Source: Natronorubrum thiooxidans (GTDB lineage: Archaea > Halobacteriota > Halobacteria > Halobacteriales > Natrialbaceae). From it: a stretch of DNA of 64,000 nt. Positions within the stretch are counted from its first letter, which is position 1. Each line of letters opens with the position of its first letter. The position numbers and the translations under genes are program-made. Where the stretch lies: the NCBI RefSeq assembly GCF_900156475.1, contig NZ_FTNR01000004.1, positions 124,001 to 188,000 on the forward strand. Reading direction: 5' to 3'. The notes beneath the pieces are model-generated. The model was not told the DNA's origin and did not search any database. It worked only from the letters and a program-made list of their open reading frames with translations. This document shows positions 1 through 64,000 of this stretch, one piece after another.

Positions 1-647
1 TCGGCGAACTCGAGTGGCGAGCGATGTGTCCCCTCGAAGACGATGTGTTCGTACACCTCATCCGAGAGACAGAGCACGTCGTGTTCGTCGGCGATGCGGG
101 CGAACTCGCGCATGTCGTCCTCGCTCTGGACGGCTCCGGTTGGATTGGCGGGGCTGTTGACGACGAAGACGGCGGTGTCGTCCGTAATGGCTTCCTCGAC
201 GGTGGTGGGATCGAGCGTCAGGTCCTCACGCAGCGGGACGGGTTTTGGTGTTCCGTCGGCGATTTTGGTCAGCGCGTCGTAGGAAACAAAGCCCGGATCA
301 GGGAAGATCACTTCCTCGCCCGGATCGACGTGGGCCTGGAGGACGAGATGCAGCGCCTCGCTGCCTCCCGAGGTTGCGATCATGTCTTCGGGATCGATTT
401 CGAGGCCGTAGTCACGGTCGTACTTCGCCGAAATCGCTTCGCGAAGGCTGCGTGTCCCCTTGTTCGAGGTGTAGGCGTCGGTCAGGCCGGATTCGATCGC
501 CTCGATCGCACCGCGGCGGGCGTGGGCGGGCGTTGGAAAATCCGGTTGGCCGATGCCGAGGTTGATTGCGTCATCGCCTGCGGCCTCGAACACTTTCCGA
601 ATGCCGCTGATCGATACCTGCTCGACTCGATGTGCGAACTCAGTCAT
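1..647 (-). CDS. PLP-dependent aminotransferase, C-terminus off the window
   Basis: The first 215 residues of a class I/II aminotransferase are visible, and the gene runs off the left edge. The start is the ATG at 647 (MTEFAHRVEQ). Visible family features are the N-terminal GIRKVFEAAG segment, INLGIGQPDFPTP for substrate and dimer contacts, the cofactor-loop segment SGGSEALHLV, and VNSPANPTGAV with the conserved Asn-Pro. The PLP-binding lysine lies beyond the edge and cannot be checked. This looks like the archaeal aspartate/aromatic aminotransferase group; the substrate cannot be fixed from the sequence. It is divergent from the lipoprotein gene that follows. Confidence 0.88.
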   Translation of the reverse strand, partial: MTEFAHRVEQVSISGIRKVFEAAGDDAINLGIGQPDFPTPAHARRGAIEAIESGLTDAYTSNKGTRSLREAISAKYDRDYGLEIDPEDMIATSGGSEALHLVLQAHVDPGEEVIFPDPGFVSYDALTKIADGTPKPVPLREDLTLDPTTVEEAITDDTAVFVVNSPANPTGAVQSEDDMREFARIADEHDVLCLSDEVYEHIVFEGTHRSPLEFA

Positions 648-792
648 GCCTAAACCGGGGTCGGCGACCCCGATAACTCTTGATGTGTGAGCATTCGATC
701 CAGTGTTCGATCGTTCTCGTTTCGTGACGTTCTTGTCTACAGAACTGAACGTGGCGAAACCACTATACAGCCGCCAACGCAGTACTCTGGTA

Positions 793-1446
793 ATGACATA
801 CTCTCGACGACGCCTTCTCGCTGCCGGTGCAACTGGAACGCTCGCGTTGACGGCTGGCTGTCTCGATTTCGTTCGTGGCACCGGTCCGCTCGAACTCGAG
901 GCCGAACGAGTTGCCCCGACCGACGAGGCGCTCGCCGAAACCGGCTACGGCGAACGGGAGATCTCGGATAGATCGCTCGAGGAGACGGTCGAACTCGGTG
1001 TCGAACGCGACGTTCGAGCAACGATCTGGACCTCGGTGTACGCAAAGGAGATCGAGTACCAGGGACATACCCACGAGGGAAGCGTCTTCGCTGCCGTCTC
1101 GATCCCGGACTTCTCGGTGCTCGGTTACTCGGCCAATCCGATCGCCAACATGGACAACGAGGACCTCCTCGAGGAGTTCATGAGCGAACTCGAGGGCGAC
1201 CGCTCGATCGAGAACGTCACCCACCAGGAGTCGTTCGACCTCGAGATCCTCGGCGAAGGGCGGGACGTCGACGTCTTCGAGGGCGAACGCGAGCTCGAGG
1301 GCGAATCGGTCGACGTCGAAATCGTGCTCTCCTCGTTCAGTCACGACGACGACATCATCGTCTTGTTGGGCAGTTATCCCGCCCCGATGGCCGAGGAGTC
1401 GGCAAACACCGAGATCCTGATGGAGTCCGCCGAACACCCCGTCTGA
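793..1446 (+). CDS. Tat lipoprotein, DUF6517-like
   Basis: This is a 217-residue exported lipoprotein of unknown function. The N-terminus has twin arginines (YSRRRLLAAG), a hydrophobic stretch and a lipobox LTAGC, so Cys23 should be lipidated after Tat export, as is usual in haloarchaea. The body is acidic, with no transmembrane segment after the signal. It contains the phrases FAAVSIPDFSVLGYSANPI and LLGSYPAPM, which I associate with the haloarchaeal DUF6517 family. I chose the ATG at 793 because it begins the signal peptide; upstream in-frame codons would put a long extension before it. No neighbour suggests a function. Confidence 0.75.
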   Translation: MTYSRRRLLAAGATGTLALTAGCLDFVRGTGPLELEAERVAPTDEALAETGYGEREISDRSLEETVELGVERDVRATIWTSVYAKEIEYQGHTHEGSVFAAVSIPDFSVLGYSANPIANMDNEDLLEEFMSELEGDRSIENVTHQESFDLEILGEGRDVDVFEGERELEGESVDVEIVLSSFSHDDDIIVLLGSYPAPMAEESANTEILMESAEHPV

Positions 1447-1570
1447 GCGGTCTCGAGTCGCGAATTGTCTGACGACCTCTTGTGGCTGTCGCTCGCTGTC
1501 TCTCGTCTCAGTCGTCGCTACTCGACTCGAGAGCGGCCGAAAAATCGATCTGCGAGGCGTCGAGGGCGAG

Positions 1571-2434
1571 TTAGTAGAACTCGCGGACGAGGTCCATCGC
1601 GTCGTCGGGTGCGCCGTCTGGAATCTCGGACATGTTCTCGGTGACGCCGTGTTGTTCGTGGTACGGGACGGAGGTTTCGTCCTGGTACATCACGCCCTGA
1701 TACTCCTTGTCGCTGTCGAGGATGACCTCTTTGGCGGCCTCGTAGTCGGTTGGGTCGTGGCCCTCTTCCTCGAGGTCGACGAGGTTGTCGCGGAAGTAGT
1801 CGTAGGTGTCGACGTCGTTGAACGTGACACACGGGCTGAAGACGTTCACGAAGCCGAAGCCGTCGTGTTCGACAGCCTTCTGGACGATTTCCTGGTGACG
1901 CAGTGCGTCGGAGGCAAACGACTGCGCAATAAAGGATGCCCCGGATGCGAGCGCGAGCGCGAGCGGGTTGACCGGCGGCTGTTTCGATCCTTCGGGGGTC
2001 GTCGAGGTCTCGAAATCGGATCGCGAGGTGGGCGAAGCCTGTCCTTTCGTCAGTCCGTAGATGCGGTTGTCCATGACGACGTAGGTCATGTCGACATTTC
2101 GGCGGACGGCGTGGACGAAGTGGCCGGCACCGATCGAGTAGCCGTCACCGTCACCGCCAGCGACCATCACTTCGATGTCCGGACGGGCCATCTTGACCCC
2201 GGTTCCGACGGGGAGTGCACGGCCGTGAACCCCGTGGAGGGCGTAGCTGTGCATGTAGGTCCCGATCTTGCCGGAACAGCCGATCCCGGCGACCACGAAC
2301 GTGTTGTCGGGGTCGTTGCCGGTTTCGGCGAGGGCTTTCATCATGCCGTTCATCGTCCCGAAGTCACCGCACCCGGGACACCAGGTCGGCTGTTTGTCGG
2401 ATTTGAAGTCTGTGAATCGAACGTCGGAGCTCAT
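1571..2434 (-). CDS. korB: 2-oxoacid:ferredoxin oxidoreductase beta subunit
   Basis: This is the thiamine-diphosphate subunit of a CoA-acylating 2-oxoacid:ferredoxin oxidoreductase (287 aa). It shows CPGCGDFGTMNG near residue 20, GIGCSGKIGTYMHSYALHGVHGRALP, and a GDGDGYSIGAGHF...NVDMTYVVMDN block that binds TPP and magnesium. Its ATG overlaps the korA stop by four bases (ATGA), indicating translational coupling. The haloarchaeal KorAB enzyme oxidises 2-oxoglutarate to succinyl-CoA while reducing ferredoxin, replacing the NAD-dependent complex in the citric acid cycle. The split between 2-oxoglutarate and pyruvate specificity is assigned by overall resemblance to Halobacterium KorAB, not by a diagnostic residue. 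Confidence 0.9.
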   Translation of the reverse strand: MSSDVRFTDFKSDKQPTWCPGCGDFGTMNGMMKALAETGNDPDNTFVVAGIGCSGKIGTYMHSYALHGVHGRALPVGTGVKMARPDIEVMVAGGDGDGYSIGAGHFVHAVRRNVDMTYVVMDNRIYGLTKGQASPTSRSDFETSTTPEGSKQPPVNPLALALASGASFIAQSFASDALRHQEIVQKAVEHDGFGFVNVFSPCVTFNDVDTYDYFRDNLVDLEEEGHDPTDYEAAKEVILDSDKEYQGVMYQDETSVPYHEQHGVTENMSEIPDGAPDDAMDLVREFY

Positions 2435-4188
2435 TGTGCTGGCACCTCTTCGGAGAGTTTTGCGGTAATCTGTTCGGCGAGTTCGTCCGCCTTGAAGCGG
2501 ACGCCGGTGTACTTGTTAATGCGTTTCACACGGGTAAGGACATCGTGTTCGATCAGGTCAGCGAACTGTCCCGTGGCGTTACACTCGACGACGATCACGT
2601 CGTCTGCGGCCTCGATCTCGTCGGTGAGATCCGGTCGCGGGAAGATGTATGGGACCGTGATGACGCGGATATCGATACCGTCTTCCTCGAGGTAGTCGAG
2701 TGCTTCGGCGAGTGCGCCCTCGTTGGACCCCCACGAGATGACGAGGTTGTCGGCGTCTTCGGTGCCGAATTCGCGGTAGTCCCAGTCTTCTTTTTCCTTG
2801 GCGGTTTCGACCTTCCGAGCGCGCTTGTCGACCTGTTCGACGCGCTCGTCCTCTTCTTCGGTCCGGCGACCGAGTTCGTCGTGTTCGAGACCCGTACTCA
2901 TATGTGCGCCATCGGTCATCCCGGGGATCGCCCGCGGGCTGACACCGTCGTCGGTGACGGCGTGGGCGCGGAAGTGGCCTTCCTCGTCGAGCCACTCCTC
3001 GACTTCGTCATCGTCAACGAGTTTGCCGCGGTCGATCTCGACCTCGTCCATGTCGAACGCCTCCGGCGGGAACGTCTGTTCGGTGACAGACATTGCCAGA
3101 TCGGAGATGAGGAACACCGGCGTCTGGTACTTCTCGGCGAGGTTGAACGCCTCGACGGTCTTCCAGAAACACTCAGTGATCGACGTGGGTGCAACGACAA
3201 AGCGCGGGACCTCACCGTGACCAGCGTACAGCGCCATGTTGAGGTCGCCCTGTTCTTGTTTCGTCGGCATCCCCGTCGAGGGGCCGGATCGCTGGACGTC
3301 ACAGATGACAAGCGGCGTCTCGCTGGTTGCGACCAGACCGAAGGTTTCGGTCATGAGGTCGATCCCAGCACCGGACGTCGCGGTCATCGATCGGGCACCG
3401 GCTCGAGCGCCGCCGAGGGCCATGTTGATCGCCGAGAGTTCGTCCTCTGCCTGGACGACGTGGCCACCGTAGTCCTCGATTCGGCCAGTCAGATACTCCA
3501 TGATCGACGTCGCGGGCGTGATCGGGTAGCCGGCGTAGAATCGGCAGCCGGCAGCGAGTGCACCCATCCCAATCGCTTCGTTGCCGTTGAGCAGGATGTA
3601 GTCGTTGTCGGTCGTCTCGAGGTTGTAGCCGAGGTGATCTAAGTCGTAGTGCTCTTGGACGTACTCCTGGCCGGCGCGGGCAGCCTTTTTGTTGTTCTCG
3701 ACGATCTTCGAGCCCTTGCCACCGAAGCGTTTCTCTAAGGCTTCGTCGAGGTACTCGACGTTGAATCCGGTGATCTCACACGCGGCACCGAGTGCGACGA
3801 TGTTGCGCATGATTGCGCCACCGGCCTCTTCGGCGAGGGATTTTAGCGGGACGTCGACTGCGTTCATCTCCTCTGGAATCTCGGCCTCCCACGAGCGCTC
3901 GCCGTCGTAGATGATGGCACTGTCCTCGTGGAGTTCGTCGAGATTCTCGTCGATGGTCCGCTGTGTCAGTGCGACCAGGATGTCCAGTCGGTCGACGACG
4001 CTCTGGACCTGATCGACGGAGGTGCGAATCTTGTAGGCGGTGTAGCCACCGCGGATTCGCGACGCGAAGTCTTTCGACGTGAATACGTGTCGTCCGGCTC
4101 GGGAAAGTGCCTGAGCGAAGATTTTACCGGTGGAGTCGATACCATCGCCGGCTTCGCCTCCGACCGCCCAGTTGAGATCCTCAGCCAT
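2431..4188 (-). CDS. korA: 2-oxoacid:ferredoxin oxidoreductase alpha subunit (gamma-alpha fusion)
   Basis: This 585-residue subunit fuses the gamma domain (GEAGDGIDSTGKIFAQALSR, SRIRGGYTAYKIRTS) to the alpha domain (NGNEAIGMGALAAGCRFYAG, YPITPATSIMEYL, SATSGAGIDLM-type segment), followed by the C-terminal TPP-enzyme domain (VISWGSNEGALAEAL, ITVPYIFPRPDL). This is the usual haloarchaeal KorA architecture. I chose the ATG at 4188 (MAEDLNWAVGGEAG) because the gamma domain begins immediately after it; a longer frame reaching 4317 adds a non-conserved, basic leader. It is the first gene of the korA-korB operon and overlaps korB by four bases. The enzyme hands electrons to ferredoxin, not NAD. Confidence 0.9.
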   Translation of the reverse strand: MAEDLNWAVGGEAGDGIDSTGKIFAQALSRAGRHVFTSKDFASRIRGGYTAYKIRTSVDQVQSVVDRLDILVALTQRTIDENLDELHEDSAIIYDGERSWEAEIPEEMNAVDVPLKSLAEEAGGAIMRNIVALGAACEITGFNVEYLDEALEKRFGGKGSKIVENNKKAARAGQEYVQEHYDLDHLGYNLETTDNDYILLNGNEAIGMGALAAGCRFYAGYPITPATSIMEYLTGRIEDYGGHVVQAEDELSAINMALGGARAGARSMTATSGAGIDLMTETFGLVATSETPLVICDVQRSGPSTGMPTKQEQGDLNMALYAGHGEVPRFVVAPTSITECFWKTVEAFNLAEKYQTPVFLISDLAMSVTEQTFPPEAFDMDEVEIDRGKLVDDDEVEEWLDEEGHFRAHAVTDDGVSPRAIPGMTDGAHMSTGLEHDELGRRTEEEDERVEQVDKRARKVETAKEKEDWDYREFGTEDADNLVISWGSNEGALAEALDYLEEDGIDIRVITVPYIFPRPDLTDEIEAADDVIVVECNATGQFADLIEHDVLTRVKRINKYTGVRFKADELAEQITAKLSEEVPAQ

Positions 4189-4339
4189 GTTATGCAGAAC
4201 GTTGCTCCCAGTAAATGAAAAGGCTTCTGAAACCTTAACCGGTTCACCCCCCTGTATCAAGCTATTTACTCTGGCATGAGTATATCGCCCGGCAGATCGA
4301 ACGGAACGGCTTTTCATGCTCCCGCCGAACTACTTCGGC

Positions 4340-5008
4340 ATGAAAGGGACGCCAGTTTCCGTCGAATCGGTACGCGAAGTCGGTCCCGGGACCGTTGCAC
4401 TCGAGCTCGAGACACCCGCGGAGTTCGATGCGGTCCCCGGCCAGTTCGTCTTGCTCCGGGCGGTCCCCTGGGACGTCGATGACAATGCGGAGATCGACGA
4501 GGACGACGTGGTCAAGCGCCACTACACGCTCTCGTCGCCGGCCGTTGGGGAGACGTTCGAGATCACGGTCGGAATCGATCCCGACGGCGACCTCTCGCCA
4601 TGGCTGGCCGGCCTCGAGGGCGGTGAAACCGTCCACATCGACGGCCCCTTCGGAGCGATCACGTACGAACGCGACGAGGCTGTCGTCGCCATCGCCGGCG
4701 GCCCGGGGATCGGCCCCGCAGTCGCCATCGCCGAAGCGGCCCACGAGTCGGGCCACGACGCCGCCGTCATCTATCAGGACGACGAGCCAGCTCACCGCGA
4801 CCGACTCGAGGCCCTCGAAGATGCGGGTGTAGACGTCGTGCTCCTCAAGGAAGACAACGACGATGGGCTGGCCGACGCGATCGAAACGCACCTCGAGGAC
4901 GGCCAGGTCTACGCCTTTGGCTTCGAGGCGTTCGTGACGTTCGTCGCGGACACGATCGAAGACGCCGGCGGCGATCCGGACGAGGCGCTGATCGAGAACT
5001 TCGGATAA
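4340..5008 (+). CDS. FAD/NAD-binding oxidoreductase, ferredoxin reductase-like
   Basis: This 222-residue protein resembles the ferredoxin:NADP reductase superfamily. An N-terminal beta-barrel carries VPGQFVLLRAVPW and the flavin-binding RHYTLSSPA (R-x-Y-[ST]-[LI] signature). It is followed by GGETVHIDGPFG and a nucleotide-binding domain with AIAGGPGIGPAVAIAEAA. The C-terminus ends in an alpha-helix rather than the long NAD-specific tail, so the protein is a short version. It is divergent from korA, so a link to ferredoxin-dependent metabolism is plausible but unproven. An alternative ATG at 4316 would add eight residues. Confidence 0.78.
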   Translation: MKGTPVSVESVREVGPGTVALELETPAEFDAVPGQFVLLRAVPWDVDDNAEIDEDDVVKRHYTLSSPAVGETFEITVGIDPDGDLSPWLAGLEGGETVHIDGPFGAITYERDEAVVAIAGGPGIGPAVAIAEAAHESGHDAAVIYQDDEPAHRDRLEALEDAGVDVVLLKEDNDDGLADAIETHLEDGQVYAFGFEAFVTFVADTIEDAGGDPDEALIENFG

Positions 5009-5093
5009 TCGCTCCCCGCAGTTCGCGCTGGCTGCAGTTCCCGTTGTTCGCAAGCACACGTTTCTCCATCGCTCCCACACTAGAACCAGTCGT

Positions 5094-5486
5094 ATGGTTG
5101 ACGACGACCTCGAACTCGAGCGTGACATCGGCGACGCGACCATCGTCTACGACGACCCCGACGAGGGGACGGTCGAGAAGATGGTCCCGAACGAACACGT
5201 TGCCTACTTTCAGGATCACTGGATCATCAAGACCGACGAGGACGATCAGGGCCACGATATCGTTCGGCGGATTCCGTCGACCCGCGTCCACTACGTCGAA
5301 CGCTCGGTCGAGCAGTTCGAAGATGAAGTCGAGACGCTGGTCGATCGGGTCCAGTCGTTCGCCAGTGATCTCCAGACGAAGATTCCAGTCGGCGGCGGCA
5401 GCGACGAACGCAGTGACCCACACGAACCACACCGTATCGACGTCGAATCCGGGGCCGTCGACGAGCACGACGATCCGGATCGATAA
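5094..5486 (+). CDS. Acidic hypothetical protein
   Basis: This is a 130-residue soluble, acidic protein that I do not recognise. The first 90 residues look folded (DATIVYDDPDEGTVEKMVPN, HWIIKTDEDDQGHDIVRRI), with a short coiled-coil-like stretch (VERSVEQFEDEVETLVDRVQS). The tail is polar and disordered. It starts with ATG at 5094, 85 bases after the preceding reductase gene on the same strand, and could share its transcript. Codon use and acidity match the neighbours, so it is likely expressed. Confidence 0.65.
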   Translation: MVDDDLELERDIGDATIVYDDPDEGTVEKMVPNEHVAYFQDHWIIKTDEDDQGHDIVRRIPSTRVHYVERSVEQFEDEVETLVDRVQSFASDLQTKIPVGGGSDERSDPHEPHRIDVESGAVDEHDDPDR

Positions 5487-5525
5487 CTCACTCGAGGCAC
5501 GCTCGGTGACGCCGGTCGGCCGCGA

Positions 5526-5909
5526 TCAGTGCTCGACGAACTCGACCAGAATGCCGCCGGTGTCTTTTGGGTGTAAAAAGGCGACCTCGTGGCCCCACGC
5601 ACCGGGTCGTGGCTCCTCGTCGATCAGCGCCACGTCGTGGTCGCGTGCGCGCTCGAGTGCCCCCTCGATGTCGTCCGTCGCGAGCGCGAGGTGGTGGATG
5701 CCAGCCCCGTTGGACTCGAGATAGCGTGCAATCGTCCCCTCCTCAACGGGTTCGAGCAGTTCGAGATAGCTCTCGCCACACTCGAGAAAGACGACGCGCA
5801 TCCCGTCGAACTCCTCTTCGTGGACGGCCTCGAGGCCGAACAGATCCTCGTACAGCGTTGCGAGCTCCCGTGCGTCTTCGGTCGCGATTCCCGCGTGATC
5901 GAAGTGCAT
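5526..5909 (-). CDS. mce: Methylmalonyl-CoA epimerase
   Basis: This 127-residue vicinal-oxygen-chelate protein interconverts (R)- and (S)-methylmalonyl-CoA. It begins MHFDHAGIATEDARELA with the metal-ligand histidine at position 4. It continues with GESYLELLEP (acidic ligand region), GAGIHHLALATDDIEGAL with the second histidine pair, and a C-terminal GGILVEFVEH with the last glutamate. Length and motif order are typical. The ATG at 5909 is preferred over an in-frame GTG nine bases upstream. The mutase large subunit gene lies on the same strand 1.4 kb upstream, with a broken aldo/keto reductase and a palindromic repeat between them. Together they connect succinyl-CoA with propionyl-CoA metabolism. 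Confidence 0.92.
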   Translation of the reverse strand: MHFDHAGIATEDARELATLYEDLFGLEAVHEEEFDGMRVVFLECGESYLELLEPVEEGTIARYLESNGAGIHHLALATDDIEGALERARDHDVALIDEEPRPGAWGHEVAFLHPKDTGGILVEFVEH

Positions 5910-6005
5910 TGGTTGCACGTCCGCGAGGTTCCAGTGTTATTCTTGTGATTTACTCGCATCCGTTCGGCTCGAGTTCGCTTCAGGCACACGACCGAACGCG
6001 GTCAC

Positions 6006-6089
6006 TGATACAGTCTGCTGTACGTCATTTCCGGTGCGACCGCGAACTGTCCTGTGGTCGCGCCGGTAAATCGTTACAGCAGACCGTAT
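6006..6089. repeat. Palindromic intergenic repeat, family A copy 1
   Basis: This is an imperfect inverted repeat of about 84 bp. The left arm starts TGATACAGTCTGCTGTACG and continues to CCGGTGCGACC. The right arm runs from GGTCGCGCCGG through CGTTACAGCAGACCGTAT. It lies between the mce start and the end of the aldo/keto reductase pseudogene. Related copies are at 11215, 37053 and 38120 in this window. Function is unknown; a MITE-like or REP-like element is the simplest reading. Confidence 0.75.
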
Positions 6090-6117
6090 GAAGCCCCAGC
6101 GTGGCCGCCAGCCGATT

Positions 6118-6923
6118 CTAGCGACCATCGCCGATCTCGGCGACAGCTGCCAACTCGTCACTCGAGAGTTCGAAATCGAAGACGGCCGCGTTCGCTTCGA
6201 GATGTCGGCGACTCGCCGCCTTTGGAATCGCCGCGACGGCCGGCTGCTGGAGCAGCCAGCGCAGCGCGACCTGTGCTGCCGACTTCCCGTATGGCTCCCC
6301 GATCGCGTCGAGTCGCTCGTCTCCCGGCACGGCTCCCTCCGCAAGCGGGCTGTACGCGGTGAGACAGATTCCGTGGTCGACACAGTACTCGAGCAGCTCG
6401 TCCTGATGGTGATAGGGGTGTACTTCACTTGATTCGCGACGATCGGCGTCTCGGAGTGCTCGTGGGCGGCCTCGAGGTCATCGACGCCGAAATTGCTGAC
6501 GCCGATATGATCGACCGCCCCTTCGTTCTGGAGGTCGTTCATCGCATCGAGCGTCTCCTCGAGCGGGACCTGCTCGCTCGGGGCGTGGAGCAAGAGGAGG
6601 TCGACGGTCGACAACTGCAGTCGCTCGAGACTTTCGCGAGTCGACTCGAGGACGGCATCGAAGGCAGCGTTGTCAGGATGGACTTTGGTGACGACGAAGA
6701 CGTCGTCGCGGGCGACCTCGCTTGCGGCGACGGCCGCGCCGACTGCGCGCTCGTTGTCGTACAGTTGTGCGGTGTCGATATGGCGGTAGCCAACCTCGAG
6801 CGCGGTCTCGACGGCCCGGCGACAGTCGGCACCGGTCATCCGGGCGGTACCGATACCGAGTGCCGGCATTTCGGCCCCACCGGCGGATACCGTCGCTGTC
6901 GAAATCGTCGTGTTCGGATCCAT
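6118..6923 (-). pseudogene. Aldo/keto reductase, frameshifted
   Basis: Reading from ATG 6923, the frame gives a normal aldo/keto reductase N-terminus: PALGIGTARMTGADC, YRHIDTAQLYDNE with catalytic Asp and Tyr, VVTKVHP with the Lys, LLLLHAPSEQ with the His, then GVSNFGVDDLEAA and VANQVKYTP. The frame breaks at a run of four G (6415-6418, C on the coding strand). The expected continuation (YHHQDELLEYCVDHGI, AYSPLAEG, KSAAQVALRWLLQQP, AAIPKA) is present in the next frame down to a TAG at 6118. One missing base in the homopolymer explains everything, so this is either a recent pseudogene or a sequencing error. An intact homologue lies at 28855-29697. Confidence 0.85.
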
Positions 6924-6980
6924 ACGATGACAATGACCAGCCCAGCTATTCAAACCGGGTCAGAAACATACGGGATTGGC

Positions 6981-7166
6981 TCACGCGCCCGTCGAGGAGT
7001 CGCTGAGCAGGTTCAACTCCCGCATGTCGACGAGGACGCCGAACTCGTCGGGCGCGTCCTCGAGCGCCGCTCGAGAGTCGGCAGCCCACTCACGAAGCTC
7101 TTGCTCGTCTATCTTCCCGGCGAACGTGATCTGAAACCCGAACGCCATCTGCTCAATCGTATACAT
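6981..7166 (-). pseudogene. Short SpoIIAA/STAS-like remnant
   Basis: This 61-residue frame begins MYTIEQMAFGFQITFAGKID and continues with RAALEDAPDEFGVLVDMREL, which looks like the first half of a STAS/SpoIIAA-like domain (beta-strand, helix, VLVDMREL strand). Such proteins are normally about 110-130 residues, but this one stops after LLSDSSTGA, and only 57 bases separate it from the next gene. It is therefore probably truncated. The assignment rests on general resemblance only, and a genuine small protein is possible. Confidence 0.4.
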
Positions 7167-7317
7167 TAGTGAACGATCTCGGTGAGAGGACATATCACAG
7201 TATTATCGTTTCGATATTCGCCACCGCTGTTCGCTATCGTGCACGCATGGACCGAGAAATAGCCGCTTCGACTCGAGTACAGAGCTGTGCTGCGACTATG
7301 GTACGTCGATTCCGGGG

Positions 7318-9000
<1,683 letters not shown>

Positions 9001-9116
9001 TATCGTTACCGTTGGTGGGGTGGGGCTTGAAGGTTGATGAATGCGACCGACGCTGTCGTGTGTTGGGAACCTCGATGGTATCGCTGAGCGCCCGATGTGA
9101 GCGCACAACCGGTCGA

Positions 9117-9443
9117 TCACACGTTGTCGTCCGGGTCGTGTTGCTCTGCCATTCGGCGTGCTTCCGTCGCGTATCGCTCTCGAGTCGTGGAGTCATCGAC
9201 GGTACCGAGTGCATCGGGTGAGACGCACAGGCCGGCTTTCGTTTCTCGAGCGGGACCGGTAAAACTCGTCAGTGCACGCTCCCGTCGGTGATAGCGGCTG
9301 CCGTCTTCGGTGGCATACACCAGGATGATCAGGTTCAGCTCGTCGTCCGAGTACGTCCGCTCGACGAGCCAGACGCGGGTGTCGTCGTCGGATTTATTCC
9401 CGTCTCGATCTGCCTCTATCGTCTCCGACTCGGTTGCAGTCAT
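9117..9443 (-). CDS. Hypothetical protein next to GNAT gene
   Basis: This is a 108-residue soluble protein starting at ATG 9443. Its centre looks like a small beta-rich domain ([39 protein letters not shown]), followed by a charged helix ending in [10 protein letters not shown] do not recognise a family. The start lies four bases after the stop of the acetyltransferase gene upstream on the same strand, so the two are very likely cotranscribed. Confidence 0.6.
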
Positions 9444-9447
9444 TGGG

Positions 9448-10032
9448 TTAGCGACCGGTATCGTACTTGTACGTCGCCGTCTCGGGATCGATACCGAAAT
9501 CCTCGGCGGACTCCTCGTCCGAGGACTCCTCGCGCCCTTCTGGAGCGCGCTTGAACGCCTCCCGAAGCTCCTCGGACATCCGGAACCGGGAGACGTCGAT
9601 CTCGAGGGGGACAGCATCTGGATCGACGCCATCGCGTTTGTCCGCCAGACGCTGCTGGAGGGGCTCCGGAAGCTGTGCGTCGTCGATTCGCCGGAAGCCG
9701 AACTGGGCGAGGTAGCTTCCCTCGCCGGTCAGCGCGTAGACAGTGTCGAACCCCTCGTCGCTGGCGTACTCGACGAGTCGTTCGACGACGTGAGCCCCGA
9801 CGCCCTGGTTGCGCCACGCCTCGAGGACGCCGATGCTGGTCAATTCACAGACGTCATCGTCGTCGCCGACTCGGTGGATTCGGATCCGCCCGAAGCCCGC
9901 CTTTTCGCCGGACGCTTCGTCGACTGCGACGACGTAATCGCGCGAGCGGAACGCCGTCTCGTCGAGCCCCATCGCCTCGATGTGGTCGAGCAGCCAGACC
10001 TCCTCTCTGTTTTTCGCGTCCCGCACGTACAT
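9448..10032 (-). CDS. GNAT family N-acetyltransferase
   Basis: This 194-residue protein has a Gcn5-related acetyltransferase fold: DYVVAVDEASGEKAGFGRIRI, CELTSIGVLEAWRNQGVGAHV (motif A, with the acetyl-CoA pyrophosphate loop RNQGVG), ERLVEYASDEGFDTVYALT and a motif B region SYLAQFGFRRID. The C-terminal 40 residues are acidic and probably disordered. The substrate is unknown. I chose ATG 10032 (MYVRDAKNREE); an in-frame codon at 10059 would add nine residues. The next gene starts four bases after this stop. Confidence 0.82.
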   Translation of the reverse strand: MYVRDAKNREEVWLLDHIEAMGLDETAFRSRDYVVAVDEASGEKAGFGRIRIHRVGDDDDVCELTSIGVLEAWRNQGVGAHVVERLVEYASDEGFDTVYALTGEGSYLAQFGFRRIDDAQLPEPLQQRLADKRDGVDPDAVPLEIDVSRFRMSEELREAFKRAPEGREESSDEESAEDFGIDPETATYKYDTGR

Positions 10033-10128
10033 GACTGGAAGTACGGGTCGTGCGGTCAAAAGTATTTGCGAGCCGTAGACACGGGAATCCTGTCGACGAC
10101 CCCCATCTCGGTTTTCTGCCCGTCTGAA

Positions 10129-11064
10129 CTACGTCGCCGTCAGCGCCTCCTCGAGTCGCTCCTCGATCTCCTCAAGCTCGTCACGTAGTGGTTCGCCCTC
10201 GGCGTCCTCGAGTTCCGCGAGCCGGTTGGCAAGCCCCTGAAGCCGGGCGTACTTTTCGTCCTCGTCGACGCCGATTTTCTGGACGTAGACGTCTTCTGTG
10301 GTGTCGTAGACCTCGTCTGCGGAGAGATCGGTGACGGAGAGGACGACGTCCAGCTTTCTCGAGTCGACGCCAAGCACCCACTCGCGGGGGATGCCACGGT
10401 CATCGAGGGCGGCGAGGACGGTTTCGTCGGCTTTTGGCTGCCGACGAGTGCGGGTCGTCCGCCGGACCGTGCCAAAGTGGCCGTGGAGTTCCTGGTCGGG
10501 ACCGAGCCGCTCGAGCAGTTCGTCTCGAGCGCCGGTCCGAATCCCGTCGGCCCCGCGTTGTACGTCCGAGGCGAGGACGTAGTAGTCGGTCAGCGAGTCG
10601 GTCGCGAGCCCCTCGAGCGCCGACGGCTCATCTACCTCGAGGCGGTCGATAAGGTGAGCCAGCAACACCGCGTCATCGTGGACGCGCTCGGGCGGCGTCC
10701 GTGCCTCGGCTGCCGGGACGAGAAACGGACTCTCGCCGCCGGTGGCGTTCGCGGGTGCGTTGACGATCGTGTCGTCGTCGACGGTGTACGCCGCCGAGAG
10801 CGTGAGCACCGCGGCGTAGGGCTCGACACCCGGCTGGAGATCGTCGATCGCCATCGCCTGCCCCTCGAGTTGGTCGTCGAAGACGCCGAACTGCTCGCGC
10901 CAGAGCGGCCGCGTTTCGTCGCTGTCGCCGAACCGAACGACGATCCGGTCGGCCTCGATCGAGTCGACCGTGAACGGCCGCTCGGACAGCGGCGTCACCA
11001 GTTCGGCTCCGGATTCGATTGTGTCACACTGTGAGCGTAGTTCGGACCACGCGTCGTCGTTCAT
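10129..11064 (-). CDS. Hypothetical protein, 311 aa
   Basis: This is an acidic soluble protein of two apparent parts. Residues 1-170 are beta-rich (FTVDSIEADRIVVRFGDSDE, YAAVLTLSAAYTVDDDTIVN). The C-terminal part holds DETVLAALDDRGIPREWVLG, SRKLDVVLSVTDLSADEVYD and a coiled coil (LQGLANRLAELEDAEGEPL) at the end. It has no signal peptide or membrane segment. I do not recognise the family. It starts with ATG at 11064 and is preceded by palindromic repeat copy 2, which separates it from the purine permease. Confidence 0.65.
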   Translation of the reverse strand: MNDDAWSELRSQCDTIESGAELVTPLSERPFTVDSIEADRIVVRFGDSDETRPLWREQFGVFDDQLEGQAMAIDDLQPGVEPYAAVLTLSAAYTVDDDTIVNAPANATGGESPFLVPAAEARTPPERVHDDAVLLAHLIDRLEVDEPSALEGLATDSLTDYYVLASDVQRGADGIRTGARDELLERLGPDQELHGHFGTVRRTTRTRRQPKADETVLAALDDRGIPREWVLGVDSRKLDVVLSVTDLSADEVYDTTEDVYVQKIGVDEDEKYARLQGLANRLAELEDAEGEPLRDELEEIEERLEEALTAT

Positions 11065-11214
11065 GTCGTCTCTCTCCAACGGATGCGGACAAAAAGCAGC
11101 GGGTGCGCGTTCTGCGCGGTCGCGGATGGTGCTCTCGAGCGAAGCCACTTCACTTGAGGACGACGGTCGGATGGTTGTCGCTGACAATCCCGAGCGGGTA
11201 CTCGAGCGAGCGAA

Positions 11215-11290
11215 CTACTGTCGTCAATTACCACCGATCACCGACCCGCCTCTGGTGATCGGCGGTAACTCGTTACAGCAGACCGTATCA
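11215..11290. repeat. Palindromic intergenic repeat, family A copy 2
   Basis: The inverted repeat has a left arm CTACTGTCGTCAATTACCA continuing CCGATCACC, and a right arm GGTGATCGGCGGTAACTCG followed by TTACAGCAGACCGTATCA. The outer end matches copy 1 closely (GTTACAGCAGACCGTAT in both), while the inner stem has diverged (GATCACC in place of GCGACC). It lies downstream of the permease gene and upstream of the 311-aa gene. Confidence 0.7.
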
Positions 11291-11334
11291 GGGACCGAAC
11301 ACGAAGGCGAGCAGTCGCCGGCTCTCGAAATAGC

Positions 11335-12726
11335 TTAATCGTCGCTTGGGCCGACCGCAGCGTCGGGTTCCGATGTCGAACCCGTGTCGACGGCGTCGAA
11401 CAGCGGGCTCTGCTCGCCGGGGACGAACGTGTTGAGCAGGAGTGCCGACAGCGCCGTCATGATAACGGGTTCGCCAAAGAACGTTTCCGCCGCGTTTGGG
11501 AGTCCTGACAGGGCTTCTGGCGTCGTTGCGACGCCGAGGCCGAGACCGAGCGAGACGGCCACGATGACCATGTTCCGACGGTCGAGTTCGGTATGCAGGA
11601 CGATCAGGCGGACGCCGCTGGCGGCGACCATCCCGACCATCAGCAAGACGGCACCGCCAAAGACCGCGCTGGGGATGGTCGTCACGACGGCCCCCACCTT
11701 CGGGCTGAGACCGAGAATCGCGAGGATCACGCCGCTGATCCCGACGACGTGACGGCTCATCACACCCGTGAAGTTGACGATCCCGACGTTCTGGGAGAAC
11801 GACGTAATCGGGAACGCAGCGAAGATGGACCCGATCGAACTCAGGAGGCCGTCGTTGAACAGTCCACCACGGAACTCCTCGTCGGTCGGGTTGCGGCCCT
11901 CAGCGGCCGTGACACCCGACATGTCGCCGACCGTTTCCATCGCGGAGACGAGAAAGAGGAAGGCAAAGACGACGATTGCGACCGGTTCGAACTCGAAGCC
12001 GAATCGGGTCGGCGACGGGACGGCGACCCAGGCGGCGTTGCCGACGGGCGAGAAGTCGACGAGTCCGAGCGCGACGGCGACGATGTAGCCGATACCGATG
12101 GCGGCGAGGATACTCAACAGTCGTGTGACACCCGCGGTAAACATGTTGAGTCCTACCGCGATGGCCAACACGAGCGCAGCCAGTCCGATGTGGTGGAGCG
12201 CGCCGAATTCGCCGGCTTCCTCCGCTGCAGCACCACCTGCAGCGTAATCCATACCGACCGGAATGAGATACAGGCCGATGATGACGACGACGAGACCGGT
12301 CACCAGTGGCGGGAAGAAGGGGTTGATGCGTTTGAACTGCCAGCCGATGAGTCCCTCGACTGTGAACCCGGTAACGAGGATCGCCCCGAACACCGCGGCC
12401 ATCCCGTAATCGACGCCGATCGTGATCGCCGCGCCGACGAACGTGAAACTCGAGCCCATCACGATCGGCAGTCGTGCGCCGACCGGGCCGACGGTGTAGG
12501 CCTGGACGACCGTCGCCAGACCGGAAAACAGCAGCACCATCTGTACGATGTACGCCGTGTCAGCAGGGTCGAGGCCAACACCACCGGCGACGACGAACGC
12601 CACGGCCGTCGCCGGGACGATCATCACGGCGACGTGTTGGAGACCCAGTAAGATCGACTTCGGCCACGGCGGTCTGTCGTCGAGTTCGTATTCGAGTTGA
12701 ATGCTCCCGTCCGTATCGTTTGCCAT
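11335..12726 (-). CDS. NCS2 family purine/xanthine (or uracil) permease
   Basis: This 463-residue polytopic membrane protein imports nucleobases with cations. It has 12-14 hydrophobic segments and family signatures: LLGLQHVAVMIVPATAVAF at the first helix, ARLPIVMGSSFTFVGAAITI (half-helix region 3), FPITSFSQNVGIVNFTGVMS (the Q-N motif of region 10) and a conserved FGEP loop. I chose ATG 12726 (MANDTDGSIQLEYELDDRP). The upstream gene on the same strand encodes a purine phosphoribosyltransferase-like protein, which favours a purine substrate and salvage role. The gap before the gene contains small palindromes that could be operator sites. Confidence 0.85.
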   Translation of the reverse strand: MANDTDGSIQLEYELDDRPPWPKSILLGLQHVAVMIVPATAVAFVVAGGVGLDPADTAYIVQMVLLFSGLATVVQAYTVGPVGARLPIVMGSSFTFVGAAITIGVDYGMAAVFGAILVTGFTVEGLIGWQFKRINPFFPPLVTGLVVVIIGLYLIPVGMDYAAGGAAAEEAGEFGALHHIGLAALVLAIAVGLNMFTAGVTRLLSILAAIGIGYIVAVALGLVDFSPVGNAAWVAVPSPTRFGFEFEPVAIVVFAFLFLVSAMETVGDMSGVTAAEGRNPTDEEFRGGLFNDGLLSSIGSIFAAFPITSFSQNVGIVNFTGVMSRHVVGISGVILAILGLSPKVGAVVTTIPSAVFGGAVLLMVGMVAASGVRLIVLHTELDRRNMVIVAVSLGLGLGVATTPEALSGLPNAAETFFGEPVIMTALSALLLNTFVPGEQSPLFDAVDTGSTSEPDAAVGPSDD

Positions 12727-12798
12727 GCTATACGCGCCCTGTAGCGAATTGAACCACAAAAAGTCTCGTATCTATGCCTACTACGTGTCTCATCTGCT

Positions 12799-12819
12799 GT
12801 GAAAATATTCACATATGTG
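12799..12819. promoter_or_regulatory. Overlapping small palindromes before the purine permease
   Basis: The 190-bp gap between the phosphoribosyltransferase and permease genes holds an AT-rich island. GTGAAAATATTCAC (arms GTGAA/TTCAC) is followed by the perfect 10-bp palindrome CACATATGTG. Such an island about 75-90 bases before the permease start is a plausible regulator binding site. No regulator is known from this window, so this remains a suggestion. Confidence 0.35.
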
Positions 12820-12918
12820 GATACTCAATCGACACTCCATTCGCGTGCCGTTGACACCACTCGCGAGCTCGAGCGGCTCACACTGCTCGCGTCTGCCCCA
12901 CCAGTCGGACTGCAGGAT

Positions 12919-13464
12919 TTAGTGGACGGTCACTTCGCCGTCTTCGACGGTGATATCGATCAGGCTCGTCGCCTCGAACTCGGTGTCGTCCAGTGCGGAC
13001 GGTCCGACCTTCCGCATCACGACGGCGATATCGACGATCTCAGCACCGATATCGTCTAACGCGTTACAGATGGCTGCCAGCGTCCCACCCGTCGAGAGCA
13101 TGTCGTCGACGATGACGACGCGATCCCCGTCCTCGACGTCGTTGATGTACATCTCAGACTCCGAGTAGCCCGTCTCCTGGTGCAACGAGACTTCGCCCTC
13201 GAGGCCGTATGCTCGCTTGCGGATGACGACCAGCGGAATGTCGGTTTGCAACGACAGCGCGGTCGCGAGGTGAATGCCCATCGCCTCGGGAGCGACGATC
13301 TTGTCGACGTTCAGGTCGATCGTCCGCATGACCTCGACGACGACCTCCCGCAACAGGTCGGGATCGAGTCTCGGAACGCCGTTGCTGATCGGATGCACGA
13401 GGTACTCGTAGCCGTCTTTGTCGATAATCGGTGCGTCGTCAAGCGATGCGAGGAGTCTCTCCAT
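12919..13464 (-). CDS. hpt: Purine phosphoribosyltransferase-like protein (HGPRTase-like)
   Basis: This 181-residue type I phosphoribosyltransferase has the PRPP-binding loop [20 protein letters not shown] and an upstream [20 protein letters not shown] segment. It ends [12 protein letters not shown]. It matches the haloarchaeal hypoxanthine/guanine (or adenine) phosphoribosyltransferase-like group, in which the base specificity is uncertain. The start is ATG 13464 ([18 protein letters not shown]). It lies just upstream of the NCS2 permease on the same strand: a purine uptake and salvage pair. Confidence 0.82.
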
Positions 13465-13542
13465 GGAGACGATTGGGGAAATCGAGGCAAAAACGGTTCG
13501 TTCTCGGCGTCTCACGCCTTCGACTCGAGCGTGTCCTCCCTA

Positions 13543-14289
13543 TCAGGGAAGCGAGACGTCGTCCAGTTCGATCCGCGTCGACTCGGGAACTGACTCGCTC
13601 GAGACCGCATACGCGCCGTCCTCGGTTGCCGTCTCCGCGTCGTCGCCCGCCAGCACGATCACACCCTCCGCGAGCAACGGCGTGAGGACGCCCGCAACCA
13701 CGGCTCGAGGATCCGAAAGCGGCGCGCGAACAACCACGCGGTCGCCGGCCTCGAGCCCATAGTCGTCGATCAGTTCGGCTGCGGCCTCGAGTGCCGTTTT
13801 GTGAGTGACGGTTCGATCGCCGTCGGTCAACAGCACCGTCTCTGGGTCGATGTCCAGCGGCGGAAACGAGGGGTTCTCGCTCCAGACACCGGCGTCGAAA
13901 TGGTGAATGTCGGGTTCAGTCGGTTTCGCCCCGTAGCCGACTCGCTGGGCACCACGCGGAAGGTCGTAGCGTCCGGCCTCGAGGTCGTCGACCGGCGCGA
14001 CGAGCGCCCGGACATCGTCTACGTCCGTGAGGTCGGTCGGTGGCTCGAACCGTGTGGTCCCCTCGAGCATCGAAGTGCCGAGAAAGGCGAGCAGCGCGAG
14101 CGGGTTCTCCCCGACGATGCCGACGGTGACGCCCTTGCGAACGCCCGAATGTCGCAGGAAGTTCCCGGCTTTCCAGGACGTCGTACACAGCCAGTGGTGG
14201 TCGAACTCGCGGCCCGTCGCATCGACGAGTGCCGTGCGATCGTCCCGGAGTTCACGCGTGAGAAGTTCGTCGACTGTCACGGCGGTCAT
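13543..14289 (-). CDS. Short ANL (AMP-forming acyl-CoA ligase)-like protein
   Basis: This 248-residue protein resembles only the N-terminal part of AMP-forming ligases. It has DRTALVDATGREFDHHWLCT, GNFLRHSGVRKGVTVGIVGE, NPLALLAFLGTSMLEGTT, VLLTDGDRTVTHKTALEAA and LEAGDRVVVRAPLSDPRAV. The ATP-binding P-loop (TSGTTGxPK) and the A8-A10 C-terminal motifs are absent, so it should not be an active ligase. The frame is intact and codon use is normal, which argues for a maintained non-catalytic paralogue rather than a fresh truncation. Confidence 0.65.
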   Translation of the reverse strand: MTAVTVDELLTRELRDDRTALVDATGREFDHHWLCTTSWKAGNFLRHSGVRKGVTVGIVGENPLALLAFLGTSMLEGTTRFEPPTDLTDVDDVRALVAPVDDLEAGRYDLPRGAQRVGYGAKPTEPDIHHFDAGVWSENPSFPPLDIDPETVLLTDGDRTVTHKTALEAAAELIDDYGLEAGDRVVVRAPLSDPRAVVAGVLTPLLAEGVIVLAGDDAETATEDGAYAVSSESVPESTRIELDDVSLP

Positions 14290-14383
14290 ACATCGTCCTC
14301 AGTACCCAGCCGAAAAAAGCGCGCCGACTCGAGGCCAACGGATGCCCGTCATACGACGGCGGTGTCACACGCGCGGTCGTCTG

Positions 14384-14983
14384 TCAGTCGTCCGCGGCCG
14401 CGGGAGCAGTGTCGGCGTGATCGATCTCGGTGCCCAGACAGTCGAGGAACTCGGCGAGCCACTCGGGGTGATCCGGCCACGCCTGTCCCGTCACCAGGTT
14501 CCCGTCGCGTGTTACCTCGCCCGTCCACTCCCCGCCCGCACCGCGGACGTCGGCCTCGAGCGCCGGATAGCCGGTACAGGTCCGTCCCTCGAGGACGTCC
14601 GCAGCGGCGAGGATCTGGACGCCATGACAGACCGCCGCGACGGGTTTCTCCGCCTCGAAGAAGTGCTGGACGATCTCGAGGACCTCGTCGTATGTTCGGA
14701 GATACTCGGGCGCGCGGCCGCCTGGGACGACCAGTGCGTCGTACTCGCTGGGGTCGACGGCGTCGAAATCGTGGTTCAACTCGAAGTTGTGCCCCGGCTT
14801 TTCGGTATAGGTCTGGTCACCCTCGAAGTCGTGGACGGCGGTCGGACAGGTGTCGCCGGCTGCTTTCTCCGGACAGACGGCGTGGACGTCGTGGCCGACC
14901 ATCTCGAGTGCCTGAAACGGAACCATTACCTCGTAGTCCTCGACGTAATCGCCGGCGAGGAGCAGGATCTGTTGTGCTGTCAT
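14384..14983 (-). CDS. DJ-1/PfpI family protein
   Basis: This 199-residue member of the DJ-1/PfpI class I glutamine-amidotransferase-like superfamily has a nucleophile elbow [14 protein letters not shown] with Cys119 and His120, the conserved Glu18 in GDYVEDYE, and [16 protein letters not shown]. Related proteins are proteases, chaperones or glyoxalases, and the activity here cannot be decided. The first residues ([20 protein letters not shown]) and the ATG at 14983 fit the family's normal start. The C-terminal tail is Ala/Asp-rich. Confidence 0.85.
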
Positions 14984-15146
14984 TGGTATCCGTCCGGTAC
15001 TACGGTCGCATCAGTCATAACGTCTGTTAGGCGATACCATGACACTTACCCTGGCGGACGTGTACTGCTTGCGTGACTAATCGCGGTCGTGTGCGCGAAC
15101 AGCAACGAACACGTCACGAGGTACTGACGAGGACGTCGAAGACGAC

Positions 15147-16313
15147 CTAGAACGCCCGCTTGATCTTCTCGAAGAAGCCTTCCTTGACTTCGATCTCGTC
15201 GCCGCCGGCCTCGGCGAACGCCTCGAGAGCATCGCGCTGTTCCTCGTTTAAGCTCTCGGGGGTGACGATCTGTACCGTCACGTAGAGGTCACCCTGTCCG
15301 CGGCCGCGAAGTCTCGGCATGCCCTTGTCCTCGAGGCGGAACGTCTCTCCGCTCTGGGTCCCCTGTGGAATCTCGAGTTCGACGGAGCCGTCGAGCGTCG
15401 GCACTTCGACGGTGTCACCGAAGGTGACCTGCGGGAACGAGACGGCGAGTCGGTGTCGAAGGTCGTCGCCCTCGCGTTCGAACGTGTCGTGCTCGCGGAC
15501 CGAGACGTCGATCAGCAGGTCGCCGCGACGGCCGCCCTCGGGACTGGGCGCGCCTTCGCCTTCCATCCGGAGTGTCTGGCCGTCCTGAATGCCCGGCGGG
15601 ACCTCGACGGTTAGCGTGGCCTCGCTGCGAACGTAGCCCTCGCCGCGACACTCGTCGCAGGTCTCGGAGTACAGCGTTCCCTCGCCTTCACACTGTGGAC
15701 ACGTGGTCGTCTGCTGGACTCGCCCCAGTGGCGTCTGCTGGACCTGGGTCACCTGGCCGCGGCCCTGACACTTCGAACAGGTCTCGGCGTCCGCGTCTGC
15801 TGGATGCCCCCTCCCATCACAGACCTCACACTCCTCGGGTCGCTCGACGGTGAACTGCTTTTCGGCACCCGCAAACGCCTGCTCGAGATCGATCTCGAGT
15901 TCGGTTCGGAGGTCACGACCTTTCCGTGGTCGTCGTCGCCCGCGGCCGCCACCGCCGCCGCCGAAGACCTGCTCGAAGATGTCGCCGAGTCCGCCGCCGC
16001 CCATGCCGCCACCGCCGCCCATCCCGCCGAACGGGCCACCCCCCATCCCGCCGGCACCGGCGTCACCGGCGTCGAAGCCGTGCTTTTCGGCTTGTTCGTA
16101 GCGGTCGTGGCCCATCCGGTCGTAGGCCTGGCGCTTTTCCTCGTCGGTCAGGACCTGCTTTGCCTTCTGGATCTTCTTGAACTTCTCTTCGGCGTCAGGG
16201 TCGTCGCTGACGTCCGGATGGTACTCCGTGGCCTTCGTCCGGTACGCCTGTTTGATCTCCTCAGTCGACGCGTCGGAACTCACGCCGAGCACGTCATAGA
16301 AGTCCTCGCTCAT
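15147..16313 (-). CDS. dnaJ: Chaperone DnaJ
   Basis: This 388-residue type I J-domain protein has the J domain at residues 1-70 with the HPD tripeptide (YHPDVSDD), a Gly/Phe-rich linker GGMGGGPFGGMGGGGGMGGG, and four zinc-binding repeats (CEVCDGRG, CSKCQGRG, CPQCEGEG, CDECRGEG). The client-binding domains follow, with a GDLYVTVQI block. It stimulates DnaK ATP hydrolysis and delivers unfolded proteins. It is the last gene of the grpE-dnaK-dnaJ group on this strand, separated from dnaK by about 330 bp that contain hairpins, so it probably has its own promoter as well. Confidence 0.96.
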   Translation of the reverse strand: MSEDFYDVLGVSSDASTEEIKQAYRTKATEYHPDVSDDPDAEEKFKKIQKAKQVLTDEEKRQAYDRMGHDRYEQAEKHGFDAGDAGAGGMGGGPFGGMGGGGGMGGGGLGDIFEQVFGGGGGGRGRRRPRKGRDLRTELEIDLEQAFAGAEKQFTVERPEECEVCDGRGHPADADAETCSKCQGRGQVTQVQQTPLGRVQQTTTCPQCEGEGTLYSETCDECRGEGYVRSEATLTVEVPPGIQDGQTLRMEGEGAPSPEGGRRGDLLIDVSVREHDTFEREGDDLRHRLAVSFPQVTFGDTVEVPTLDGSVELEIPQGTQSGETFRLEDKGMPRLRGRGQGDLYVTVQIVTPESLNEEQRDALEAFAEAGGDEIEVKEGFFEKIKRAF

Positions 16314-16645
16314 TCGTTGTCACACCGATACTCGGTTGAACCACTTGAAACGAACGTTCCAGCACCGAACTGTTTCCGCGTCGGGTTCGACTGTGGCGAA
16401 CCGCTTGCGCAAAAACGTCGATGAAAAAGGCCACTCGCAGGTCAATACATTGTCAGACGGAGTCTGACGGGCTGACGAAAACGACTCAGTCTTTGTCGTC
16501 TTCAGCTACTTCGAAAACTCACTTCGTTCGTTTTCGAAACTACGGAAGGCTCACTTCGTTCACCTTCCGAGCCGACGAAGACTCGTCCTTTCAGTCCTCG
16601 TCTTCGTCGACGTCGTCAGACTGCGTCTGACGGGCTGAAGACGAC
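16314..16645. other. Gap between dnaK and dnaJ with hairpin cluster
   Basis: This 332-bp stretch has no credible gene. It holds four short inverted repeats in a row at 16452-16468, 16510-16538, 16543-16569 and 16615-16631 (see separate entry). The remaining 130 bp next to dnaJ should contain its promoter. Confidence 0.7.
16452..16631. repeat. Cluster of four hairpins after dnaK
   Basis: The hairpins are: GTCAGAC-GGA-GTCTGAC at 16452-16468; TTCGAAAAC/GTTTTCGAA at 16510-16538; CGGAAGG/CCTTCCG at 16543-16569; and a second GTCAGAC-TGC-GTCTGAC at 16615-16631. The two middle hairpins share the loop CTCACTTCGTTC. The outer two are near-copies flanked by the same GGGCTGA sequence. The cluster lies 15 bases after the dnaK stop and may act as terminator or mRNA processing signal, or be repeat-derived. 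Confidence 0.65.
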
Positions 16646-18556
16646 TTACTCGTCGTCTTCAACGTCTTCGAAGTCCGCATCAACGAACTCCTCGCCCTCG
16701 TCGCCTGCTGCGCCGCCTGGACCTGGGTTCGGACCGCCACCCATGCCGCCCATGCCGGCACCTGCGCCCGCCGCACCGCCCGCTGCGCCGCCAGCGCCTG
16801 CCGCACCAGCCTGTTGCTGGTAGATCTGCTTGCCGATCTCCTGAAGCTCTTTGCTCAGGCTCTCGGTCGCCTCCTCGATGGCTTCGGCGTCCGCATCGCT
16901 GTCGTCGATGGTTTCCTCGAGTTCCTCGACGGCTGCCTCGATGTCTCCACGAAGGTCGTCGTCGACCTCCTCTTCGTTCTCCTCGAGCAGCGTCTCGGCG
17001 CGCTGGATCGTCGCTTCGGCCGTGTTGCGGGCCTCAATGCGCTCGCGTTTCTGTTTGTCCTCTTCGGCGTGTTTCTCGGCTTCGGCCTGCATCTCGTCGA
17101 TTTCGGCGTCGGAGAGGCCGGCACCGCCCTCGATGGTGATCTCCTCGCTTGCGCCGGTCCCCTTGTCCTCCGCACTCACGTTGACGATGCCGTTCTCGTC
17201 GATGGAGAACGTAACCTCGATCTGTGGGGTCCCAGCCGGTGCTGGCGGGATGTCGGTCAGGTGGAACTCGCCGAGCATCTCGTTTTTCTGTGCGAGTTCA
17301 CGCTCGCCCTGGAAGACGCGGACTTGCACGGAGGTCTGGTTGTCCGCCGCGGTCGTGAAGATCTTCGACTCCTCGGTCGGAATCGTCGTGTTCTTCTCGA
17401 TGAGTCGCTCGAAGAGGCCACCCTTGACCTCGATGCCCAGCGAGAGCGGCGTGACGTCGAGCAGGACGATGTCGTCGACCTCGCCGCCGAGGACCCCACC
17501 CTGAATCGCCGCGCCCAGCGAGACGGCCTCGTCGGGGTTGACGTTCTTCTGGGGCTCTTTGCCCGTCAACTCTTCGACCTTCTCGCCGACCTGTGGCATT
17601 CGGGTCGAGCCACCGACGAGTAGCACTTCGTCGATGTCGTCTTTGCTGTATCCGGCGTCCTCGAGTGCCTGCTCGGTCGGCTCGACGGTGCGCTCGATCA
17701 GGTCACTGGTCAGCGACTCGAACTTGGCGCGAGTCATGGACTCCTCGAGGTGGATCGGACCGTCGTCGGTCGCCGTAATAAAGGGCAGATTGATCTCGGT
17801 CTCCTTGCGCGAGGAGAGTTCGATCTTGGCCTCTTCGGCGGCGTCTTTGAGCCGCTGGAGGGCCTGCCGGTCCTCGCGGAGGTCCATGCCGTGTTCGGCT
17901 TCGAACTCCTCGGCGAGCCAGTCGATGATGGCCTCGTCCCAGTCGTCGCCACCGAGATCGTTGTCACCGTTCGTTGCGACGACTTCGTAGACACCGCCGC
18001 CGAGATCGAGAATCGAGACGTCGAAGGTGCCACCACCGAGGTCGTAGACGAGCACGGTCTGGTCGGAGTCGTCGTCGAGACCGTAGGCCATCGACGCAGC
18101 CGTCGGCTCGTTGATGATGCGCTCAACCTCGAAGCCGGCGATCTCGCCGGCGTCTTTGGTCGCCTGGCGCTGTCGGTCCGAGAAGTACGCGGGGACCGTG
18201 ATGACAGCTTTCTCTACCTCATCACCGAGATACTCCTCGGCGTCGCGTTTGATCTTCTGGAGGATCATCGCCGAGATCTGCTCGGGCGTATACTCCTCGT
18301 CGTCGATCTCGACGGTGTAGTCGTCCTCGCCGATGTGGCGTTTGATCGAGGCGATCGTCTTTTCGGGGTTCTGGATCGCCTGATTCTTCGCCGGTTTGCC
18401 GACGAGTCGCTCGTCGTCGTCGGTAAACGCGACGACGGAGGGCGTCGTCCGCTCACCTTCGGCGTTGACGATGATCTCCGGGTCGCCACCTTCCATCACC
18501 GCGAACGCGCTGTTCGTCGTCCCAAGGTCAATTCCGAGAATTTTGTTGCTCGCCAT
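16646..18556 (-). CDS. dnaK: Chaperone DnaK (Hsp70)
   Basis: This 636-residue Hsp70 has the ATPase phosphate-1 motif [19 protein letters not shown] at the N-terminus, [14 protein letters not shown] (phosphate 2) and [20 protein letters not shown] (adenosine site), then the substrate-binding domain with [14 protein letters not shown]. The lid is followed by a Gly/Ala-rich linker and a very acidic C-terminus ending FEDVEDDE. It refolds proteins together with DnaJ and GrpE, both encoded next to it. A TATA-like element lies about 30 bases before the ATG at 18556. Archaeal DnaK was acquired from bacteria long ago; codon use here is fully haloarchaeal. Confidence 0.97.
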
Positions 18557-18581
18557 CGTGGGGGGCTATTGTGCGCACTTT

Positions 18582-18589
18582 GTTTTAAA
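18582..18589 (-). promoter_or_regulatory. TATA box of dnaK
   Basis: On the minus strand the sequence TTTAAAAC is centred about 30 bases before the dnaK ATG at 18556, which fits an archaeal TATA box with a very short or absent leader. Confidence 0.6.
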
Positions 18590-18721
18590 GCTTACTAGGG
18601 CGTATTGCGAGTCGAATAAAATACAGCGAAACAACGATAGACGCCACTCTCGAGGGGGTTAAACGGTCGAAACAGAATTCAGCAAAATCGGACCGGAGCT
18701 GTCAGACGCCGATAGACTCCG

Positions 18722-19678
18722 TCAGTCGGTCGTTTCGTCGGCCGCGTCCTCGTCGCCGGCTCCGCCATCGTCGCTATCGGCGGCCGTCTCCGAGTCGTTT
18801 TCGTCCACATCGCCCTCGAGTTCACCGTTCGAGACGGTCACCTGTGCGTTCTGGATGACCTTCTCGCCCATCTCGTAGCCGGGCGTAAAGACGTCGGCGA
18901 TGGTCCCCTCGGGCTGGGCGCTGTCGACTTGCATCATGACTTCGTGGCGCTGTGGATCGCTCTCGGTGCCGGGCTCGGGGTCGATCTCCGAAACGTTCTC
19001 GTCCTCGAGTACTCGGTCGAACTCGCGGAGTGTCATCTCGACGCCATCACGGAGGCTGTCAGCGTCGCCGCTTTCTTCCTCCAAGGCGCGTTTCATGTTG
19101 TCGCGGACACCGAGCAATCGTTCGACGAGGTCCTCGGTGGCGCGATCTTTGATCTGCTGTTGGCGCTTTTTCGCGCGTTTCTTGTAGTTCTGGAAATCGG
19201 CCTGCTTGCGCTTGAGCCGACTCTGAAGGTCGTCGATCTCGGTGTTGGCTTCCTCGAGGTCGTCCTGTAACTCCCCGATGGTCTCGGCCTGTTCTGCGAC
19301 GCGCTCGGAAAGATCCTCGAGTTCCTCGCGCTGGTCGGCGACGGTAGCGTTTACCGCCCGGGCGTCCTCGACGACGGCGGTGACCTGGTGGGCGAGGTCG
19401 TCGTCGTACTCGCTGACGCGATCCAGGAGTTCCTGGACGTCTGCGCTGGTTTCCGGGATGGCCGCCTCGGCGTTCGACGCCGCTACCGAACCGGTAGTTG
19501 TCTCCTTGTTCGACTCGCTCTCCTCGGCTGGTGAGTCCGTGCCGGGTGAGTCGGCTTCGACGGCCGATCCGTCCGGCCCACTCGCTCCAGACTCGACGTC
19601 GGCCGTCTCGCCGTCGTCGGATTGCTCCTCGGACGGGACACCCTGGGCCGTCGCGTTCGTGCCCTCGTCTTCGCTCAT
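18722..19678 (-). CDS. grpE: Nucleotide exchange factor GrpE
   Basis: This 318-residue GrpE is longer than bacterial proteins because of a roughly 100-residue acidic, disordered N-terminus (SESNKETTTGSVAASNAEAA region). The long coiled coil follows (EELEDLSERVAEQAETIGEL, DDLQSRLKRKQADFQNYKKR). The C-terminal beta domain has VMMQVDSAQPEGTIADVFTP and GYEMGEKVIQNAQVTVS, the conserved GrpE signature. It releases ADP from DnaK. The start is ATG 19678 with a TATA-like TTTTATT centred 26 bases upstream, so the transcript is probably leaderless and begins the grpE-dnaK-dnaJ region. Confidence 0.93.
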   Translation of the reverse strand: MSEDEGTNATAQGVPSEEQSDDGETADVESGASGPDGSAVEADSPGTDSPAEESESNKETTTGSVAASNAEAAIPETSADVQELLDRVSEYDDDLAHQVTAVVEDARAVNATVADQREELEDLSERVAEQAETIGELQDDLEEANTEIDDLQSRLKRKQADFQNYKKRAKKRQQQIKDRATEDLVERLLGVRDNMKRALEEESGDADSLRDGVEMTLREFDRVLEDENVSEIDPEPGTESDPQRHEVMMQVDSAQPEGTIADVFTPGYEMGEKVIQNAQVTVSNGELEGDVDENDSETAADSDDGGAGDEDAADETTD

Positions 19679-19700
19679 GTGCCAGTCAACGAACAGCGAT

Positions 19701-19707
19701 AATAAAA
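19701..19707 (-). promoter_or_regulatory. TATA box of grpE
   Basis: The minus-strand TTTTATT is centred 26 bases before the ATG at 19678, the standard archaeal spacing for a leaderless message. Confidence 0.6.
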
Positions 19708-19856
19708 GGGTTGAGGTACGGTGCGCAGGTCGGTGGTCGTCGCCGGCCACGATTCTCGAGCCCGCAGTCCGTTTCAACAGCCGACGGCATCCACTCCGCT
19801 CGAGCGGGTCGGGAGACACCAGACAGTATTTGTCACTCCCGTTCCGACCACTGGCC

Positions 19857-21296
19857 GTGAAGCGACCTCAGGACAACCCCGTGGGTTCGGAACCGACGAC
19901 ACTCCGGTACGAAGACGGCACTGTCCGAATCGACGGCCTCGAGACGGACGTGCTGGCTGCCGTTCGTGAGTCGGTTCCCGACCTCGAGGCCGACCCGCGA
20001 ACCGACGGCTGGCGGGTGCCTGCCGTTCGCTACGCTTCCCTTCGCGCAGCCCTCGCTGATGGCGGTGTCCGGATCGACGACCGCGTCCTTGACCTCGAGT
20101 CGCTGCCGGCGCTCCGGTCGGCGTACGAACTCCGCGACTACCAACAGGAGGCCCTCGAGGCGTGGCTCGAGACGGATCGCTGGGCCGAGAGCAACGGCGT
20201 CGACTCGCTCACTCGAGCGCCCGGGGGCGTCCTCGAACTCCCGACCGGCAGCGGGAAGACCGTTATCGCCATCAAGGCGATCGAGCGACTCTCGGTGCCG
20301 ACGCTCGTGGTCGTCCCGACGATCGACTTGCTCGAACAATGGCAACGGGAACTCGAGCGCGAGTTCGACTGCGAGATCGGGCGCTTCGGCGGCGGCGAGC
20401 AGCGCTTCGGCCCGATCACGGTCTCGACGTACGACTCGGCGTATCTGAAAGCCGATTCGGTCGGCAACCGGTTCGGACTCGTCGTCTTCGACGAGGTTCA
20501 CCACCTCGGCGGCAAGGGGTATCGCGAGATCGCTCGCCTGCTCGCCGCGCCCGCTCGACTCGGGCTCACCGCGACGTTCGAACGGCCCGACGGTGCCCAC
20601 GAGGTAATCGAGGACGTCGTCGGCCCGCTGGTCTCCCGCGTCGACGTCGACGAACTGGCCGGCGACCACCTCGCGTCATATGACCTCAAGCGCCTCGAGG
20701 TGGCGCTTTCGCCCGCGGAACGCGAGGAGTACGACCGCAAGCAGGACGTGTTCACGAACTACCTCGCGCGCTCGAACATCCAAATGCAAAGCGGCTCGGA
20801 CTATCAGGAACTCGTCAAACGCTCGGGCAACGACCCTGAGGCCCGCGAGGCGCTGCTCGCGCGCCAGCGCGCACGCGAGATCATGCTCGGCAGCGAGGCC
20901 AAACTCGAGGCCCTCGCCGACATCCTCGACGATCACCGCGGGGAGCGGACGATCGTCTTTACGGCCCACAACGACCTCGCCTACGACGTCAGCGAGCGGT
21001 TTCTGATCCCGACGGTCACCCACCAGACCGCCGCTGGGGAGCGCCGAGAAATCTTAGAGCGGTTCCGTGCGGGAACGTACACGCGTATCGCGACCTCGAA
21101 CGTCTTAGACGAGGGCGTCGACGTCCCCGATGCGTCGGTGGCAGTCGTGCTCTCGGGCAGCGGGAGCGAACGGGAGTTCATCCAGCGACTCGGGCGGATT
21201 CTTCGGCCGACTGACGACGGCACTCGAGCCGTGCTCTATGAGGTCCTCTCGGCGGAGACGGGCGAAAAACGAATCGCGGATCGTCGCCAGAGCTGA
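19857..21296 (+). CDS. XPB/Rad25-type DNA helicase
   Basis: This 479-residue superfamily 2 helicase has ELRDYQQEALEAWLE (Q-like motif), GGVLELPTGSGKTVIAIKAI (Walker A), VVFDEVHHLGGKG (motif II, DEVH), LGLTATFERPDGAHE (motif III with an Arg-Pro-Asp after the TAT), ERTIVFTAHNDLAY (motif IV), RIATSNVLDEGVDVPDASVA (motif V) and QRLGRILRPTDDG (motif VI). The N-terminal domain fits archaeal XPB, which opens DNA with the nuclease Bax1. I chose GTG 19857 (VKRPQDNPVGSEP) because the frame upstream reads across the divergent grpE gene. Bax1 lies 3.3 kb downstream on the same strand, separated by other genes. Confidence 0.85.
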   Translation: MKRPQDNPVGSEPTTLRYEDGTVRIDGLETDVLAAVRESVPDLEADPRTDGWRVPAVRYASLRAALADGGVRIDDRVLDLESLPALRSAYELRDYQQEALEAWLETDRWAESNGVDSLTRAPGGVLELPTGSGKTVIAIKAIERLSVPTLVVVPTIDLLEQWQRELEREFDCEIGRFGGGEQRFGPITVSTYDSAYLKADSVGNRFGLVVFDEVHHLGGKGYREIARLLAAPARLGLTATFERPDGAHEVIEDVVGPLVSRVDVDELAGDHLASYDLKRLEVALSPAEREEYDRKQDVFTNYLARSNIQMQSGSDYQELVKRSGNDPEAREALLARQRAREIMLGSEAKLEALADILDDHRGERTIVFTAHNDLAYDVSERFLIPTVTHQTAAGERREILERFRAGTYTRIATSNVLDEGVDVPDASVAVVLSGSGSEREFIQRLGRILRPTDDGTRAVLYEVLSAETGEKRIADRRQS

Positions 21297-21313
21297 CGGC
21301 CGCGAACACTCCG

Positions 21314-22273
21314 TCACTCGAAGGCAGGGATCACCTCGTCGCCGAACGTCTCGACGAACGCCGCCTGATTCGTGTTGACGTTGTGGACGAACACCCTGTC
21401 AACGTCGAGTTCGAAATCAACCTCGAGCCATTCGATGTGCTCTTCGGGGGCCGCCGAGATGCGAACGTTTGCTGCAACCTGTTGCTCGTCGACTGTCTCC
21501 GACAGTTCGTCGTACTGCTCGGGCGTCCAGAGCTCTTGGGTCACCGTGCCCGGAACACAGTTGGTGTGCCACTATTCGTAAGCGCCCTCGAGTGCGGCGT
21601 CATCCGTGTCGGCGTAGGAGTGTTGGGCCTTGAGGTAGACCGGCTTCTCGGGAGCCGTTTCCCGGAAGGCCTCGACGCGGGCGGCGTCGGCCTCGTGATC
21701 TGACGTCGCGATCGTGATCATGCCGTCGGCCCACTCGCCGAGCCACGCCGCCGTCTCCTCGGAGAGTGCGGCCCCGATCAGCGGCGGCGCGGTTTCGGGG
21801 CGGGAGTAGAGTTGGGCCTGCTCGACATCGATGCGGCCGTGGTGAGTCACCGCCTCGCCGTCCCACAGTCGCCGCATGATCCGGGCACACTCCTCGAGGC
21901 GGGCGTTTCGCTCGCGCTTGACCGGCCAGTCGGTGCCCGTGATGCCTTTGTTGAGCAGTTGGCCGCTGCCGACGGCGAGCCAGAACCGCTCGGGGTACAT
22001 TTCGCGCAGCGTCGCCGCGCCCTGGGCGATGATCGCGGGATGGTAGCGATAGCCGTGTGCGTTGACCGTCCCAAAGGTCAGGTCGGTCGCCTCGAGTGCC
22101 GAGCCGAGCCACGACCAGACGAACCCGGATTTGCCCTGCTGTTCGCTCCAGGGATGGAAGTGGTCCGACGCAAGGGCGTGGTCGAAGCCGACGTCGTCTG
22201 CGAGCTGGGCGTACTCGAGGAGCGCACTCGGTGCGAACTGTTCGTGAGAGGCGTGGTAGCCGAGGTTGGTCAC
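21314..22273 (-). pseudogene. FMN/F420-type LLM oxidoreductase with in-frame amber codon
   Basis: The frame encodes a luciferase-like monooxygenase family protein of about 320 residues (TIGR03885-like): NLGYHASHEQFAPSALLEYA, DHALASDHFHPWSEQQGKSG, FGTVNAHGYRYHPAIIAQGA, YPERFWLAVGSGQLLNKGIT and ADGMITIATSDHEADAARVE. It is interrupted by TAG at 21572-21574 after ALEGAYE. Reading through in the same frame gives WHTNCVPGTVTQELWTPEQY and a normal C-terminus to 21314. A single CAG to TAG change accounts for the break. The start is GTG, either 22273 or the in-frame GTG at 22285. The upstream 234 residues could still be made as a truncated protein. Confidence 0.85.
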
Positions 22274-22482
22274 GGGACCGCCCACCCCCGATCGAAATCG
22301 CGTTCGTGATCGGTCAGCACGGTCTCAGACTCCACGAAATGAGACTTAGTCCCACGGCGTGCGTGTGCTGTCCTCGCAGTCTGCCTTCCGCTCGAGCGAG
22401 GGTGACACCGCCGTCTACGCCGTCCTGTTTCCTGCCTAACGTGAGGTATGGGCTCCGTAGCGCCGTTCTCGAGTCGGTACGT

Positions 22483-22488
22483 ATATAG
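22483..22488 (+). promoter_or_regulatory. TATA box of the symporter operon
   Basis: TATATA in the context GTACGTATATAGTG is centred about 26-27 bases before the ATG at 22512. That supports a leaderless start for the small membrane protein gene. Confidence 0.55.
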
Positions 22489-22511
22489 TGAAATGGCCGT
22501 GATGGATGGGC

Positions 22512-22646
22512 ATGCTATCCGAATTGCCAGCTGGGAGTACGATCGCCATCCTGCTGATGCTCCTGGTTCCAGTCGGAACGCTCGCGCTGTACTGGCTCGA
22601 TCGAACACGAAACGACGGCTACGTCTCCGTCCTCGGGAGGCAATAA
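22512..22646 (+). CDS. Small membrane protein preceding the symporter
   Basis: This frame encodes 44 residues (MLSELPAGSTIAILLMLLVP then VGTLALYWLDRTRNDGYVSV): a single hydrophobic helix followed by a basic, cytoplasmic-looking tail. Its TAA is two bases before the ATG of the sodium:solute symporter, the arrangement seen for small accessory subunits of SSS transporters. A TATA box lies 26-27 bases before the ATG, which selects 22512 over the in-frame ATG at 22506. I do not recognise a named family; a role as symporter accessory protein is inference from position. Confidence 0.65.
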   Translation: MLSELPAGSTIAILLMLLVPVGTLALYWLDRTRNDGYVSVLGRQ

Positions 22647-22648
22647 CG

Positions 22649-24121
22649 ATGTCGACGCTGCAACTGACGTTCGGCGCGTACCTGCTGGTCTTGCTCGCGA
22701 TCGGCCTCTACTTCTATTTCAACACCGAGACGCAGCGGCTCTCGGAGTATCTGCTCGCGGATCGTGACGTCGGAACGTGGCCGATCGCCATCTCCGAGGT
22801 GTCGTCGGTGGCAAGCGGCTGGACGTTCTTCGCATGGGTTGGTGTCGGCTTTACCACCGGCCTGAGTGGCCTCTGGTTCTCGGTGACGATGATCTTCATC
22901 ATCGTTTTTATGTACCGCTACGCTGGCTCGCGGTTTCGACGGCAGTCGGAGAGCCTCGGGAGCATCACGATCGCAGATCACCTCTCGCTTGCCGTCGACG
23001 ACGAACGGCTCAGTTTCTACATCCGTGCCGTTGCGACGGTGTCGATTCTCGTCTTCATGGGGGCGTACATCGGCGCCCAGATCATCGCGGTTGGCGAGGC
23101 GATGGATACCGGAATTGGGATCGATTACTTCGCCGCGGTTGCCGTCGGTGGCATCGTCGTCGGCCTCTACACCACTCTCGGTGGGTTTAATGCCTCGATC
23201 TGGACGGACGTCTTTCAGGGGATTCTCATCTTCGTCGCCGCGGTGACGCTGCCCGTGCTCATGATCATGGAAGTCGGTGGCTGGTCGGCGTTTCTCACCG
23301 AGGCCGCAGCGATCGAGGACGCAGCGTTGCTCGATCTCAACGCTGGCCTGGCCGGACAGGCGATGGTCATCGCGACGCTTGCGTGGGTGACCTTCGCGTT
23401 CGGGACGATCGGCCAGCCGCATTCGTTGATGCGCTTTCAGGCGATCCGCTCCGAGCGCCACCTGAGCGGCGCAGCCGTCATCGCCGTCGCCTTCCAGTCG
23501 CTGCGACTCACCGTCCCGCTGCTGATCGGCATCGCCGGGCGTGTCATCTACGGCTCCGTCGACGATCCAGAAAGCGTCGCGATGATGGCCATCGTCGATT
23601 TCTTCCCGGCCATCATCGCCGGTATCCTACTGGCGGCCATCATTTCCGCGATCCTCTCGACGTCGGACTCGATGCTCATCGTCGCGTCGTCGGATCTGAC
23701 GCGGTTCTACGAGGCACGGATCAACCCCGAAGCGAGCGATACCGAACTCATCCTGCTCGGTCGCGGCGCGATCGGCGTGCTCTCGATCGGCGGGATCGCG
23801 CTCGCGTTCCTCCGCCCTGGAACCATCTTCGACATCATCGAGTTCGCCTATGTCGGCCTCGGCGCGACGTTCGGCCTCCCGCTGCTGTTCTTGCTGTTCT
23901 GGGAGCGAACGACCGGTGAAGCCGTCCTCGCCGGCATCGTCACCGGACTCCTCGCCTCGATCGGCAACCTCTATCTGGTCCCCGATCTGTTCCCGATCCT
24001 CGTCTGGCCGCTCTGTCTTCTCGTCATCGTCGGCGTCACGTTCGCAACCGCTGAGAACGGATCCGGCGTCGCCGACATCCCCAACCCGACCTCGAGAAGC
24101 GCCGACCCGGCCGACGACTGA
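22649..24121 (+). CDS. Sodium:solute symporter (SSS family)
   Basis: This 490-residue protein has about 13 membrane helices. Family marks are YLLADRDVGTWPIAISEVSS (first unwound helix), ASGWTFFAWVGVGFTTGLSG, FRRQSESLGSITIADHLSL, and AIISAILSTSDSMLIVASSD near residue 340, where the Ser-Thr-Ser forms the Na2 site. It imports a solute with sodium; the pattern is closest to the proline/pantothenate branch, but the substrate is not predictable. The start is ATG 22649, directly after the small membrane protein. The last 20 residues are polar. Confidence 0.88.
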   Translation: MSTLQLTFGAYLLVLLAIGLYFYFNTETQRLSEYLLADRDVGTWPIAISEVSSVASGWTFFAWVGVGFTTGLSGLWFSVTMIFIIVFMYRYAGSRFRRQSESLGSITIADHLSLAVDDERLSFYIRAVATVSILVFMGAYIGAQIIAVGEAMDTGIGIDYFAAVAVGGIVVGLYTTLGGFNASIWTDVFQGILIFVAAVTLPVLMIMEVGGWSAFLTEAAAIEDAALLDLNAGLAGQAMVIATLAWVTFAFGTIGQPHSLMRFQAIRSERHLSGAAVIAVAFQSLRLTVPLLIGIAGRVIYGSVDDPESVAMMAIVDFFPAIIAGILLAAIISAILSTSDSMLIVASSDLTRFYEARINPEASDTELILLGRGAIGVLSIGGIALAFLRPGTIFDIIEFAYVGLGATFGLPLLFLLFWERTTGEAVLAGIVTGLLASIGNLYLVPDLFPILVWPLCLLVIVGVTFATAENGSGVADIPNPTSRSADPADD

Positions 24122-24170
24122 TTACACCCGAGTCGACATCCACAGTCGTTTCCGTGCTATCCCGGGCCGC

Positions 24171-24540
24171 TCAGGACGAGGCGCGTGGATTCCACTCGCC
24201 ACCAAGTGCCGTTCGAATAGTTGACTCGAACGACCCATTCTCGAAGCGTGTCACACGCCCGGTTTCTTCGCTCAGCGTCGATACGACGTTCGGTCGTCGC
24301 GAGGTGTCGAGCGCGCTCATGTGACGCGACCCCATCCAGCCCTTGTACGGCGGTGCGTCAGTTCCGCCGTCGTCCAGTTCCTTGGGAATGCGGTCGGTGA
24401 ACCGAACCATCTGGGTTCGATGACGCTGTCGACACCGACCACGACTGCACCGTCCCATCACAGGGCGACGTTCCGTTCGACCCCGACGAACGGGCTCCAG
24501 TCCACCTGAACGCGTCGACAGCGATCCGTCGGCAACCGGT
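24171..24540 (-). pseudogene. Decayed DisA_N-like (diadenylate cyclase-type) gene
   Basis: The minus strand retains pieces of a DisA-N-type domain in two frames. One frame has VQVDWSPFVGVERNVAL, an in-frame TGA (24458-24460), then DGAVVVGVDSVIEP, which includes the DGA motif. After a run of three C (24413-24415) the protein continues in another frame with QMVRFTDRIPKELDDGG, WMGSRHMSALDTSRRPNVV, LSEETGRVTRFENGSFES and a stop at 24171. A one-base loss joins the two frames. The G-x-R-H motif and the SEETG strand are typical of this nucleotidyltransferase fold. The N-terminus is missing. I judge it a dead remnant; whether its ancestor made c-di-AMP cannot be told. Confidence 0.6.
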
Positions 24541-24632
24541 TTCGTAATCCTATCGGCCAAACGAGTACCGGGACTTGCCCGCGCTGGCACAGCAACAGGG
24601 TCTTTTTGCCCCTCCCGCGCCGACACCCCGAC

Positions 24633-26165
24633 ATGCTGACGAAGGATCTGCTCCGTGTCTCGAGGGCCGGTGGCAGCTACCATCCCCAGTTCGCCGGCCG
24701 GGAACACCGGCCGTTGGCGGCCCGTGTCATCGGCACGTATCAGGGCCACGTCGGCGAACCGCGAGCCACCCTCGAGGACGCACTCGCCGACCTCGAGGCC
24801 GACGCGCCGGATTTTAAACTCGTCCGCGGGTTCGCCGCGCTGCTCGAGCGCGAGGCGACGTTCGAAACGGACGCCGTAGTCGAACCCGAACGCGCCCGCC
24901 GAGCCGCCTTCGAGGCTGCCGAGGCCGTCGGCGTCGTCAGCGAGGACGACCGAACGATGGCGCTCATCCGGGCCGGCGAGTCGCTGTCGTGTTCCGCGGA
25001 CGCCCTCGAGCGCGCGCTGTACGCCGACCTCGAGGAGCGACAGATGCTCACCGCGTTCGACCCACGGTGGGGCCCCGACGACCTCCTCGCCCAGTACAAT
25101 CTGTCGCTCGCTCAGACGACGCTGTTCGACGCGACCGAACTGCGGGTTCGCTCGAGCGATCCGAAGGCGCTGATTTCGGCGATCAAGCGCCTCCGACTGA
25201 TGTACGAGATTCGCCGCCTCGAGGGCGAAAACGCGGGCGAACACACGGGGATCGCCAAACGCGAGGTGATCGTCACCGGCCCCACCCACCTCTTCCGGGC
25301 GACCCGTCGGTACGGCACCCGTTTCGCCCGACTCCTGCGAACGGTGACGAAAGCCACCGAGTGGTCGCTCGAGGCGACGATCGACGACCGCGGGACCGAG
25401 CGGACGCTGTCGCTGTCCCACGACGATCCCGTCCGCGCGCCCGACGCCGACCCCGTCGCGGACGTCTCGTTCGACAGCGGCGTCGAGGCCGACTTCGCTG
25501 GTCGGTTCTCGAACCTCGACCTCGAGTGGGACCTCGTGCGCGAACCCGAACCGCTCGCGACGGGGACGCGGGTGATGATTCCCGACTTCGCTTTTGACTA
25601 CCAGCACAGCGACTTCCGCGTCTACTTCGAGATTATGGGCTTTTGGACGCCCGAGTACGTCGAGAAGAAACTCGCCCAACTGGCCGACCTCGAGGACGTC
25701 GAACTGATCGTCGCCGTCGACGAGTCACTCGGCGTCGGCGAAGAGATCGCCGCACGCGACTTCCGGGCGATTCCCTACTCCGGGACGGTTCGGCTGAAAG
25801 CCGTCGCCGACGTGCTCCGGGAGTACGAGCGCCAACTCGTCGCCCAGAGCGCGACCGCGCTGCCCAACGAACTGCAGCCAGACGACGACGTCGTCTCACT
25901 CGAGTCGCTGGCCGAGCGCCACGGCGTCAGCGAAGACGCCCTCGTGGACGTCGCGTTTCCCGACCACGAGCAGGTCGGGCGGATGCTCGTTCGGCCAGCC
26001 GTGCTCGAGACACTCGCCGACGAGATCGAGGCGGGGATGGCGCTTTCGGAGGCTGAGGCCGTCTTCGAGGACGTCGGCATCGGGGACTCGAGTGCGACCC
26101 TCGCCGAACTGGGCTATCGCGTCGAGTGGGAGGGGCTGGCCGGCGGGACGATCCGTGAGCGATAG
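24633..26165 (+). CDS. bax1: Bax1-like nuclease (DUF790)
   Basis: This 510-residue DUF790 protein begins MLTKDLLRVSRAGGSYHPQF. It has a long helical N-terminal region (LLAQYNLSLAQTTLFDATEL, SAIKRLRLMYEIRRLEGENA) and a C-terminal endonuclease-like domain with MIPDFAFDYQHSDFRVYFEI followed by MGFWTPEYVEKKLAQLADL and LIVAVDE. That acidic, strand-rich segment resembles a PD-(D/E)XK core. In archaea Bax1 binds XPB and cuts DNA at the bubble the helicase makes. The XPB gene lies upstream at 19857-21296 but is unusually distant. ATG 24633 is the family start. Confidence 0.85.
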   Translation: MLTKDLLRVSRAGGSYHPQFAGREHRPLAARVIGTYQGHVGEPRATLEDALADLEADAPDFKLVRGFAALLEREATFETDAVVEPERARRAAFEAAEAVGVVSEDDRTMALIRAGESLSCSADALERALYADLEERQMLTAFDPRWGPDDLLAQYNLSLAQTTLFDATELRVRSSDPKALISAIKRLRLMYEIRRLEGENAGEHTGIAKREVIVTGPTHLFRATRRYGTRFARLLRTVTKATEWSLEATIDDRGTERTLSLSHDDPVRAPDADPVADVSFDSGVEADFAGRFSNLDLEWDLVREPEPLATGTRVMIPDFAFDYQHSDFRVYFEIMGFWTPEYVEKKLAQLADLEDVELIVAVDESLGVGEEIAARDFRAIPYSGTVRLKAVADVLREYERQLVAQSATALPNELQPDDDVVSLESLAERHGVSEDALVDVAFPDHEQVGRMLVRPAVLETLADEIEAGMALSEAEAVFEDVGIGDSSATLAELGYRVEWEGLAGGTIRER

Positions 26166-26237
26166 CGATTCAACTGTTCTCGTGTCGGCACGAACGGCAG
26201 GAAAAAGCGGCACTGACGATATTCGAGCGGCGGCAGT

Positions 26238-26744
26238 TCAGATGTCTCGCTGGCGGCCTTTCGGCACCATCGATCGCAACTCGCCGTGGACGTAGAGGCC
26301 GATCCCGAGCGGCTCGAGGTCGCCTGCAAGTTCGTGCGCAGCGATGAGGTATCCCCAGTCGCCGTCCCACCACTCGAGGTTCTGATCCTCGCCGGCTGCG
26401 AACGCTCGCGCCTGCTCGCGCTCGAGTTCGATCACGCAGTCGGTGGCGAACTGGCCGAAACGCTGGACGAAGTCCGTCGTCGGCTTCCAGTGTTCCTGTC
26501 GCGTGCGGAGGCAGGTCATCCCGATCGCTTCGATCCCGAGCGGCGTCGATGCCTCGCCCGCGTAGATCCAGATCTTGCCGGCCCCTTTCTCCCAGAAGGT
26601 GTAGTCTGCGAACGTCTCCGGTGGGATGCCAAAGCGGTCCTCGAAGTAGTCGATCACCTCCTCGCGGCTGGCTCGGCCCTCGACGGTTCGCTCCGCTGCC
26701 GTCGCGGGGAGTCGGTCGAATTGCTGCCCGTCGTTGTCGCTCAT
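26238..26744 (-). CDS. PUA-like partner of the RNA methyltransferase
   Basis: This 168-residue protein has EVIDYFEDRFGIPPETFADY, TFWEKGAGKIWIYAGEAST, LGIEAIGMTCLRTRQEHWKP and FVQRFGQFATDCVIELEREQ. This resembles the C-terminal RNA-binding (PUA-like) part of RsmB/NOP2-type methyltransferases. Its ATG overlaps the stop of the methyltransferase gene by four bases, so the two are translationally coupled and probably form one functional unit encoded as two chains. The name of the exact family (a haloarchaeal DUF) is uncertain. Confidence 0.7.
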   Translation of the reverse strand: MSDNDGQQFDRLPATAAERTVEGRASREEVIDYFEDRFGIPPETFADYTFWEKGAGKIWIYAGEASTPLGIEAIGMTCLRTRQEHWKPTTDFVQRFGQFATDCVIELEREQARAFAAGEDQNLEWWDGDWGYLIAAHELAGDLEPLGIGLYVHGELRSMVPKGRQRDI

Positions 26745-27652
26745 TCGGCGGTCACCTCCAACTTCGCGAGGAAAAAGCCGCCGGTGTCGTTCTGGTGAGG
26801 GTAGATCCTGGCGGCGCGCTCGAGTGCGTCGTCGAACGTCTCGCCGTCCCACTCCGACAGCCCTGGCGAGTGCTCGAGGCCGAGGTCGAAGTCGACGACG
26901 CGACAGGACTCGTTATCGAGGGTGTGCTGGACAACGGCCTCGTTCTCCTCGGGGGCGAACGTACACGTCGAGTAGACGACGGTGCCGCCCTCGCGTGTGG
27001 CCTGGACGGCCCGCCGGAGAATGCCTTTCTGGATGCCCGAGACGGAGCTGATGTGGCCTTCGTTCCAGTTGTCGAGCGCGTCGGGGTTCTTCCGGATCGT
27101 CCCCTCACACGAACAGGGGGCGTCGACGAGCGCCCGATCGAACTCGTCGAACGGAAACCGCTTGAGCGAGTAGGTTCGGGCGTCGGCGTTGGTTACGGCG
27201 AGACTCGTCGCGCCGAGTCGCTCGGCGTTGAATCGCAGCGCCGAGATCCGGCCGAGGTTGTTGTCGTTTGCGACCACGGTTCCGCGGTCGTCCATCAGCG
27301 CGGCGAGCTGGGTCGCCTTCCCGCCCGGTGCGGCACAGCTATCCCAAACGCGCTCGCCGGGTTGGGGATCGAGGACGACCGGCGGCACCGCCGACACCTC
27401 CTCCTGGCCGTGGGTCAGGCCGTGAAACGACGTCCACGTTGATCCCGGCGAGTCCGTCTCGAGGCGCACCACGCGTGGGTTCCAGTCGGCCTGCTCGTAC
27501 GCGATGCCGTCGTCGGCTAGGGCCTCGAGCGTTCGCTCGACGGACCCCTTGATCGTGTTGACGCGCACGGTGTTGCCGAGTGGCCGCTCGCATGCAGCGA
27601 GAAACGCCTCGAAATCGTCGATAATCGGTCGATACCGCTCGAGTGGCTCCAT
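26741..27652 (-). CDS. RsmB/NOP2/NSUN-type tRNA/rRNA cytosine-C5 methyltransferase
   Basis: This 303-residue SAM-dependent RNA methyltransferase has an N-terminal RNA-binding segment (GNTVRVNTIKGSVERTLEAL) and SAM motif I (VWDSCAAPGGKATQLAALM). Motif IV LVDAPCSCEGT carries Cys180, and motif VI VVYSTCTFAPEENEAVV carries Cys230, the pair used for covalent attack and release in this family. It lacks a PUA domain of its own; the overlapping downstream gene may supply it. It probably makes m5C in tRNA or rRNA; the site is unknown. The start is ATG 27652. Confidence 0.9.
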   Translation of the reverse strand: MEPLERYRPIIDDFEAFLAACERPLGNTVRVNTIKGSVERTLEALADDGIAYEQADWNPRVVRLETDSPGSTWTSFHGLTHGQEEVSAVPPVVLDPQPGERVWDSCAAPGGKATQLAALMDDRGTVVANDNNLGRISALRFNAERLGATSLAVTNADARTYSLKRFPFDEFDRALVDAPCSCEGTIRKNPDALDNWNEGHISSVSGIQKGILRRAVQATREGGTVVYSTCTFAPEENEAVVQHTLDNESCRVVDFDLGLEHSPGLSEWDGETFDDALERAARIYPHQNDTGGFFLAKLEVTAE

Positions 27653-27786
27653 TGGGCCGAAATTCGAGCGCCCGTCGTTTGTGGGTTTCGAAGGCGTGGC
27701 GGGGTCGGTCGTCTCGGCCCCGTTCGCTGTTGCTGGCCGAACACACCAGCACCGTCTTTATGCGACCTGCGTGCGATTGTCTCTGT

Positions 27787-28527
27787 ATGGCTGGATTGTG
27801 CACCAAGGGACCGGAACCGGACCTCGAGGAGCCGACGCTCGTCGAAGGGTTCCCCGGTATCGGGCTCGTCGGCAAGATCGCGACCGACCACCTCATCGAC
27901 CAACTCGAGATGCGCTACTACGCGAGCATCGACTGTGAGGGCCTCCCCCGGATCGGCGTCTACCGGGGCGGCGACCGAACCGCTCGCCCACCGGTTCGCC
28001 TCTACGTCAGCGACGAGCACAACTTACTGGCGCTCCAGAGCGACGTGCCGATCGTTTCGGCTGCCGTCAACAACGTCGCCGACTGCGTGACGCGCTGGGT
28101 CGTCGACCACGACGCGACGCCGATCTATCTCAGCGGCCTCCCCGCAGAGCGCGAGACGAAACCGGATCTGTACGGGATCGCGACCGGCAGCGCAAGCGAG
28201 ACGCTCGACGGCCACGATATCGCCGCACCACCCGAAGACGGCGTCATCACCGGGCCGACGGGGGCGCTGATCGACCGTGCCGCACACCTCGACCACGACA
28301 GCTACGGCCTCGTCGTCGAATGTAGCCCCCAGTTTCCCGACCCCGAGGCCGCAAGCGTGCTCATAGACGAGGCAATCGCGCCGATCGCCGACCTCTCGAT
28401 CGAGACGGACGACCTTCTCGAGCGAGCCGAGGAAATCAAAGCCAAACGAGAGGCGTTCGCCCAGCAGATGCAGGCCATCGGACAGGAAGAAAGTTCGCAG
28501 GCTCAGCCGCTGCGGATGTACCAGTAG
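27787..28527 (+). CDS. PAC2 family protein (proteasome assembly chaperone-like)
   Basis: This 246-residue protein has the PAC2 family signature LVEGFPGIGLVGKIATDHLI near residue 20, followed by YYASIDCEGLPRIGVYRGGD, VPIVSAAVNNVADCVTRWVV and a GPTGALIDRA block. A C-terminal coiled coil (LERAEEIKAKREAFAQQM) ends in RMYQ. The archaeal proteins resemble eukaryotic proteasome assembly chaperone 2, but their role is not established. The start is ATG 27787. Confidence 0.85.
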   Translation: MAGLCTKGPEPDLEEPTLVEGFPGIGLVGKIATDHLIDQLEMRYYASIDCEGLPRIGVYRGGDRTARPPVRLYVSDEHNLLALQSDVPIVSAAVNNVADCVTRWVVDHDATPIYLSGLPAERETKPDLYGIATGSASETLDGHDIAAPPEDGVITGPTGALIDRAAHLDHDSYGLVVECSPQFPDPEAASVLIDEAIAPIADLSIETDDLLERAEEIKAKREAFAQQMQAIGQEESSQAQPLRMYQ

Positions 28528-28562
28528 CGCTCTGAAGCCACGCTTTCCTCGTGGCGAGTCGG

Positions 28563-28742
28563 TCACTCGAGAGAGCCACCCTGCTGCTTGCCGACGTCGT
28601 CGCCGACGGCGTCGGAAACCAGCGTGATCGGGTGATTGTCGGGGGACTCGAGGGCGTGATAGAGGCCGATCGCCAGACCGATGCCGACCACGCCGAGGCT
28701 GCTCTCGCCCAGCGATTGAATCGCCAGCCCGATCGTGTTCAC
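28563..28742 (-). CDS. Small membrane protein
   Basis: A 59-residue frame from GTG 28742 (NTIGLAIQSLGESSLGVVGI, then GLAIGLYHALESPDNHPITL) carries one hydrophobic helix and a polar C-terminus ending KQQGGSLE. It lies between the PAC2 gene and the divergent aldo/keto reductase. The hydrophobic pattern and haloarchaeal codon use favour a real gene, but there is no family assignment and the start is uncertain (a second GTG is at 28745). Confidence 0.4.
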   Translation of the reverse strand: MNTIGLAIQSLGESSLGVVGIGLAIGLYHALESPDNHPITLVSDAVGDDVGKQQGGSLE

Positions 28743-28854
28743 CACGACGAACGGATCGGCCGTGGGGCGACTCGATATACGGCCGTCACGAACGGAAACC
28801 GAACCACTAGCCGCAACCCAAATCCCTTTTCGCACGCTGGCTCTTCTCTCACGT

Positions 28855-29697
28855 ATGGGAACAGAAGACGCCACAGCTGTCACTCCTGAAACGTGTCCAA
28901 CCGCAGACGATATGCCGATGCTCGGCCTCGGTACCTGGCAGAACGAAGACCCCGAGCAGTGTGCCGAAAGCGTCCGAACGGCCCTCGAGACGGGATATCG
29001 ACACATCGACACCGCCCAAATATACGACAACGAGGCCGCCGTCGGCGAGGGGATCGCTCGAGCCGACGTCGACCGCGAGGAGGTCTTCCTCGCGACCAAG
29101 ATCTGGATCTCGAACCTCGAATCCGACGACGTCCTCGAGACGGCCCGCGAGAGCCTCGACCGACTCGGTGTCGAGTACGTCGACCTGCTGTACGTCCACT
29201 GGCCGGCCCGGACGTACGACCCCGAGGCCACCCTCGAGGCCTTCTCAGAGCTGTACGACGAGGGTCTGATCGAGAACGTTGGGGTGAGCAACTTCGAACC
29301 CGAGCAACTCGAGGAAGCCATCGAGGTCTGTGACGTCCCGATTCTGGCGAATCAGGTCGAACTGCACCCACTGTTGCCCCAGGAGGAGCTTCGAGAAACC
29401 TGCGAGCAACACGATATCGAACTGGTCGCCTACTCGCCGCTGGCCCGCGGTGGCGTGTTCGACCAGCCCGAGATACAGGCTATCGCGGACGAACACGGCG
29501 TTAGCGAGGCACAGGTCAGCCTCGCCTGGCTGCGCGAGAAGGGCGTTACCGCGATTCCGAAAGCGACCGGAGAGGCACACATCCGAGATAACTGGGCGTC
29601 GCTGGCGCTCGAGTTAGCCCAGGAGGATATCGACGCGATCGACAGCATCGAGGAGCGGAGTCGGGAAGTCGATCCCGACTTCGCACCCTGGAACTGA
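28855..29697 (+). CDS. Aldo/keto reductase
   Basis: This 280-residue (beta/alpha)8 NADPH-dependent reductase has LGLGTWQNEDPEQCAESVRT, YRHIDTAQIYDNEAAVGEGI (Asp52, Tyr57), FLATKIWI (Lys82), LLYVHWPART (His115), GVSNFEPEQLEEA and TAIPKATGEAHIRDN (the coenzyme-binding loop). All four catalytic residues are present. Substrates are probably small aldehydes. The ATG at 28855 is chosen because upstream sequence is antisense to the small membrane protein. A frameshifted homologue is at 6118-6923. Confidence 0.9.
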   Translation: MGTEDATAVTPETCPTADDMPMLGLGTWQNEDPEQCAESVRTALETGYRHIDTAQIYDNEAAVGEGIARADVDREEVFLATKIWISNLESDDVLETARESLDRLGVEYVDLLYVHWPARTYDPEATLEAFSELYDEGLIENVGVSNFEPEQLEEAIEVCDVPILANQVELHPLLPQEELRETCEQHDIELVAYSPLARGGVFDQPEIQAIADEHGVSEAQVSLAWLREKGVTAIPKATGEAHIRDNWASLALELAQEDIDAIDSIEERSREVDPDFAPWN

Positions 29698-29798
29698 CGT
29701 CACTGTTCAGTGTCTGCACGCTCCAGTCGGTTCGATCGACATCTAGCAGATCCAGAAAAGCAGGAAAGTTTACGGTACGCCGGCTTTTTGGCTCGCGT

Positions 29799-30569
29799 AT
29801 GTCTACCCGCTCACGACAACGTGGCGGCGGTGGGGTCGTCGGGGCGATCAAAACCGACGTCCAGCGGTTACACGGTGCCTGGATGGAACTCGTCTTTCCA
29901 CGCCAGCGTGGCCGCGGCCACTCCGTCATGGGGAAATGGCAACCCGAAACGGTCCCCCAGCGCATCGCCTACCGGGGCTGGAGCGTTCTCGGACTGCTCG
30001 GCTTGCTGGTCCTGTATCCACTGACCGTTATCGGCTTTGGTACCCGCTACTATGCGGCGAAACTCGACTCGACGCGGACGCGTCTCGGCATCATCGGCGT
30101 CACGGGCATCGCCCTGCTCGGCTGGGGGCTGTTGACGCTCGCCTGGGGCGCGATGTCCTACATGGAACAGGTCGACATCCCGTTCGACGCGGTGCTGGCC
30201 GTCGCCGCGGCCAGTGGCGTCGCGACGGTGTCGACCGCGCTCGCCGCCACGTGCTCGAAGGTCGGCGGTCGATGGCTCACGGTCGTCCTCGCCTACCCCT
30301 TCGCGATGACGGCGCTGTTCTTGCCGCCCGTCGTCGCCGCACTCGTCACGCCGTCGCTCGAGGGCGTCATCTTGGAACCCAGCTACGACTTCGCCGTCTG
30401 GGTGCTCGACAACGTGCTCTACGTTGGCGGCATCAACGAGTATCTGCGGGGGAACTTCGACCTCGAAGGGGCGGCCTACGCGGCGATGTGGACCGGCATC
30501 TCGTTCCCGCTCGGCTGGTTCCTCGGCGTCGTCACCGCGCTGGCGAACCTGGTCCGACCAGCGCAATAA
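29799..30569 (+). CDS. Multi-pass membrane protein of unknown function
   Basis: This 256-residue protein has a basic N-terminal region (STRSRQRGGGGVVGAIKTDV; WMELVFPRQRGRGHSVMGKW) and about six hydrophobic helices, including SVLGLLGLLVLYPLTVIGF, RLGIIGVTGIALLGWGLL and TVVLAYPFAMTALFLPPVV. No enzymatic motif is visible. It starts with ATG 29799 and is followed by a second, tiny membrane protein gene. Confidence 0.72.
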   Translation: MSTRSRQRGGGGVVGAIKTDVQRLHGAWMELVFPRQRGRGHSVMGKWQPETVPQRIAYRGWSVLGLLGLLVLYPLTVIGFGTRYYAAKLDSTRTRLGIIGVTGIALLGWGLLTLAWGAMSYMEQVDIPFDAVLAVAAASGVATVSTALAATCSKVGGRWLTVVLAYPFAMTALFLPPVVAALVTPSLEGVILEPSYDFAVWVLDNVLYVGGINEYLRGNFDLEGAAYAAMWTGISFPLGWFLGVVTALANLVRPAQ

Positions 30570-30656
30570 TGTCTCGTTTTCCGGCCTTCGACCAACCGAT
30601 GTGAACGGACTGCCGATTCCCGGCAGCATTAGGTGTCCGATTGCTAACGACCACGT

Positions 30657-30848
30657 ATGGAGTTCAACCTCCCGACGACAGCAGGTGTATTTCTTCTCGT
30701 GATCGCCATCGGCGTCGGCGGCTTGATCGCTGCCCCCATGATGACCATGAACACCGTACTGATGATGGTTGCGCCGTCGATGATCGTCTTCGGACTGCTC
30801 ATGCTCGCGATTGGCGTCAAACACGGCGAGCACCGCGCACAGCACTGA
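30657..30848 (+). CDS. Two-helix small membrane protein (DUF7333-like)
   Basis: This is a 63-residue protein with two hydrophobic helices (AGVFLLVIAIGVGGLIAAPM and MVAPSMIVFGLLMLAIGVKH), separated by a short Met-rich MMTMNTVLMM turn. It resembles a small haloarchaeal family that I tentatively link to DUF7333. Function is unknown. Confidence 0.65.
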   Translation: MEFNLPTTAGVFLLVIAIGVGGLIAAPMMTMNTVLMMVAPSMIVFGLLMLAIGVKHGEHRAQH

Positions 30849-30966
30849 TACGTTCGGAATCCGATTCTGACCCAACTCGAGCACTGACGCGATTGCTGTC
30901 GCTCGAGTCCGATGACGTCCGCACAAAAATCGATCGCACAGCGATGTGATGACGAGTCGGCCGAGT

Positions 30967-31938
30967 CTACATGTAGCCGAGGTCGCGCAGGCGCTCCATC
31001 AGGTCCTCTTTGTCCTGGGCGCGGCCCGCACGCTCGGTCGTTCCCTCGAGGTCCTGCAGCCAGGCGGGGTCCTCGTCGCTCTTTTCGGTGCTGATCTCGC
31101 TGCCGAGCGAGCGGAAGCCGGCGAAGTATTTGGGCGAGACGGGGATGTCGTCCTGGCTCAGGTCGTTCGGCAGGTCCGTGTCGCTCTGTGGGATGTAGCC
31201 GTCGTCGGGGAACTCGGGGACGGTGTCGGGCACGACGAAGTTCCAGAACGCCTCCCAGACGGCAGCCTCGTCGAACTGCAGGATGGGCTGGACGCGGTCG
31301 TGGGGTGGGTAGATGTCGGGGTCGTGACGCGGCGAGAAGAACGTCTCGTCGGCACGCGCTTCCTGTTCGTCCCAGCGGACGCCGGAGATGACGCCGTCGA
31401 CGGCGTACTCCTCGAGCGCGTTGTTCAGCGCGACCGTCTTCAGGAGGTGGTTGCCGACGTAGGTGTCGAGCAGGAACGGGAACGTGTCTTCCTCGTACTC
31501 GAGGATGTTCTCGACGTGATGCTGGTTGTGCTCGGAGAGGTCCGGAATCTCGATGTCGTCGCCGGGCTCGAGACCGTGTTCGTCGACGTACTCGCCGATG
31601 TCCTCGTTGCGCGCGTAAATAACCTCGAGATCCCACTCGTCGGCCCAGTGGTCGACGAAGTCGTGAATCTCGTCGAAGTGCTGGTAGTGGTCGATGAAGA
31701 TCGCCGGCGGTACCTCGAGATCGAAGCGGTCGGCGACTTCCTTGACGAAGTAGAGGACGAGCGTGGAGTCCTTCCCACCGGTCCACATGACGGCTGGGTT
31801 CTCGTACTGCTCGAGCCCCTGTCGGGTGACTTCGATCGCCTTCTCGATTTGGTCCTGAATGTGTGGATAGTCCGCGGGCGTTTCGCCGGTGCCGTCGTCA
31901 TAATCGACGTCGACGTACTCGGGGAAGTTCGCTGGCAT
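30967..31938 (-). CDS. PAPS reductase/CysD family protein
   Basis: This 323-residue PP-loop protein has the pyrophosphate-binding loop AVMWTGGKDSTLVLYFVKEV (residues 49-68), AIFIDHYQHFDEIHDFVDHW, VISGVRWDEQEARADETFF and a C-terminal RLRDLGYM. The fold and ending resemble sulfate adenylyltransferase subunit 2 or PAPS reductase, but no cysN or other sulfate gene is adjacent, so sulfur assimilation versus another adenylating activity is open. The ATG at 31938 follows an AT-rich promoter-like segment at 31945-31960. Confidence 0.8.
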   Translation of the reverse strand: MPANFPEYVDVDYDDGTGETPADYPHIQDQIEKAIEVTRQGLEQYENPAVMWTGGKDSTLVLYFVKEVADRFDLEVPPAIFIDHYQHFDEIHDFVDHWADEWDLEVIYARNEDIGEYVDEHGLEPGDDIEIPDLSEHNQHHVENILEYEEDTFPFLLDTYVGNHLLKTVALNNALEEYAVDGVISGVRWDEQEARADETFFSPRHDPDIYPPHDRVQPILQFDEAAVWEAFWNFVVPDTVPEFPDDGYIPQSDTDLPNDLSQDDIPVSPKYFAGFRSLGSEISTEKSDEDPAWLQDLEGTTERAGRAQDKEDLMERLRDLGYM

Positions 31939-32337
31939 GAGTTGTAATTAGATATAATTACCACGGTTAAACGCTTTGTGGGAGCGGAAACGTCTGTCGG
32001 AAGCTGCGACGATGGCTTGACACTATCGTTCGGCCGCAGTACTCGAGAATTTTGAGTCGGAACACAGTGGGAAACGCCGTAATCAGCCGTGTACCACTGC
32101 TTTATGACTATCTATCATCGAGTTCAGAACAGAGCCTTTCGTCTCGGAAACGGTGTGGAATGATCACAAGACGACCGCTCCGGCGGCAGAGTCCCACCAG
32201 CTCGAAGGCGAACAGAAGCGACAAGTAGTGGCGTGATCAGAATCGGCTGTCACTACCGATCGCCGGGGTATGTAGACTGCTGCCGTGACAGACCGCAGAA
32301 CACAGCTGCGCCGGGTCGTGCGTTCCCGAGTGCAACT
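31939..32337. other. Intergenic region, no gene seen
   Basis: About 400 bp separate the PAPS-reductase-like gene from the DUF2150 gene. Apart from the AT-rich TAATTAGATATAATTA segment next to the start at 31938, I see no conserved frame, tRNA-like fold or repeat. Confidence 0.5.
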
Positions 32338-32916
32338 CTACTCGTCTTCCTCGACGACTTCCGGATCGCTCATCGCGCTCTGGAGGCTGTCGAGGCCGTT
32401 GATCCACTCCGTGACGAGTCCGTACTCGAGGTCCTCTGCGATGGAAATATCGAGTTCCTCGCCGTCGATGATGAGTGTCCCAGCCTGTGCGGCGTAGCCG
32501 AGTGCGGCGTCGAGATCCTCTTCGGCTTCGGCGTCGGCCGCAGCGCCGAGATAATCGCCGACGCTGCCTTCGTCTGCAGGGCCACCGGCGATGAACTCCT
32601 CGGCGGCGAAAAAGACACAGACGAGACTTGTCTGGACGCCGTCGACGAGGATCAGTTTCTCTTCGTCTTCGATATCAACTTCGCCGAGGACGATCTCGCG
32701 AACGTCGCCGATCTCCGCGAGCGCGTCCTCTTGTTCGAGGTCCCCATCGTCGTAGGCGGCGACGATCTTGGCGATCGCGATCGCCGTATCGTCCTGCAGG
32801 TTCAACAGGAGTCGGGCCGACGATTCGTCCTCCGGATCGATCTCTTCGTCTTTGATGCGGCCGATCCAGTTCTGCCAGCGTTCCTCCGAGTAGAACTCGG
32901 TCGGGGGATTGCTCAT
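32338..32916 (-). CDS. DUF2150 family protein
   Basis: This 192-residue acidic helical protein has EFYSEERWQNWIGRIKDEEI, SSARLLLNLQDDTAIAIAKI, EIGDVREIVLGEVDIEDEEK and QTSLVCVFFAAEEFIAGGPA. The pattern matches the archaeal DUF2150 family, whose function is unknown. The C-terminus is very acidic (SDPEVVEEDE). The start is ATG 32916. Confidence 0.8.
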   Translation of the reverse strand: MSNPPTEFYSEERWQNWIGRIKDEEIDPEDESSARLLLNLQDDTAIAIAKIVAAYDDGDLEQEDALAEIGDVREIVLGEVDIEDEEKLILVDGVQTSLVCVFFAAEEFIAGGPADEGSVGDYLGAAADAEAEEDLDAALGYAAQAGTLIIDGEELDISIAEDLEYGLVTEWINGLDSLQSAMSDPEVVEEDE

Positions 32917-32991
32917 ACAGACACCTACACCGGCCGCTTGAAATGCCTTTCTCTACTGTGCGTTGATCCGAACGAACGCCTATCACCGGTT

Positions 32992-33840
32992 TCAGGGCCG
33001 CTCGGGGCCGTCTTCGGTGTCGATGCCGTAGACGAGCGCGGGCGTTTCGACGTGTGCGTTTCGGACGGCGTCCTCGTGGCCGTTCTCGAGCAGCCAACTG
33101 ACTCGCCGCGGCACCGTTTTCGGCCCTAACACGGCCCCCGGGCGGTCGGGATCATCGATATAGTCGGTCTCCATCAAAAAGGGCTCGCCGCGCTCGGCGG
33201 CCGTCTCGAGGTCGTCTTTGTCACAGATCACGCTCGGAATCGGCCCCTCGAGTCGCCCGCCAGCGTAGTGCTTGACGACCTTGTGCGCCGGGAGCCCGAC
33301 CGCCTCGGCCCAGTCCGTGACCTCGGTCATGTCCTCGCTCCCCTCGGCGTGGAGTTGCACGGCACACTCGAGATCGCTCGCGCGCTCGAACGCGTGGCGC
33401 ATGACGGCGTTCGAGGCCGCCCAGACGGCGTCATCGACCTCGTAGTGGGGCCGGCCGGATTTCAGCGCCAGCGCCTCGCCCGCGTCGACGTACTCGGCCG
33501 CGACGTCGATTCCGGCTTGCATCAGGTCGCGCGCGTCGTCGGGACTGAAGCCGCGATCGTCGACCAGCCGCGAGATCAGTCCAGGGTGGATGCCCAGGAT
33601 GGGCCAGGCTCGCCCCTCGAGTTCGCTCGAGGCGTCCTCGACGACCTCGATGGTTCGCTCGAAGACGGCCCTGAAGTCCTCGCCAGTCTCGGCTTCGACA
33701 CCGAGATGCCACGAAGGTTTGTTCACCACGAGCAGGTGGGTGCCGCCAACGCGGGCGAAGTCCCGGACGGCGTCGATACCGCGATGATGGTCCGGATCGA
33801 GGTGGAGGTGGTTGTCGAGCACCGGCATCTCGTCGATCAT
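32992..33840 (-). CDS. TatD-like metal-dependent hydrolase
   Basis: This 282-residue amidohydrolase-fold protein begins with MPVLDNHLHLDPDHHRGIDA, containing the H-x-H metal site. ILGIHPGLISR, CAVQLHAEGSEDMTEV and LMETDYIDDP supply the later histidines and the final aspartate, in the order seen in TatD-type hydrolases. It is an archaeal variant; activity on DNA ends or another ester is unknown. ATG 33840 gives a normal start. Confidence 0.82.
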   Translation of the reverse strand: MIDEMPVLDNHLHLDPDHHRGIDAVRDFARVGGTHLLVVNKPSWHLGVEAETGEDFRAVFERTIEVVEDASSELEGRAWPILGIHPGLISRLVDDRGFSPDDARDLMQAGIDVAAEYVDAGEALALKSGRPHYEVDDAVWAASNAVMRHAFERASDLECAVQLHAEGSEDMTEVTDWAEAVGLPAHKVVKHYAGGRLEGPIPSVICDKDDLETAAERGEPFLMETDYIDDPDRPGAVLGPKTVPRRVSWLLENGHEDAVRNAHVETPALVYGIDTEDGPERP

Positions 33841-34178
33841 GGCCGCTACTGTGGCTGCCGTGCGTGAAAAGTCACCGACTTCGAATGCCTCGGCCGTGGG
33901 ACGTGTGTGACTGCAGGCCTGCTTTCCGACGGTCTCGAGTGCTGTCGTTTCAGCCGTGTCTTCGCTCGAGAGAGACGTTCACTACAGGCGCGTATTGATC
34001 GCCGAGATTTCTACCAGTACAACGAACTGTTCCAACAGCCGTGCGAGATACAGCGCACTTGTCTTGCAGATCTTCGCGGTTTTGAGCCGTAGATTCGGCA
34101 CACAGCGGTGGTGACCGTTTTCTATTGTTTTCGGCGGTGGAACCAGCTGACAGAGCCTGTACGACGACTTCACGTCAG
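33841..34178. other. Intergenic region, no convincing gene
   Basis: About 340 bp precede the small gene at 34211. The AT content rises towards its promoter. Short frames exist on both strands (for example one ending with a TAG at 34090) but have no conserved look, and I cannot assign them. Confidence 0.45.
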
Positions 34179-34180
34179 CA

Positions 34181-34190
34181 TATTATATGT
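34181..34190 (+). promoter_or_regulatory. TATA box of the 108-aa hypothetical gene
   Basis: TATTATATGT is centred 26 bases before the ATG at 34211, matching leaderless archaeal spacing and supporting that start. Confidence 0.5.
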
Positions 34191-34210
34191 TTCGACCCTA
34201 TAATCGAGGT

Positions 34211-34537
34211 ATGAAGACAATCATTACCGAGAAAGATGACCTCATGCTAGCGCGGATAGAGGATGATGATCGGGTGTTCGAGGTGAACTTCGAGTCGATC
34301 GAGCCAACCGACGTAACTCTCCGGTTCCTGCGGAACGATGACCGTGTCGGGAGCATCTACAACGACGACGGCACCAGCCGAACAATGGCGCGGCTGACGA
34401 CGGGGCGTGACGGAACCGATTTTATCGGTATTGAGGTACCCAAAGAGTTCGTTGCCGAACTGCTCGACGCCGCAGTTGAGGCCGGACGGGTTACTGATGA
34501 GAGCGCTATCGAGGGATACCGACTGCGAGTGCTATGA
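34211..34537 (+). CDS. Hypothetical protein, 108 aa
   Basis: This is a small soluble protein (MKTIITEKDDLMLARIEDDD; VFEVNFESIEPTDVTLRFLR; IGIEVPKEFVAELLDAAVEA). It looks like a short alpha/beta domain. Codon use is less GC-biased than in the neighbours, and it sits in a repeat-containing, gene-poor stretch, hinting at recent acquisition. I do not recognise it. The TATA box at 34181-34190 supports the ATG at 34211. Confidence 0.55.
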   Translation: MKTIITEKDDLMLARIEDDDRVFEVNFESIEPTDVTLRFLRNDDRVGSIYNDDGTSRTMARLTTGRDGTDFIGIEVPKEFVAELLDAAVEAGRVTDESAIEGYRLRVL

Positions 34538-34944
34538 GCGCCGCTGGCGGATCTCATTCGCTTGGGTCGTGATTCCGCTTTGGAGAATCGCCGAGTGCGT
34601 CGGCCACTGGTTCGCATTCTGTGTTTGCTGAACTCAAACTCTGTCTCTCGCACGCGGTTTCCGGCAAGGGATGGGTAGCCCACAATCCGTCGCGCTACAT
34701 CCCTCATGAAGACGGTGGGGTAGAATACGTCTCAAGGCCTAATTCGGCGGATCTTGGATTCCGTTGGTCATACAGGAATTAGTCAGCTGATTTTCATTAA
34801 ATAAGAGATAGAAAGATAGATCGGCCGTAGAACTGGGATTGGCAAATACAGGATCTGTGAAGACGTCTTCACCACCGTCTTCATCTATCCTTCCCGGATC
34901 AAAATCAGCACGGATGCTCCCCAGAGGTTGTGACGGACCCCACC
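34538..34944. other. Gene-poor, AT-richer stretch with inverted repeat
   Basis: I see no credible gene in these 400 bp. A 13-bp perfect inverted repeat flanks part of it (34706-34884). A minus-strand frame from about 34948 to 34739 reads ADFDPGRIDEDGGEDVFTDP, which could be the eroded end of some protein, but I cannot name it. Confidence 0.45.
34706..34884. repeat. 179-bp segment bounded by 13-bp inverted repeats
   Basis: ATGAAGACGGTGG at 34706-34718 is repeated exactly inverted as CCACCGTCTTCAT at 34872-34884. The enclosed 150 bp is AT-rich compared with its surroundings. This may be a miniature mobile element, although no target duplication is obvious. Confidence 0.45.
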
Positions 34945-35433
34945 TCAAGACTCGAGCGTGATCGCCTCGTCGGCCGCGTTTCGCAGCGCGTCCGAGCGGC
35001 CGTACTCGCCCGGAGCAACCGCGATCGTTTCGACGCCGAGGGTGCCCGCGTGCTCGAGGACGGGTTTGAAATCCGTATCGCGAGAGACGATCGCGAGTCG
35101 ATCGAGTGTGCCGTCGCCGGCGAGAGCGGTCGAGTCGACAGCGAGTTTGACGTCGACGTCGCCGCTGGTGATGATCACTTCGAAGCCGCGGGCTTCGGCC
35201 GCCTGAATGAGCCCGGGCGTGGCGTGTTCGTCGAGATAGAGCCGGATCACGCCGACACGACCGAGCTCGCGGGCGGCATCCCGGAGGTCGTCTAAGTCGA
35301 CGTCGAACTCCTCGCGAAAGACGTTCGGCCCGTCGACGAACAGGCCCACTGTCGGCTCGGTCTCAGTCTCGGGTTCGGGTTCGGGTTCGGGACCGATGAA
35401 GCGGGCGAGACGGGCGCGAACGCGGTCGAACAT
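34945..35433 (-). CDS. NYN domain protein (TIGR00288-like)
   Basis: This 162-residue NYN/PIN-type nuclease-fold protein has VGLFVDGPNVFREEFDVDLD (first catalytic Asp), AEARGFEVIITSGDVDVKLA, LAIVSRDTDFKPVLEHAGTL (S-x-D-x-D) and VAPGEYGRSDALRNAADEA. These match the archaeal TIGR00288 group, predicted to be an RNase. The N-terminus is basic (FDRVRARLARFIG), followed by a Glu/Pro repeat (EPEPEPETETEPT). ATG 35433 is preferred over a longer frame, which would overlap the gcvT promoter region. Confidence 0.82.
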   Translation of the reverse strand: MFDRVRARLARFIGPEPEPEPETETEPTVGLFVDGPNVFREEFDVDLDDLRDAARELGRVGVIRLYLDEHATPGLIQAAEARGFEVIITSGDVDVKLAVDSTALAGDGTLDRLAIVSRDTDFKPVLEHAGTLGVETIAVAPGEYGRSDALRNAADEAITLES

Positions 35434-35553
35434 GTACTGGCGTTTCCCCGGCCGCGAAATAGGTGTGACGAAACGCGACGCGAGGTGTAACCCGGCCACA
35501 ACGTCGGTCGACCGACGAAAAGACATTACTACTCCGGGCGTGTCGTCTCCAGT

Positions 35554-36672
35554 ATGCCGCTTCAGACGCCGCCGTTACGTGGGGCGCACGACGAGCGCGG
35601 AGCGAAGTTTACGGAGTTTGGCGGCTGGGATATGCCGGTCGAGTTCGATTCGATCCGAACGGAACACGCAGCCGTTCGTGAGGATGTCGGCGTGTTCGAC
35701 GTCTCGCATATGGGCCAGATGCACGTCACTGGGCCGGATGCGACGACACTCATGCAACGGCTCACCTCGAACGACGTCAGCCGACTCGCAGTCGGTGACT
35801 CCCAGTACGCCGCGATCACCAACGAGGAGGGGATCATCATCGACGACACCGTCGTCTATCGGCTCCCGAACGAGACCACGGCGTCGAGTGGCGAGCACGG
35901 CGAGCCGACGTATCTCTTCGTTCCCAACGCTGGCACTGACGAGGAAACCCACGAACGCTGGATCAGCTACCGCAACGAATGGGGTCTCGAGGCGACCGTC
36001 GACAATCGAACCGACGAGTACGCCATGTTCGCGGTACAGGGACCGAACGCACCGACACTCGTCGACGAGTTGACCGACGAGTCCGTCGCCGATCTGGCCC
36101 GGTTCGAGGCCCAGTATGCGACCATCGACGGCGTGACCTGTTGGATCGCTCGGACGGGCTACACCGGCGAGGACGGGTTCGAACTGATCATCCCGTGGTC
36201 CGAAGCCGAGCACATCTGGGGACTCATCGACTGTCTCCCGTGCGGACTGGGCGCGCGAGACACGCTGCGGATCGAGGCCGGACTCTTGCTCTCCGGCCAG
36301 GATTTCGATCTCGAGTCGAACCCGCGAACGCCCTACGAGGCCGGCATCGGGTTTACGGTCGACCTCGAGACCGAGTTCGTCGGCCGGGACGCCCTCGAGC
36401 AGGTCGACGTGGAGGGCGTCGACGAGAAACTGATCGGCCTCCAGCTGATCGATCGCGGCGTTCCACGACACGGCTACGACATCACGAACACCGACGGACG
36501 GGTCGTCGGTACCGTGACCAGCGGGACGATGAGCCCGTCGCTCGACAAACCGATCGGGCTCGGCTACGTCCCGACCGAGTATGCAGAGCCGGGGACGACC
36601 CTGCAGGTCGTCGTCCGCGGCCAGTCAAAAAAAGCAAGAGTTGAGACGACACCGTTTATCGACACAGTATAA
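35554..36672 (+). CDS. gcvT: Glycine cleavage system T protein (aminomethyltransferase)
   Basis: This 372-residue folate-dependent enzyme transfers the aminomethyl group of glycine from lipoyl-H protein to tetrahydrofolate, releasing ammonia. Conserved parts are [76 protein letters not shown] and the C-terminal [20 protein letters not shown]. The stop (TAA) overlaps the gcvH ATG by one base, so they are one operon. gcvP is not in this window. glyA and folD at 56.8-60 kb feed the same one-carbon pool. Confidence 0.95.
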
Positions 36673-37055
36673 TGAGCTTCGACATTCCCGACGACAGACA
36701 GTATCTAGAATCGCACGAGTGGGCACTCGAGACCGACGGCGTCGTTCGCGTTGGCATCACCGACTTCGCACAGGACGAACTCGGTGACGTCGTCTTCGTC
36801 GAACTCCCCGGCGAAGGCGACCACCTCAAGCAGGAGGACGACCTCGGCGTTATCGAGTCCATCAAAGCCGTCTCGGACCTCTATGCGCCCGTCAGCGGTG
36901 AGGTAACGGCGGTCAACGAGGCCCTGTTCGACGCCCCCGAACTCGTCAACGAAGATCCCTTCGGCGAGGGCTGGATGCTCGAGATTGACGCCGACGACAC
37001 GGCCGAACTCGAGGCGCTCCTGACCGCCGAGGCGTACGAAGACCAAATCGCCTGA
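36672..37055 (+). CDS. gcvH: Glycine cleavage system H protein
   Basis: This 127-residue lipoyl carrier begins [20 protein letters not shown] and has the lipoylation site [20 protein letters not shown], with Lys65. It shuttles the aminomethyl arm between the P, T and L proteins. It is translationally coupled to gcvT. Its TGA stop coincides with the first three bases of palindromic repeat copy 3. Confidence 0.95.
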
Positions 37056-37133
37056 GACGGCCTGCTGTACCGATGTCCCGGCGCGACCGCCGTCCTGCGG
37101 TCGCGACAGAATCGACTAAAGTCGTTCGTATCA
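37053..37133. repeat. Palindromic intergenic repeat, family A copy 3
   Basis: The left arm TGAGACGGCCTGCTGTACCG continues ATGTCCCGGCGCGACCGC; the right arm begins GCGGTCGCGAC and ends TTCGTATCA. The left end is the gcvH stop codon and the right end TCA is the stop (TGA on the minus strand) of the small membrane protein gene, so the element exactly fills the gap between two convergent genes. The right arm has drifted more than the left. Confidence 0.72.
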
Positions 37134-37331
37134 GTCGTCCGGCGGTGGCTCCGAACGGTTTGCGAGCACGAGTGCAGTTCCCGCGAGTACCACCATCGCA
37201 GTCCCCCAGACGAGCCACACTACTGGACTGGCCAGGGACACCGTAACGGCTAGCGTGAGGACGAACACAGCCGTTAGTGCGACGGTCAGCCGCTCCGTTC
37301 GATCGAGCATGCCGTGTCTCCGTTCGCTCAC
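37131..37331 (-). CDS. Small two-helix membrane protein
   Basis: This is a 66-residue protein with two hydrophobic helices (LTVALTAVFVLTLAVTVSLA and VVWLVWGTAMVVLAGTALVL) and a Pro/Asp tail. It starts with GTG at 37331, five bases after the stop of the regulator gene upstream, so it is cotranscribed with it; ATG 37310 (MLDRTERLTV) is an alternative start. Function is unknown. Confidence 0.6.
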   Translation of the reverse strand: MSERRHGMLDRTERLTVALTAVFVLTLAVTVSLASPVVWLVWGTAMVVLAGTALVLANRSEPPPDD

Positions 37332-37336
37332 CTGTG

Positions 37337-38047
37337 TTACTCCAAACTGACGAGGTACTCGAGCAATGCGTCTAAATCACCGTCGGCCACGGCAAGCGAG
37401 TAGCCGTCGATCCGGGCCAGATCGGCCGCGTGATCCCACAGTTCGTCCTCGTCGATGCCGTGTAAAATCACGGCGTTCGGCGTCGGGTTGACGACCCGCA
37501 GGGCGACCAGCGGCGACTCGCCGCGGGTGACGCCCGTAAACACCAGGACGCGATTCGTGCTCTGGCCGTACAGCCGGAAGAACTCCTCACTCGAGAGGCG
37601 GGTGATCGCCTCGATACTGTTGATGACCGTGTGGCCACTGATGCGGTCGGTGCTGCCGGCGGCGACCTCGGTCGCGCCGATATCGTCGTACAGTTTCACC
37701 AGCGGGATCGAGGTCGCATACTCCCGGAGGTCGTAGACAATGTCGCTTTCGAAGCCGGCCGACAGCACCCGGCCGTACTGGCGGATTCGGTCACCGCCCC
37801 GTCGTTCGTCGATTGCGAGCAACCCCGTAACGAGTCGGCGAACGACGCCGATACCGGGGCTCTCCCGACGCCCGCTCTCGTAATCGGAGATGACCGACGA
37901 GGAGATATCCAGTTCCGACGCGAGATCCGTCTGCGAGACACCGAAGTCGGTTCGCCACTTTCGCAGCGTCGCACCGGGATCGTCACTCAGCGTGATCTCC
38001 CCGGCGATCTTCTCTGCGAGTTCCCGTTTTGGCCCACGGCCGCTCAT
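37337..38047 (-). CDS. XRE-family transcriptional regulator with C-terminal archaeal domain
   Basis: This 236-residue regulator has an N-terminal helix-turn-helix (ATLRKWRTDFGVSQTDLASE, LDISSSVISDYESGRRESPG), followed by a domain seen in conserved archaeal regulators (IPLVKLYDDIGATEVAAGST, EEFFRLYGQSTNRVLVFTGV). The C-terminal part probably binds a ligand or mediates dimerisation. It is the first gene of a two-gene unit with the small membrane protein. The start is ATG 38047. Confidence 0.82.
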   Translation of the reverse strand: MSGRGPKRELAEKIAGEITLSDDPGATLRKWRTDFGVSQTDLASELDISSSVISDYESGRRESPGIGVVRRLVTGLLAIDERRGGDRIRQYGRVLSAGFESDIVYDLREYATSIPLVKLYDDIGATEVAAGSTDRISGHTVINSIEAITRLSSEEFFRLYGQSTNRVLVFTGVTRGESPLVALRVVNPTPNAVILHGIDEDELWDHAADLARIDGYSLAVADGDLDALLEYLVSLE

Positions 38048-38119
38048 ATGAATCCGTCATCCGGTCGACTCAAGTAGCTACTGGAGACCGGCCGTCACGA
38101 CGACCTGTGCTGTGCCCGT

Positions 38120-38206
38120 TCGGATGGGGTGCTGTCCCGATGTCCCGGCGCAATCGCGACCCGTCGGCGGGCGCGCCGGCACTGACTGACAGTAGACCGT
38201 CTCAGT
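38120..38206. repeat. Palindromic intergenic repeat, family A copy 4
   Basis: The left part is GGTGCTGTCCCGATGTCCCG followed by GCGCAATCGCGACC; the right part is GCGCGCCGGCACTGACTGAC followed by AGTAGACCGTCTCA. On the minus strand the right end reads TGAGACGGTCTACTGTCAG, and its TGA (38202-38204) is the stop codon of the CinA-like gene. This is the most diverged copy on its left side. Confidence 0.65.
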
Positions 38207-38951
38207 CGTTGGCCGCCGGTGGGTCCGTCGTCTCGACTCGCGTTCGGAGCCACGCCACTGCGTTCTCGACCGTCGTCTCGTCCGACCCCGTGACCCGGAT
38301 TCGACCCGGACGATTCTCGCTGCGCGGGTAGCTTCCGACGGCCACGTCGAACGCCTCGGTCACGCCCTCGAGTGCGTCGTAAAGCGCTCCCTCCGGCGCT
38401 GGCGTAAAGATTGTCCGGGCGATGCCATCGCCGGTGAACTCGTCGGCAACAGCCTCGAACATGGCCTGCATCTCCTCGGGAATGCCGGCAAAGACGTAGA
38501 CGTTCTCGACGACACAGCCCGGGGCCCAGGCCTCGTCGACGACGATCGGTGTCGCGCCTTCGGGGATCGACGCCGCGGCGTCGAAATCGAGTTGGAGGTC
38601 GTGCTCCGCGACCAGTTCCGGGTTCGCCTCGCGGAAGGCAGCCGCCTTCTCGAGCAGTCCGTCTTTAATCCCGCCGTGAACAACGAGGTCGCGTTCCAGC
38701 CCGTCCGCGACGCCTTCGACGGTCACGTCGTCAGGAGTGCCACCGATCCCGCCAGTGGCGATGACGGCATCGAACGCGTCGGCCCAGCGAGCGACGGTGT
38801 CGGCGATCAGGTCCCGGTCATCAGGGATCGTCAGGATGCGTTCGACCGTGCTCCCTCGATCAGTGAGCCGTTCGGCCAACCACGCGGCGTTCGTGTTCGT
38901 CGTCGATCCGGCGAGAATCTCATCGCCGACGGTGACGATTGCGACGTTCAT
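38202..38951 (-). CDS. Molybdopterin-binding/CinA-like protein
   Basis: This 249-residue MoaB/Mog-fold protein begins MNVAIVTVGDEILAGSTTNT (the CinA N-terminal signature). It continues NAAWLAERLTDRGSTVERIL, AVIATGGIGGTPDDVTVEGV (the G-G-x-G-x-x-x-D pterin-binding motif) and VYVFAGIPEEMQAMFEAVAD. In bacteria the domain occurs in CinA, with nicotinamide-nucleotide or ADP-ribose pyrophosphatase activity; the archaeal single-domain form has no settled role. The stop codon lies inside repeat copy 4. Confidence 0.85.
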   Translation of the reverse strand: MNVAIVTVGDEILAGSTTNTNAAWLAERLTDRGSTVERILTIPDDRDLIADTVARWADAFDAVIATGGIGGTPDDVTVEGVADGLERDLVVHGGIKDGLLEKAAAFREANPELVAEHDLQLDFDAAASIPEGATPIVVDEAWAPGCVVENVYVFAGIPEEMQAMFEAVADEFTGDGIARTIFTPAPEGALYDALEGVTEAFDVAVGSYPRSENRPGRIRVTGSDETTVENAVAWLRTRVETTDPPAAND

Positions 38952-39300
38952 GGGCGACGTTTGCGCTCTGGACAATTAGCCCCATGGTGTGATCGCGTCT
39001 CGATTCGAGACCGCGGCCGGACGTTTTCGCAACGATTAATTGGTCATCAAAAAACCCATCGCCGGCTGTAACCGTCGACGCTCGCCATCGACGGCACCAC
39101 GGTTTTATAATTCGTTTCCCAAGTGATCGTATGATTGTATTCACGGGAGCAGGGGTTGCCACCGCGACCCCGTCGCTGAACGATACCGCCTGTTCCACCG
39201 GCAGAAGCGTCAGTCGGTACGGAACTGAGGTTCGGAGCCAGTGCGGTCCCGGTGTGACACCACGGGTCCCGCATCACTCGAGTCGGGTGGGCGTGGTTCG
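38952..39300. other. Gap before the CNNM gene, with promoter and possible upstream frame
   Basis: A TATA-like TTTTATAATT lies at 39104-39113. Twenty-odd bases on, an ATG at 39131 opens a 58-codon frame that ends at 39307, overlapping the CNNM start by seven bases in another frame. The frame lacks any conserved look, so I do not annotate it as a gene. Confidence 0.4.
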
Positions 39301-40662
39301 ATGGTAGACCTCGCCTTCTCGCTCGGTCGACTCGTCTTTGCGCTCTTTCTGGTCTTCCTGAACGGCTTTTTCGTCGCTTCGGAGTTCGCATACGTCCGAA
39401 TTCGTTCGACGCAGATCGAGACACTCGTCAAGGAGGGTCGATCGTCGGCAAAGCTCGTCCAGGAGGCAGAAGAAAACTTAGACGACTATCTCGCGACGAC
39501 CCAACTCGGCATCACGATCGCTTCCCTGGGACTTGGCTGGGTCGGCGAACCGGCCATCGCCTCGCTGCTCGAGCCCGTGCTGGGATCGGTGCTTCCCGCG
39601 GGTTCGATTCACCTGGTCGCCATCGCGATCGGGTTCAGCGTCATCACGTTCCTGCACGTCGTCTTCGGGGAACTCGCACCGAAGACGCTCGCTATCGCGG
39701 ACGCCGAGCGGATCGCGCTGCTGGTCGCCGCGCCGATGAAGTTCTTCTACTACCTCTTTCTCCCCGGAATCATCGTGTTTAACGGGACGGCGAACTTCTT
39801 TACGCGACTCATCGGCGTCGCTCCGGCCTCCGAGCGCGACGAGAGCCACAGCCAGGAGGAGATCATCCGCATCGTCTCGCAGTCAGGCAAACAGGGAGCC
39901 GTCGACATGGACGAGGTGGAGATGATCAAGGCGGTCTTCGATCTGAGCGACACGGTCGCCCGCGAGGTGATGGTTCCGCGACCGGACGTCGTTACCGTCC
40001 GCGCGGACACGCCCCTCTCGGAGCTTCGGCGTATCGCCGCGAGCGGCAGCTATAGCCGATTCCCCGTCGTCGACGAGGACGCCGACCAGCCCGTTATCGG
40101 GTTCGTTCACGCGAGAGACGTCCTCCAGGCTATCGAGACGGCGAATGGCGACGGCCGCTCATCGGACGCGGATCAGCGTGAGGAACCAACTGCGCGCGAG
40201 CTCGCTCGTGACGCCCTTATCGTTCCCGAAACCCGTCGGATCGACGAGATTCTCGCCGAGTTTCGTCGACAAAATGTTCACCTCGCCGTCGTCATCGACG
40301 AGTGGGGCGCGTTCGAAGGCGTCCTGACAATCGAGGACGTGATCGAGGAAGTCATCGGCGAGATTCGAGACGAGTTCGACGTCGCGTCGACGGAGCCATC
40401 GATCGACGAACGCTCCGACGGCCGCTACGTCATGGACGGCGGCGTTTTGCTCGCGGACGTCAACGAAATCCTCGGCACGTCGTTCGAGAGCGACGCGTTC
40501 GAAACTATTGGAGGACTGGTGTTGAGCCGTCTCGGTCGGCCACCCGACGTCGGCGACGCACTCGAGGTCGACGGCTACGAGCTGACCGTCGAAGACGTGG
40601 ACGGAACGCGAGTCTCGGAAGTGGCTGCTCGCGAAGCGGGGGCTGGGGTGTCGACCAACTGA
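39301..40662 (+). CDS. CNNM/CorC (hemolysin-like) membrane protein with CBS domains
   Basis: This 453-residue protein begins with a DUF21/CNNM membrane domain (FALFLVFLNGFFVASEFAYV, LGITIASLGLGWVGEPAIAS, VVFGELAPKTLAIADAERIA). Two CBS domains follow (AREVMVPRPDVVTVRADTPL; EFRRQNVHLAVVIDEWGAFE, GVLTIEDVIEEVIGEIRDEF). It ends in a CorC/HlyC transporter-associated domain with GLVLSRLGRPPDVGDALEVD. Relatives export magnesium or other divalent ions and sense adenosine nucleotides through the CBS pair. The old name hemolysin is misleading. The start is ATG 39301. Confidence 0.9.
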   Translation: MVDLAFSLGRLVFALFLVFLNGFFVASEFAYVRIRSTQIETLVKEGRSSAKLVQEAEENLDDYLATTQLGITIASLGLGWVGEPAIASLLEPVLGSVLPAGSIHLVAIAIGFSVITFLHVVFGELAPKTLAIADAERIALLVAAPMKFFYYLFLPGIIVFNGTANFFTRLIGVAPASERDESHSQEEIIRIVSQSGKQGAVDMDEVEMIKAVFDLSDTVAREVMVPRPDVVTVRADTPLSELRRIAASGSYSRFPVVDEDADQPVIGFVHARDVLQAIETANGDGRSSDADQREEPTARELARDALIVPETRRIDEILAEFRRQNVHLAVVIDEWGAFEGVLTIEDVIEEVIGEIRDEFDVASTEPSIDERSDGRYVMDGGVLLADVNEILGTSFESDAFETIGGLVLSRLGRPPDVGDALEVDGYELTVEDVDGTRVSEVAAREAGAGVSTN

Positions 40663-40884
40663 ACCGCCAGCGTCGAGCCGACCCTCGACGGCGATACGTT
40701 CGACGCTACCGGGGCCGGTGGCGAGCAGCCACGGTCGCGCACCCACGGTCGGCGACGAAGCGCGAGGGACCGGTATGGTCGATCCAGGCAGTCCCGAATA
40801 CATCGATGAACTGACGCATATTCGTCCCGGACGGTCAGGTCCGCTTTGATGATTGTAATCAAACATGAAATATTTACTACATAC

Positions 40885-40890
40885 TTATAT
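40885..40890 (+). promoter_or_regulatory. TATA box of the duplicated-domain lipoprotein
   Basis: TTATAT within ATACTTATATTTCCC is centred 26-27 bases before the ATG at 40914, consistent with a leaderless message and fixing that start. Confidence 0.6.
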
Positions 40891-40913
40891 TTCCCGACGC
40901 GCTGTTGAAGGAT

Positions 40914-42074
40914 ATGGAGCGCCGGACGCTCATCACCGCCGGAGTGGGAGTGGGACTCGCGGGGTGTATCAATATGAATCAGAACGAGACGGGCAACGGG
41001 AACGACTCGAGTGACGACGGGGATGCCGGGACCGACCCGCCGGTGGACAATGGTGAGGCCACGGTCGGTAACTCAGGACGGGACGTCACGTTTCACTCCT
41101 GTTCCCGGGCGACGGTAACCGGGACCTTCGATGCCGGCGACGTCGCCTTTGCAAGTACCGACTTCTACGACGAGGGGCTCTACGGCAATACGATACTCGA
41201 GAACGGCGTCGTCTTCGGGGAGGACGTCGATGCGCCCTTCTCCGGGACCGTTGTCTTCGAGATTACCGGCGACTCGAACGTCCGCGAGGGAACCGACGAG
41301 ATTGGCATCGAGGTGCCGGCCTACGGCAGCGACGGGACCGTCATCTCGTCGCTGACCACCCGGCAAGCGGACTATCAGCGCGTCTCCGCCACCCACGGGA
41401 ACCCCCACGCCAGCGACTGTCTCGAGGAAATCTCGCCAGCCGACGGCGGCGACACGACGTTCGTGATCGACTCTCTCGAGACGAACACCCCCATCGACGC
41501 GGGGCAGTACCTCGAGGTCCGAGCCGACGTTCGGAACACGGGCGACGCCGCGGGAACCCAGAGCGTCGAACTGGTCGTCGGCAACGATCCCGAACGGGTC
41601 GAGGTGCAACCGGTCACCCTCGACCCGGGAGCACAGACCACGGTCTCGATGGGGTATGTGACCCCGCGAGTCGAGAACGACCAAGCGTTTCCCGTACGGG
41701 TCCGGTCGGCCGGTGACAGCGACGAGCGGTCCGTGACCGTGTACGGAACCGACGGCGACGGCCGCGCCGAGGCACACTTTGATGTCGGTCCCCTCGAGAC
41801 GAACACTCCCGTCGACGCGGGGCAGTACCTCGAGGTCCGAGCCGACGTTCGGAACACGGGCGACGCCGCGGGATCGCGAGATGTCCGACTCGTCGTCGGC
41901 AACGACCCCGAGCAGGTGGACGTCCGGTCGGTCGCCCTCGAGCCGGGAACGTGGACGACGGTTACGATGGGGTACACGACCCCGCGGGTCGAGAACGATC
42001 AGGAATTTCCCGTGGGGATCGAGTCGGGCGACGACAGTACGACCGAGTCCGTGCTCGTCTACGGGATGGGGTAG
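40914..42074 (+). CDS. Lipoprotein with tandem CARDB-like domains
   Basis: This is a 386-residue exported protein. The N-terminus MERRTLITAGVGVGLAGC has twin arginines and a lipobox Cys18, followed by an Asn/Asp/Gly linker. Residues 50-180 form a unique domain. It is followed by two copies of an approximately 90-residue beta-sandwich, each opening with LETNTP(I/V)DAGQYLEV and RADVRNTGDAAG and containing VVGNDPE and GY-TPRVENDQ. These resemble CARDB adhesion-type domains. At DNA level the copies have a 318-base period and share stretches of 60 identical bases. It is probably a cell-surface protein; binding partner unknown. Confidence 0.78.
   Translation: MERRTLITAGVGVGLAGCINMNQNETGNGNDSSDDGDAGTDPPVDNGEATVGNSGRDVTFHSCSRATVTGTFDAGDVAFASTDFYDEGLYGNTILENGVVFGEDVDAPFSGTVVFEITGDSNVREGTDEIGIEVPAYGSDGTVISSLTTRQADYQRVSATHGNPHASDCLEEISPADGGDTTFVIDSLETNTPIDAGQYLEVRADVRNTGDAAGTQSVELVVGNDPERVEVQPVTLDPGAQTTVSMGYVTPRVENDQAFPVRVRSAGDSDERSVTVYGTDGDGRAEAHFDVGPLETNTPVDAGQYLEVRADVRNTGDAAGSRDVRLVVGNDPEQVDVRSVALEPGTWTTVTMGYTTPRVENDQEFPVGIESGDDSTTESVLVYGMG
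41475..42071 (+). repeat. Tandem duplication inside the lipoprotein gene
   Basis: Two in-frame copies start at CTCGAGACGAACAC (41475 and 41793), giving a 318-base period. The block from GACGCGGGGCAGTACCTCG to GGCGACGCCGCGGGA is identical in both, while the 3' halves differ. This indicates a recent duplication or continued gene conversion of one half. Confidence 0.8.
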
Positions 42075-42308
42075 TTCGCTGCCCGTCGCCGGGTTGTCTG
42101 GTTGTCTCACGCTCTCGAAGCGGCACACGGTGATCGCAATCACATCGGGCGGCTTTCGAACCGAGGCCGATCGCAAGCGACTCGCTGTCTCCTCGAGTAG
42201 CCCACCAGAGTGACGATGCGATCATGGACATTGCGCTCCGGCACTCATCAGCGTACTACGCCCGCCACGTGCGGCCACTGGCCGCGGTCCTCGTACTCTG
42301 GATACCGA

Positions 42309-43823
42309 TCAAGACCACTGGACGATCGGGTCGCCGGTCTTCGACCGACGGATGTATTCGGTTTGCATCTCGTGGACGGCGTCGTCGAATCGCGTGCCTG
42401 CATCGAGGTGGTCGCGGACGCGAGTGAGCTTCCAGCGACTCGGTGTCGTGCCCTCCGTCCAGCGCGCCTCGAGCGGTGAGAGATACTCCTCGATGGCATC
42501 GTCGGGAACACCCTGCTCGCGGAGGCCGCGACGAGCGAACTCGAAGAGTTCCTCGTAGATCACGGCTCGGTCGGTCGTTCGGTCGCCGTCGACGGTGACC
42601 CAGGCGAGATCGGCCTCGAGTCCGTCTTCGACCGCGCTGTAGAAGCTCCGTTCGGCGGCGTCTCGCTCGAGGCTCACGAGCGGGTGATCGACCGCACAGA
42701 GCCCACGGATGAGTCCGGCCACGAGCCACTGGAGCCCGATGTTTTCGATGATCGTCGGCTGCGTGGGGAGCGGTCGGTATTCGATACGGATCGACCAGTG
42801 GTCGCCCTGCCCGACCGGCTGGCCGCCGATGACGGCACGAAGCCACCGCCAGTAGGTCCCTCGCTTGTGATTGAGCTCCCAGAACCGGTCCGTGAACGTC
42901 TCGCGATCGCCGTCCGCGAGCCACTCGCGGAGAAACGGCGCACACGTCGGGTCGGCAACGAGTTCGTCGATCGTCTCGGCTGTACTCCGTATCTCTTCGG
43001 GGAAGCACACTTTCTCCCACGCCTGATTGATCGACTGTTCGAACACCGGAATCCGAAGTTCGTGAAACGTCTCCTCGAGCACGCGGTATGGATCGTCGAG
43101 ATCGTACAGATCCGGTGGGAGAAGCGGGGCGTTAGTCGCCAACGCGAGCACCGGCCCCAGCGTCCGGACGGCGGTGTTGTGGTAGCGGGGAAACGCCTCG
43201 ACGTCAGGAACCTGAACGTGGGGCTGAATCGAACTGGCGAGCGACTCGAACAGGATCGACGGGAACCGACACTCGGCTCCTGGAACTGAGAGGGTGATCG
43301 GTCCCCCAGTTCGGTCCAGCACGTCGTTGTCGATCGCGCAGTATCGCGGCGACGGCGTCATGTTCTCGGCGATCGTCATCCCCTCGCGTTCGCGGACGTC
43401 CGAGAGGTACGCGCGCGTGCCCTCCTGCGGTGGAATCGTCCACATGGCGTCCAGAACGATCTCCGTGCCCGCTCGCTCGGCAGCCTGCTGGACGCGCTGA
43501 TAGTGCCGGCGGAGCCGTGCCGCCTGCGCGGCGGCCCCCTCACCGTCGAACGGGCTCGGGCTGGTGTTGAACTCGACGTTGTGCCGTCCGAGTTCCTTCT
43601 CACAGGGCCCCTCAAGGACGGTGTCGGGGACGCGAGCGACCCGGCCCGAGTCGTCGACGACGTACGCCTCGAGTTCGATCCCGAGCCCGAAGCTGGGGTT
43701 GTCGAGTCGGCCTGCACGAAGGGCGTCGGTGAGACGGGCGGCTTGTTCGTCGACGCGACGGTCGAACTCGCGTCGTGTCGCGTCCTCGAGTGATTGCCTG
43801 ACAAGGTCGATGCGATCCACCAT
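42309..43823 (-). CDS. Glutamate-cysteine ligase (GCS2) family protein
   Basis: This 504-residue carboxylate-amine ligase-like protein has LGIELEAYVVDDSGRVARVP (the family's GIE(L/V)E opening), CEKELGRHNVEFNTSPSPFD, MTPSPRYCAIDNDVL, SVPGAECRFPSILFESLASS, HWSIRIEYRPLPTQPTIIEN and a long helical C-terminus. It is larger than the short GshA proteins that make gamma-glutamylcysteine in haloarchaea, so the true substrate is uncertain. The start is ATG 43823 (MVDRIDLVRQSLEDATRREF). Palindromic repeat B lies just upstream. Confidence 0.75.
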   Translation of the reverse strand: MVDRIDLVRQSLEDATRREFDRRVDEQAARLTDALRAGRLDNPSFGLGIELEAYVVDDSGRVARVPDTVLEGPCEKELGRHNVEFNTSPSPFDGEGAAAQAARLRRHYQRVQQAAERAGTEIVLDAMWTIPPQEGTRAYLSDVREREGMTIAENMTPSPRYCAIDNDVLDRTGGPITLSVPGAECRFPSILFESLASSIQPHVQVPDVEAFPRYHNTAVRTLGPVLALATNAPLLPPDLYDLDDPYRVLEETFHELRIPVFEQSINQAWEKVCFPEEIRSTAETIDELVADPTCAPFLREWLADGDRETFTDRFWELNHKRGTYWRWLRAVIGGQPVGQGDHWSIRIEYRPLPTQPTIIENIGLQWLVAGLIRGLCAVDHPLVSLERDAAERSFYSAVEDGLEADLAWVTVDGDRTTDRAVIYEELFEFARRGLREQGVPDDAIEEYLSPLEARWTEGTTPSRWKLTRVRDHLDAGTRFDDAVHEMQTEYIRRSKTGDPIVQWS

Positions 43824-43855
43824 TACCTGCACAAAGCCATCCCAGTTGCTTAGAA

Positions 43856-43941
43856 CTATAGTAGCCACTGAACGTCAATGTACACCGCATCGCACGACTA
43901 CTGTGCGATGCGTGTGTAAATCGTTTCAGTTGTTACTATAC
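43856..43941. repeat. Palindromic intergenic repeat, family B
   Basis: The left arm CTATAGTAGCCACTGAACGT continues to ACACCGCATCGCAC. The right arm, read on the other strand, is GTATAGTAACAACTGAAACG continuing to ACACACGCATCGCACA. The ends CTATAGTA and the GCATCGCAC core are nearly perfect. About 86 bp, probably able to form a cruciform. Only one copy is in this window, but the end sequence is one I associate with dispersed haloarchaeal repeats. Confidence 0.75.
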
Positions 43942-44025
43942 AGTGTCACGCACCGCCTGCGGTGACCGCTGGCTGCGACCTCGGTGCTATCGGCGAGCCA
44001 ACGAGCGTCGCGATCGGCCACGGCC

Positions 44026-44085
44026 CCGCAACCACTAAACGCAACTCACCCTAATCAGTTCCCAATGAGCGACTGGACCGAGAAG
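44026..44085 (+). repeat. Direct repeat: rfcL promoter and start, copy 1
   Basis: This copy matches 44908-44967 at 57 of 60 positions (by eye). It includes the TATA-like ACTAAACGC, AATCAGTTCCCAATGAGC and the codons for MSDWTEK. After the repeat the frame runs into a stop at 44131-44133. The toxin-antitoxin genes lie between the copies, so the copies look like the boundaries of an insertion. Confidence 0.85.
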
Positions 44086-44297
44086 TCGAGAAAATACGAT
44101 GTAGATTCGATGTGCAGAGAGGGATTATCGTAGCCACCCGGAGTTCCAAGACCCGACCTTCGGCGGGACATCTCGGTTCTTCGGCGGGTAACTATGAATT
44201 TCTACGATACTGCTTATAAATTCCGGCCAGTGGACACAGGATGGGTATATCCGTATATCGGGGAACAGTTTTGTTTTCGCCCACCGTACACCAAGAC

Positions 44298-44528
44298 ATG
44301 TCAGACGTAGCCCTGGACGACCGTGGTCGCCTCACGCTCCCGAAGGAGGTTCGAGAGCGATACGGGGACCGATATCACGTCGTTCAGCTTCCCGACGGAG
44401 TCAAATTGGTTCCTGTCGCCGATGACCCGCTCGAGGCGCTCAGAGACGAATTTGCGGATGTTGAGAAGTCGGCCGACGAACTTCGTGAAGAAGCACGTGA
44501 AGCAGCGCTCGACGAGGCCGGACGATAG
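44298..44528 (+). CDS. AbrB/MazE-family antitoxin
   Basis: This 76-residue protein has a SpoVT/AbrB DNA-binding domain (VALDDRGRLTLPKEVRERYG, DRYHVVQLPDGVKLVPVADD), followed by a helical tail (VEKSADELREEAREAALDEA) typical of antitoxin toxin-binding segments. Its TAG is directly followed by the ATG of the PIN toxin gene. The start at ATG 44298 gives the normal family N-terminus; an ATG at 44241, about 24 bases after a TTATAAA box, could add 19 residues. It should neutralise the toxin and repress the operon. Confidence 0.82.
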   Translation: MSDVALDDRGRLTLPKEVRERYGDRYHVVQLPDGVKLVPVADDPLEALRDEFADVEKSADELREEAREAALDEAGR

Positions 44529-44903
44529 ATGTATGCGGAAACCGATTTCCTTCTCGCGCTGATTAAGGACGATGACTGGCTCGGAGACGCCGCCGAGTCA
44601 GTCTACCGAGACCACCACGACGAGTTATGGACGTCGCAGTTCACGCTCATCGAACTCCTGATGGTCGCCTACCGTGAGGAACGTGATACCGAACGCGTCG
44701 TCTCGAACGCCGCCAGCCTTGTTGAGGTACGCGGTGACGTAGAGACGGTCGTTACGGCGGCGACGTATGTGGAAGACCACGGGTTCACACCGTTTGACGC
44801 GCTTCACCTTGTCGAATCGAATGGGGATACCATCGTCTCGAGCGACGATACATACGAGGACGTGACGTCCCGGCTTGACCTGAAGTCCGTCGACGAGGAG
44901 TAA
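44529..44903 (+). CDS. vapC: PIN-domain toxin (VapC-like ribonuclease)
   Basis: This 124-residue PIN protein has catalytic acidic residues in the expected order: Asp6 (MYAETDFLLALI), Glu42 (TLIELLMVAYRE), Asp90 (FTPFDALHLVES) and Asp106/107 (IVSSDDTYEDV). VapC toxins cut tRNA or rRNA and stop translation. It abuts the antitoxin gene with no gap. The pair is enclosed by 60-bp direct repeats of the rfcL promoter, a sign of lateral insertion. Confidence 0.85.
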   Translation: MYAETDFLLALIKDDDWLGDAAESVYRDHHDELWTSQFTLIELLMVAYREERDTERVVSNAASLVEVRGDVETVVTAATYVEDHGFTPFDALHLVESNGDTIVSSDDTYEDVTSRLDLKSVDEE

Positions 44904-44907
44904 CGCT

Positions 44908-44967
44908 CCGCAACCACTAAACGCGACTCACCCCAATCAGTTCCCAATGAGCGACTGGACCGAAAAG
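44908..44967 (+). repeat. Direct repeat: rfcL promoter and start, copy 2 (functional)
   Basis: This is the copy in front of the intact rfcL gene. CCGCAACCACTAAACGCGAC leads to AATCAGTTCCCAATGAGC, with the ATG at 44947. The TATA-like ACTAAAC is centred about 28 bases before the ATG, so the repeat holds the full core promoter. Confidence 0.85.
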
Positions 44968-46440
44968 TACCGTCCGACGACGCTGTCGGAGGTACGTGGG
45001 AACAACAAGGCCCGCGACCAACTCGAGGAGTGGGCGCGGACGTGGGACGACCACCGAGAGTCGGTGATCGTCCACGGGAGTCCGGGCGTCGGGAAGACCT
45101 CAGCCGCCCACGCGCTGGCCAACGACCTGGGCTGGCCCGTGATGGAGCTCAACGCCAGCGACAGCCGAGGGGCGGACGTCATCGAGAAGATCGCCGGCGA
45201 GGCCGCCAAAAGCGGCACGCTGACCGGCGGCGAAGCGGGTCGCCGGCTTGTCATCCTGGACGAGGCGGACAACTTCCACGGCAACGCCGACTACGGCGGC
45301 TCGGCCGAGGTCACGCGGGTTGTCAAGGACGCGAACCAGCCGATCGTCCTCGTGGCAAACGAGTTCTACGATATGAGCCAGTCGCTGCGAAACGCCTGCG
45401 AGACGGTCGAGTTCCGTGACGTTTCGGCGCGGTCGATCGTGCCCGTTCTTCGCGATATCTGCCGTCGCGAGGACATCGAGTTCGAGGACGCTGCGCTCAA
45501 AAAGATCGCCGAATCGACCAGCGGCGACCTGCGGTCGGCGGTCAACGACCTGCAGGCGGTCGCCGAGACGGCCGATCGCCTCACTGTCGAGGACGTCGTC
45601 ACGAGCGAACGCGACACCACCGAGGGAATCTTCGACTTCCTCGATGCGCTCATCAAGGAAGAAGACGCCGAAGGCGCGCTGCGGGCGTCCTACGACGTCG
45701 ACGAGAACCCCGACGAGATGCTAAACTGGATCGAAGACAACGTCCCGAAAGATTACGAAGGGGAAGAACTGGCCGATGCCTACGAGTTCCTCTCGAACGC
45801 CGACCGCTGGCTCGGCCGCGTTCGGGCGACTCAGGACTACTCCTACTGGCGGTATGCGACCGACAACATGACCGCCGGCGTCGCCGCCTCCCGTCGCGGA
45901 AACAAGGGTGGTTGGACCCGCTACGGCCCGCCGAGCTACTGGTCGAAACTCGGCCGCACCAAAGGCACTCGGAACACCCGCGACGCTATCGCCGAACGCA
46001 TCGCCGAACGCGAGGGGACAAGCGTCGCGACCGCGCGCCGGGAGATCCTCCCGTTCCTCTCGGCGATGACCCACCACTGCAAAAACCGCGAATTGACCGT
46101 CCGAATGGCTGCCGTCTACGAACTCGATGAGGCGGAAGTCTCCTTCGTCACCGGCAGCGGAAAAGACACGAACAAGGTCCAGTCGATCGTCGAGGACGCC
46201 GAAGACCTGCTCGCTGAAGAAACAGTCGAGCACTCAGGGGGCGCGTTTTTCGATGCCGGTGACTCGAGTACTGATCGCGACGGCGACGGCACTGCCGAAA
46301 CGGATGCCAGCGACGACTCGAGCGATCAGGAGACGCTCGCGGCAGCGACTGACTCGGGGAGCGACACGACCCCCTCGGAGTCGGAGACAGCGGCCGACGA
46401 TACCGACGACGGTCAGGCGGGACTGAGCGACTTCATGTAG
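44947..46440 (+). CDS. rfcL: Replication factor C large subunit
   Basis: This 497-residue AAA+ subunit of the clamp loader opens with SDWTEKYRPTTLSEVRGNNK, Walker A VHGSPGVGKTSAAHALAN (GSPGVGKTS at 44-52), Walker B RLVILDEADNFHGNADYGG, and the sensor/arginine region ESTSGDLRSAVNDLQAVAET. The collar domain follows. A Ser/Asp/Thr-rich acidic linker leads to a terminal QAGLSDFM that resembles a PCNA-interacting peptide. It loads PCNA at primer ends together with RfcS. The promoter and first codons are duplicated upstream around a toxin-antitoxin module. Confidence 0.95.
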   Translation: MSDWTEKYRPTTLSEVRGNNKARDQLEEWARTWDDHRESVIVHGSPGVGKTSAAHALANDLGWPVMELNASDSRGADVIEKIAGEAAKSGTLTGGEAGRRLVILDEADNFHGNADYGGSAEVTRVVKDANQPIVLVANEFYDMSQSLRNACETVEFRDVSARSIVPVLRDICRREDIEFEDAALKKIAESTSGDLRSAVNDLQAVAETADRLTVEDVVTSERDTTEGIFDFLDALIKEEDAEGALRASYDVDENPDEMLNWIEDNVPKDYEGEELADAYEFLSNADRWLGRVRATQDYSYWRYATDNMTAGVAASRRGNKGGWTRYGPPSYWSKLGRTKGTRNTRDAIAERIAEREGTSVATARREILPFLSAMTHHCKNRELTVRMAAVYELDEAEVSFVTGSGKDTNKVQSIVEDAEDLLAEETVEHSGGAFFDAGDSSTDRDGDGTAETDASDDSSDQETLAAATDSGSDTTPSESETAADDTDDGQAGLSDFM

Positions 46441-46519
46441 TCCTCTTAGTCGACTGGACTGTCCATCAAGCTGGACGTGTCGACACATATTACAACCAAC
46501 ACTATCATCTTGCAGAGCC

Positions 46520-46747
46520 ATGGTAACACGTGACGGTGAAGGACGAATGAACAACCAACACAGCTGTCCCCTCTGTACGGAAACGTACGACAAACGGACC
46601 TCCCTCCACGTGCACCTCGAGGTCGAGCACCGAAAATCCGAAATCGTCTCCGAATTCATCGAATTACACGATACCGGGTTCGACAGTTCGATCAACGATG
46701 AGCCACGGGTAGTCAGAACGGAACCGCCGATGCCGTCGGCCGACTAA
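46520..46747 (+). CDS. Small C2H2 zinc finger protein
   Basis: This is a 75-residue protein with one C2H2 finger: CPLCTETYDKRTSLHVHLEV ending EVEHR, that is C-x2-C-x12-H-x5-H spacing. An acidic helix and a short tail follow. Such single-finger proteins are common in haloarchaea and may bind nucleic acid or protein partners. It starts at ATG 46520 or ATG 46547 (MNNQHSCPLC). Its end overlaps the stop of the convergent bioD gene by four bases. Confidence 0.7.
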   Translation: MVTRDGEGRMNNQHSCPLCTETYDKRTSLHVHLEVEHRKSEIVSEFIELHDTGFDSSINDEPRVVRTEPPMPSAD

Positions 46748-47439
46748 GGCTGCGTCAGTTCGTCGTCCGCCACAATCCGTTCTAAAAACGCCGCCGAAAA
46801 CGCGTCAGCGACGCCCTCAGCCAACGCTCGTGGTGGCTCGTCCTCGAGCGGTGGCACCGTTGTAACGTCGTGGCCGGTCATCCGCTCGAGTTCGGCGGGG
46901 TTGGTTCGCTCGGCCACCGTCGCGCCCGCATACTCGTTGCAGACGATCCCGGCGATGTCGACCCCGCGGCGCTCGAGTGCTTCGACCGAGAGCGCGGTGT
47001 GATTGAGCGTGCCGAGTCCGGATCGCGTGACGACGAGCGCCGTCGCCTCGAGGTCGGCAACGAGGTCGATCACCTCGTGGTCGCCAGCAAGCGGCACGCG
47101 AAGACCACCGATACCCTCGACGAGCGGCTGTTCGGCCTCGGTGATTGTCTCCCGACAGGCCGTCAGAATCGACTCGTACGTCAGTTCGTCGCCACTCTGA
47201 GCGGCGGCCACGCGCGGCGCGAGCGGTGGCTCAAGATATCGGCAACAGATCGCAGCGTCGGGATCGCCACAGGCCTCGGCGACGAATCCGGCGTCGTCGT
47301 CCGGTGGAAATCCGGTCTGGGCTGGTTTGATTGCTCGAGCGTCGACACCCTGATCGCGGAGCCAGCGCGTCAGGCCCGCGGTCACGACGGTCTTACCGAC
47401 GCCGGTATCGGTGCCGACGACGGCGATTGGAACGTTCAT
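46744..47439 (-). CDS. bioD: Dethiobiotin synthetase
   Basis: This 231-residue ATP-dependent carboxylase closes the ureido ring of dethiobiotin from 7,8-diaminononanoate and CO2. Walker A is VVGTDTGVGKTVVTAGLTRW; ARAIKPAQTGFPPDDDAGFV has the KPxxTG substrate loop, and LVEGIGGLRVPLAGDHEVID holds the E-G-x-G-G motif. It is the last gene of bioB-bioU-bioF-bioD, starting three bases after the bioF stop. Confidence 0.93.
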   Translation of the reverse strand: MNVPIAVVGTDTGVGKTVVTAGLTRWLRDQGVDARAIKPAQTGFPPDDDAGFVAEACGDPDAAICCRYLEPPLAPRVAAAQSGDELTYESILTACRETITEAEQPLVEGIGGLRVPLAGDHEVIDLVADLEATALVVTRSGLGTLNHTALSVEALERRGVDIAGIVCNEYAGATVAERTNPAELERMTGHDVTTVPPLEDEPPRALAEGVADAFSAAFLERIVADDELTQP

Positions 47440-47442
47440 CGC

Positions 47443-48675
47443 TCAGAGCAGCCCGATATCCTCGCCCGCCGCCCGAAACGCCTCGAGGCAGGTGACGATG
47501 TCGTCCTGGTCGTGAGTCGCCATCGGAACGACCCGAATCCGACTGGTTCCGTCGGGGACGGTCGGTGGCCGGATCGCCGGCGCAACGATGTCTCGCTCCC
47601 GAAGCCCATCAGCGAGGGCGAGGGCGTCCTCACGGTCGCCGACGAGGACGGGGAGGATCTGTGATTCACCGATGACCGTATAGCCCATCGACTCGAGGCC
47701 ATCCCGCAGATGGGCGACGTTCTCCCAGAGCCGTTCTCTGGCGTCGCTGTGGCGGGCGATATGCAGTGCCTCGCTTGCAGCCGCGGCGGCCGGCGGCGCA
47801 AGGCCAGTCGAGAAGACGAACGAGCGAGCGTCGTTGATCAGACACTCGATCAGCGCCTCGCTGCCCGCGACGTAGCCGCCCTGGCTTGCGAGCGCTTTCG
47901 AGAGCGTTCCCAACTGGATCTGGATCCGATCCTCGAGTCCCTCCGCCTGCACGATGCCGCCGCCGTTGGCGTAGAGCCCGGTGGCGTGGGCTTCGTCGAC
48001 CATCACCCACGCGCCGAACTCCTCGGCGAGGTCACAAATGGCTGCAAGCGGCGCGACGGTACCGTCCATGCTGAACACCGAGTCGGTGACGATCAGCCAC
48101 GATTCGCCAGCGCCCTCAGCCGTGGCCGCCCGCGCCTCGAGTTTCGAGCGCAGGCTCGAGGCGTCGCAGTGGTCGTAGACGACCGTTTCGGCACTCGTGA
48201 GCCGACAGCCGTCGATGATACTCGCGTGATTGAGTTCGTCCGAAAAGATCACGTCCGGCTCGAGGGCCGTGATCGTGCCGACGTTCGCGGCGTACCCCGA
48301 GGAAAAGGCGAGCGCGCGCTCGGTGGCTTTCGTCTCGGCCAGCAGCCGCTCGAGGTCGTGGTGTACCATCGTATCGCCGGTGACGAGCCGGCTCGCGCCG
48401 GCACCCGTGCCGACGGTCGCGGCAGCCTGTCGGGCCGCGTCCTGCACACGCTGGTCGTCGGTCAGCCCGAGATAGTTGTTCGCGGCGAACACCAGTGCTT
48501 CGTCCGAGTCGAGAACCGGCAGCCCACCGCCGGCGGGGGCGGCAAAGTAGCCCCGCTCGGCGACTCGGTCGACGGGTGATAACGATCGTTTCAGCGTTGC
48601 GTTCTCGAGCCGCTCGAGTCGGTCCTCGAGGTCGAACCCGCGGTTTTCCATTCGGGTGAACGGTGTCATCGCCAT
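47443..48675 (-). CDS. bioF: 8-amino-7-oxononanoate synthase
   Basis: This 410-residue PLP enzyme condenses pimeloyl-CoA (or -ACP) with alanine. It has the motif VFAANNYLGLTDDQRVQDAA, GTGAGASRLVTGDTMVHHDL, MVDEAHATGLYANGGGIV (cofactor Asp) and LGTLSKALASQGGYVAGS with the PLP lysine at 260. I chose ATG 48675 (MAMTPFTRMENRGFDLEDRL). Its product is the substrate of the next enzyme in the pathway, which here appears to be BioU rather than BioA. Confidence 0.93.
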   Translation of the reverse strand: MAMTPFTRMENRGFDLEDRLERLENATLKRSLSPVDRVAERGYFAAPAGGGLPVLDSDEALVFAANNYLGLTDDQRVQDAARQAAATVGTGAGASRLVTGDTMVHHDLERLLAETKATERALAFSSGYAANVGTITALEPDVIFSDELNHASIIDGCRLTSAETVVYDHCDASSLRSKLEARAATAEGAGESWLIVTDSVFSMDGTVAPLAAICDLAEEFGAWVMVDEAHATGLYANGGGIVQAEGLEDRIQIQLGTLSKALASQGGYVAGSEALIECLINDARSFVFSTGLAPPAAAAASEALHIARHSDARERLWENVAHLRDGLESMGYTVIGESQILPVLVGDREDALALADGLRERDIVAPAIRPPTVPDGTSRIRVVPMATHDQDDIVTCLEAFRAAGEDIGLL

Positions 48676-48808
48676 GGTTTCACTCTCACGGTTCTGCCTG
48701 AACTCCCCGTTGTGCACGCGCTCGCCTGCACTCGTCGCGTCGCGGTGGCGACGGGTGGTCGCGTCTGCGGTTTTAGGCCCGTCTGCACGTCGTTTCGGCC
48801 CACCCGAA

Positions 48809-49918
48809 TCAGAAGCCGGGCATCAGTTCGGCGGGGCCGAAGACGCCGTACTCGCCGGCCCGGTTCCGTCGGACGCCGGTCTGTAGATACCCCAGCGCCG
48901 GGCCGTTGACGTTGGCCTCCATGCTCGTCTCGTCGCCGAGCTGGAACGTGTTCGTCGCCGTCTCGCCGTCGAACGTCCGCCCTGTCACGGACACAGTGGT
49001 CGTCGTCGGCTTCTCGTCGCTGCGAACGTCTAAGATTCCGCCGACGATGACGTCTTCGGCATCACAGATGCCAGCGCGCTCGAGCAGAATGTCGTCGGCG
49101 TGTTCCATATCCTCGAACTCGATGACGCCGTCGTGGTCGTCGATGATCGCCTCGATCTCCTCGTCGGAGAGGTTGCGAGCGGTGTCGATGTCGTACTCGG
49201 GCAGGTGGGCGATGTCCTCGCGGACGGTGCCGCGGTTGTCCTCGTAGCCCGATTTGAGACCGACGCCCCAGTGGATGTCGATCTCCGTGACCTCGACGAA
49301 CGACTGGGCAGCGAGTGCAGCCGCGCCGGTCAGCAGGCCGGGCGTCGCTCCAGCGCCACAAATGAAGGTGATGCCGGCGTCCTCGAACGCCTCGCGGCGT
49401 TCGTCTAACATGTCGATCACGCGCGAGCGTTTGAGCACGTCGATCATGACGCCGGAGTAGCCGCCCTCGAGGAAGCGGTCGGCCGTTCGCGGGATGAAGT
49501 CGTGTTCGTAGTTCGGCAGTGCCAGCAGGACGGCGTCGATCCCGTCACCGTGGTCGATGACGTCCTGAATCGAATCCTCGCTGGACTGGGCTTGCTCGGA
49601 GGCGACGACGCCTTTGTTTTCGCCGTGTTGTTTGACGCCGCCCTCGGTGTCGGCGGTCGCCGCTCCGCCGTCAGAGCGAAGTTCTGCCGAGGATCGCGAC
49701 CCGTCAGTTCGCTCACCGCCGTCCGTCGCGACCTCGTTGTCGATGTTCCCCTCCGTCGCCGCCAGCAGTTCGTCGATATCGAGGCCGTCGAAATCGATCG
49801 CGGTGCCGTGGCGGTCACACGCCGCGACGGGGGTCAGCGCGTCTTTGTGCTGGCTCACTTCGAGTGCTCGTCGGCCGATACCACCGGTTCCAACCACTGC
49901 AAACGTGATTTCGTCCAT
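48809..49918 (-). CDS. bioU: BioU-type suicide enzyme (saccharopine dehydrogenase-like)
   Basis: This 369-residue NAD(P)-binding protein has a Rossmann start FAVVGTGGIGRRALEVSQ, LLALPNYEHDFIPRTADRFL, GGYSGVMIDVLKRSRVIDML, AGITFICGAGATPGLLTGAA and FVEVTEIDIHWGVGLKSGYE. It fits the group containing cyanobacterial BioU, which converts 8-amino-7-oxononanoate to 7,8-diaminononanoate by giving up its own lysine amino group. The candidate lysine is Lys163 in DVLKRSR. A hydrophilic insert (about residues 60-115) would explain the shift from the cyanobacterial position near 124. It lies between bioB and bioF, and no bioA is present. Assignment is from context and recollection of the family. Confidence 0.72.
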   Translation of the reverse strand: MDEITFAVVGTGGIGRRALEVSQHKDALTPVAACDRHGTAIDFDGLDIDELLAATEGNIDNEVATDGGERTDGSRSSAELRSDGGAATADTEGGVKQHGENKGVVASEQAQSSEDSIQDVIDHGDGIDAVLLALPNYEHDFIPRTADRFLEGGYSGVMIDVLKRSRVIDMLDERREAFEDAGITFICGAGATPGLLTGAAALAAQSFVEVTEIDIHWGVGLKSGYEDNRGTVREDIAHLPEYDIDTARNLSDEEIEAIIDDHDGVIEFEDMEHADDILLERAGICDAEDVIVGGILDVRSDEKPTTTTVSVTGRTFDGETATNTFQLGDETSMEANVNGPALGYLQTGVRRNRAGEYGVFGPAELMPGF

Positions 49919-49942
49919 GTGTCTCTGTGGGTTGTCTCGTCG

Positions 49943-51049
49943 TCAGTCGTCGCTCGGTTCTGCGCCTGTACTCGCTGTCGAGTCGGTCGACGACTCCGCG
50001 GCGTCGCGATGGCGGGCCTTGACCGTCTCGGGGTCGAACTCGTTTATCTCCTGGTTTGGCTCGAGGCCGGCGCGTTCGATGATCTCGATGTCGTCGCCGG
50101 GTGACTGGCCCTCGGTGGTGAGGTAGTCGCCAGTGAGCAGACCGTCTGCGCCGGCCTCGAGTGGAAGATGCTGCTCGTCGGGGTCGAGATTGACTTCGCG
50201 GCCGCCGGTGAGTCGCACGCGGGACTCGGGATGAAGGAGTTTGTACACCGCGACCGTCTTGACGATTTCTTCGGTCGAGATGGCGGCCCCCTGTTCGTAT
50301 AGCGGCGTTCCCTCGACCGGATTGAGCACGTTCACCGGGAGCGAGGAGATGCCGATCTCCTGGAGCGCGATCGCCGCGTCGACGCGGTCGGTCGGCGTCT
50401 CGCCCATGCCGAGGATAACGCCGGCACAGAGGTCCATGCCGGCGTCCTTGGCGACCTCGAGCGTCTCGACCCGATCCTCGAAGCTGTGGGTGTCGACGAT
50501 CTCGGGGAAGTATTGCGGCGAGGTCTCGATGTTGTGATTGTAGTGGTTGATCCCCTCCTCGACCAGGATCTCGGCTTCCTCCTCCGTGAGGATGCCGAGG
50601 GAGGCGTCGATCTCGAGGGCACACTCGTCTCTGACGAGTCGGATGGCCTCGAGCACCTCCGCCCACTCGCCGGGTCGGTGTTCTTTCGAGACGCCCTTTT
50701 CGGCGACGACGATCCCGAATCGCTGTGCACCGTCGTGTTCGGCACGTTTCGCGGCTTCTAAGACCTTTTCGGGGCCGATGAACTCGTACGTGTCGATGCC
50801 GGTATCGAAGTGGACCGACTGCGCACAGAAGCCACAATCCTCGGCGCAGTTACCCGCCTTTGCGTTGACGATCGAGCAGGCGTCGACCGTCCCATCGCCG
50901 AAGTGATCGCGCACGGCCGCGCCGGCCTCCGCGAGCGGTTCGACCGGTTGGGCAAGCAACGCGAGCCCGTCGGTTCGATCGAGTCGCTCGCCGGCGAACA
51001 CTCGCTCGAGGGCGTCGTCGACCGTCTTATTGTCTGTCTCGTAAACCAC
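49943..51049 (-). CDS. bioB: Biotin synthase
   Basis: This 368-residue radical SAM enzyme inserts sulfur into dethiobiotin. NAKAGNCAEDCGFCAQSVHF carries the [4Fe-4S] cysteines 68, 72 and 75 (C-x3-C-x2-C). EEGINHYNHNIETSPQYFPE, AGVILGMGETPTDRVDAAIA and VRLTGGREVNL (with the Arg ligand for the second cluster) follow. I start it at GTG 51049 (VVYETDNKTVDDALERVFAG): a TATA box lies 26-27 bases before that codon, and a BirA-like operator would otherwise fall inside the reading frame. An upstream ATG at 51073 is possible. It heads the biotin operon. Confidence 0.92.
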   Translation of the reverse strand: MVYETDNKTVDDALERVFAGERLDRTDGLALLAQPVEPLAEAGAAVRDHFGDGTVDACSIVNAKAGNCAEDCGFCAQSVHFDTGIDTYEFIGPEKVLEAAKRAEHDGAQRFGIVVAEKGVSKEHRPGEWAEVLEAIRLVRDECALEIDASLGILTEEEAEILVEEGINHYNHNIETSPQYFPEIVDTHSFEDRVETLEVAKDAGMDLCAGVILGMGETPTDRVDAAIALQEIGISSLPVNVLNPVEGTPLYEQGAAISTEEIVKTVAVYKLLHPESRVRLTGGREVNLDPDEQHLPLEAGADGLLTGDYLTTEGQSPGDDIEIIERAGLEPNQEINEFDPETVKARHRDAAESSTDSTASTGAEPSDD

Positions 51050-51068
51050 AGTTCGAATGGTGGTTAAC
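51041..51068 (-). promoter_or_regulatory. BirA-like biotin operator over the bioB start
   Basis: On the plus strand GTAAACC (51041-51047) and GGTTAAC (51062-51068) form an inverted repeat separated by 14 bases. This closely matches the bacterial/archaeal BirA operator pattern TTGTAAACC-N14..16-GGTTTACAA. It covers the predicted transcription and translation start of bioB, so a biotinyl-AMP-bound repressor would block initiation. Confidence 0.7.
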
Positions 51069-51072
51069 GACA

Positions 51073-51078
51073 TTATAA
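51073..51078 (-). promoter_or_regulatory. TATA box of the biotin operon
   Basis: TTATAA on the minus strand, in the context ACAATTATAATGTCG, is centred 26-27 bases before the GTG at 51049. This supports a leaderless bioB message. Confidence 0.65.
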
Positions 51079-51221
51079 TTGTTGTGGAATGTCGCGTTAT
51101 TTGCAACGGCACTGCGGTGGTGTTAGTGGTCGGACAGGTTCCCACGCTCGAGCGCCGCAGTGTCGCGGGGCGACAACTTGGCATTCCAAACGCTTGTGTG
51201 ATGAGGTGTCATAGCACGATC

Positions 51222-52115
51222 ATGGTTATCCGGATATCCGAGGAGCGATTCGAGGAGCTACCAGAATTCGACTACGGCCACGACTACGTCGACGTCGGTG
51301 ACGTCCGGATGGCGTACATCGAGGCGGGGCCGTCGGCGGATGTCGCCGACGAGACGTTCCTCTGTCTGCATGGCGAACCAACCTGGTCGTATCTCTACCG
51401 AAAGATGATCCCGACGCTGGCCGAGCGCGGTCGCGTCGTCGCGCCCGATTTCATCGGCTTCGGGCGCTCAGACAAGTATGAGGACCGCGACGCATACTCC
51501 GTCGAGATGCACTACGAGACCCTGCGGACGTTTGTCACGGAACTCGACTTGACAAACGTCACGCTCGTTTGCCAGGACTGGGGCGGTCTGCTCGGACTGG
51601 CACTCGCAATCGAACAGCCGGAGCGATTCGCGCGGCTCGTCCCAATGAACACCGTCCTCCCCGACGGCACCCAGGAGATGCCCGAGATCTGGCACCGTTT
51701 CGCCGAGACGGTCGCGACAGCCGACGAGCTAGATGTCGGTCGTATCGTCCAGAACGGCTGTTATAATGATCTCCCGGCGGACGTCCTCGAGGCCTATCGC
51801 GCGCCGTTTTCCGACGAGCGGTCGCTGGCTGGGGTTCGGACGTTTCCGGGACTGGTGCCACAATTGCCGGAGGATGCCGGTGCGGACCGCTTTGCCGAGG
51901 CTCGCGAGCGACTCGCCGACTGGGAGAAGCCGGCGTTCGTCCTCTTCGCCAGAAACGATCCGATCATGTCCGGTTTCCGGGATCCGATGCGTGAGCTGAT
52001 TCCGACCGCGAGCGACCAGCCCGACGTCTGGATCGACGAGGCTGCACACTTCCTCCAGGAGGACGCCGGTGAGGAAATCGCCGAGCACATCGTCGCCTTC
52101 GTCGACCGAACCTGA
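51222..52115 (+). CDS. Haloalkane dehalogenase-like alpha/beta hydrolase
   Basis: This 297-residue hydrolase closely follows the DhlA-type dehalogenase layout. FLCLHGEPTWSYLYRKMIPT carries Glu52 at the oxyanion position. VVAPDFIGFGRSDKYEDRDA follows, and TLVCQDWGGLLGLALAI has nucleophile Asp119 followed by the halide-binding Trp120. ARNDPIMSG supplies a candidate acid (Asp246), and DEAAHFLQED the catalytic His276. It should hydrolyse carbon-halogen bonds of small haloalkanes, though epoxide hydrolases share much of the pattern. ATG 51222 is used; an in-frame ATG at 51201 is possible. It is divergent from bioB and convergent with rbcL, three bases apart. Confidence 0.82.
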   Translation: MVIRISEERFEELPEFDYGHDYVDVGDVRMAYIEAGPSADVADETFLCLHGEPTWSYLYRKMIPTLAERGRVVAPDFIGFGRSDKYEDRDAYSVEMHYETLRTFVTELDLTNVTLVCQDWGGLLGLALAIEQPERFARLVPMNTVLPDGTQEMPEIWHRFAETVATADELDVGRIVQNGCYNDLPADVLEAYRAPFSDERSLAGVRTFPGLVPQLPEDAGADRFAEARERLADWEKPAFVLFARNDPIMSGFRDPMRELIPTASDQPDVWIDEAAHFLQEDAGEEIAEHIVAFVDRT

Positions 52116-52118
52116 GTG

Positions 52119-53369
52119 CTATCGCGGCGTCTCCGCACCCCACTTCTCGAGTGCCGTTGCCAACTCGTCGTGGTCGTCGGCGTAGGCCTCGAGTGCGACG
52201 CCCTCGAGGCTGGCCTCGACGGACTGGCGGAGCGCTTTCGCGCCGGCGTGTGTGCCGTCGGGGTGGCCGTGGATGCCGCCGCCGGCCTGAATGCAGATGT
52301 CGGTGCCGAGCGCGTCGATCAGTTGGTCGACGACGCCGGGATGGAGGCCGCCGGAGGCGACCGGAAGCACCGGGTTCGTGCCATAGAGGTCCGACGTAAG
52401 CCACTCGTTGATTCCCGGCGTGTCCTCGTTTGCGAGTTTGCCCAGCCCGGCGGTGCCGGTGTGGATGTGATCGACGCCACAGAGGCGTGCGATCTGGGCG
52501 AGCACGCGCATCGAGACGCCGTGGTGCTCGAGGCGGTCGAAGGCGGCGTGCATGGCACGATGGGCGTGGATCGCGAGGCCCTGTTCTTCACAACGCTCGC
52601 GGACCGTCTGGACGGCCGACCAGCCGCTGGTGATCACGTCGACCATGACGAAGCCGCCGCCGTGTTCGGCCACGAGGTCGACGCGTTCGAGCATCTCGTT
52701 CGTCTCCGCAGTCACGTTCACGAGGTAGTCTTTCCGCTCGCCGACGTCGTCCTCGACGCGGTCTCGAGCGGCGAGGCTATCGACGAGTCGGTCCTCGAAG
52801 GGGTTGAACGCCTGGTCGGTGAGGTTTTCGTCGTCTTTCAGCAGGTCGACGCCGCCGCGCCAGGCGTCCTCGCCAATCTGGACGTGGGCGTCCGTCGAGA
52901 GCCCGACTTTGGGTTTGGGTACCGTCGCGAGGATCGGCCGGTCGCCCGCATCGAGTTTTTCGTGGGCGACGCTGGTCCCGAACTGCGGACCGGGGAAGCC
53001 GGAAACGATGGGTTCGGGCCAGTGACAGTCCTCGAGGCGGATCGTCTCGACTGCCTTCATCCCCATGATGTTGCCCGCGATACACGAAAGGATCTGGGCC
53101 ATGCTGCCGCCCTCGAACAGGGCCGCGGGGTAGGCGACAGTAATCTCGTGGCCGTCGATCGCACACGCGGTCGCCCCGAGATCGGTCAGTTCGTCTTCGT
53201 CGACGTGTAACGCCGCCCAGGTTCCGTTGGAGGACTCCGAGGCGACCCGACTCGCCGCCGCCTCCATCGACATCCCTTCGGCCGGATCGATCGAAAACTC
53301 ACAGACGAGATCCGTTTCTGCGGGGTCGTACTCGAGGTCGAGGAAGTCGTCGTATTCGATGCCAGTCAT
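52119..53369 (-). CDS. rbcL: Type III ribulose-bisphosphate carboxylase, large subunit
   Basis: This 416-residue archaeal (form III) RuBisCO has TVPKPKVGLSTDAHVQIG (catalytic Lys152), GGVDLLKDDENLTDQAFNPF with the carbamylated Lys178 and Mg-binding Asp180/Glu181, AIHAHRAMHAAFDR (catalytic His), IHTGTAGLGKL and PVASGGLHPG for phosphate binding. All key residues are present. Form III enzymes carboxylate RuBP made from AMP or nucleosides, so the protein probably serves nucleotide breakdown rather than a Calvin cycle; no phosphoribulokinase or AMP phosphorylase is in this window. The start is ATG 53369. Confidence 0.94.
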   Translation of the reverse strand: MTGIEYDDFLDLEYDPAETDLVCEFSIDPAEGMSMEAAASRVASESSNGTWAALHVDEDELTDLGATACAIDGHEITVAYPAALFEGGSMAQILSCIAGNIMGMKAVETIRLEDCHWPEPIVSGFPGPQFGTSVAHEKLDAGDRPILATVPKPKVGLSTDAHVQIGEDAWRGGVDLLKDDENLTDQAFNPFEDRLVDSLAARDRVEDDVGERKDYLVNVTAETNEMLERVDLVAEHGGGFVMVDVITSGWSAVQTVRERCEEQGLAIHAHRAMHAAFDRLEHHGVSMRVLAQIARLCGVDHIHTGTAGLGKLANEDTPGINEWLTSDLYGTNPVLPVASGGLHPGVVDQLIDALGTDICIQAGGGIHGHPDGTHAGAKALRQSVEASLEGVALEAYADDHDELATALEKWGAETPR

Positions 53370-53635
53370 AGCAACCTCTGGATTTCAACACACTGAGTAA
53401 TAGGGTTTGTGCCGAGTTCGAACGGCTAGTTCGGAAGAAGGACGAGCACCCACGAACGCGGTCGCGGTCCTCCAGCGAGCGACATGCAACCTGAACTTCC
53501 AGAAATACCGGATGGCTAACTCCTTCTAAACAATTGTCAACTTTTGTCGGCAGCCATCTCGGAAAATGGCCGTCACACTAATACCGTATCAGCTTTTGTC
53601 ACCAGCAGTGAAAAAATTCCGAAAGTTAAAGTCAT

Positions 53636-53653
53636 GTGATTATGTAATATCAC
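53636..53653. promoter_or_regulatory. Palindrome near the start of the acidic protein gene
   Basis: GTGAT and ATCAC arms enclose TATGTAAT, 11 bases before the ATG at 53665. An AGGAG ribosome-binding sequence lies between (53656-53660), which is unusual among these mostly leaderless genes. The AT-rich palindrome could be an operator for this gene. Confidence 0.4.
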
Positions 53654-53664
53654 AGAAGGAGTCT

Positions 53665-54504
53665 ATGACTGATAGTACGATAAACACGAACTCGAGTGAG
53701 GGCGCACTCGACGTCGGGGCGACGACCGACGATCTGTTCGGCGAGATCGAAGAGGGGGTGCCAGAGGGGGAGCCGGTCGACGGGGGATCGACGGGCACTG
53801 AGGAACCAGCGGACGATGAGCCGGAGCCGTCAGACGGCGGCGTCGAGGACCAGACGGCTGCGACGGTCTTTGGGAACCTCCAGAAAAATGGTTCTACGGC
53901 CGACGATATCGACGACGTCCTCGATAATGAGAGTCCCGAGGATATCATCGCGAGTGCAGACGAGCCAGAGCCGGAACCGGCTGACGACGAGTTGCTCGTC
54001 GATGAGGGAGCGCTCGAGGAACTCCTGTTGACCGACCGCACGAAAGACCAGGAGTTCCTCTGGATCGATGCCGACGACACCGACGAGTCCGCCGAGACGC
54101 CAGCTGACACAGCAGCGTCGTCGGAGACCGACGCTGTCGATGCCTCGACTACCGACGCCGACGGCGAGTTGTCCACCGACGACCCCGTCGAGTCGACGGC
54201 CGATACGGACGCTCCGGAGTCGGCCTCGAGCGACGATGCTCCGGACGAGCACGCCGCTGAGGCTGCGGTCGCAGACGAGCACGAAAAGACGGAGACACCG
54301 CTCGAAACCGAATCGGACGTCGAACCGGATGCCGAATCGGACGTCGAACCGGATAGCCAGCCCGACATCGAAACGAGCGAGACGACGGAACTCGCCCTCG
54401 CCGACGATGAACACACGGCTGTCCCCGCGACGACCGACGATGACGACACCACAACTGGGGTCCTCGGCTGGCTTCGCGCCAAGCTTGGTGGACTGTTCTC
54501 CTAA
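53665..54504 (+). CDS. Long acidic protein with C-terminal amphipathic helix
   Basis: This 279-residue protein is dominated by Asp, Glu, Ser, Thr and Ala. Two short ordered patches occur: TTDDLFGEIEEG and TAATVFGNLQKNGSTADDID near the N-terminus, and ALEELLLTDRTKDQEFLWID in the middle. A disordered acidic region with an ESDVEPD repeat follows. The C-terminus is an abrupt hydrophobic/basic stretch GVLGWLRAKLGGLFS. It has no signal peptide. The gene is tail-to-tail with a CHAT protease gene 98 bp away. I do not know the family. A Shine-Dalgarno-like AGGAG precedes the ATG at 53665. Confidence 0.7.
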   Translation: MTDSTINTNSSEGALDVGATTDDLFGEIEEGVPEGEPVDGGSTGTEEPADDEPEPSDGGVEDQTAATVFGNLQKNGSTADDIDDVLDNESPEDIIASADEPEPEPADDELLVDEGALEELLLTDRTKDQEFLWIDADDTDESAETPADTAASSETDAVDASTTDADGELSTDDPVESTADTDAPESASSDDAPDEHAAEAAVADEHEKTETPLETESDVEPDAESDVEPDSQPDIETSETTELALADDEHTAVPATTDDDDTTTGVLGWLRAKLGGLFS

Positions 54505-54602
54505 CGGTCTCCGACTCTCCACGGGATCACAGTCCCGAGTAATCGGCGGCCAGATGACAGTGAAACGCCGTTCAGCCTCGGTCTTCCCCACTCGAGGAGC
54601 CG

Positions 54603-56708
54603 TCAGGTCTCGAACTGTGGTGCCAACGTTTTCGACCAGTAGAGGTCGCCGTCGTAGATGACCGAGGCATCGGTTTCACGCAGCAACGAACCGACACCCG
54701 ATTCTCCGAGGGTAAAACTCGAGTCGGTTCCACAGAGATACGCGAGGTCGTTGGTGTCAATCCGTGGAACGTAATATGAGCCGGTCGTGCGCGTCGAATA
54801 ACAGTCGAGTGTGACCAGATACTCGTCCGGGCCGTCAGTGAGCTCCTCGATGGTGATGGTGACCGGCAGCCGTTGGTCACGCTGGCTGAGCGAGTGGGTG
54901 CCGTCGCCGACGACGGCGTAGTCTTTGCCCATCATGATCCGGCTGCGGGCAAGATCCAGTGCGCGTTCGATGCTGAACCCGTTGATCAGGAGTTGTGCAA
55001 ACGTCGAGCCAACCTTGATCGCGTGGTCGTTCAACACCTTGCGAACGGTCACCCCGCCAGCAACGCTCCCCTTTTCGATCAGTCGCGTTCCTTCGTGGTA
55101 CGAGCCACAGGCGTTCAAAAAAAATGTCTGGGCGTTACACTGGCTGAGGCTCGCCGTCGAGAGCGAGCCGTCTGGACAGCGCAAGCCCTCGTGTTCACAG
55201 TGGCCGATATAATGGACGAACTCGGACTCGCGTTCGAACACCCGCGCGAGTTCGGCCGTCGAAAGCGACTCCTCGACGATGACGTCCATCGCCACCTCCT
55301 CGGCGCGCTGGCGATAGATCTCGGCGACATCGTTGTATTCGCCGGCCATTTCGGGATCGTTCAACACGACACAGACCGACATCGACTCGCTCGAGCGCTC
55401 GAGGTACTCGAGTCGGTTGTAGTAGGCCTCAGGTGTGGTCTTGAAGACGTCGATCGGGACGCCATCCGCGTGCCAGCCGTGGGCTCGGCCGTTCCGGAGG
55501 TCGGGTTTGACGATGTCGACAGCGGCGACGTTCCCGGCGCTTGCTCTGGCCGAGCCGTGGGTCGCCGGCTCACCGCCGCCGCGATAGAAGTCCTCCAGGG
55601 ACCGCTCGATCAGCTCCTGTCCCTCGAGCGTGGACGTCCGGGGCATGGAGATCATGCTCAGCCGGTCGAGCAAGAACGGGAGCAACTCGACGCTGTCGTA
55701 GTCGGGCGTGACGTACGTCGAGAGATGCCAGTCCGGTAGCCGGTGTTCGATCGCCTCGTAGGCGACGTCGAGGTACGTTGCGAGTCGCTGCTGTGGGCTG
55801 GCGTCATAGAGCGCCCCAGCGTCGAGGTCGAGCGTCTCGAAGATGCGTTGTTCCGCCAAATCCACGCTGTACGGCCCTGCATTTCGAACGAGACAGTCGA
55901 GAAAGACTGTCTTGCGCAACAGCCGATCGACGTCGTACTCGAGGTCGGGCATCGGGGAGAGTCGTTTTTCGATGCCGAGGTCGGGAAGGCGGAGTCGTGG
56001 CCCGCCGGACCTGACACTGGAGTCGGCGGTCCGGAGGGTCGCTTGCAGGTAGTACGCCAGTGGGGCGGCCACGAACAGCGATTCGTACGTCGGAGAAACG
56101 ACAAGTTCGATTCCGGAATCGGATCGCGCCGCTTGCAGTTTGTCGGGAACCTCGAGCGTCTCGCCGCGTTCGAGCAGCGCCGGATGCCCGCGAAGGGCGG
56201 GATCGCTTCGATCCGGGCTGGCCGTCTCGTGGGCGCCAGCGAGCTGAGTGATGGCGGCTGCGACCCCATCGGGGGAGTCCGGAACGGTGATCGTGTCCGC
56301 CGGGAGGTCGTGATGGCGTCTGAACCCGACGGTGACGCGAGTGCGATCTGGGAAGGAGACGCGGATGGCCTCGCCGTCGTCGGTGTGCTCGATCCTCACT
56401 GCGCCCGAAAACTGGAGGGACGTCTCGACCGCCGCGTTGATCGTGACGAGATACTCGTCTGGAGGCAGCGAGAGTGGTGTGTCTCCGGACCCGAGGTCGT
56501 GGTGCTCACTCGAATCACGCGAGCACACGGAGACAGCTGCGTGTGGGAACTGGAGGTCGGCCGTCGCAACGACGAGCGTCTCCTCGACCGGCCGGGACAT
56601 CGCCGGCGTCGCCTCCTCGGCGACGAGATCAACACCGTGGACGGCTAACCCGGTGGTATCGCCGTCCCTGAGGTGGAGGGTCCTGTCGTCGATTTCCCAC
56701 GCTATCAT
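54603..56708 (-). CDS. CHAT domain (caspase-like) protease
   Basis: This 701-residue protein has a C-terminal CHAT peptidase domain. EFVHYIGHCEHEGLRCPDGS gives His503 and TFFLNACGSYHEGTRLIEKG gives Cys534, the caspase-type catalytic pair, followed by GSVAGGVTVRKVLND, FAQLLINGFSIERALDLA and GDGTHSLSQR. Residues 1-400 form a large N-terminal region (beta-rich to 150, then a helical part around SPQQRLATYLDVAYEAIEHR) with no motif I can name. Unlike many CHAT proteins it lacks visible TPR repeats. It probably cuts a protein substrate on a signal. Neighbours are glyA (divergent) and an acidic protein gene (convergent). The start is ATG 56708. Confidence 0.82.
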   Translation of the reverse strand: MIAWEIDDRTLHLRDGDTTGLAVHGVDLVAEEATPAMSRPVEETLVVATADLQFPHAAVSVCSRDSSEHHDLGSGDTPLSLPPDEYLVTINAAVETSLQFSGAVRIEHTDDGEAIRVSFPDRTRVTVGFRRHHDLPADTITVPDSPDGVAAAITQLAGAHETASPDRSDPALRGHPALLERGETLEVPDKLQAARSDSGIELVVSPTYESLFVAAPLAYYLQATLRTADSSVRSGGPRLRLPDLGIEKRLSPMPDLEYDVDRLLRKTVFLDCLVRNAGPYSVDLAEQRIFETLDLDAGALYDASPQQRLATYLDVAYEAIEHRLPDWHLSTYVTPDYDSVELLPFLLDRLSMISMPRTSTLEGQELIERSLEDFYRGGGEPATHGSARASAGNVAAVDIVKPDLRNGRAHGWHADGVPIDVFKTTPEAYYNRLEYLERSSESMSVCVVLNDPEMAGEYNDVAEIYRQRAEEVAMDVIVEESLSTAELARVFERESEFVHYIGHCEHEGLRCPDGSLSTASLSQCNAQTFFLNACGSYHEGTRLIEKGSVAGGVTVRKVLNDHAIKVGSTFAQLLINGFSIERALDLARSRIMMGKDYAVVGDGTHSLSQRDQRLPVTITIEELTDGPDEYLVTLDCYSTRTTGSYYVPRIDTNDLAYLCGTDSSFTLGESGVGSLLRETDASVIYDGDLYWSKTLAPQFET

Positions 56709-56817
56709 TCGAGATACTGAATGTCACGCTGGGAAGTTAGTTGTATCGGGTTGTTTCCCAGCCGACATATCCGCTGTCGATGTGGCCCCGTCACATCGCT
56801 CGCCGAAGACGGGTACA

Positions 56818-56824
56818 CTTATAC
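56818..56824 (+). promoter_or_regulatory. TATA box of glyA
   Basis: CTTATAC is centred 27 bases before the ATG at 56848, consistent with a leaderless start. Confidence 0.55.
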
Positions 56825-56847
56825 TGTCGCCAGCCGGCACATCGGAC

Positions 56848-58095
56848 ATGGAACACGAGCACGTCCGGGACGTCGATCCCGCCGTCGCTGATGCACTCGA
56901 GGGAGAGGTAGATCGCCAACGAGAGTCGCTGCAGATGATCGCCAGCGAGAATCACGTCAGTGAGGCCGTCCTCGACGCACAGGGCAGCGCCCTGACGAAC
57001 AAGTACGCTGAGGGGTATCCCGGCTCGCGCTACTACGGTGGCTGTGAGTTCGCCGACGAGGTCGAACAGCACGCCATCGACCGCGCCCAGGAGCTGTTTG
57101 GCGCAGACCACATCAACGTCCAGCCACACTCGGGCACACAGGCCAACCAGGCCGTCTACTTCGCGATGCTCGAGCCCGGCGACAAGATCCTCTCGCTAGA
57201 TCTGACCCACGGCGGCCACCTCAGCCACGGTCATCCAGCGAACTTCGTCGGCCAGCTCTACGACGTCGAGCAGTACGAAGTCGACGCCGAGACGGGCTAT
57301 CTCGACTACGAGGGCCTCGCAGAACACGCCGAGGAGTTCGAACCGGATATCATCGTCTCGGGCTACTCCGCGTACCCACGCGAGATCGAGTGGGGGCGCA
57401 TTCAGGCGGCCGCCGACAGCGTCGACGCGCTTCACCTCGCCGACATCGCCCACATCACGGGGCTCGTCGCCGCCGGCGTCCACGACTCGCCGGTCGGCAT
57501 CGCCGACTTCGTCACCGGCAGCACGCACAAAACCATTCGCGCCGGCCGTGGCGGCATCGTCATGTGTGACGAGGAGTACGCCGACGACATCGACGCGGCG
57601 GTCTTCCCCGGCGGACAGGGCGGCCCGCTCATGCACAACATCGCTGGCAAGGCCGTCGGCTTCAAGGAAGCCTTAGCGCCTGAGTTCGAAGACTACGCCG
57701 AACAGACGGTTGCCAACGCGAAAGCTCTCGGTGAACGACTCGTCGAGAACGGCTTCTCGCTGGTCTCCGGCGGCACCGACAACCACCTCGTGCTCGTCGA
57801 CCTGCGCGAGAGCCACCCCGACACCTCCGGCGGCAATGCCGAAGAGGCGCTCGAGGACGCCGGCATCGTCCTCAACGGGAACACAGTACCCGGCGAGACG
57901 CGCTCGGCGTTCGACCCATCCGGCATCCGTGTCGGCACGCCAGCGCTGACGACGCGCGGCTTCGACGAGGACGACTGCCGCACCGTCGCCGACCTGATCA
58001 CGCGCGTCATCGACACCCCCGACGACGAGGCCGTCCTCGCCGAGGTCCGCGAGGACGTCGAGTCGCTGTGTGACGCGAACCCGCTGTACGAGTAA
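56848..58095 (+). CDS. glyA: Serine hydroxymethyltransferase
   Basis: This 415-residue PLP enzyme converts serine and tetrahydrofolate to glycine and 5,10-methylene-tetrahydrofolate. Key parts are LQMIASENHVSEAVLDAQGS, NKYAEGYPGSRYYGGCEFAD, VQPHSGTQANQAVYFAMLEP, LHLADIAHITGLVAAGVHD and the cofactor site DFVTGSTHKTIRAGRGGIV with Lys228. ATG 56848 follows a TATA box by 27 bases. With gcvTH and folD it sets the glycine/one-carbon balance. Confidence 0.96.
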   Translation: MEHEHVRDVDPAVADALEGEVDRQRESLQMIASENHVSEAVLDAQGSALTNKYAEGYPGSRYYGGCEFADEVEQHAIDRAQELFGADHINVQPHSGTQANQAVYFAMLEPGDKILSLDLTHGGHLSHGHPANFVGQLYDVEQYEVDAETGYLDYEGLAEHAEEFEPDIIVSGYSAYPREIEWGRIQAAADSVDALHLADIAHITGLVAAGVHDSPVGIADFVTGSTHKTIRAGRGGIVMCDEEYADDIDAAVFPGGQGGPLMHNIAGKAVGFKEALAPEFEDYAEQTVANAKALGERLVENGFSLVSGGTDNHLVLVDLRESHPDTSGGNAEEALEDAGIVLNGNTVPGETRSAFDPSGIRVGTPALTTRGFDEDDCRTVADLITRVIDTPDDEAVLAEVREDVESLCDANPLYE

Positions 58096-58180
58096 CGAAC
58101 GCGCCCGTTTGGGGTCGGTCGGCGACGTCTCCCGATCGTGGCGACCGCCGCTGAAACGAGACTGTCCGGTTCGCACAACG

Positions 58181-58188
58181 TTTTATTG
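58181..58188 (+). promoter_or_regulatory. TATA box of the alpha/beta hydrolase gene
   Basis: GTTTTATT is centred about 26 bases before the ATG at 58210, supporting that start. Confidence 0.5.
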
Positions 58189-58209
58189 TGAGCCGTGTTC
58201 TCAATTAAC

Positions 58210-59022
58210 ATGACTGAGTCGACCGCGACGGCAATGTACCGGACCAGAACCGACGCGCTGACGACCGATGTCGGCGAGGGACAGCCGGTCGTCTTCGCCC
58301 ACGGAACCCTGATGGATCGAACGATGTTCCAGCCCCAACTCGAGGCGCTGGCCCCCAACTACCGGGCCGTCGCTTACGACCTGCGGGCGCGGACGGATCG
58401 GTACGCGTCGGCGTACGACCTCGCGGATCTCTCGGCTGACTGTGCCGCGGTACTCGACGGCCTCGGCGAGGAACGCGCCGTCATCGGCGGGATGTCGATG
58501 GGCGGATTCATGGCGCTGCGCTTTGCGCTCGCCAACCCCGAGCGGGTTGACGGACTGATCCTGATTGACTCGATGGCGGCTCCCCACGAGCCCGCCGAAC
58601 GCGAGACCTACCGCCAGCTCGTCGAGCCACTCGAGGGCTCACACGATCCCGTGCCGCGGTCGCTGGCCGAGGGCGTCGTCGGCTACCTCTTCGGTGAGAC
58701 GACACGTGAGACGACCCCCGACCTCGTCGAGACGTGGGTCGATCGCTGGGCCACCTATCCCGGCGCGGCGCTGTACAACGAACTGCACTCCTGGCTCGAG
58801 CGCCCGGACGTCACCGACCGACTCGCGGAGATCGACGTCCCCGTGCTCGTCGTCCACGGCGAGGAAGATCCGTCGATCGACCCCTCGCGAGCCGAACCGA
58901 TGCTGGCTGAGCTTCCCGACGCTCGCATGGAGCGTATTCCGAACGCGGGTCACACGTCGAACCTCGAGGCCCCGGATCGGGTCAACGAGGCGATCACGTC
59001 GTTCCTCGACGATCGATTTTGA
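58210..59022 (+). CDS. Alpha/beta hydrolase
   Basis: This 270-residue hydrolase has VVFAHGTLMDRTMFQPQLEA (oxyanion loop HGT), the nucleophile elbow VIGGMSMGGFMALRFALANP (G-x-S-x-G), VLVVHGEEDPSIDPSRAEPM with the acid, and ERIPNAGHTSNLEAPDRVNE with the catalytic His. The triad is complete; it is an esterase- or lactonase-like enzyme with unknown substrate. The TATA box 26 bases upstream fixes ATG 58210. Confidence 0.88.
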   Translation: MTESTATAMYRTRTDALTTDVGEGQPVVFAHGTLMDRTMFQPQLEALAPNYRAVAYDLRARTDRYASAYDLADLSADCAAVLDGLGEERAVIGGMSMGGFMALRFALANPERVDGLILIDSMAAPHEPAERETYRQLVEPLEGSHDPVPRSLAEGVVGYLFGETTRETTPDLVETWVDRWATYPGAALYNELHSWLERPDVTDRLAEIDVPVLVVHGEEDPSIDPSRAEPMLAELPDARMERIPNAGHTSNLEAPDRVNEAITSFLDDRF

Positions 59023-59122
59023 GCGGAGTGTATGCATGATTGTGGATATGTATGCGAGTGTCAACGGCTATTCTGAGCACGAACCCGAGGGTTGATTAGC
59101 CTCGCGGCCACCCACTCGAGTA

Positions 59123-60016
59123 ATGACCGAGATCATCGACGGCAACGCCGTCGCAAGCGAGATTCGTGACGACCTGACGGACGCGATCGAGACGCTCGCC
59201 GATGCGGGCGCTCGACCCGGCCTCGCGACCGTCCTGATGGGCGACGACCCGGCCAGCCAGACGTACGTCAACATGAAACAGCGCGACTGCGAGGAGGTCG
59301 GCATCGAGAGCCACCACGTCGACGTCGCTGGTGACGCTGCCCCCGAAGAATTGTACGACACCATCGCCGACCTCAACGCCGACCCCGAGATCCACGGCTA
59401 CATCGTCCAGGCTCCCGTCCCGGACCACGTCGACTACCGCGAGGTCATCCGCCGTGTCGATCCCGCGAAAGACGTCGACGGCTTCCATCCCGAGAACGTC
59501 GGCCGACTCGTCGCCGGCGACGCCCGATTCCGTCCCTGCACGCCCCACGGGGTGCAGAAATTACTCGAGTCAGCCGACGTCGACACCGAGGGCAAAGACG
59601 TCACAATCGTCGGTCGCTCTGATATCGTCGGCAAGCCCCTCGCCAACCTGCTGATTCAGAAGGCCGACGACGGCAACGCGACGGTGACGGTCTGTCACTC
59701 CCGAACTGAGAATCTCGCCGCGAAGACTCGCAGTGCAGATATCGTGGTCGCCGCCGTCGGTGTCCCCGAACTCATCGACGGCTCGATGATCAGCGAGGGC
59801 ACGGTCGTCATCGACGTCGGCGTCAACCGCGTGGATGCTGACACCGAGAAAGGGTACGAACTCGTCGGCGACGTCGAGTTCGAGAGCGCGAAAGCGCCCG
59901 CCAGCGCGATCACTCCCGTTCCGGGCGGTGTCGGTCCGATGACGCGCGCGATGTTGCTCTACAACACCGTGAAAGCCGCGAGCCTACAGGAAGACGTCGA
60001 CGTCGACCTGCCCTGA
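59123..60016 (+). CDS. folD: Bifunctional methylenetetrahydrofolate dehydrogenase/cyclohydrolase
   Basis: This 297-residue enzyme oxidises 5,10-methylene-THF and hydrolyses the methenyl product to 10-formyl-THF. PGLATVLMGDDPASQTYVNM with YVNMKQRDCEEVGI carries the catalytic Tyr and Lys. GYIVQAPVPDHVDYREVIRR, KDVDGFHPENVGRLVAGDA, VTIVGRSDIVGKPLANLLI (NADP site) and PVPGGVGPMTRAMLLYNT complete the family pattern. The start is ATG 59123. It works with glyA upstream to supply formyl-THF. Confidence 0.95.
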   Translation: MTEIIDGNAVASEIRDDLTDAIETLADAGARPGLATVLMGDDPASQTYVNMKQRDCEEVGIESHHVDVAGDAAPEELYDTIADLNADPEIHGYIVQAPVPDHVDYREVIRRVDPAKDVDGFHPENVGRLVAGDARFRPCTPHGVQKLLESADVDTEGKDVTIVGRSDIVGKPLANLLIQKADDGNATVTVCHSRTENLAAKTRSADIVVAAVGVPELIDGSMISEGTVVIDVGVNRVDADTEKGYELVGDVEFESAKAPASAITPVPGGVGPMTRAMLLYNTVKAASLQEDVDVDLP

Positions 60017-60026
60017 GCCGTCGTTT

Positions 60027-60752
60027 CTACTCCATTTCGCCGAACTCGAGGCCCTCGAGTCTATCTTGGGCCTGGGTAAACGCCAGTTCGTCGCCTCGAA
60101 GTCCGTTCGCGAGGTCCCGAGTCGCCTCGACCAATCGGTCGGCCGTCTGCGGGTCGACGTCGCCGTCGAGCATGCGAATGCGGGTGACGTGTTCCCCGAG
60201 CGTCTCGAGGGCACCCCGTTCGGCGCTCGTCAGGTCGCGGTCGTCGGCCCACGTCCGAATATCTCGGCGGTACTCGCGGACGGCGTTTGCAGCGGCGAGT
60301 CCGCGAGCCCCTCGCAGGGTGGGTGGGATCTCGGCGGCAGGCGGCCGCGCACCGGTATCGGCGTCGCGGAGCAACGAGAGAAAGTAGAGCTCCTCGCGTT
60401 CCTCGAGGCGGCGATCGCGGCCGATGATGTCGGCGACGTGATGGAGTTCGCTGGCAGCGAGGTAGGTGTTATCGAGTTCGCGAAGCGTCCCGGCGTTGAC
60501 GAAGCCACGTCGGCGGACGTACTCGCGACACTCCTCGCGGGCTCGAGCGGCGAGGTCATCGGTCGAGAGATCGTCGATCGCGTTTCGCACCTGTGTGAGA
60601 TCGAACGTCACCTGTAGATCGGTGTGTTCGGTGCGCTCGTCGATGCCGACGCTGCGAAGGCTCCCACAGGCCGGACAGCCCACGCTGCCGGTTTCGTAGT
60701 ACGACCACCGCGTGCCACACTTCTTGCACTCACGCTCACCCCGGACTTTCAT
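60027..60752 (-). CDS. Zinc-ribbon protein with helical C-terminus
   Basis: This 241-residue protein starts with a zinc ribbon (ERECKKCGTRWSYYETGSVG, CPACGSLRSVG; CxxC pairs). A short conserved segment EHTDLQVTFDLTQVRNAIDD follows, and the remainder is mostly helical (DLAARAREECREYVRRRGFV, LAASELHHVADIIGRDRRLE). It looks like a conserved haloarchaeal family (DUF7117-like). No function is established. The ATG at 60752 begins right before the ribbon; the gene is convergent with folD. Confidence 0.72.
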   Translation of the reverse strand: MKVRGERECKKCGTRWSYYETGSVGCPACGSLRSVGIDERTEHTDLQVTFDLTQVRNAIDDLSTDDLAARAREECREYVRRRGFVNAGTLRELDNTYLAASELHHVADIIGRDRRLEEREELYFLSLLRDADTGARPPAAEIPPTLRGARGLAAANAVREYRRDIRTWADDRDLTSAERGALETLGEHVTRIRMLDGDVDPQTADRLVEATRDLANGLRGDELAFTQAQDRLEGLEFGEME

Positions 60753-61122
60753 GGGTGACGGTACGTGCGCGACCCCAAAAACCACACCGGAGTCACTCGA
60801 GTGGGGGGCTAACGCATTCGATTACCGAGCGCGGTCGCCAGCACGAACGGCGAAGTGATCGTCGCCACTGACTGTCACTCCACACTCCTTTGCACGACGG
60901 GAGCGCGGTTCGACGCGACCACCGGAGTGAGACCAGCTCACGAACGAGGCGGACGCCACAGTTCGATGGATGCTGATTGTTACCATAATTCATGGAGGCG
61001 TTACTCGCTGAACGGTACAAAACCGATGATGCTCACGCGATCTGGAACGATGTTTAACAGGTCATTAACAGACGGCAGTTGCAGGCCGCACTGGGACCAA
61101 CGGGAATATCCTATCCAGAGAT
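60753..61122. other. Intergenic region, no gene seen
   Basis: These 370 bp lie between the divergent zinc-ribbon and cupredoxin genes and must carry both promoters. I see no conserved frame, repeat or RNA fold. Confidence 0.5.
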
Positions 61123-61791
61123 ATGTCCGATCCGAAACTCAACCGACGTAAATTCGTTACCGCTGCAGGAACAGCAACCGCGCTCGTCATCGCCGGGTGT
61201 GCCGACGAAAGTGGCGACGAAAGCAACGGTGACGGAAACGGTGGCGGAAACGGCGGCAACGGTATGGACGACGGCGCTGGAAACGGCGACGAAGAAACCG
61301 ACGACGAGCCACTCGACCCGAGCGAGACGATCGAACTCGGCGCGGAAGTACAGGCGTGGATGGGCCAAGCCCCCGACCAAATCGCTGACGAAGAGAATCC
61401 GACACTCATCCTCCAGGAGGGCGAATCGTATCAGTTCACCTGGGAGAATCTCGACGGCCAAGAGCACAACATCGAGATCGTCGATGACAACGACGAGGTC
61501 GTCGACGACTACTCGACAGATAACATGAGTGAGGAAGGCGAAACGCAGGACCTCGAGGTCGACGAGATCACGAGCGAGATGGCCGAATACGTCTGTCGTC
61601 CACACGAGAGTACGATGCGCGGTGAGATTCAGGTCGAGAGCGGGAACGGTGAAGAGAACGGCGAGGAAGAAAACGGTGAGGAGAATGGCACCGGCAGTGA
61701 AAACGGCGACGAAATGGAGAACGGCGAGGAAGAAAACGGCAGTGAGACCGAGAACGGTGATGAGAACGACAGCGAAGACGACGAAATGTGA
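61123..61791 (+). CDS. Cupredoxin (halocyanin-like) Tat lipoprotein
   Basis: This is a 222-residue exported copper protein. LNRRKFVTAAGTATALVIAG with Cys26 is a Tat signal plus lipobox, followed by a Gly/Asn linker. The cupredoxin domain (residues 65-172) carries the type 1 copper ligands His115 (GQEHNIEI), Cys158 and His161 (EYVCRPHEST) and Met165 (MRGEIQVESG). The C-terminal 50 residues are an unusual repeat of EENG/ENGE units. It should be a membrane-anchored electron carrier. The start is ATG 61123. Confidence 0.85.
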   Translation: MSDPKLNRRKFVTAAGTATALVIAGCADESGDESNGDGNGGGNGGNGMDDGAGNGDEETDDEPLDPSETIELGAEVQAWMGQAPDQIADEENPTLILQEGESYQFTWENLDGQEHNIEIVDDNDEVVDDYSTDNMSEEGETQDLEVDEITSEMAEYVCRPHESTMRGEIQVESGNGEENGEEENGEENGTGSENGDEMENGEEENGSETENGDENDSEDDEM

Positions 61792-62146
61792 TCGACTGCG
61801 GGTCGCGACGCGGTGATCGAACAAGTACCAGGCGATTGATCGACTGAACGGCTGCGTGTCCCTACTGTTTTTGACGCCGAATCGCCGATCGCTGCGAGCA
61901 GCCCCCATCACCGGACCGGTTGCAGTCTGCGTGTGACGGGACTGATCGGGCGATTAGCGGCCTTTCGCACGCGAATCGCCAGGCCACGCCACCATGAGAC
62001 ACTGAACTGTTCGTCCGATCGTTGTCGATTCGAAATCGGTAACTGACTGCTGAAAGTGACGGCAATCGTGAGATGCGAGCACCCTAATCAGTGATTGGGT
62101 TTGCAGCCGGCGACCTTTTTTGCGTGCCCAGCGTGTAGCGCTTCGT
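61792..62146. other. Intergenic region, no gene seen
   Basis: About 355 bp separate the cupredoxin and the 48-aa protein genes. Only short unconserved frames are present; I see no repeat from the families found elsewhere in the window. Confidence 0.45.
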
Positions 62147-62293
62147 ATGCGAGATGAAGATGAAATCCGCGAACAGTACGAGTTTCTCACAGAACACCTC
62201 GAGAGCGAGGAGATGCGCCACGACGGCGTCAGAGAGATGTTTACCTACTACAAACGTGCACTCGGCTGGGTCCTCGAGGAAGAGCACATCTGA
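62147..62293 (+). CDS. Small helical protein, 48 aa
   Basis: The frame encodes MRDEDEIREQYEFLTEHLES, then EEMRHDGVREMFTYYKRALG and WVLEEEHI. It is an amphipathic, two-helix, acidic peptide of the kind conserved in many haloarchaea. There is no annotated function. It starts at ATG 62147 and ends with TGA at 62293. Confidence 0.65.
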   Translation: MRDEDEIREQYEFLTEHLESEEMRHDGVREMFTYYKRALGWVLEEEHI

Positions 62294-62858
62294 ATCGAAC
62301 TCCAGCCGGTGGACGTATTCGGGCACGGACGAAACGTATCACAAGTTCACCTATTGTCGTTAGTTTTAAGTACACTCGGCAGAATCTGTCACGTGACGCT
62401 TCGCTTGGAGGGCCGAAGCGTCAGCGGGGACCAATTCAGGGCGGCAAGCGATCGCGTGACATTTTTCCGTCACGCGATTTGCTTTCCTGTTTCCACACAC
62501 GGTAATAGAGTCGCGACTGTCCTTTCGATGGCTTCAGAACGAGAGACAACCGATCCGATCGGCTGTCGCTGTGTCTCAGAACCTCGTACGACGGTTTTGG
62601 GTGCGTCGGAATCAACGTGAGCCGCCAGTGTGAGTCCGTTCGTGTCCCTCGATTCGCTCGTATAATCATCCAGAAATAATCTATATGGACTGTAAACATG
62701 ATACCCACAGTAGGTATTTCCCGGTTTGAACCCCTCACGGTGGTTATCTTTTGAGACAGCCCGAGATGACGATTCTCATCGGTAATATCGCGGTTTCGAT
62801 CGAAACAACCCGATAGCCTTATTAAAATTCGACAGTAAGTGCGATTGGTACTTTCCCA
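62294..62858. other. 565-bp gap with two hairpins and the padR promoter
   Basis: No convincing protein gene. Two 10-bp stem hairpins stand close together (62394-62423 and 62451-62478). Nearer the PadR gene, CTTATTAAAATT at about 62818-62829 is a TATA candidate, 30-40 bases before the ATG at 62859. A small RNA could be encoded here. Confidence 0.45.
62394..62478. repeat. Two adjacent hairpins
   Basis: TGACGCTTCG/CGAAGCGTCA (62394-62403 and 62414-62423, 10-base loop) is followed by ATCGCGTGAC/GTCACGCGAT (62451-62460 and 62469-62478, 8-base loop). Both stems are perfect. The order and spacing are compatible with a structured RNA, a terminator pair or a repeat remnant. Confidence 0.6.
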
Positions 62859-63134
62859 ATGTACGACCTGACAGGATTCCAGCGGGACTTGCTGTACGTC
62901 ATCGCCGGTGAAGAGGAACCGCACGGACTGGCAATCAAAGAAGAACTCGAGAACTACTACGAGAAGGAGATCCATCACGGCCGTCTCTACCCAAATCTCG
63001 ACACGCTCGTCGACAAAGGGCTCGTCGAGAAGGGGCAACGCGACCGCCGGACGAACTTCTATACGCTCACCCGGCGTGGCCGCCGGGAACTCGAGGCCCG
63101 CCGGGAGTGGGAGGCGCAGTACGTCGACCTGTAG
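62859..63134 (+). CDS. PadR family transcriptional regulator
   Basis: This 91-residue winged-helix protein has LTGFQRDLLYVIAGEEEPHG, LAIKEELENYYEKEIHHGRL and YPNLDTLVDKGLVEKGQRDR, with NFYTLTRRGRRELEARREWE at the end. This is the N-terminal PadR domain as found in small archaeal PadR proteins. It probably represses its own gene or a nearby one; the next gene downstream encodes a membrane protein. The start is ATG 62859. Confidence 0.88.
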   Translation: MYDLTGFQRDLLYVIAGEEEPHGLAIKEELENYYEKEIHHGRLYPNLDTLVDKGLVEKGQRDRRTNFYTLTRRGRRELEARREWEAQYVDL

Positions 63135-63307
63135 AGTGTGGTCCAGTCACGAACGATCACCGCGTTTGCGGGACTGGTGCCTGCTGCTTCTCTCGTTCGT
63201 CCCGATCCTCGTCCGCCAGAGCCGATCGGCAGGCGATACCGAACAGACATGAGTATCGATAGTGAGTGGCTGCATCCGGGTTCGAATCGGTCGTTTCGGC
63301 GCGACGC

Positions 63308-63314
63308 TTATATA
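63308..63314 (+). promoter_or_regulatory. TATA box of the MgtC/DUF4010 gene
   Basis: TTATATA, in the context CGCTTATATAGGG, is centred 26 bases before the GTG at 63337, supporting that start codon. Confidence 0.6.
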
Positions 63315-63336
63315 GGGTCACAGTGAAGTGGCCACA

Positions 63337-64000
63337 GTGACCGAGGTCTCGCTGCAGATCGCCGGTGCGTCGCTGGATAACACCGTCCTCCGGATCGCGC
63401 TCGCCGGAGCGCTCGGGATGTTTCTGGGCTTAGAGCGCGAGTGGTCACAGAAGTCCGCCGGCATTCGGACGTTTTCGCTGATCAGTCTCCTCGGGGCGGT
63501 CTTTACGATGTTCGCTGTCGAGACCGATATCGGCGAGGGACTGCTCGTTCTCGGCGGCGTGCTCGTGATTATTCAGGGCGTATTGCTCGCGGCGCAAGGC
63601 CTGCTGAGCGATGACGACGCCGGCCTCTCGCTGACGACCTCCGTCTCGATGCTCGTCGCCTACGGTGTCGGCGCGCTGGTCGCCGCTGGCTTCATCATCG
63701 AGGGCGTCACGGTCGCCGTGCTCTCGTCGCTGTTGCTCGTGCTCAAACGGGAACTCCACGAGTTCGCGTGGGGACTGTCCCGCGAAGAGATGCGCTCGAC
63801 AACCGAGTTCGCCATCCTGGCCTTTGTCATCTACCCGCTGTTGCCCGCCGAGATCACCCTCGAGGTCGGCGGGTTGGCGCTGCCACTCGAGCCACAGGTC
63901 ATCTGGCTGATGGTCGTCGCCGTCGCGGGAATCGGCATCGTCAACTACGCGATCGTCTCGACCTACGGCGGCCGCGGCATCGCCGTGACGGGCTTTTTCG
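63337..64000 (+). CDS. MgtC/SapB-type membrane protein with DUF4010, C-terminus off the window
   Basis: The first 221 residues are visible. LRIALAGALGMFLGLEREWS is the MgtC N-terminal signature (with the G-L-E-R-E motif). AGIRTFSLISLLGAVFTMF follows, then a second helical part LVLKRELHEFAWGLSREEMR and TTEFAILAFVIYPLLPAEI, which belongs to DUF4010. The fusion is common in archaea; a role in divalent cation homeostasis is presumed from MgtC. It starts at GTG 63337, with a TATA box 26 bases upstream; a GTG at 63328 is an alternative. Confidence 0.85.
   Translation, partial: MTEVSLQIAGASLDNTVLRIALAGALGMFLGLEREWSQKSAGIRTFSLISLLGAVFTMFAVETDIGEGLLVLGGVLVIIQGVLLAAQGLLSDDDAGLSLTTSVSMLVAYGVGALVAAGFIIEGVTVAVLSSLLLVLKRELHEFAWGLSREEMRSTTEFAILAFVIYPLLPAEITLEVGGLALPLEPQVIWLMVVAVAGIGIVNYAIVSTYGGRGIAVTGFF

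Follow-up and report, generated by a model that had tools for sequence, protein, structure and literature searches.

A putative integrase-less toxin–antitoxin cassette at the attachment site of rfcL-specific integrases in Halobacteriales

The AbrB-like/PIN gene pair that precedes rfcL in Natronorubrum thiooxidans appears to be an integrase-less, cis-mobilizable cassette of ~0.8 kb that is moved by rfcL-specific integrases, a reading to which we assign a probability of about 0.8; its movement we infer from comparisons among genomes. At the level of sequence, these comparisons establish a specific site with narrow breakpoints, import of the rfcL promoter, stacking of modules, transfer between genera, an integrase clade at the site, left-end repeats in common and one intact tandem. 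With less assurance, we lean towards a broader view in which the cassette represents a minimal class of mobile element in Halobacteriales: a recombinase-less toxin–antitoxin (TA) unit of ~0.8 kb that parasitises the one attachment site of a dedicated clade of rfcL-specific integrases, invades it anew in different genera and families, and repeatedly exchanges the promoter and opening codons of this essential gene.

The direct repeat and the gene pair

The window analysed is a stretch of 64,000 nucleotides of the N. thiooxidans genome. Within it, a direct repeat of 64 bp (44023–44086 and 44905–44968), identical at 60 of 64 positions and with a spacing of 882 bp, encloses the AbrB-like and PIN genes only; the insert contains no integration or transfer genes and no transposase. 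The features of the locus, all on the + strand, are as follows.

44023..44086, +, upstream copy (attL-like junction) with rfcL-type promoter, ATG and codons 1–7; 60/64 against the downstream copy
44071..44086, +, left attachment core GACTGGACCGAGAAGT; crossover placed at ~44072–44082 by comparison with relatives
44097..44114, +, left-end direct repeat CGATGTA-N4-CGATGTG with an 11-bp period; putative integrase arm sites
44118..44217, +, ~100-bp insertion in the module left end; similar segments elsewhere in family genomes
44269..44277, +, TATA-like stretch, the module's own putative promoter, ~21–29 nt before the AbrB start codon
44298..44528, +, AbrB-like antitoxin gene, 76 aa; weak matches to AbrB models
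44529..44903, +, PIN-domain (VapC-like) toxin gene, 124 aa; PF01850, E=3.8e-8
44905..44946, +, promoter of the downstream copy, from which rfcL is now driven; moves together with the module in relatives
44947..46440, +, target gene rfcL, 497 aa, encoding the large subunit of replication factor C; NCBIfam NF003228, E=2.3e-270
44953..44968, +, right attachment core, rfcL codons 3–8, still attB-like by comparison with relatives

Both copies of the repeat contain the promoter-like box CCGCAACCACTAAACGC, an ATG and codons for MSDWTEK. The reading frame of the upstream copy opens with the ATG at 44065 and closes after 22 codons at the TAG of 44131–44133, and the ATG of the downstream copy, at 44947, is the start of the intact rfcL gene. 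An earlier, sequence-only reading had described the repeat as 57/60 over 60 bp and had recognised the rfcL TATA-like box, start codon and MSDWTEK codons in both copies, the early stop upstream and the intact gene downstream. All of this is borne out, as is its view of the locus as a mobile TA module lodged at an essential gene that has kept a working promoter. The arrangement is not a product of chance, since two copies with the same right edge (AAGT) recur in dozens of genomes. Where relatives have an equivalent of the upstream copy, it matches the start of rfcL in congeners whose site is empty.

The 882-bp spacing, against one of ~825 bp, is mostly explained by the ~100-bp insertion at 44118–44217. 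This segment is present as a single copy in its own genome, and segments like it are found at other loci in G004, G007, G047, G050, G055, G056, G089, G105, G110 and G113. To the left of the repeat, at 43856–43940, the window also contains a palindromic MITE-like element of ~85 bp with terminal inverted repeats, for which the single-strand fold has a z-score of −6.8 and which has 39 matches in the same genome.

The AbrB-like gene lies directly before the PIN gene and in the same direction. It matches AbrB models only below the cut-off (TIGR01439, 19.0 bits against 28.3); in the PIN protein, the acidic residues D6, E42, D94 and D112 are invariant in 47 copies, and a search of solved structures by sequence with this protein returned nothing useful. 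Both genes are under purifying selection relative to their relatives, with dN/dS values of 0.061 (AbrB-like) and 0.071 (PIN), and from their families we take the pair probably to act as toxin and antitoxin. A promoter-like block, GGGGAACATTTTTATTTTCGCCCACCGTA, is kept before the AbrB start in 47 modules. The orphaned rfcL promoter was considered as a necessary driver of the TA genes and set aside; the module has this conserved block of its own and would not need the orphan, which may still contribute. Not every member of the AbrB–PIN family sits at rfcL, since homologues at L211, L220–L222, L224, L226 and L227 lie away from the gene and have no rfcL core. At L227, a palindromic direct repeat of 28 bp lies on either side of the homologue.

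Recurrence, breakpoints and transfer

When 125 genomes of the family were searched with the upstream copy, 108 had a match, and many of these had two ~820 bp apart. An intact AbrB–PIN pair occupies the same place at 47 of the 121 rfcL loci examined in the family. The other loci are empty or have PIN or AbrB remnants directly before rfcL, and some combine an intact module with an older, decayed module upstream; the leftover 3′ end of a PIN gene commonly precedes the upstream copy. The pair is also found before rfcL in other families of the order (f4, f5 and f17), and outside its own family the repeat is recognisable over 63 bp in L210 (86%) and in part in L212. In short, insertions at rfcL have occurred repeatedly in different genera and families and have left remnants stacked at the site, a wider pattern than the sequence-only reading had supposed.

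Three variations on this pattern were seen. In L067, L084 and L125 the two promoters hardly differ, a pattern that could also come from local gene conversion or from movement within a species. In L086 (genome G029, contig C6, ~385519) there is an orphan copy of the rfcL 5′ end with an AbrB remnant and a left end of module type, and rfcL is not nearby, which points either to rearrangement of the region or to a large insertion whose parts lie on different contigs. In L163–L166 (G052, G061, G037 and G077) the N-terminus of RfcL reads MDWTEK and the promoter is different, resembling the rfcL starts of family f4, so that the first rfcL codons were apparently imported from another family.

The position of the crossover follows from sequence comparisons. 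All upstream copies part from rfcL right after AAGT, at codons 7–8, and the breakpoints in relatives lie inside rfcL codons 3–6. In G033 the left flank and upstream copy are 93–94% identical to the empty sites of its congeners G034 and G035, which have a single copy of the kind that the sequence-only reading had proposed looking for. The downstream copy of G033, on the other hand, has an identity of only 0.776 to these sites, and identity returns to 0.97–0.99 in rfcL past the core, indicating that the downstream promoter is foreign and the gene native from the core onward. A second comparison, between G059 (genus g15) and G075 (genus g16), brackets the exchange from both sides. To the left of the upstream core the two genomes are unrelated (41–56% identity); the left end, abrB, the PIN gene and the downstream promoter are 99.1–100% identical; and after the core the identity of rfcL drops to 85–91%. 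The shared block starts after core position +6, with the break at +7, and ends before +17, that is, within GACTGGACGGA. Finally, 14 of 57 close rfcL pairs have a promoter identity of 0.77 or less and yet an identity of 0.92–1.00 over the 60 nt that follow the core. These three comparisons lead us to conclude that the module brings the downstream promoter with it and that the recombination is site-specific.

On this sequence evidence, neither target-site duplication nor long homologous recombination offers a suitable description, and two points of the sequence-only reading need revision. It had taken the repeat for a duplication of the host target, but the recombination core falls within 16 bp of codons 3–8 and the downstream promoter arrived with the module; and it had placed the module upstream of rfcL, but the insertion lies inside the first rfcL codons.

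The two module genes and rfcL give conflicting trees, of which that of rfcL largely recovers the genera. In the module tree, the module of the window (G000, genus g1) groups with that of G079 (g16) with support of 100/92, G048 (g13) groups with G118 (g25) with support of 100/100, and modules of g15 group with those of g16, as in the case of G059 and G075. In this last pair, one cassette is present at ~99–100% identity in two genera and ends abruptly in its two cores.

Integrases beside rfcL and their link to the cassette

In G043, G109 and G089, elements of 13–29 kb lie between an upstream copy of the core and rfcL, and each encodes a tyrosine integrase that adjoins rfcL and is divergent from it. 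The integrase of G043 matches PF00589 with E=8.5e-29, and the catalytic residues R185, H304, R307, H330 and Y340, which make up the R..HxxR..H..Y pattern, are invariant in the three members. A profile built from these three proteins was searched against 392 genomes of the order and the 30 best loci were examined. The top 10 (G043, G109, G089, G298, G276, G178, G264, G361, G375 and G207, from families f1, f4 and f5) are without exception neighbours of rfcL; none of the next 20 is. In the tree of these integrases the beside-rfcL label changes once, on a branch with support of 92/81, so that the support for an rfcL clade is moderate and not strong.

The elements are flanked by the core and range in size from 7.6 to 35 kb. 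Far ends located by the core pattern include an exact 16-bp direct repeat 7.6 kb away in G361, one at ~35 kb in G375 and one at ~11 kb, with two mismatches, in G276. The elements carry their own leader and first codons, such as MVDWTE in G109, so that replacement of the rfcL promoter is general at this site. In the same profile search of 392 genomes, the genome of the window had no integrase of the rfcL clade at present. No relatives of the integrase were found in viral contigs or genome contigs, and among phage and plasmid records the only matches were distant integrases with at most 31% identity at good coverage. A small conserved protein is encoded directly before each rfcL-clade integrase (L139:1753–2262; L181:2241–2621); it has no Pfam or PHROG match and is a candidate helper or directionality factor.

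The cassette and the integrase elements resemble one another at their left ends, where a direct repeat with an 11-bp period follows the core in both. The repeated units are CGATGTA (twice) in f1 modules and GATGTAA (twice) in the G089 element, and GTGTGTA (twice) in the f5 module of L210 and CGTGTGT (twice) in the element of G298, for which the assignment of the left end spans a contig break. Over 14 left ends the lag-11 score is 74, against a mean of 32.7 and a maximum of 50 in 5000 shuffled trials, and lag 11 stands out among lags 7–18. To judge by sequence, these repeats look like putative integrase arm sites common within each family. They are absent from the left end of G375 and from the non-integrase cargo elements of G025, G052 and G061. 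In G025 (L082:6352–9270) a gene for a 972-aa MEDS/GAF histidine kinase lies between two copies of the rfcL 5′ end, 3.2 kb apart, and other inserts of 1.9–3.2 kb are found at rfcL in G052, G061 and G036; since the lag-11 repeat is absent, most of these other passengers may have arrived by another route. The left end of the G052 insert (L163) is similar to that of G025.

The two kinds of element also occur together. In G375 the order is an intact AbrB–PIN pair, promoter, core, ~35 kb with the integrase, and rfcL, a tandem of the arrangement expected for accretion, and TA remnants lie beside the integrase elements of G043, G089 and G361. The right junction of the cassette is attB-like, with a promoter of rfcL type and without the leader that the integrase elements have on their right, so that the cassette is not bounded by a canonical attL/attR pair. 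Neither excision nor a circular form was seen, and viral contigs and phage records yielded no free attP circle, no TA-bearing virus and no match to the PIN protein. A search of viral contigs with the core gave 90 matches, which we take to be due to chance because none is near rfcL or a real integrase homologue.

Mechanism, alternatives and relation to known systems

We propose that the cassette has one attachment site on the chromosome, rfcL codons 3–6 (GAYTGGACSGA), and that this site is the target of a dedicated clade of tyrosine integrases, which haloarchaeal elements of provirus or plasmid type carry. A crossover inside these codons would strand the old promoter and codons 1–7 upstream as a dead copy, and rfcL would be restored by a new promoter, with an ATG and first codons, brought in on the incoming DNA. 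In accretion, an integrase element would enter the attB-like core to the right of the cassette; the composite would be excised, transferred and integrated elsewhere; and the integrase element would then leave alone, with the cassette and donor promoter staying in place. Repeated rounds would build up stacks of decaying modules. The rfcL integrase clade is the probable catalyst of cassette movement, and accretion its likely route.

Haloarchaea recombine DNA readily, and the near-identical promoters in both copies of several genomes could have arisen if donor DNA of the order promoter–TA–promoter–rfcL had been exchanged by ordinary homologous recombination, with crossovers in the 64-bp repeat and in the coding region of rfcL. 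Against this, the breakpoints on both sides fall within ~10–20 bp of one another inside the core in independent transfers, despite more than 1.4 kb of rfcL homology, and the integrase elements use the same core; we consider the explanation unlikely. The existence of larger integrase elements with the same core and left-end repeats might suggest that the module is not a mobile unit but a local remnant of one of them, left by internal deletion. The compact layout of left end, AbrB, PIN and promoter recurs at 99–100% identity between genera, however, and an AbrB–PIN pair inside an integrase element was never seen, so that we give this account very little weight.

Less credible again is a single ancestral insertion in the order, followed by vertical inheritance and many losses through recombination between the repeats. 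It would explain why the module is widespread at one position, families f4, f5 and f17 included, but not the strong conflict of the TA and rfcL trees (G059/G075, G048/G118 and G000/G079), the fresh cassettes stacked on decayed ones, the foreign promoters, or the presence of almost the same cassette in distant genera whose rfcL genes have diverged. Direct repeats flanking an insert are also what a transposon or IS-like element with an unusually long target-site duplication would leave. The sequence-only reading had already doubted an ordinary transposase, with good reason: the insert encodes none, dozens of genomes have the insertion at one and the same position, and the downstream copy is foreign in G033 and so is not a copy of the target. 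We regard this last possibility as negligible.

Several implications follow. The first codons of the clamp-loader gene are added to the sites at which archaeal proviruses and plasmids integrate, together with a dedicated integrase clade, and an essential replication gene has had its promoter repeatedly replaced by mobile DNA. A TA pair could turn mobile merely by having attachment cores on both sides, which bears on the patchy distribution of TA systems. Because stacked modules record past integrations, the rfcL site could serve as an archive of the elements that have passed through it.

Among archaeal tyrosine integrases that have been surveyed, the sites are mostly tRNA genes (PMC8371274). 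The rfcL clade resembles the SNJ2-type and other archaeal tyrosine integrases, as described there, in being classical and restricted to haloarchaea and in restoring a conserved target gene, but its site is rfcL codons 3–8 and not a tRNA gene. The pTN3-like integrases, whose targets are tRNA genes cut in their 5′ half (PMC8371274), share with the rfcL clade integration at a 5′ end, after which the restored gene is expressed from the element side, whereas rfcL is a protein-coding replication gene and the rfcL-clade integrase is not split by integration. In the literature searched, with subscription journals mostly outside the search, there was no earlier mention of rfcL as an attachment site. 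The gene pair itself is like type II VapBC systems with an AbrB-type antitoxin, having a PIN protein with all four acidic residues encoded after a small AbrB-like gene; it differs in being bound to one att site and apparently moved as an att-bounded unit.

The closest parallel to the whole arrangement is with the bacterial CIMEs, which undergo cis-mobilization by accretion with integrative elements, as in the ICESt1-related elements of Streptococcus thermophilus (PMC5704250). Like a CIME, the rfcL cassette lies between att-like sequences, has no genes for integration or transfer, is found in tandem with related integrase elements at one gene and forms stacks with decayed elements. Unlike CIMEs, it is archaeal and only ~0.8 kb in size with a TA pair as its sole cargo, its core lies at the 5′ end of a protein gene whose promoter is replaced, its right junction is attB-like and not an attR, and its hosts are provirus- or plasmid-like elements rather than ICEs. 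Set beside these systems, the rfcL cassette would be a cis-mobilizable element that is unusual both in its target and in its size and that carries a TA pair.
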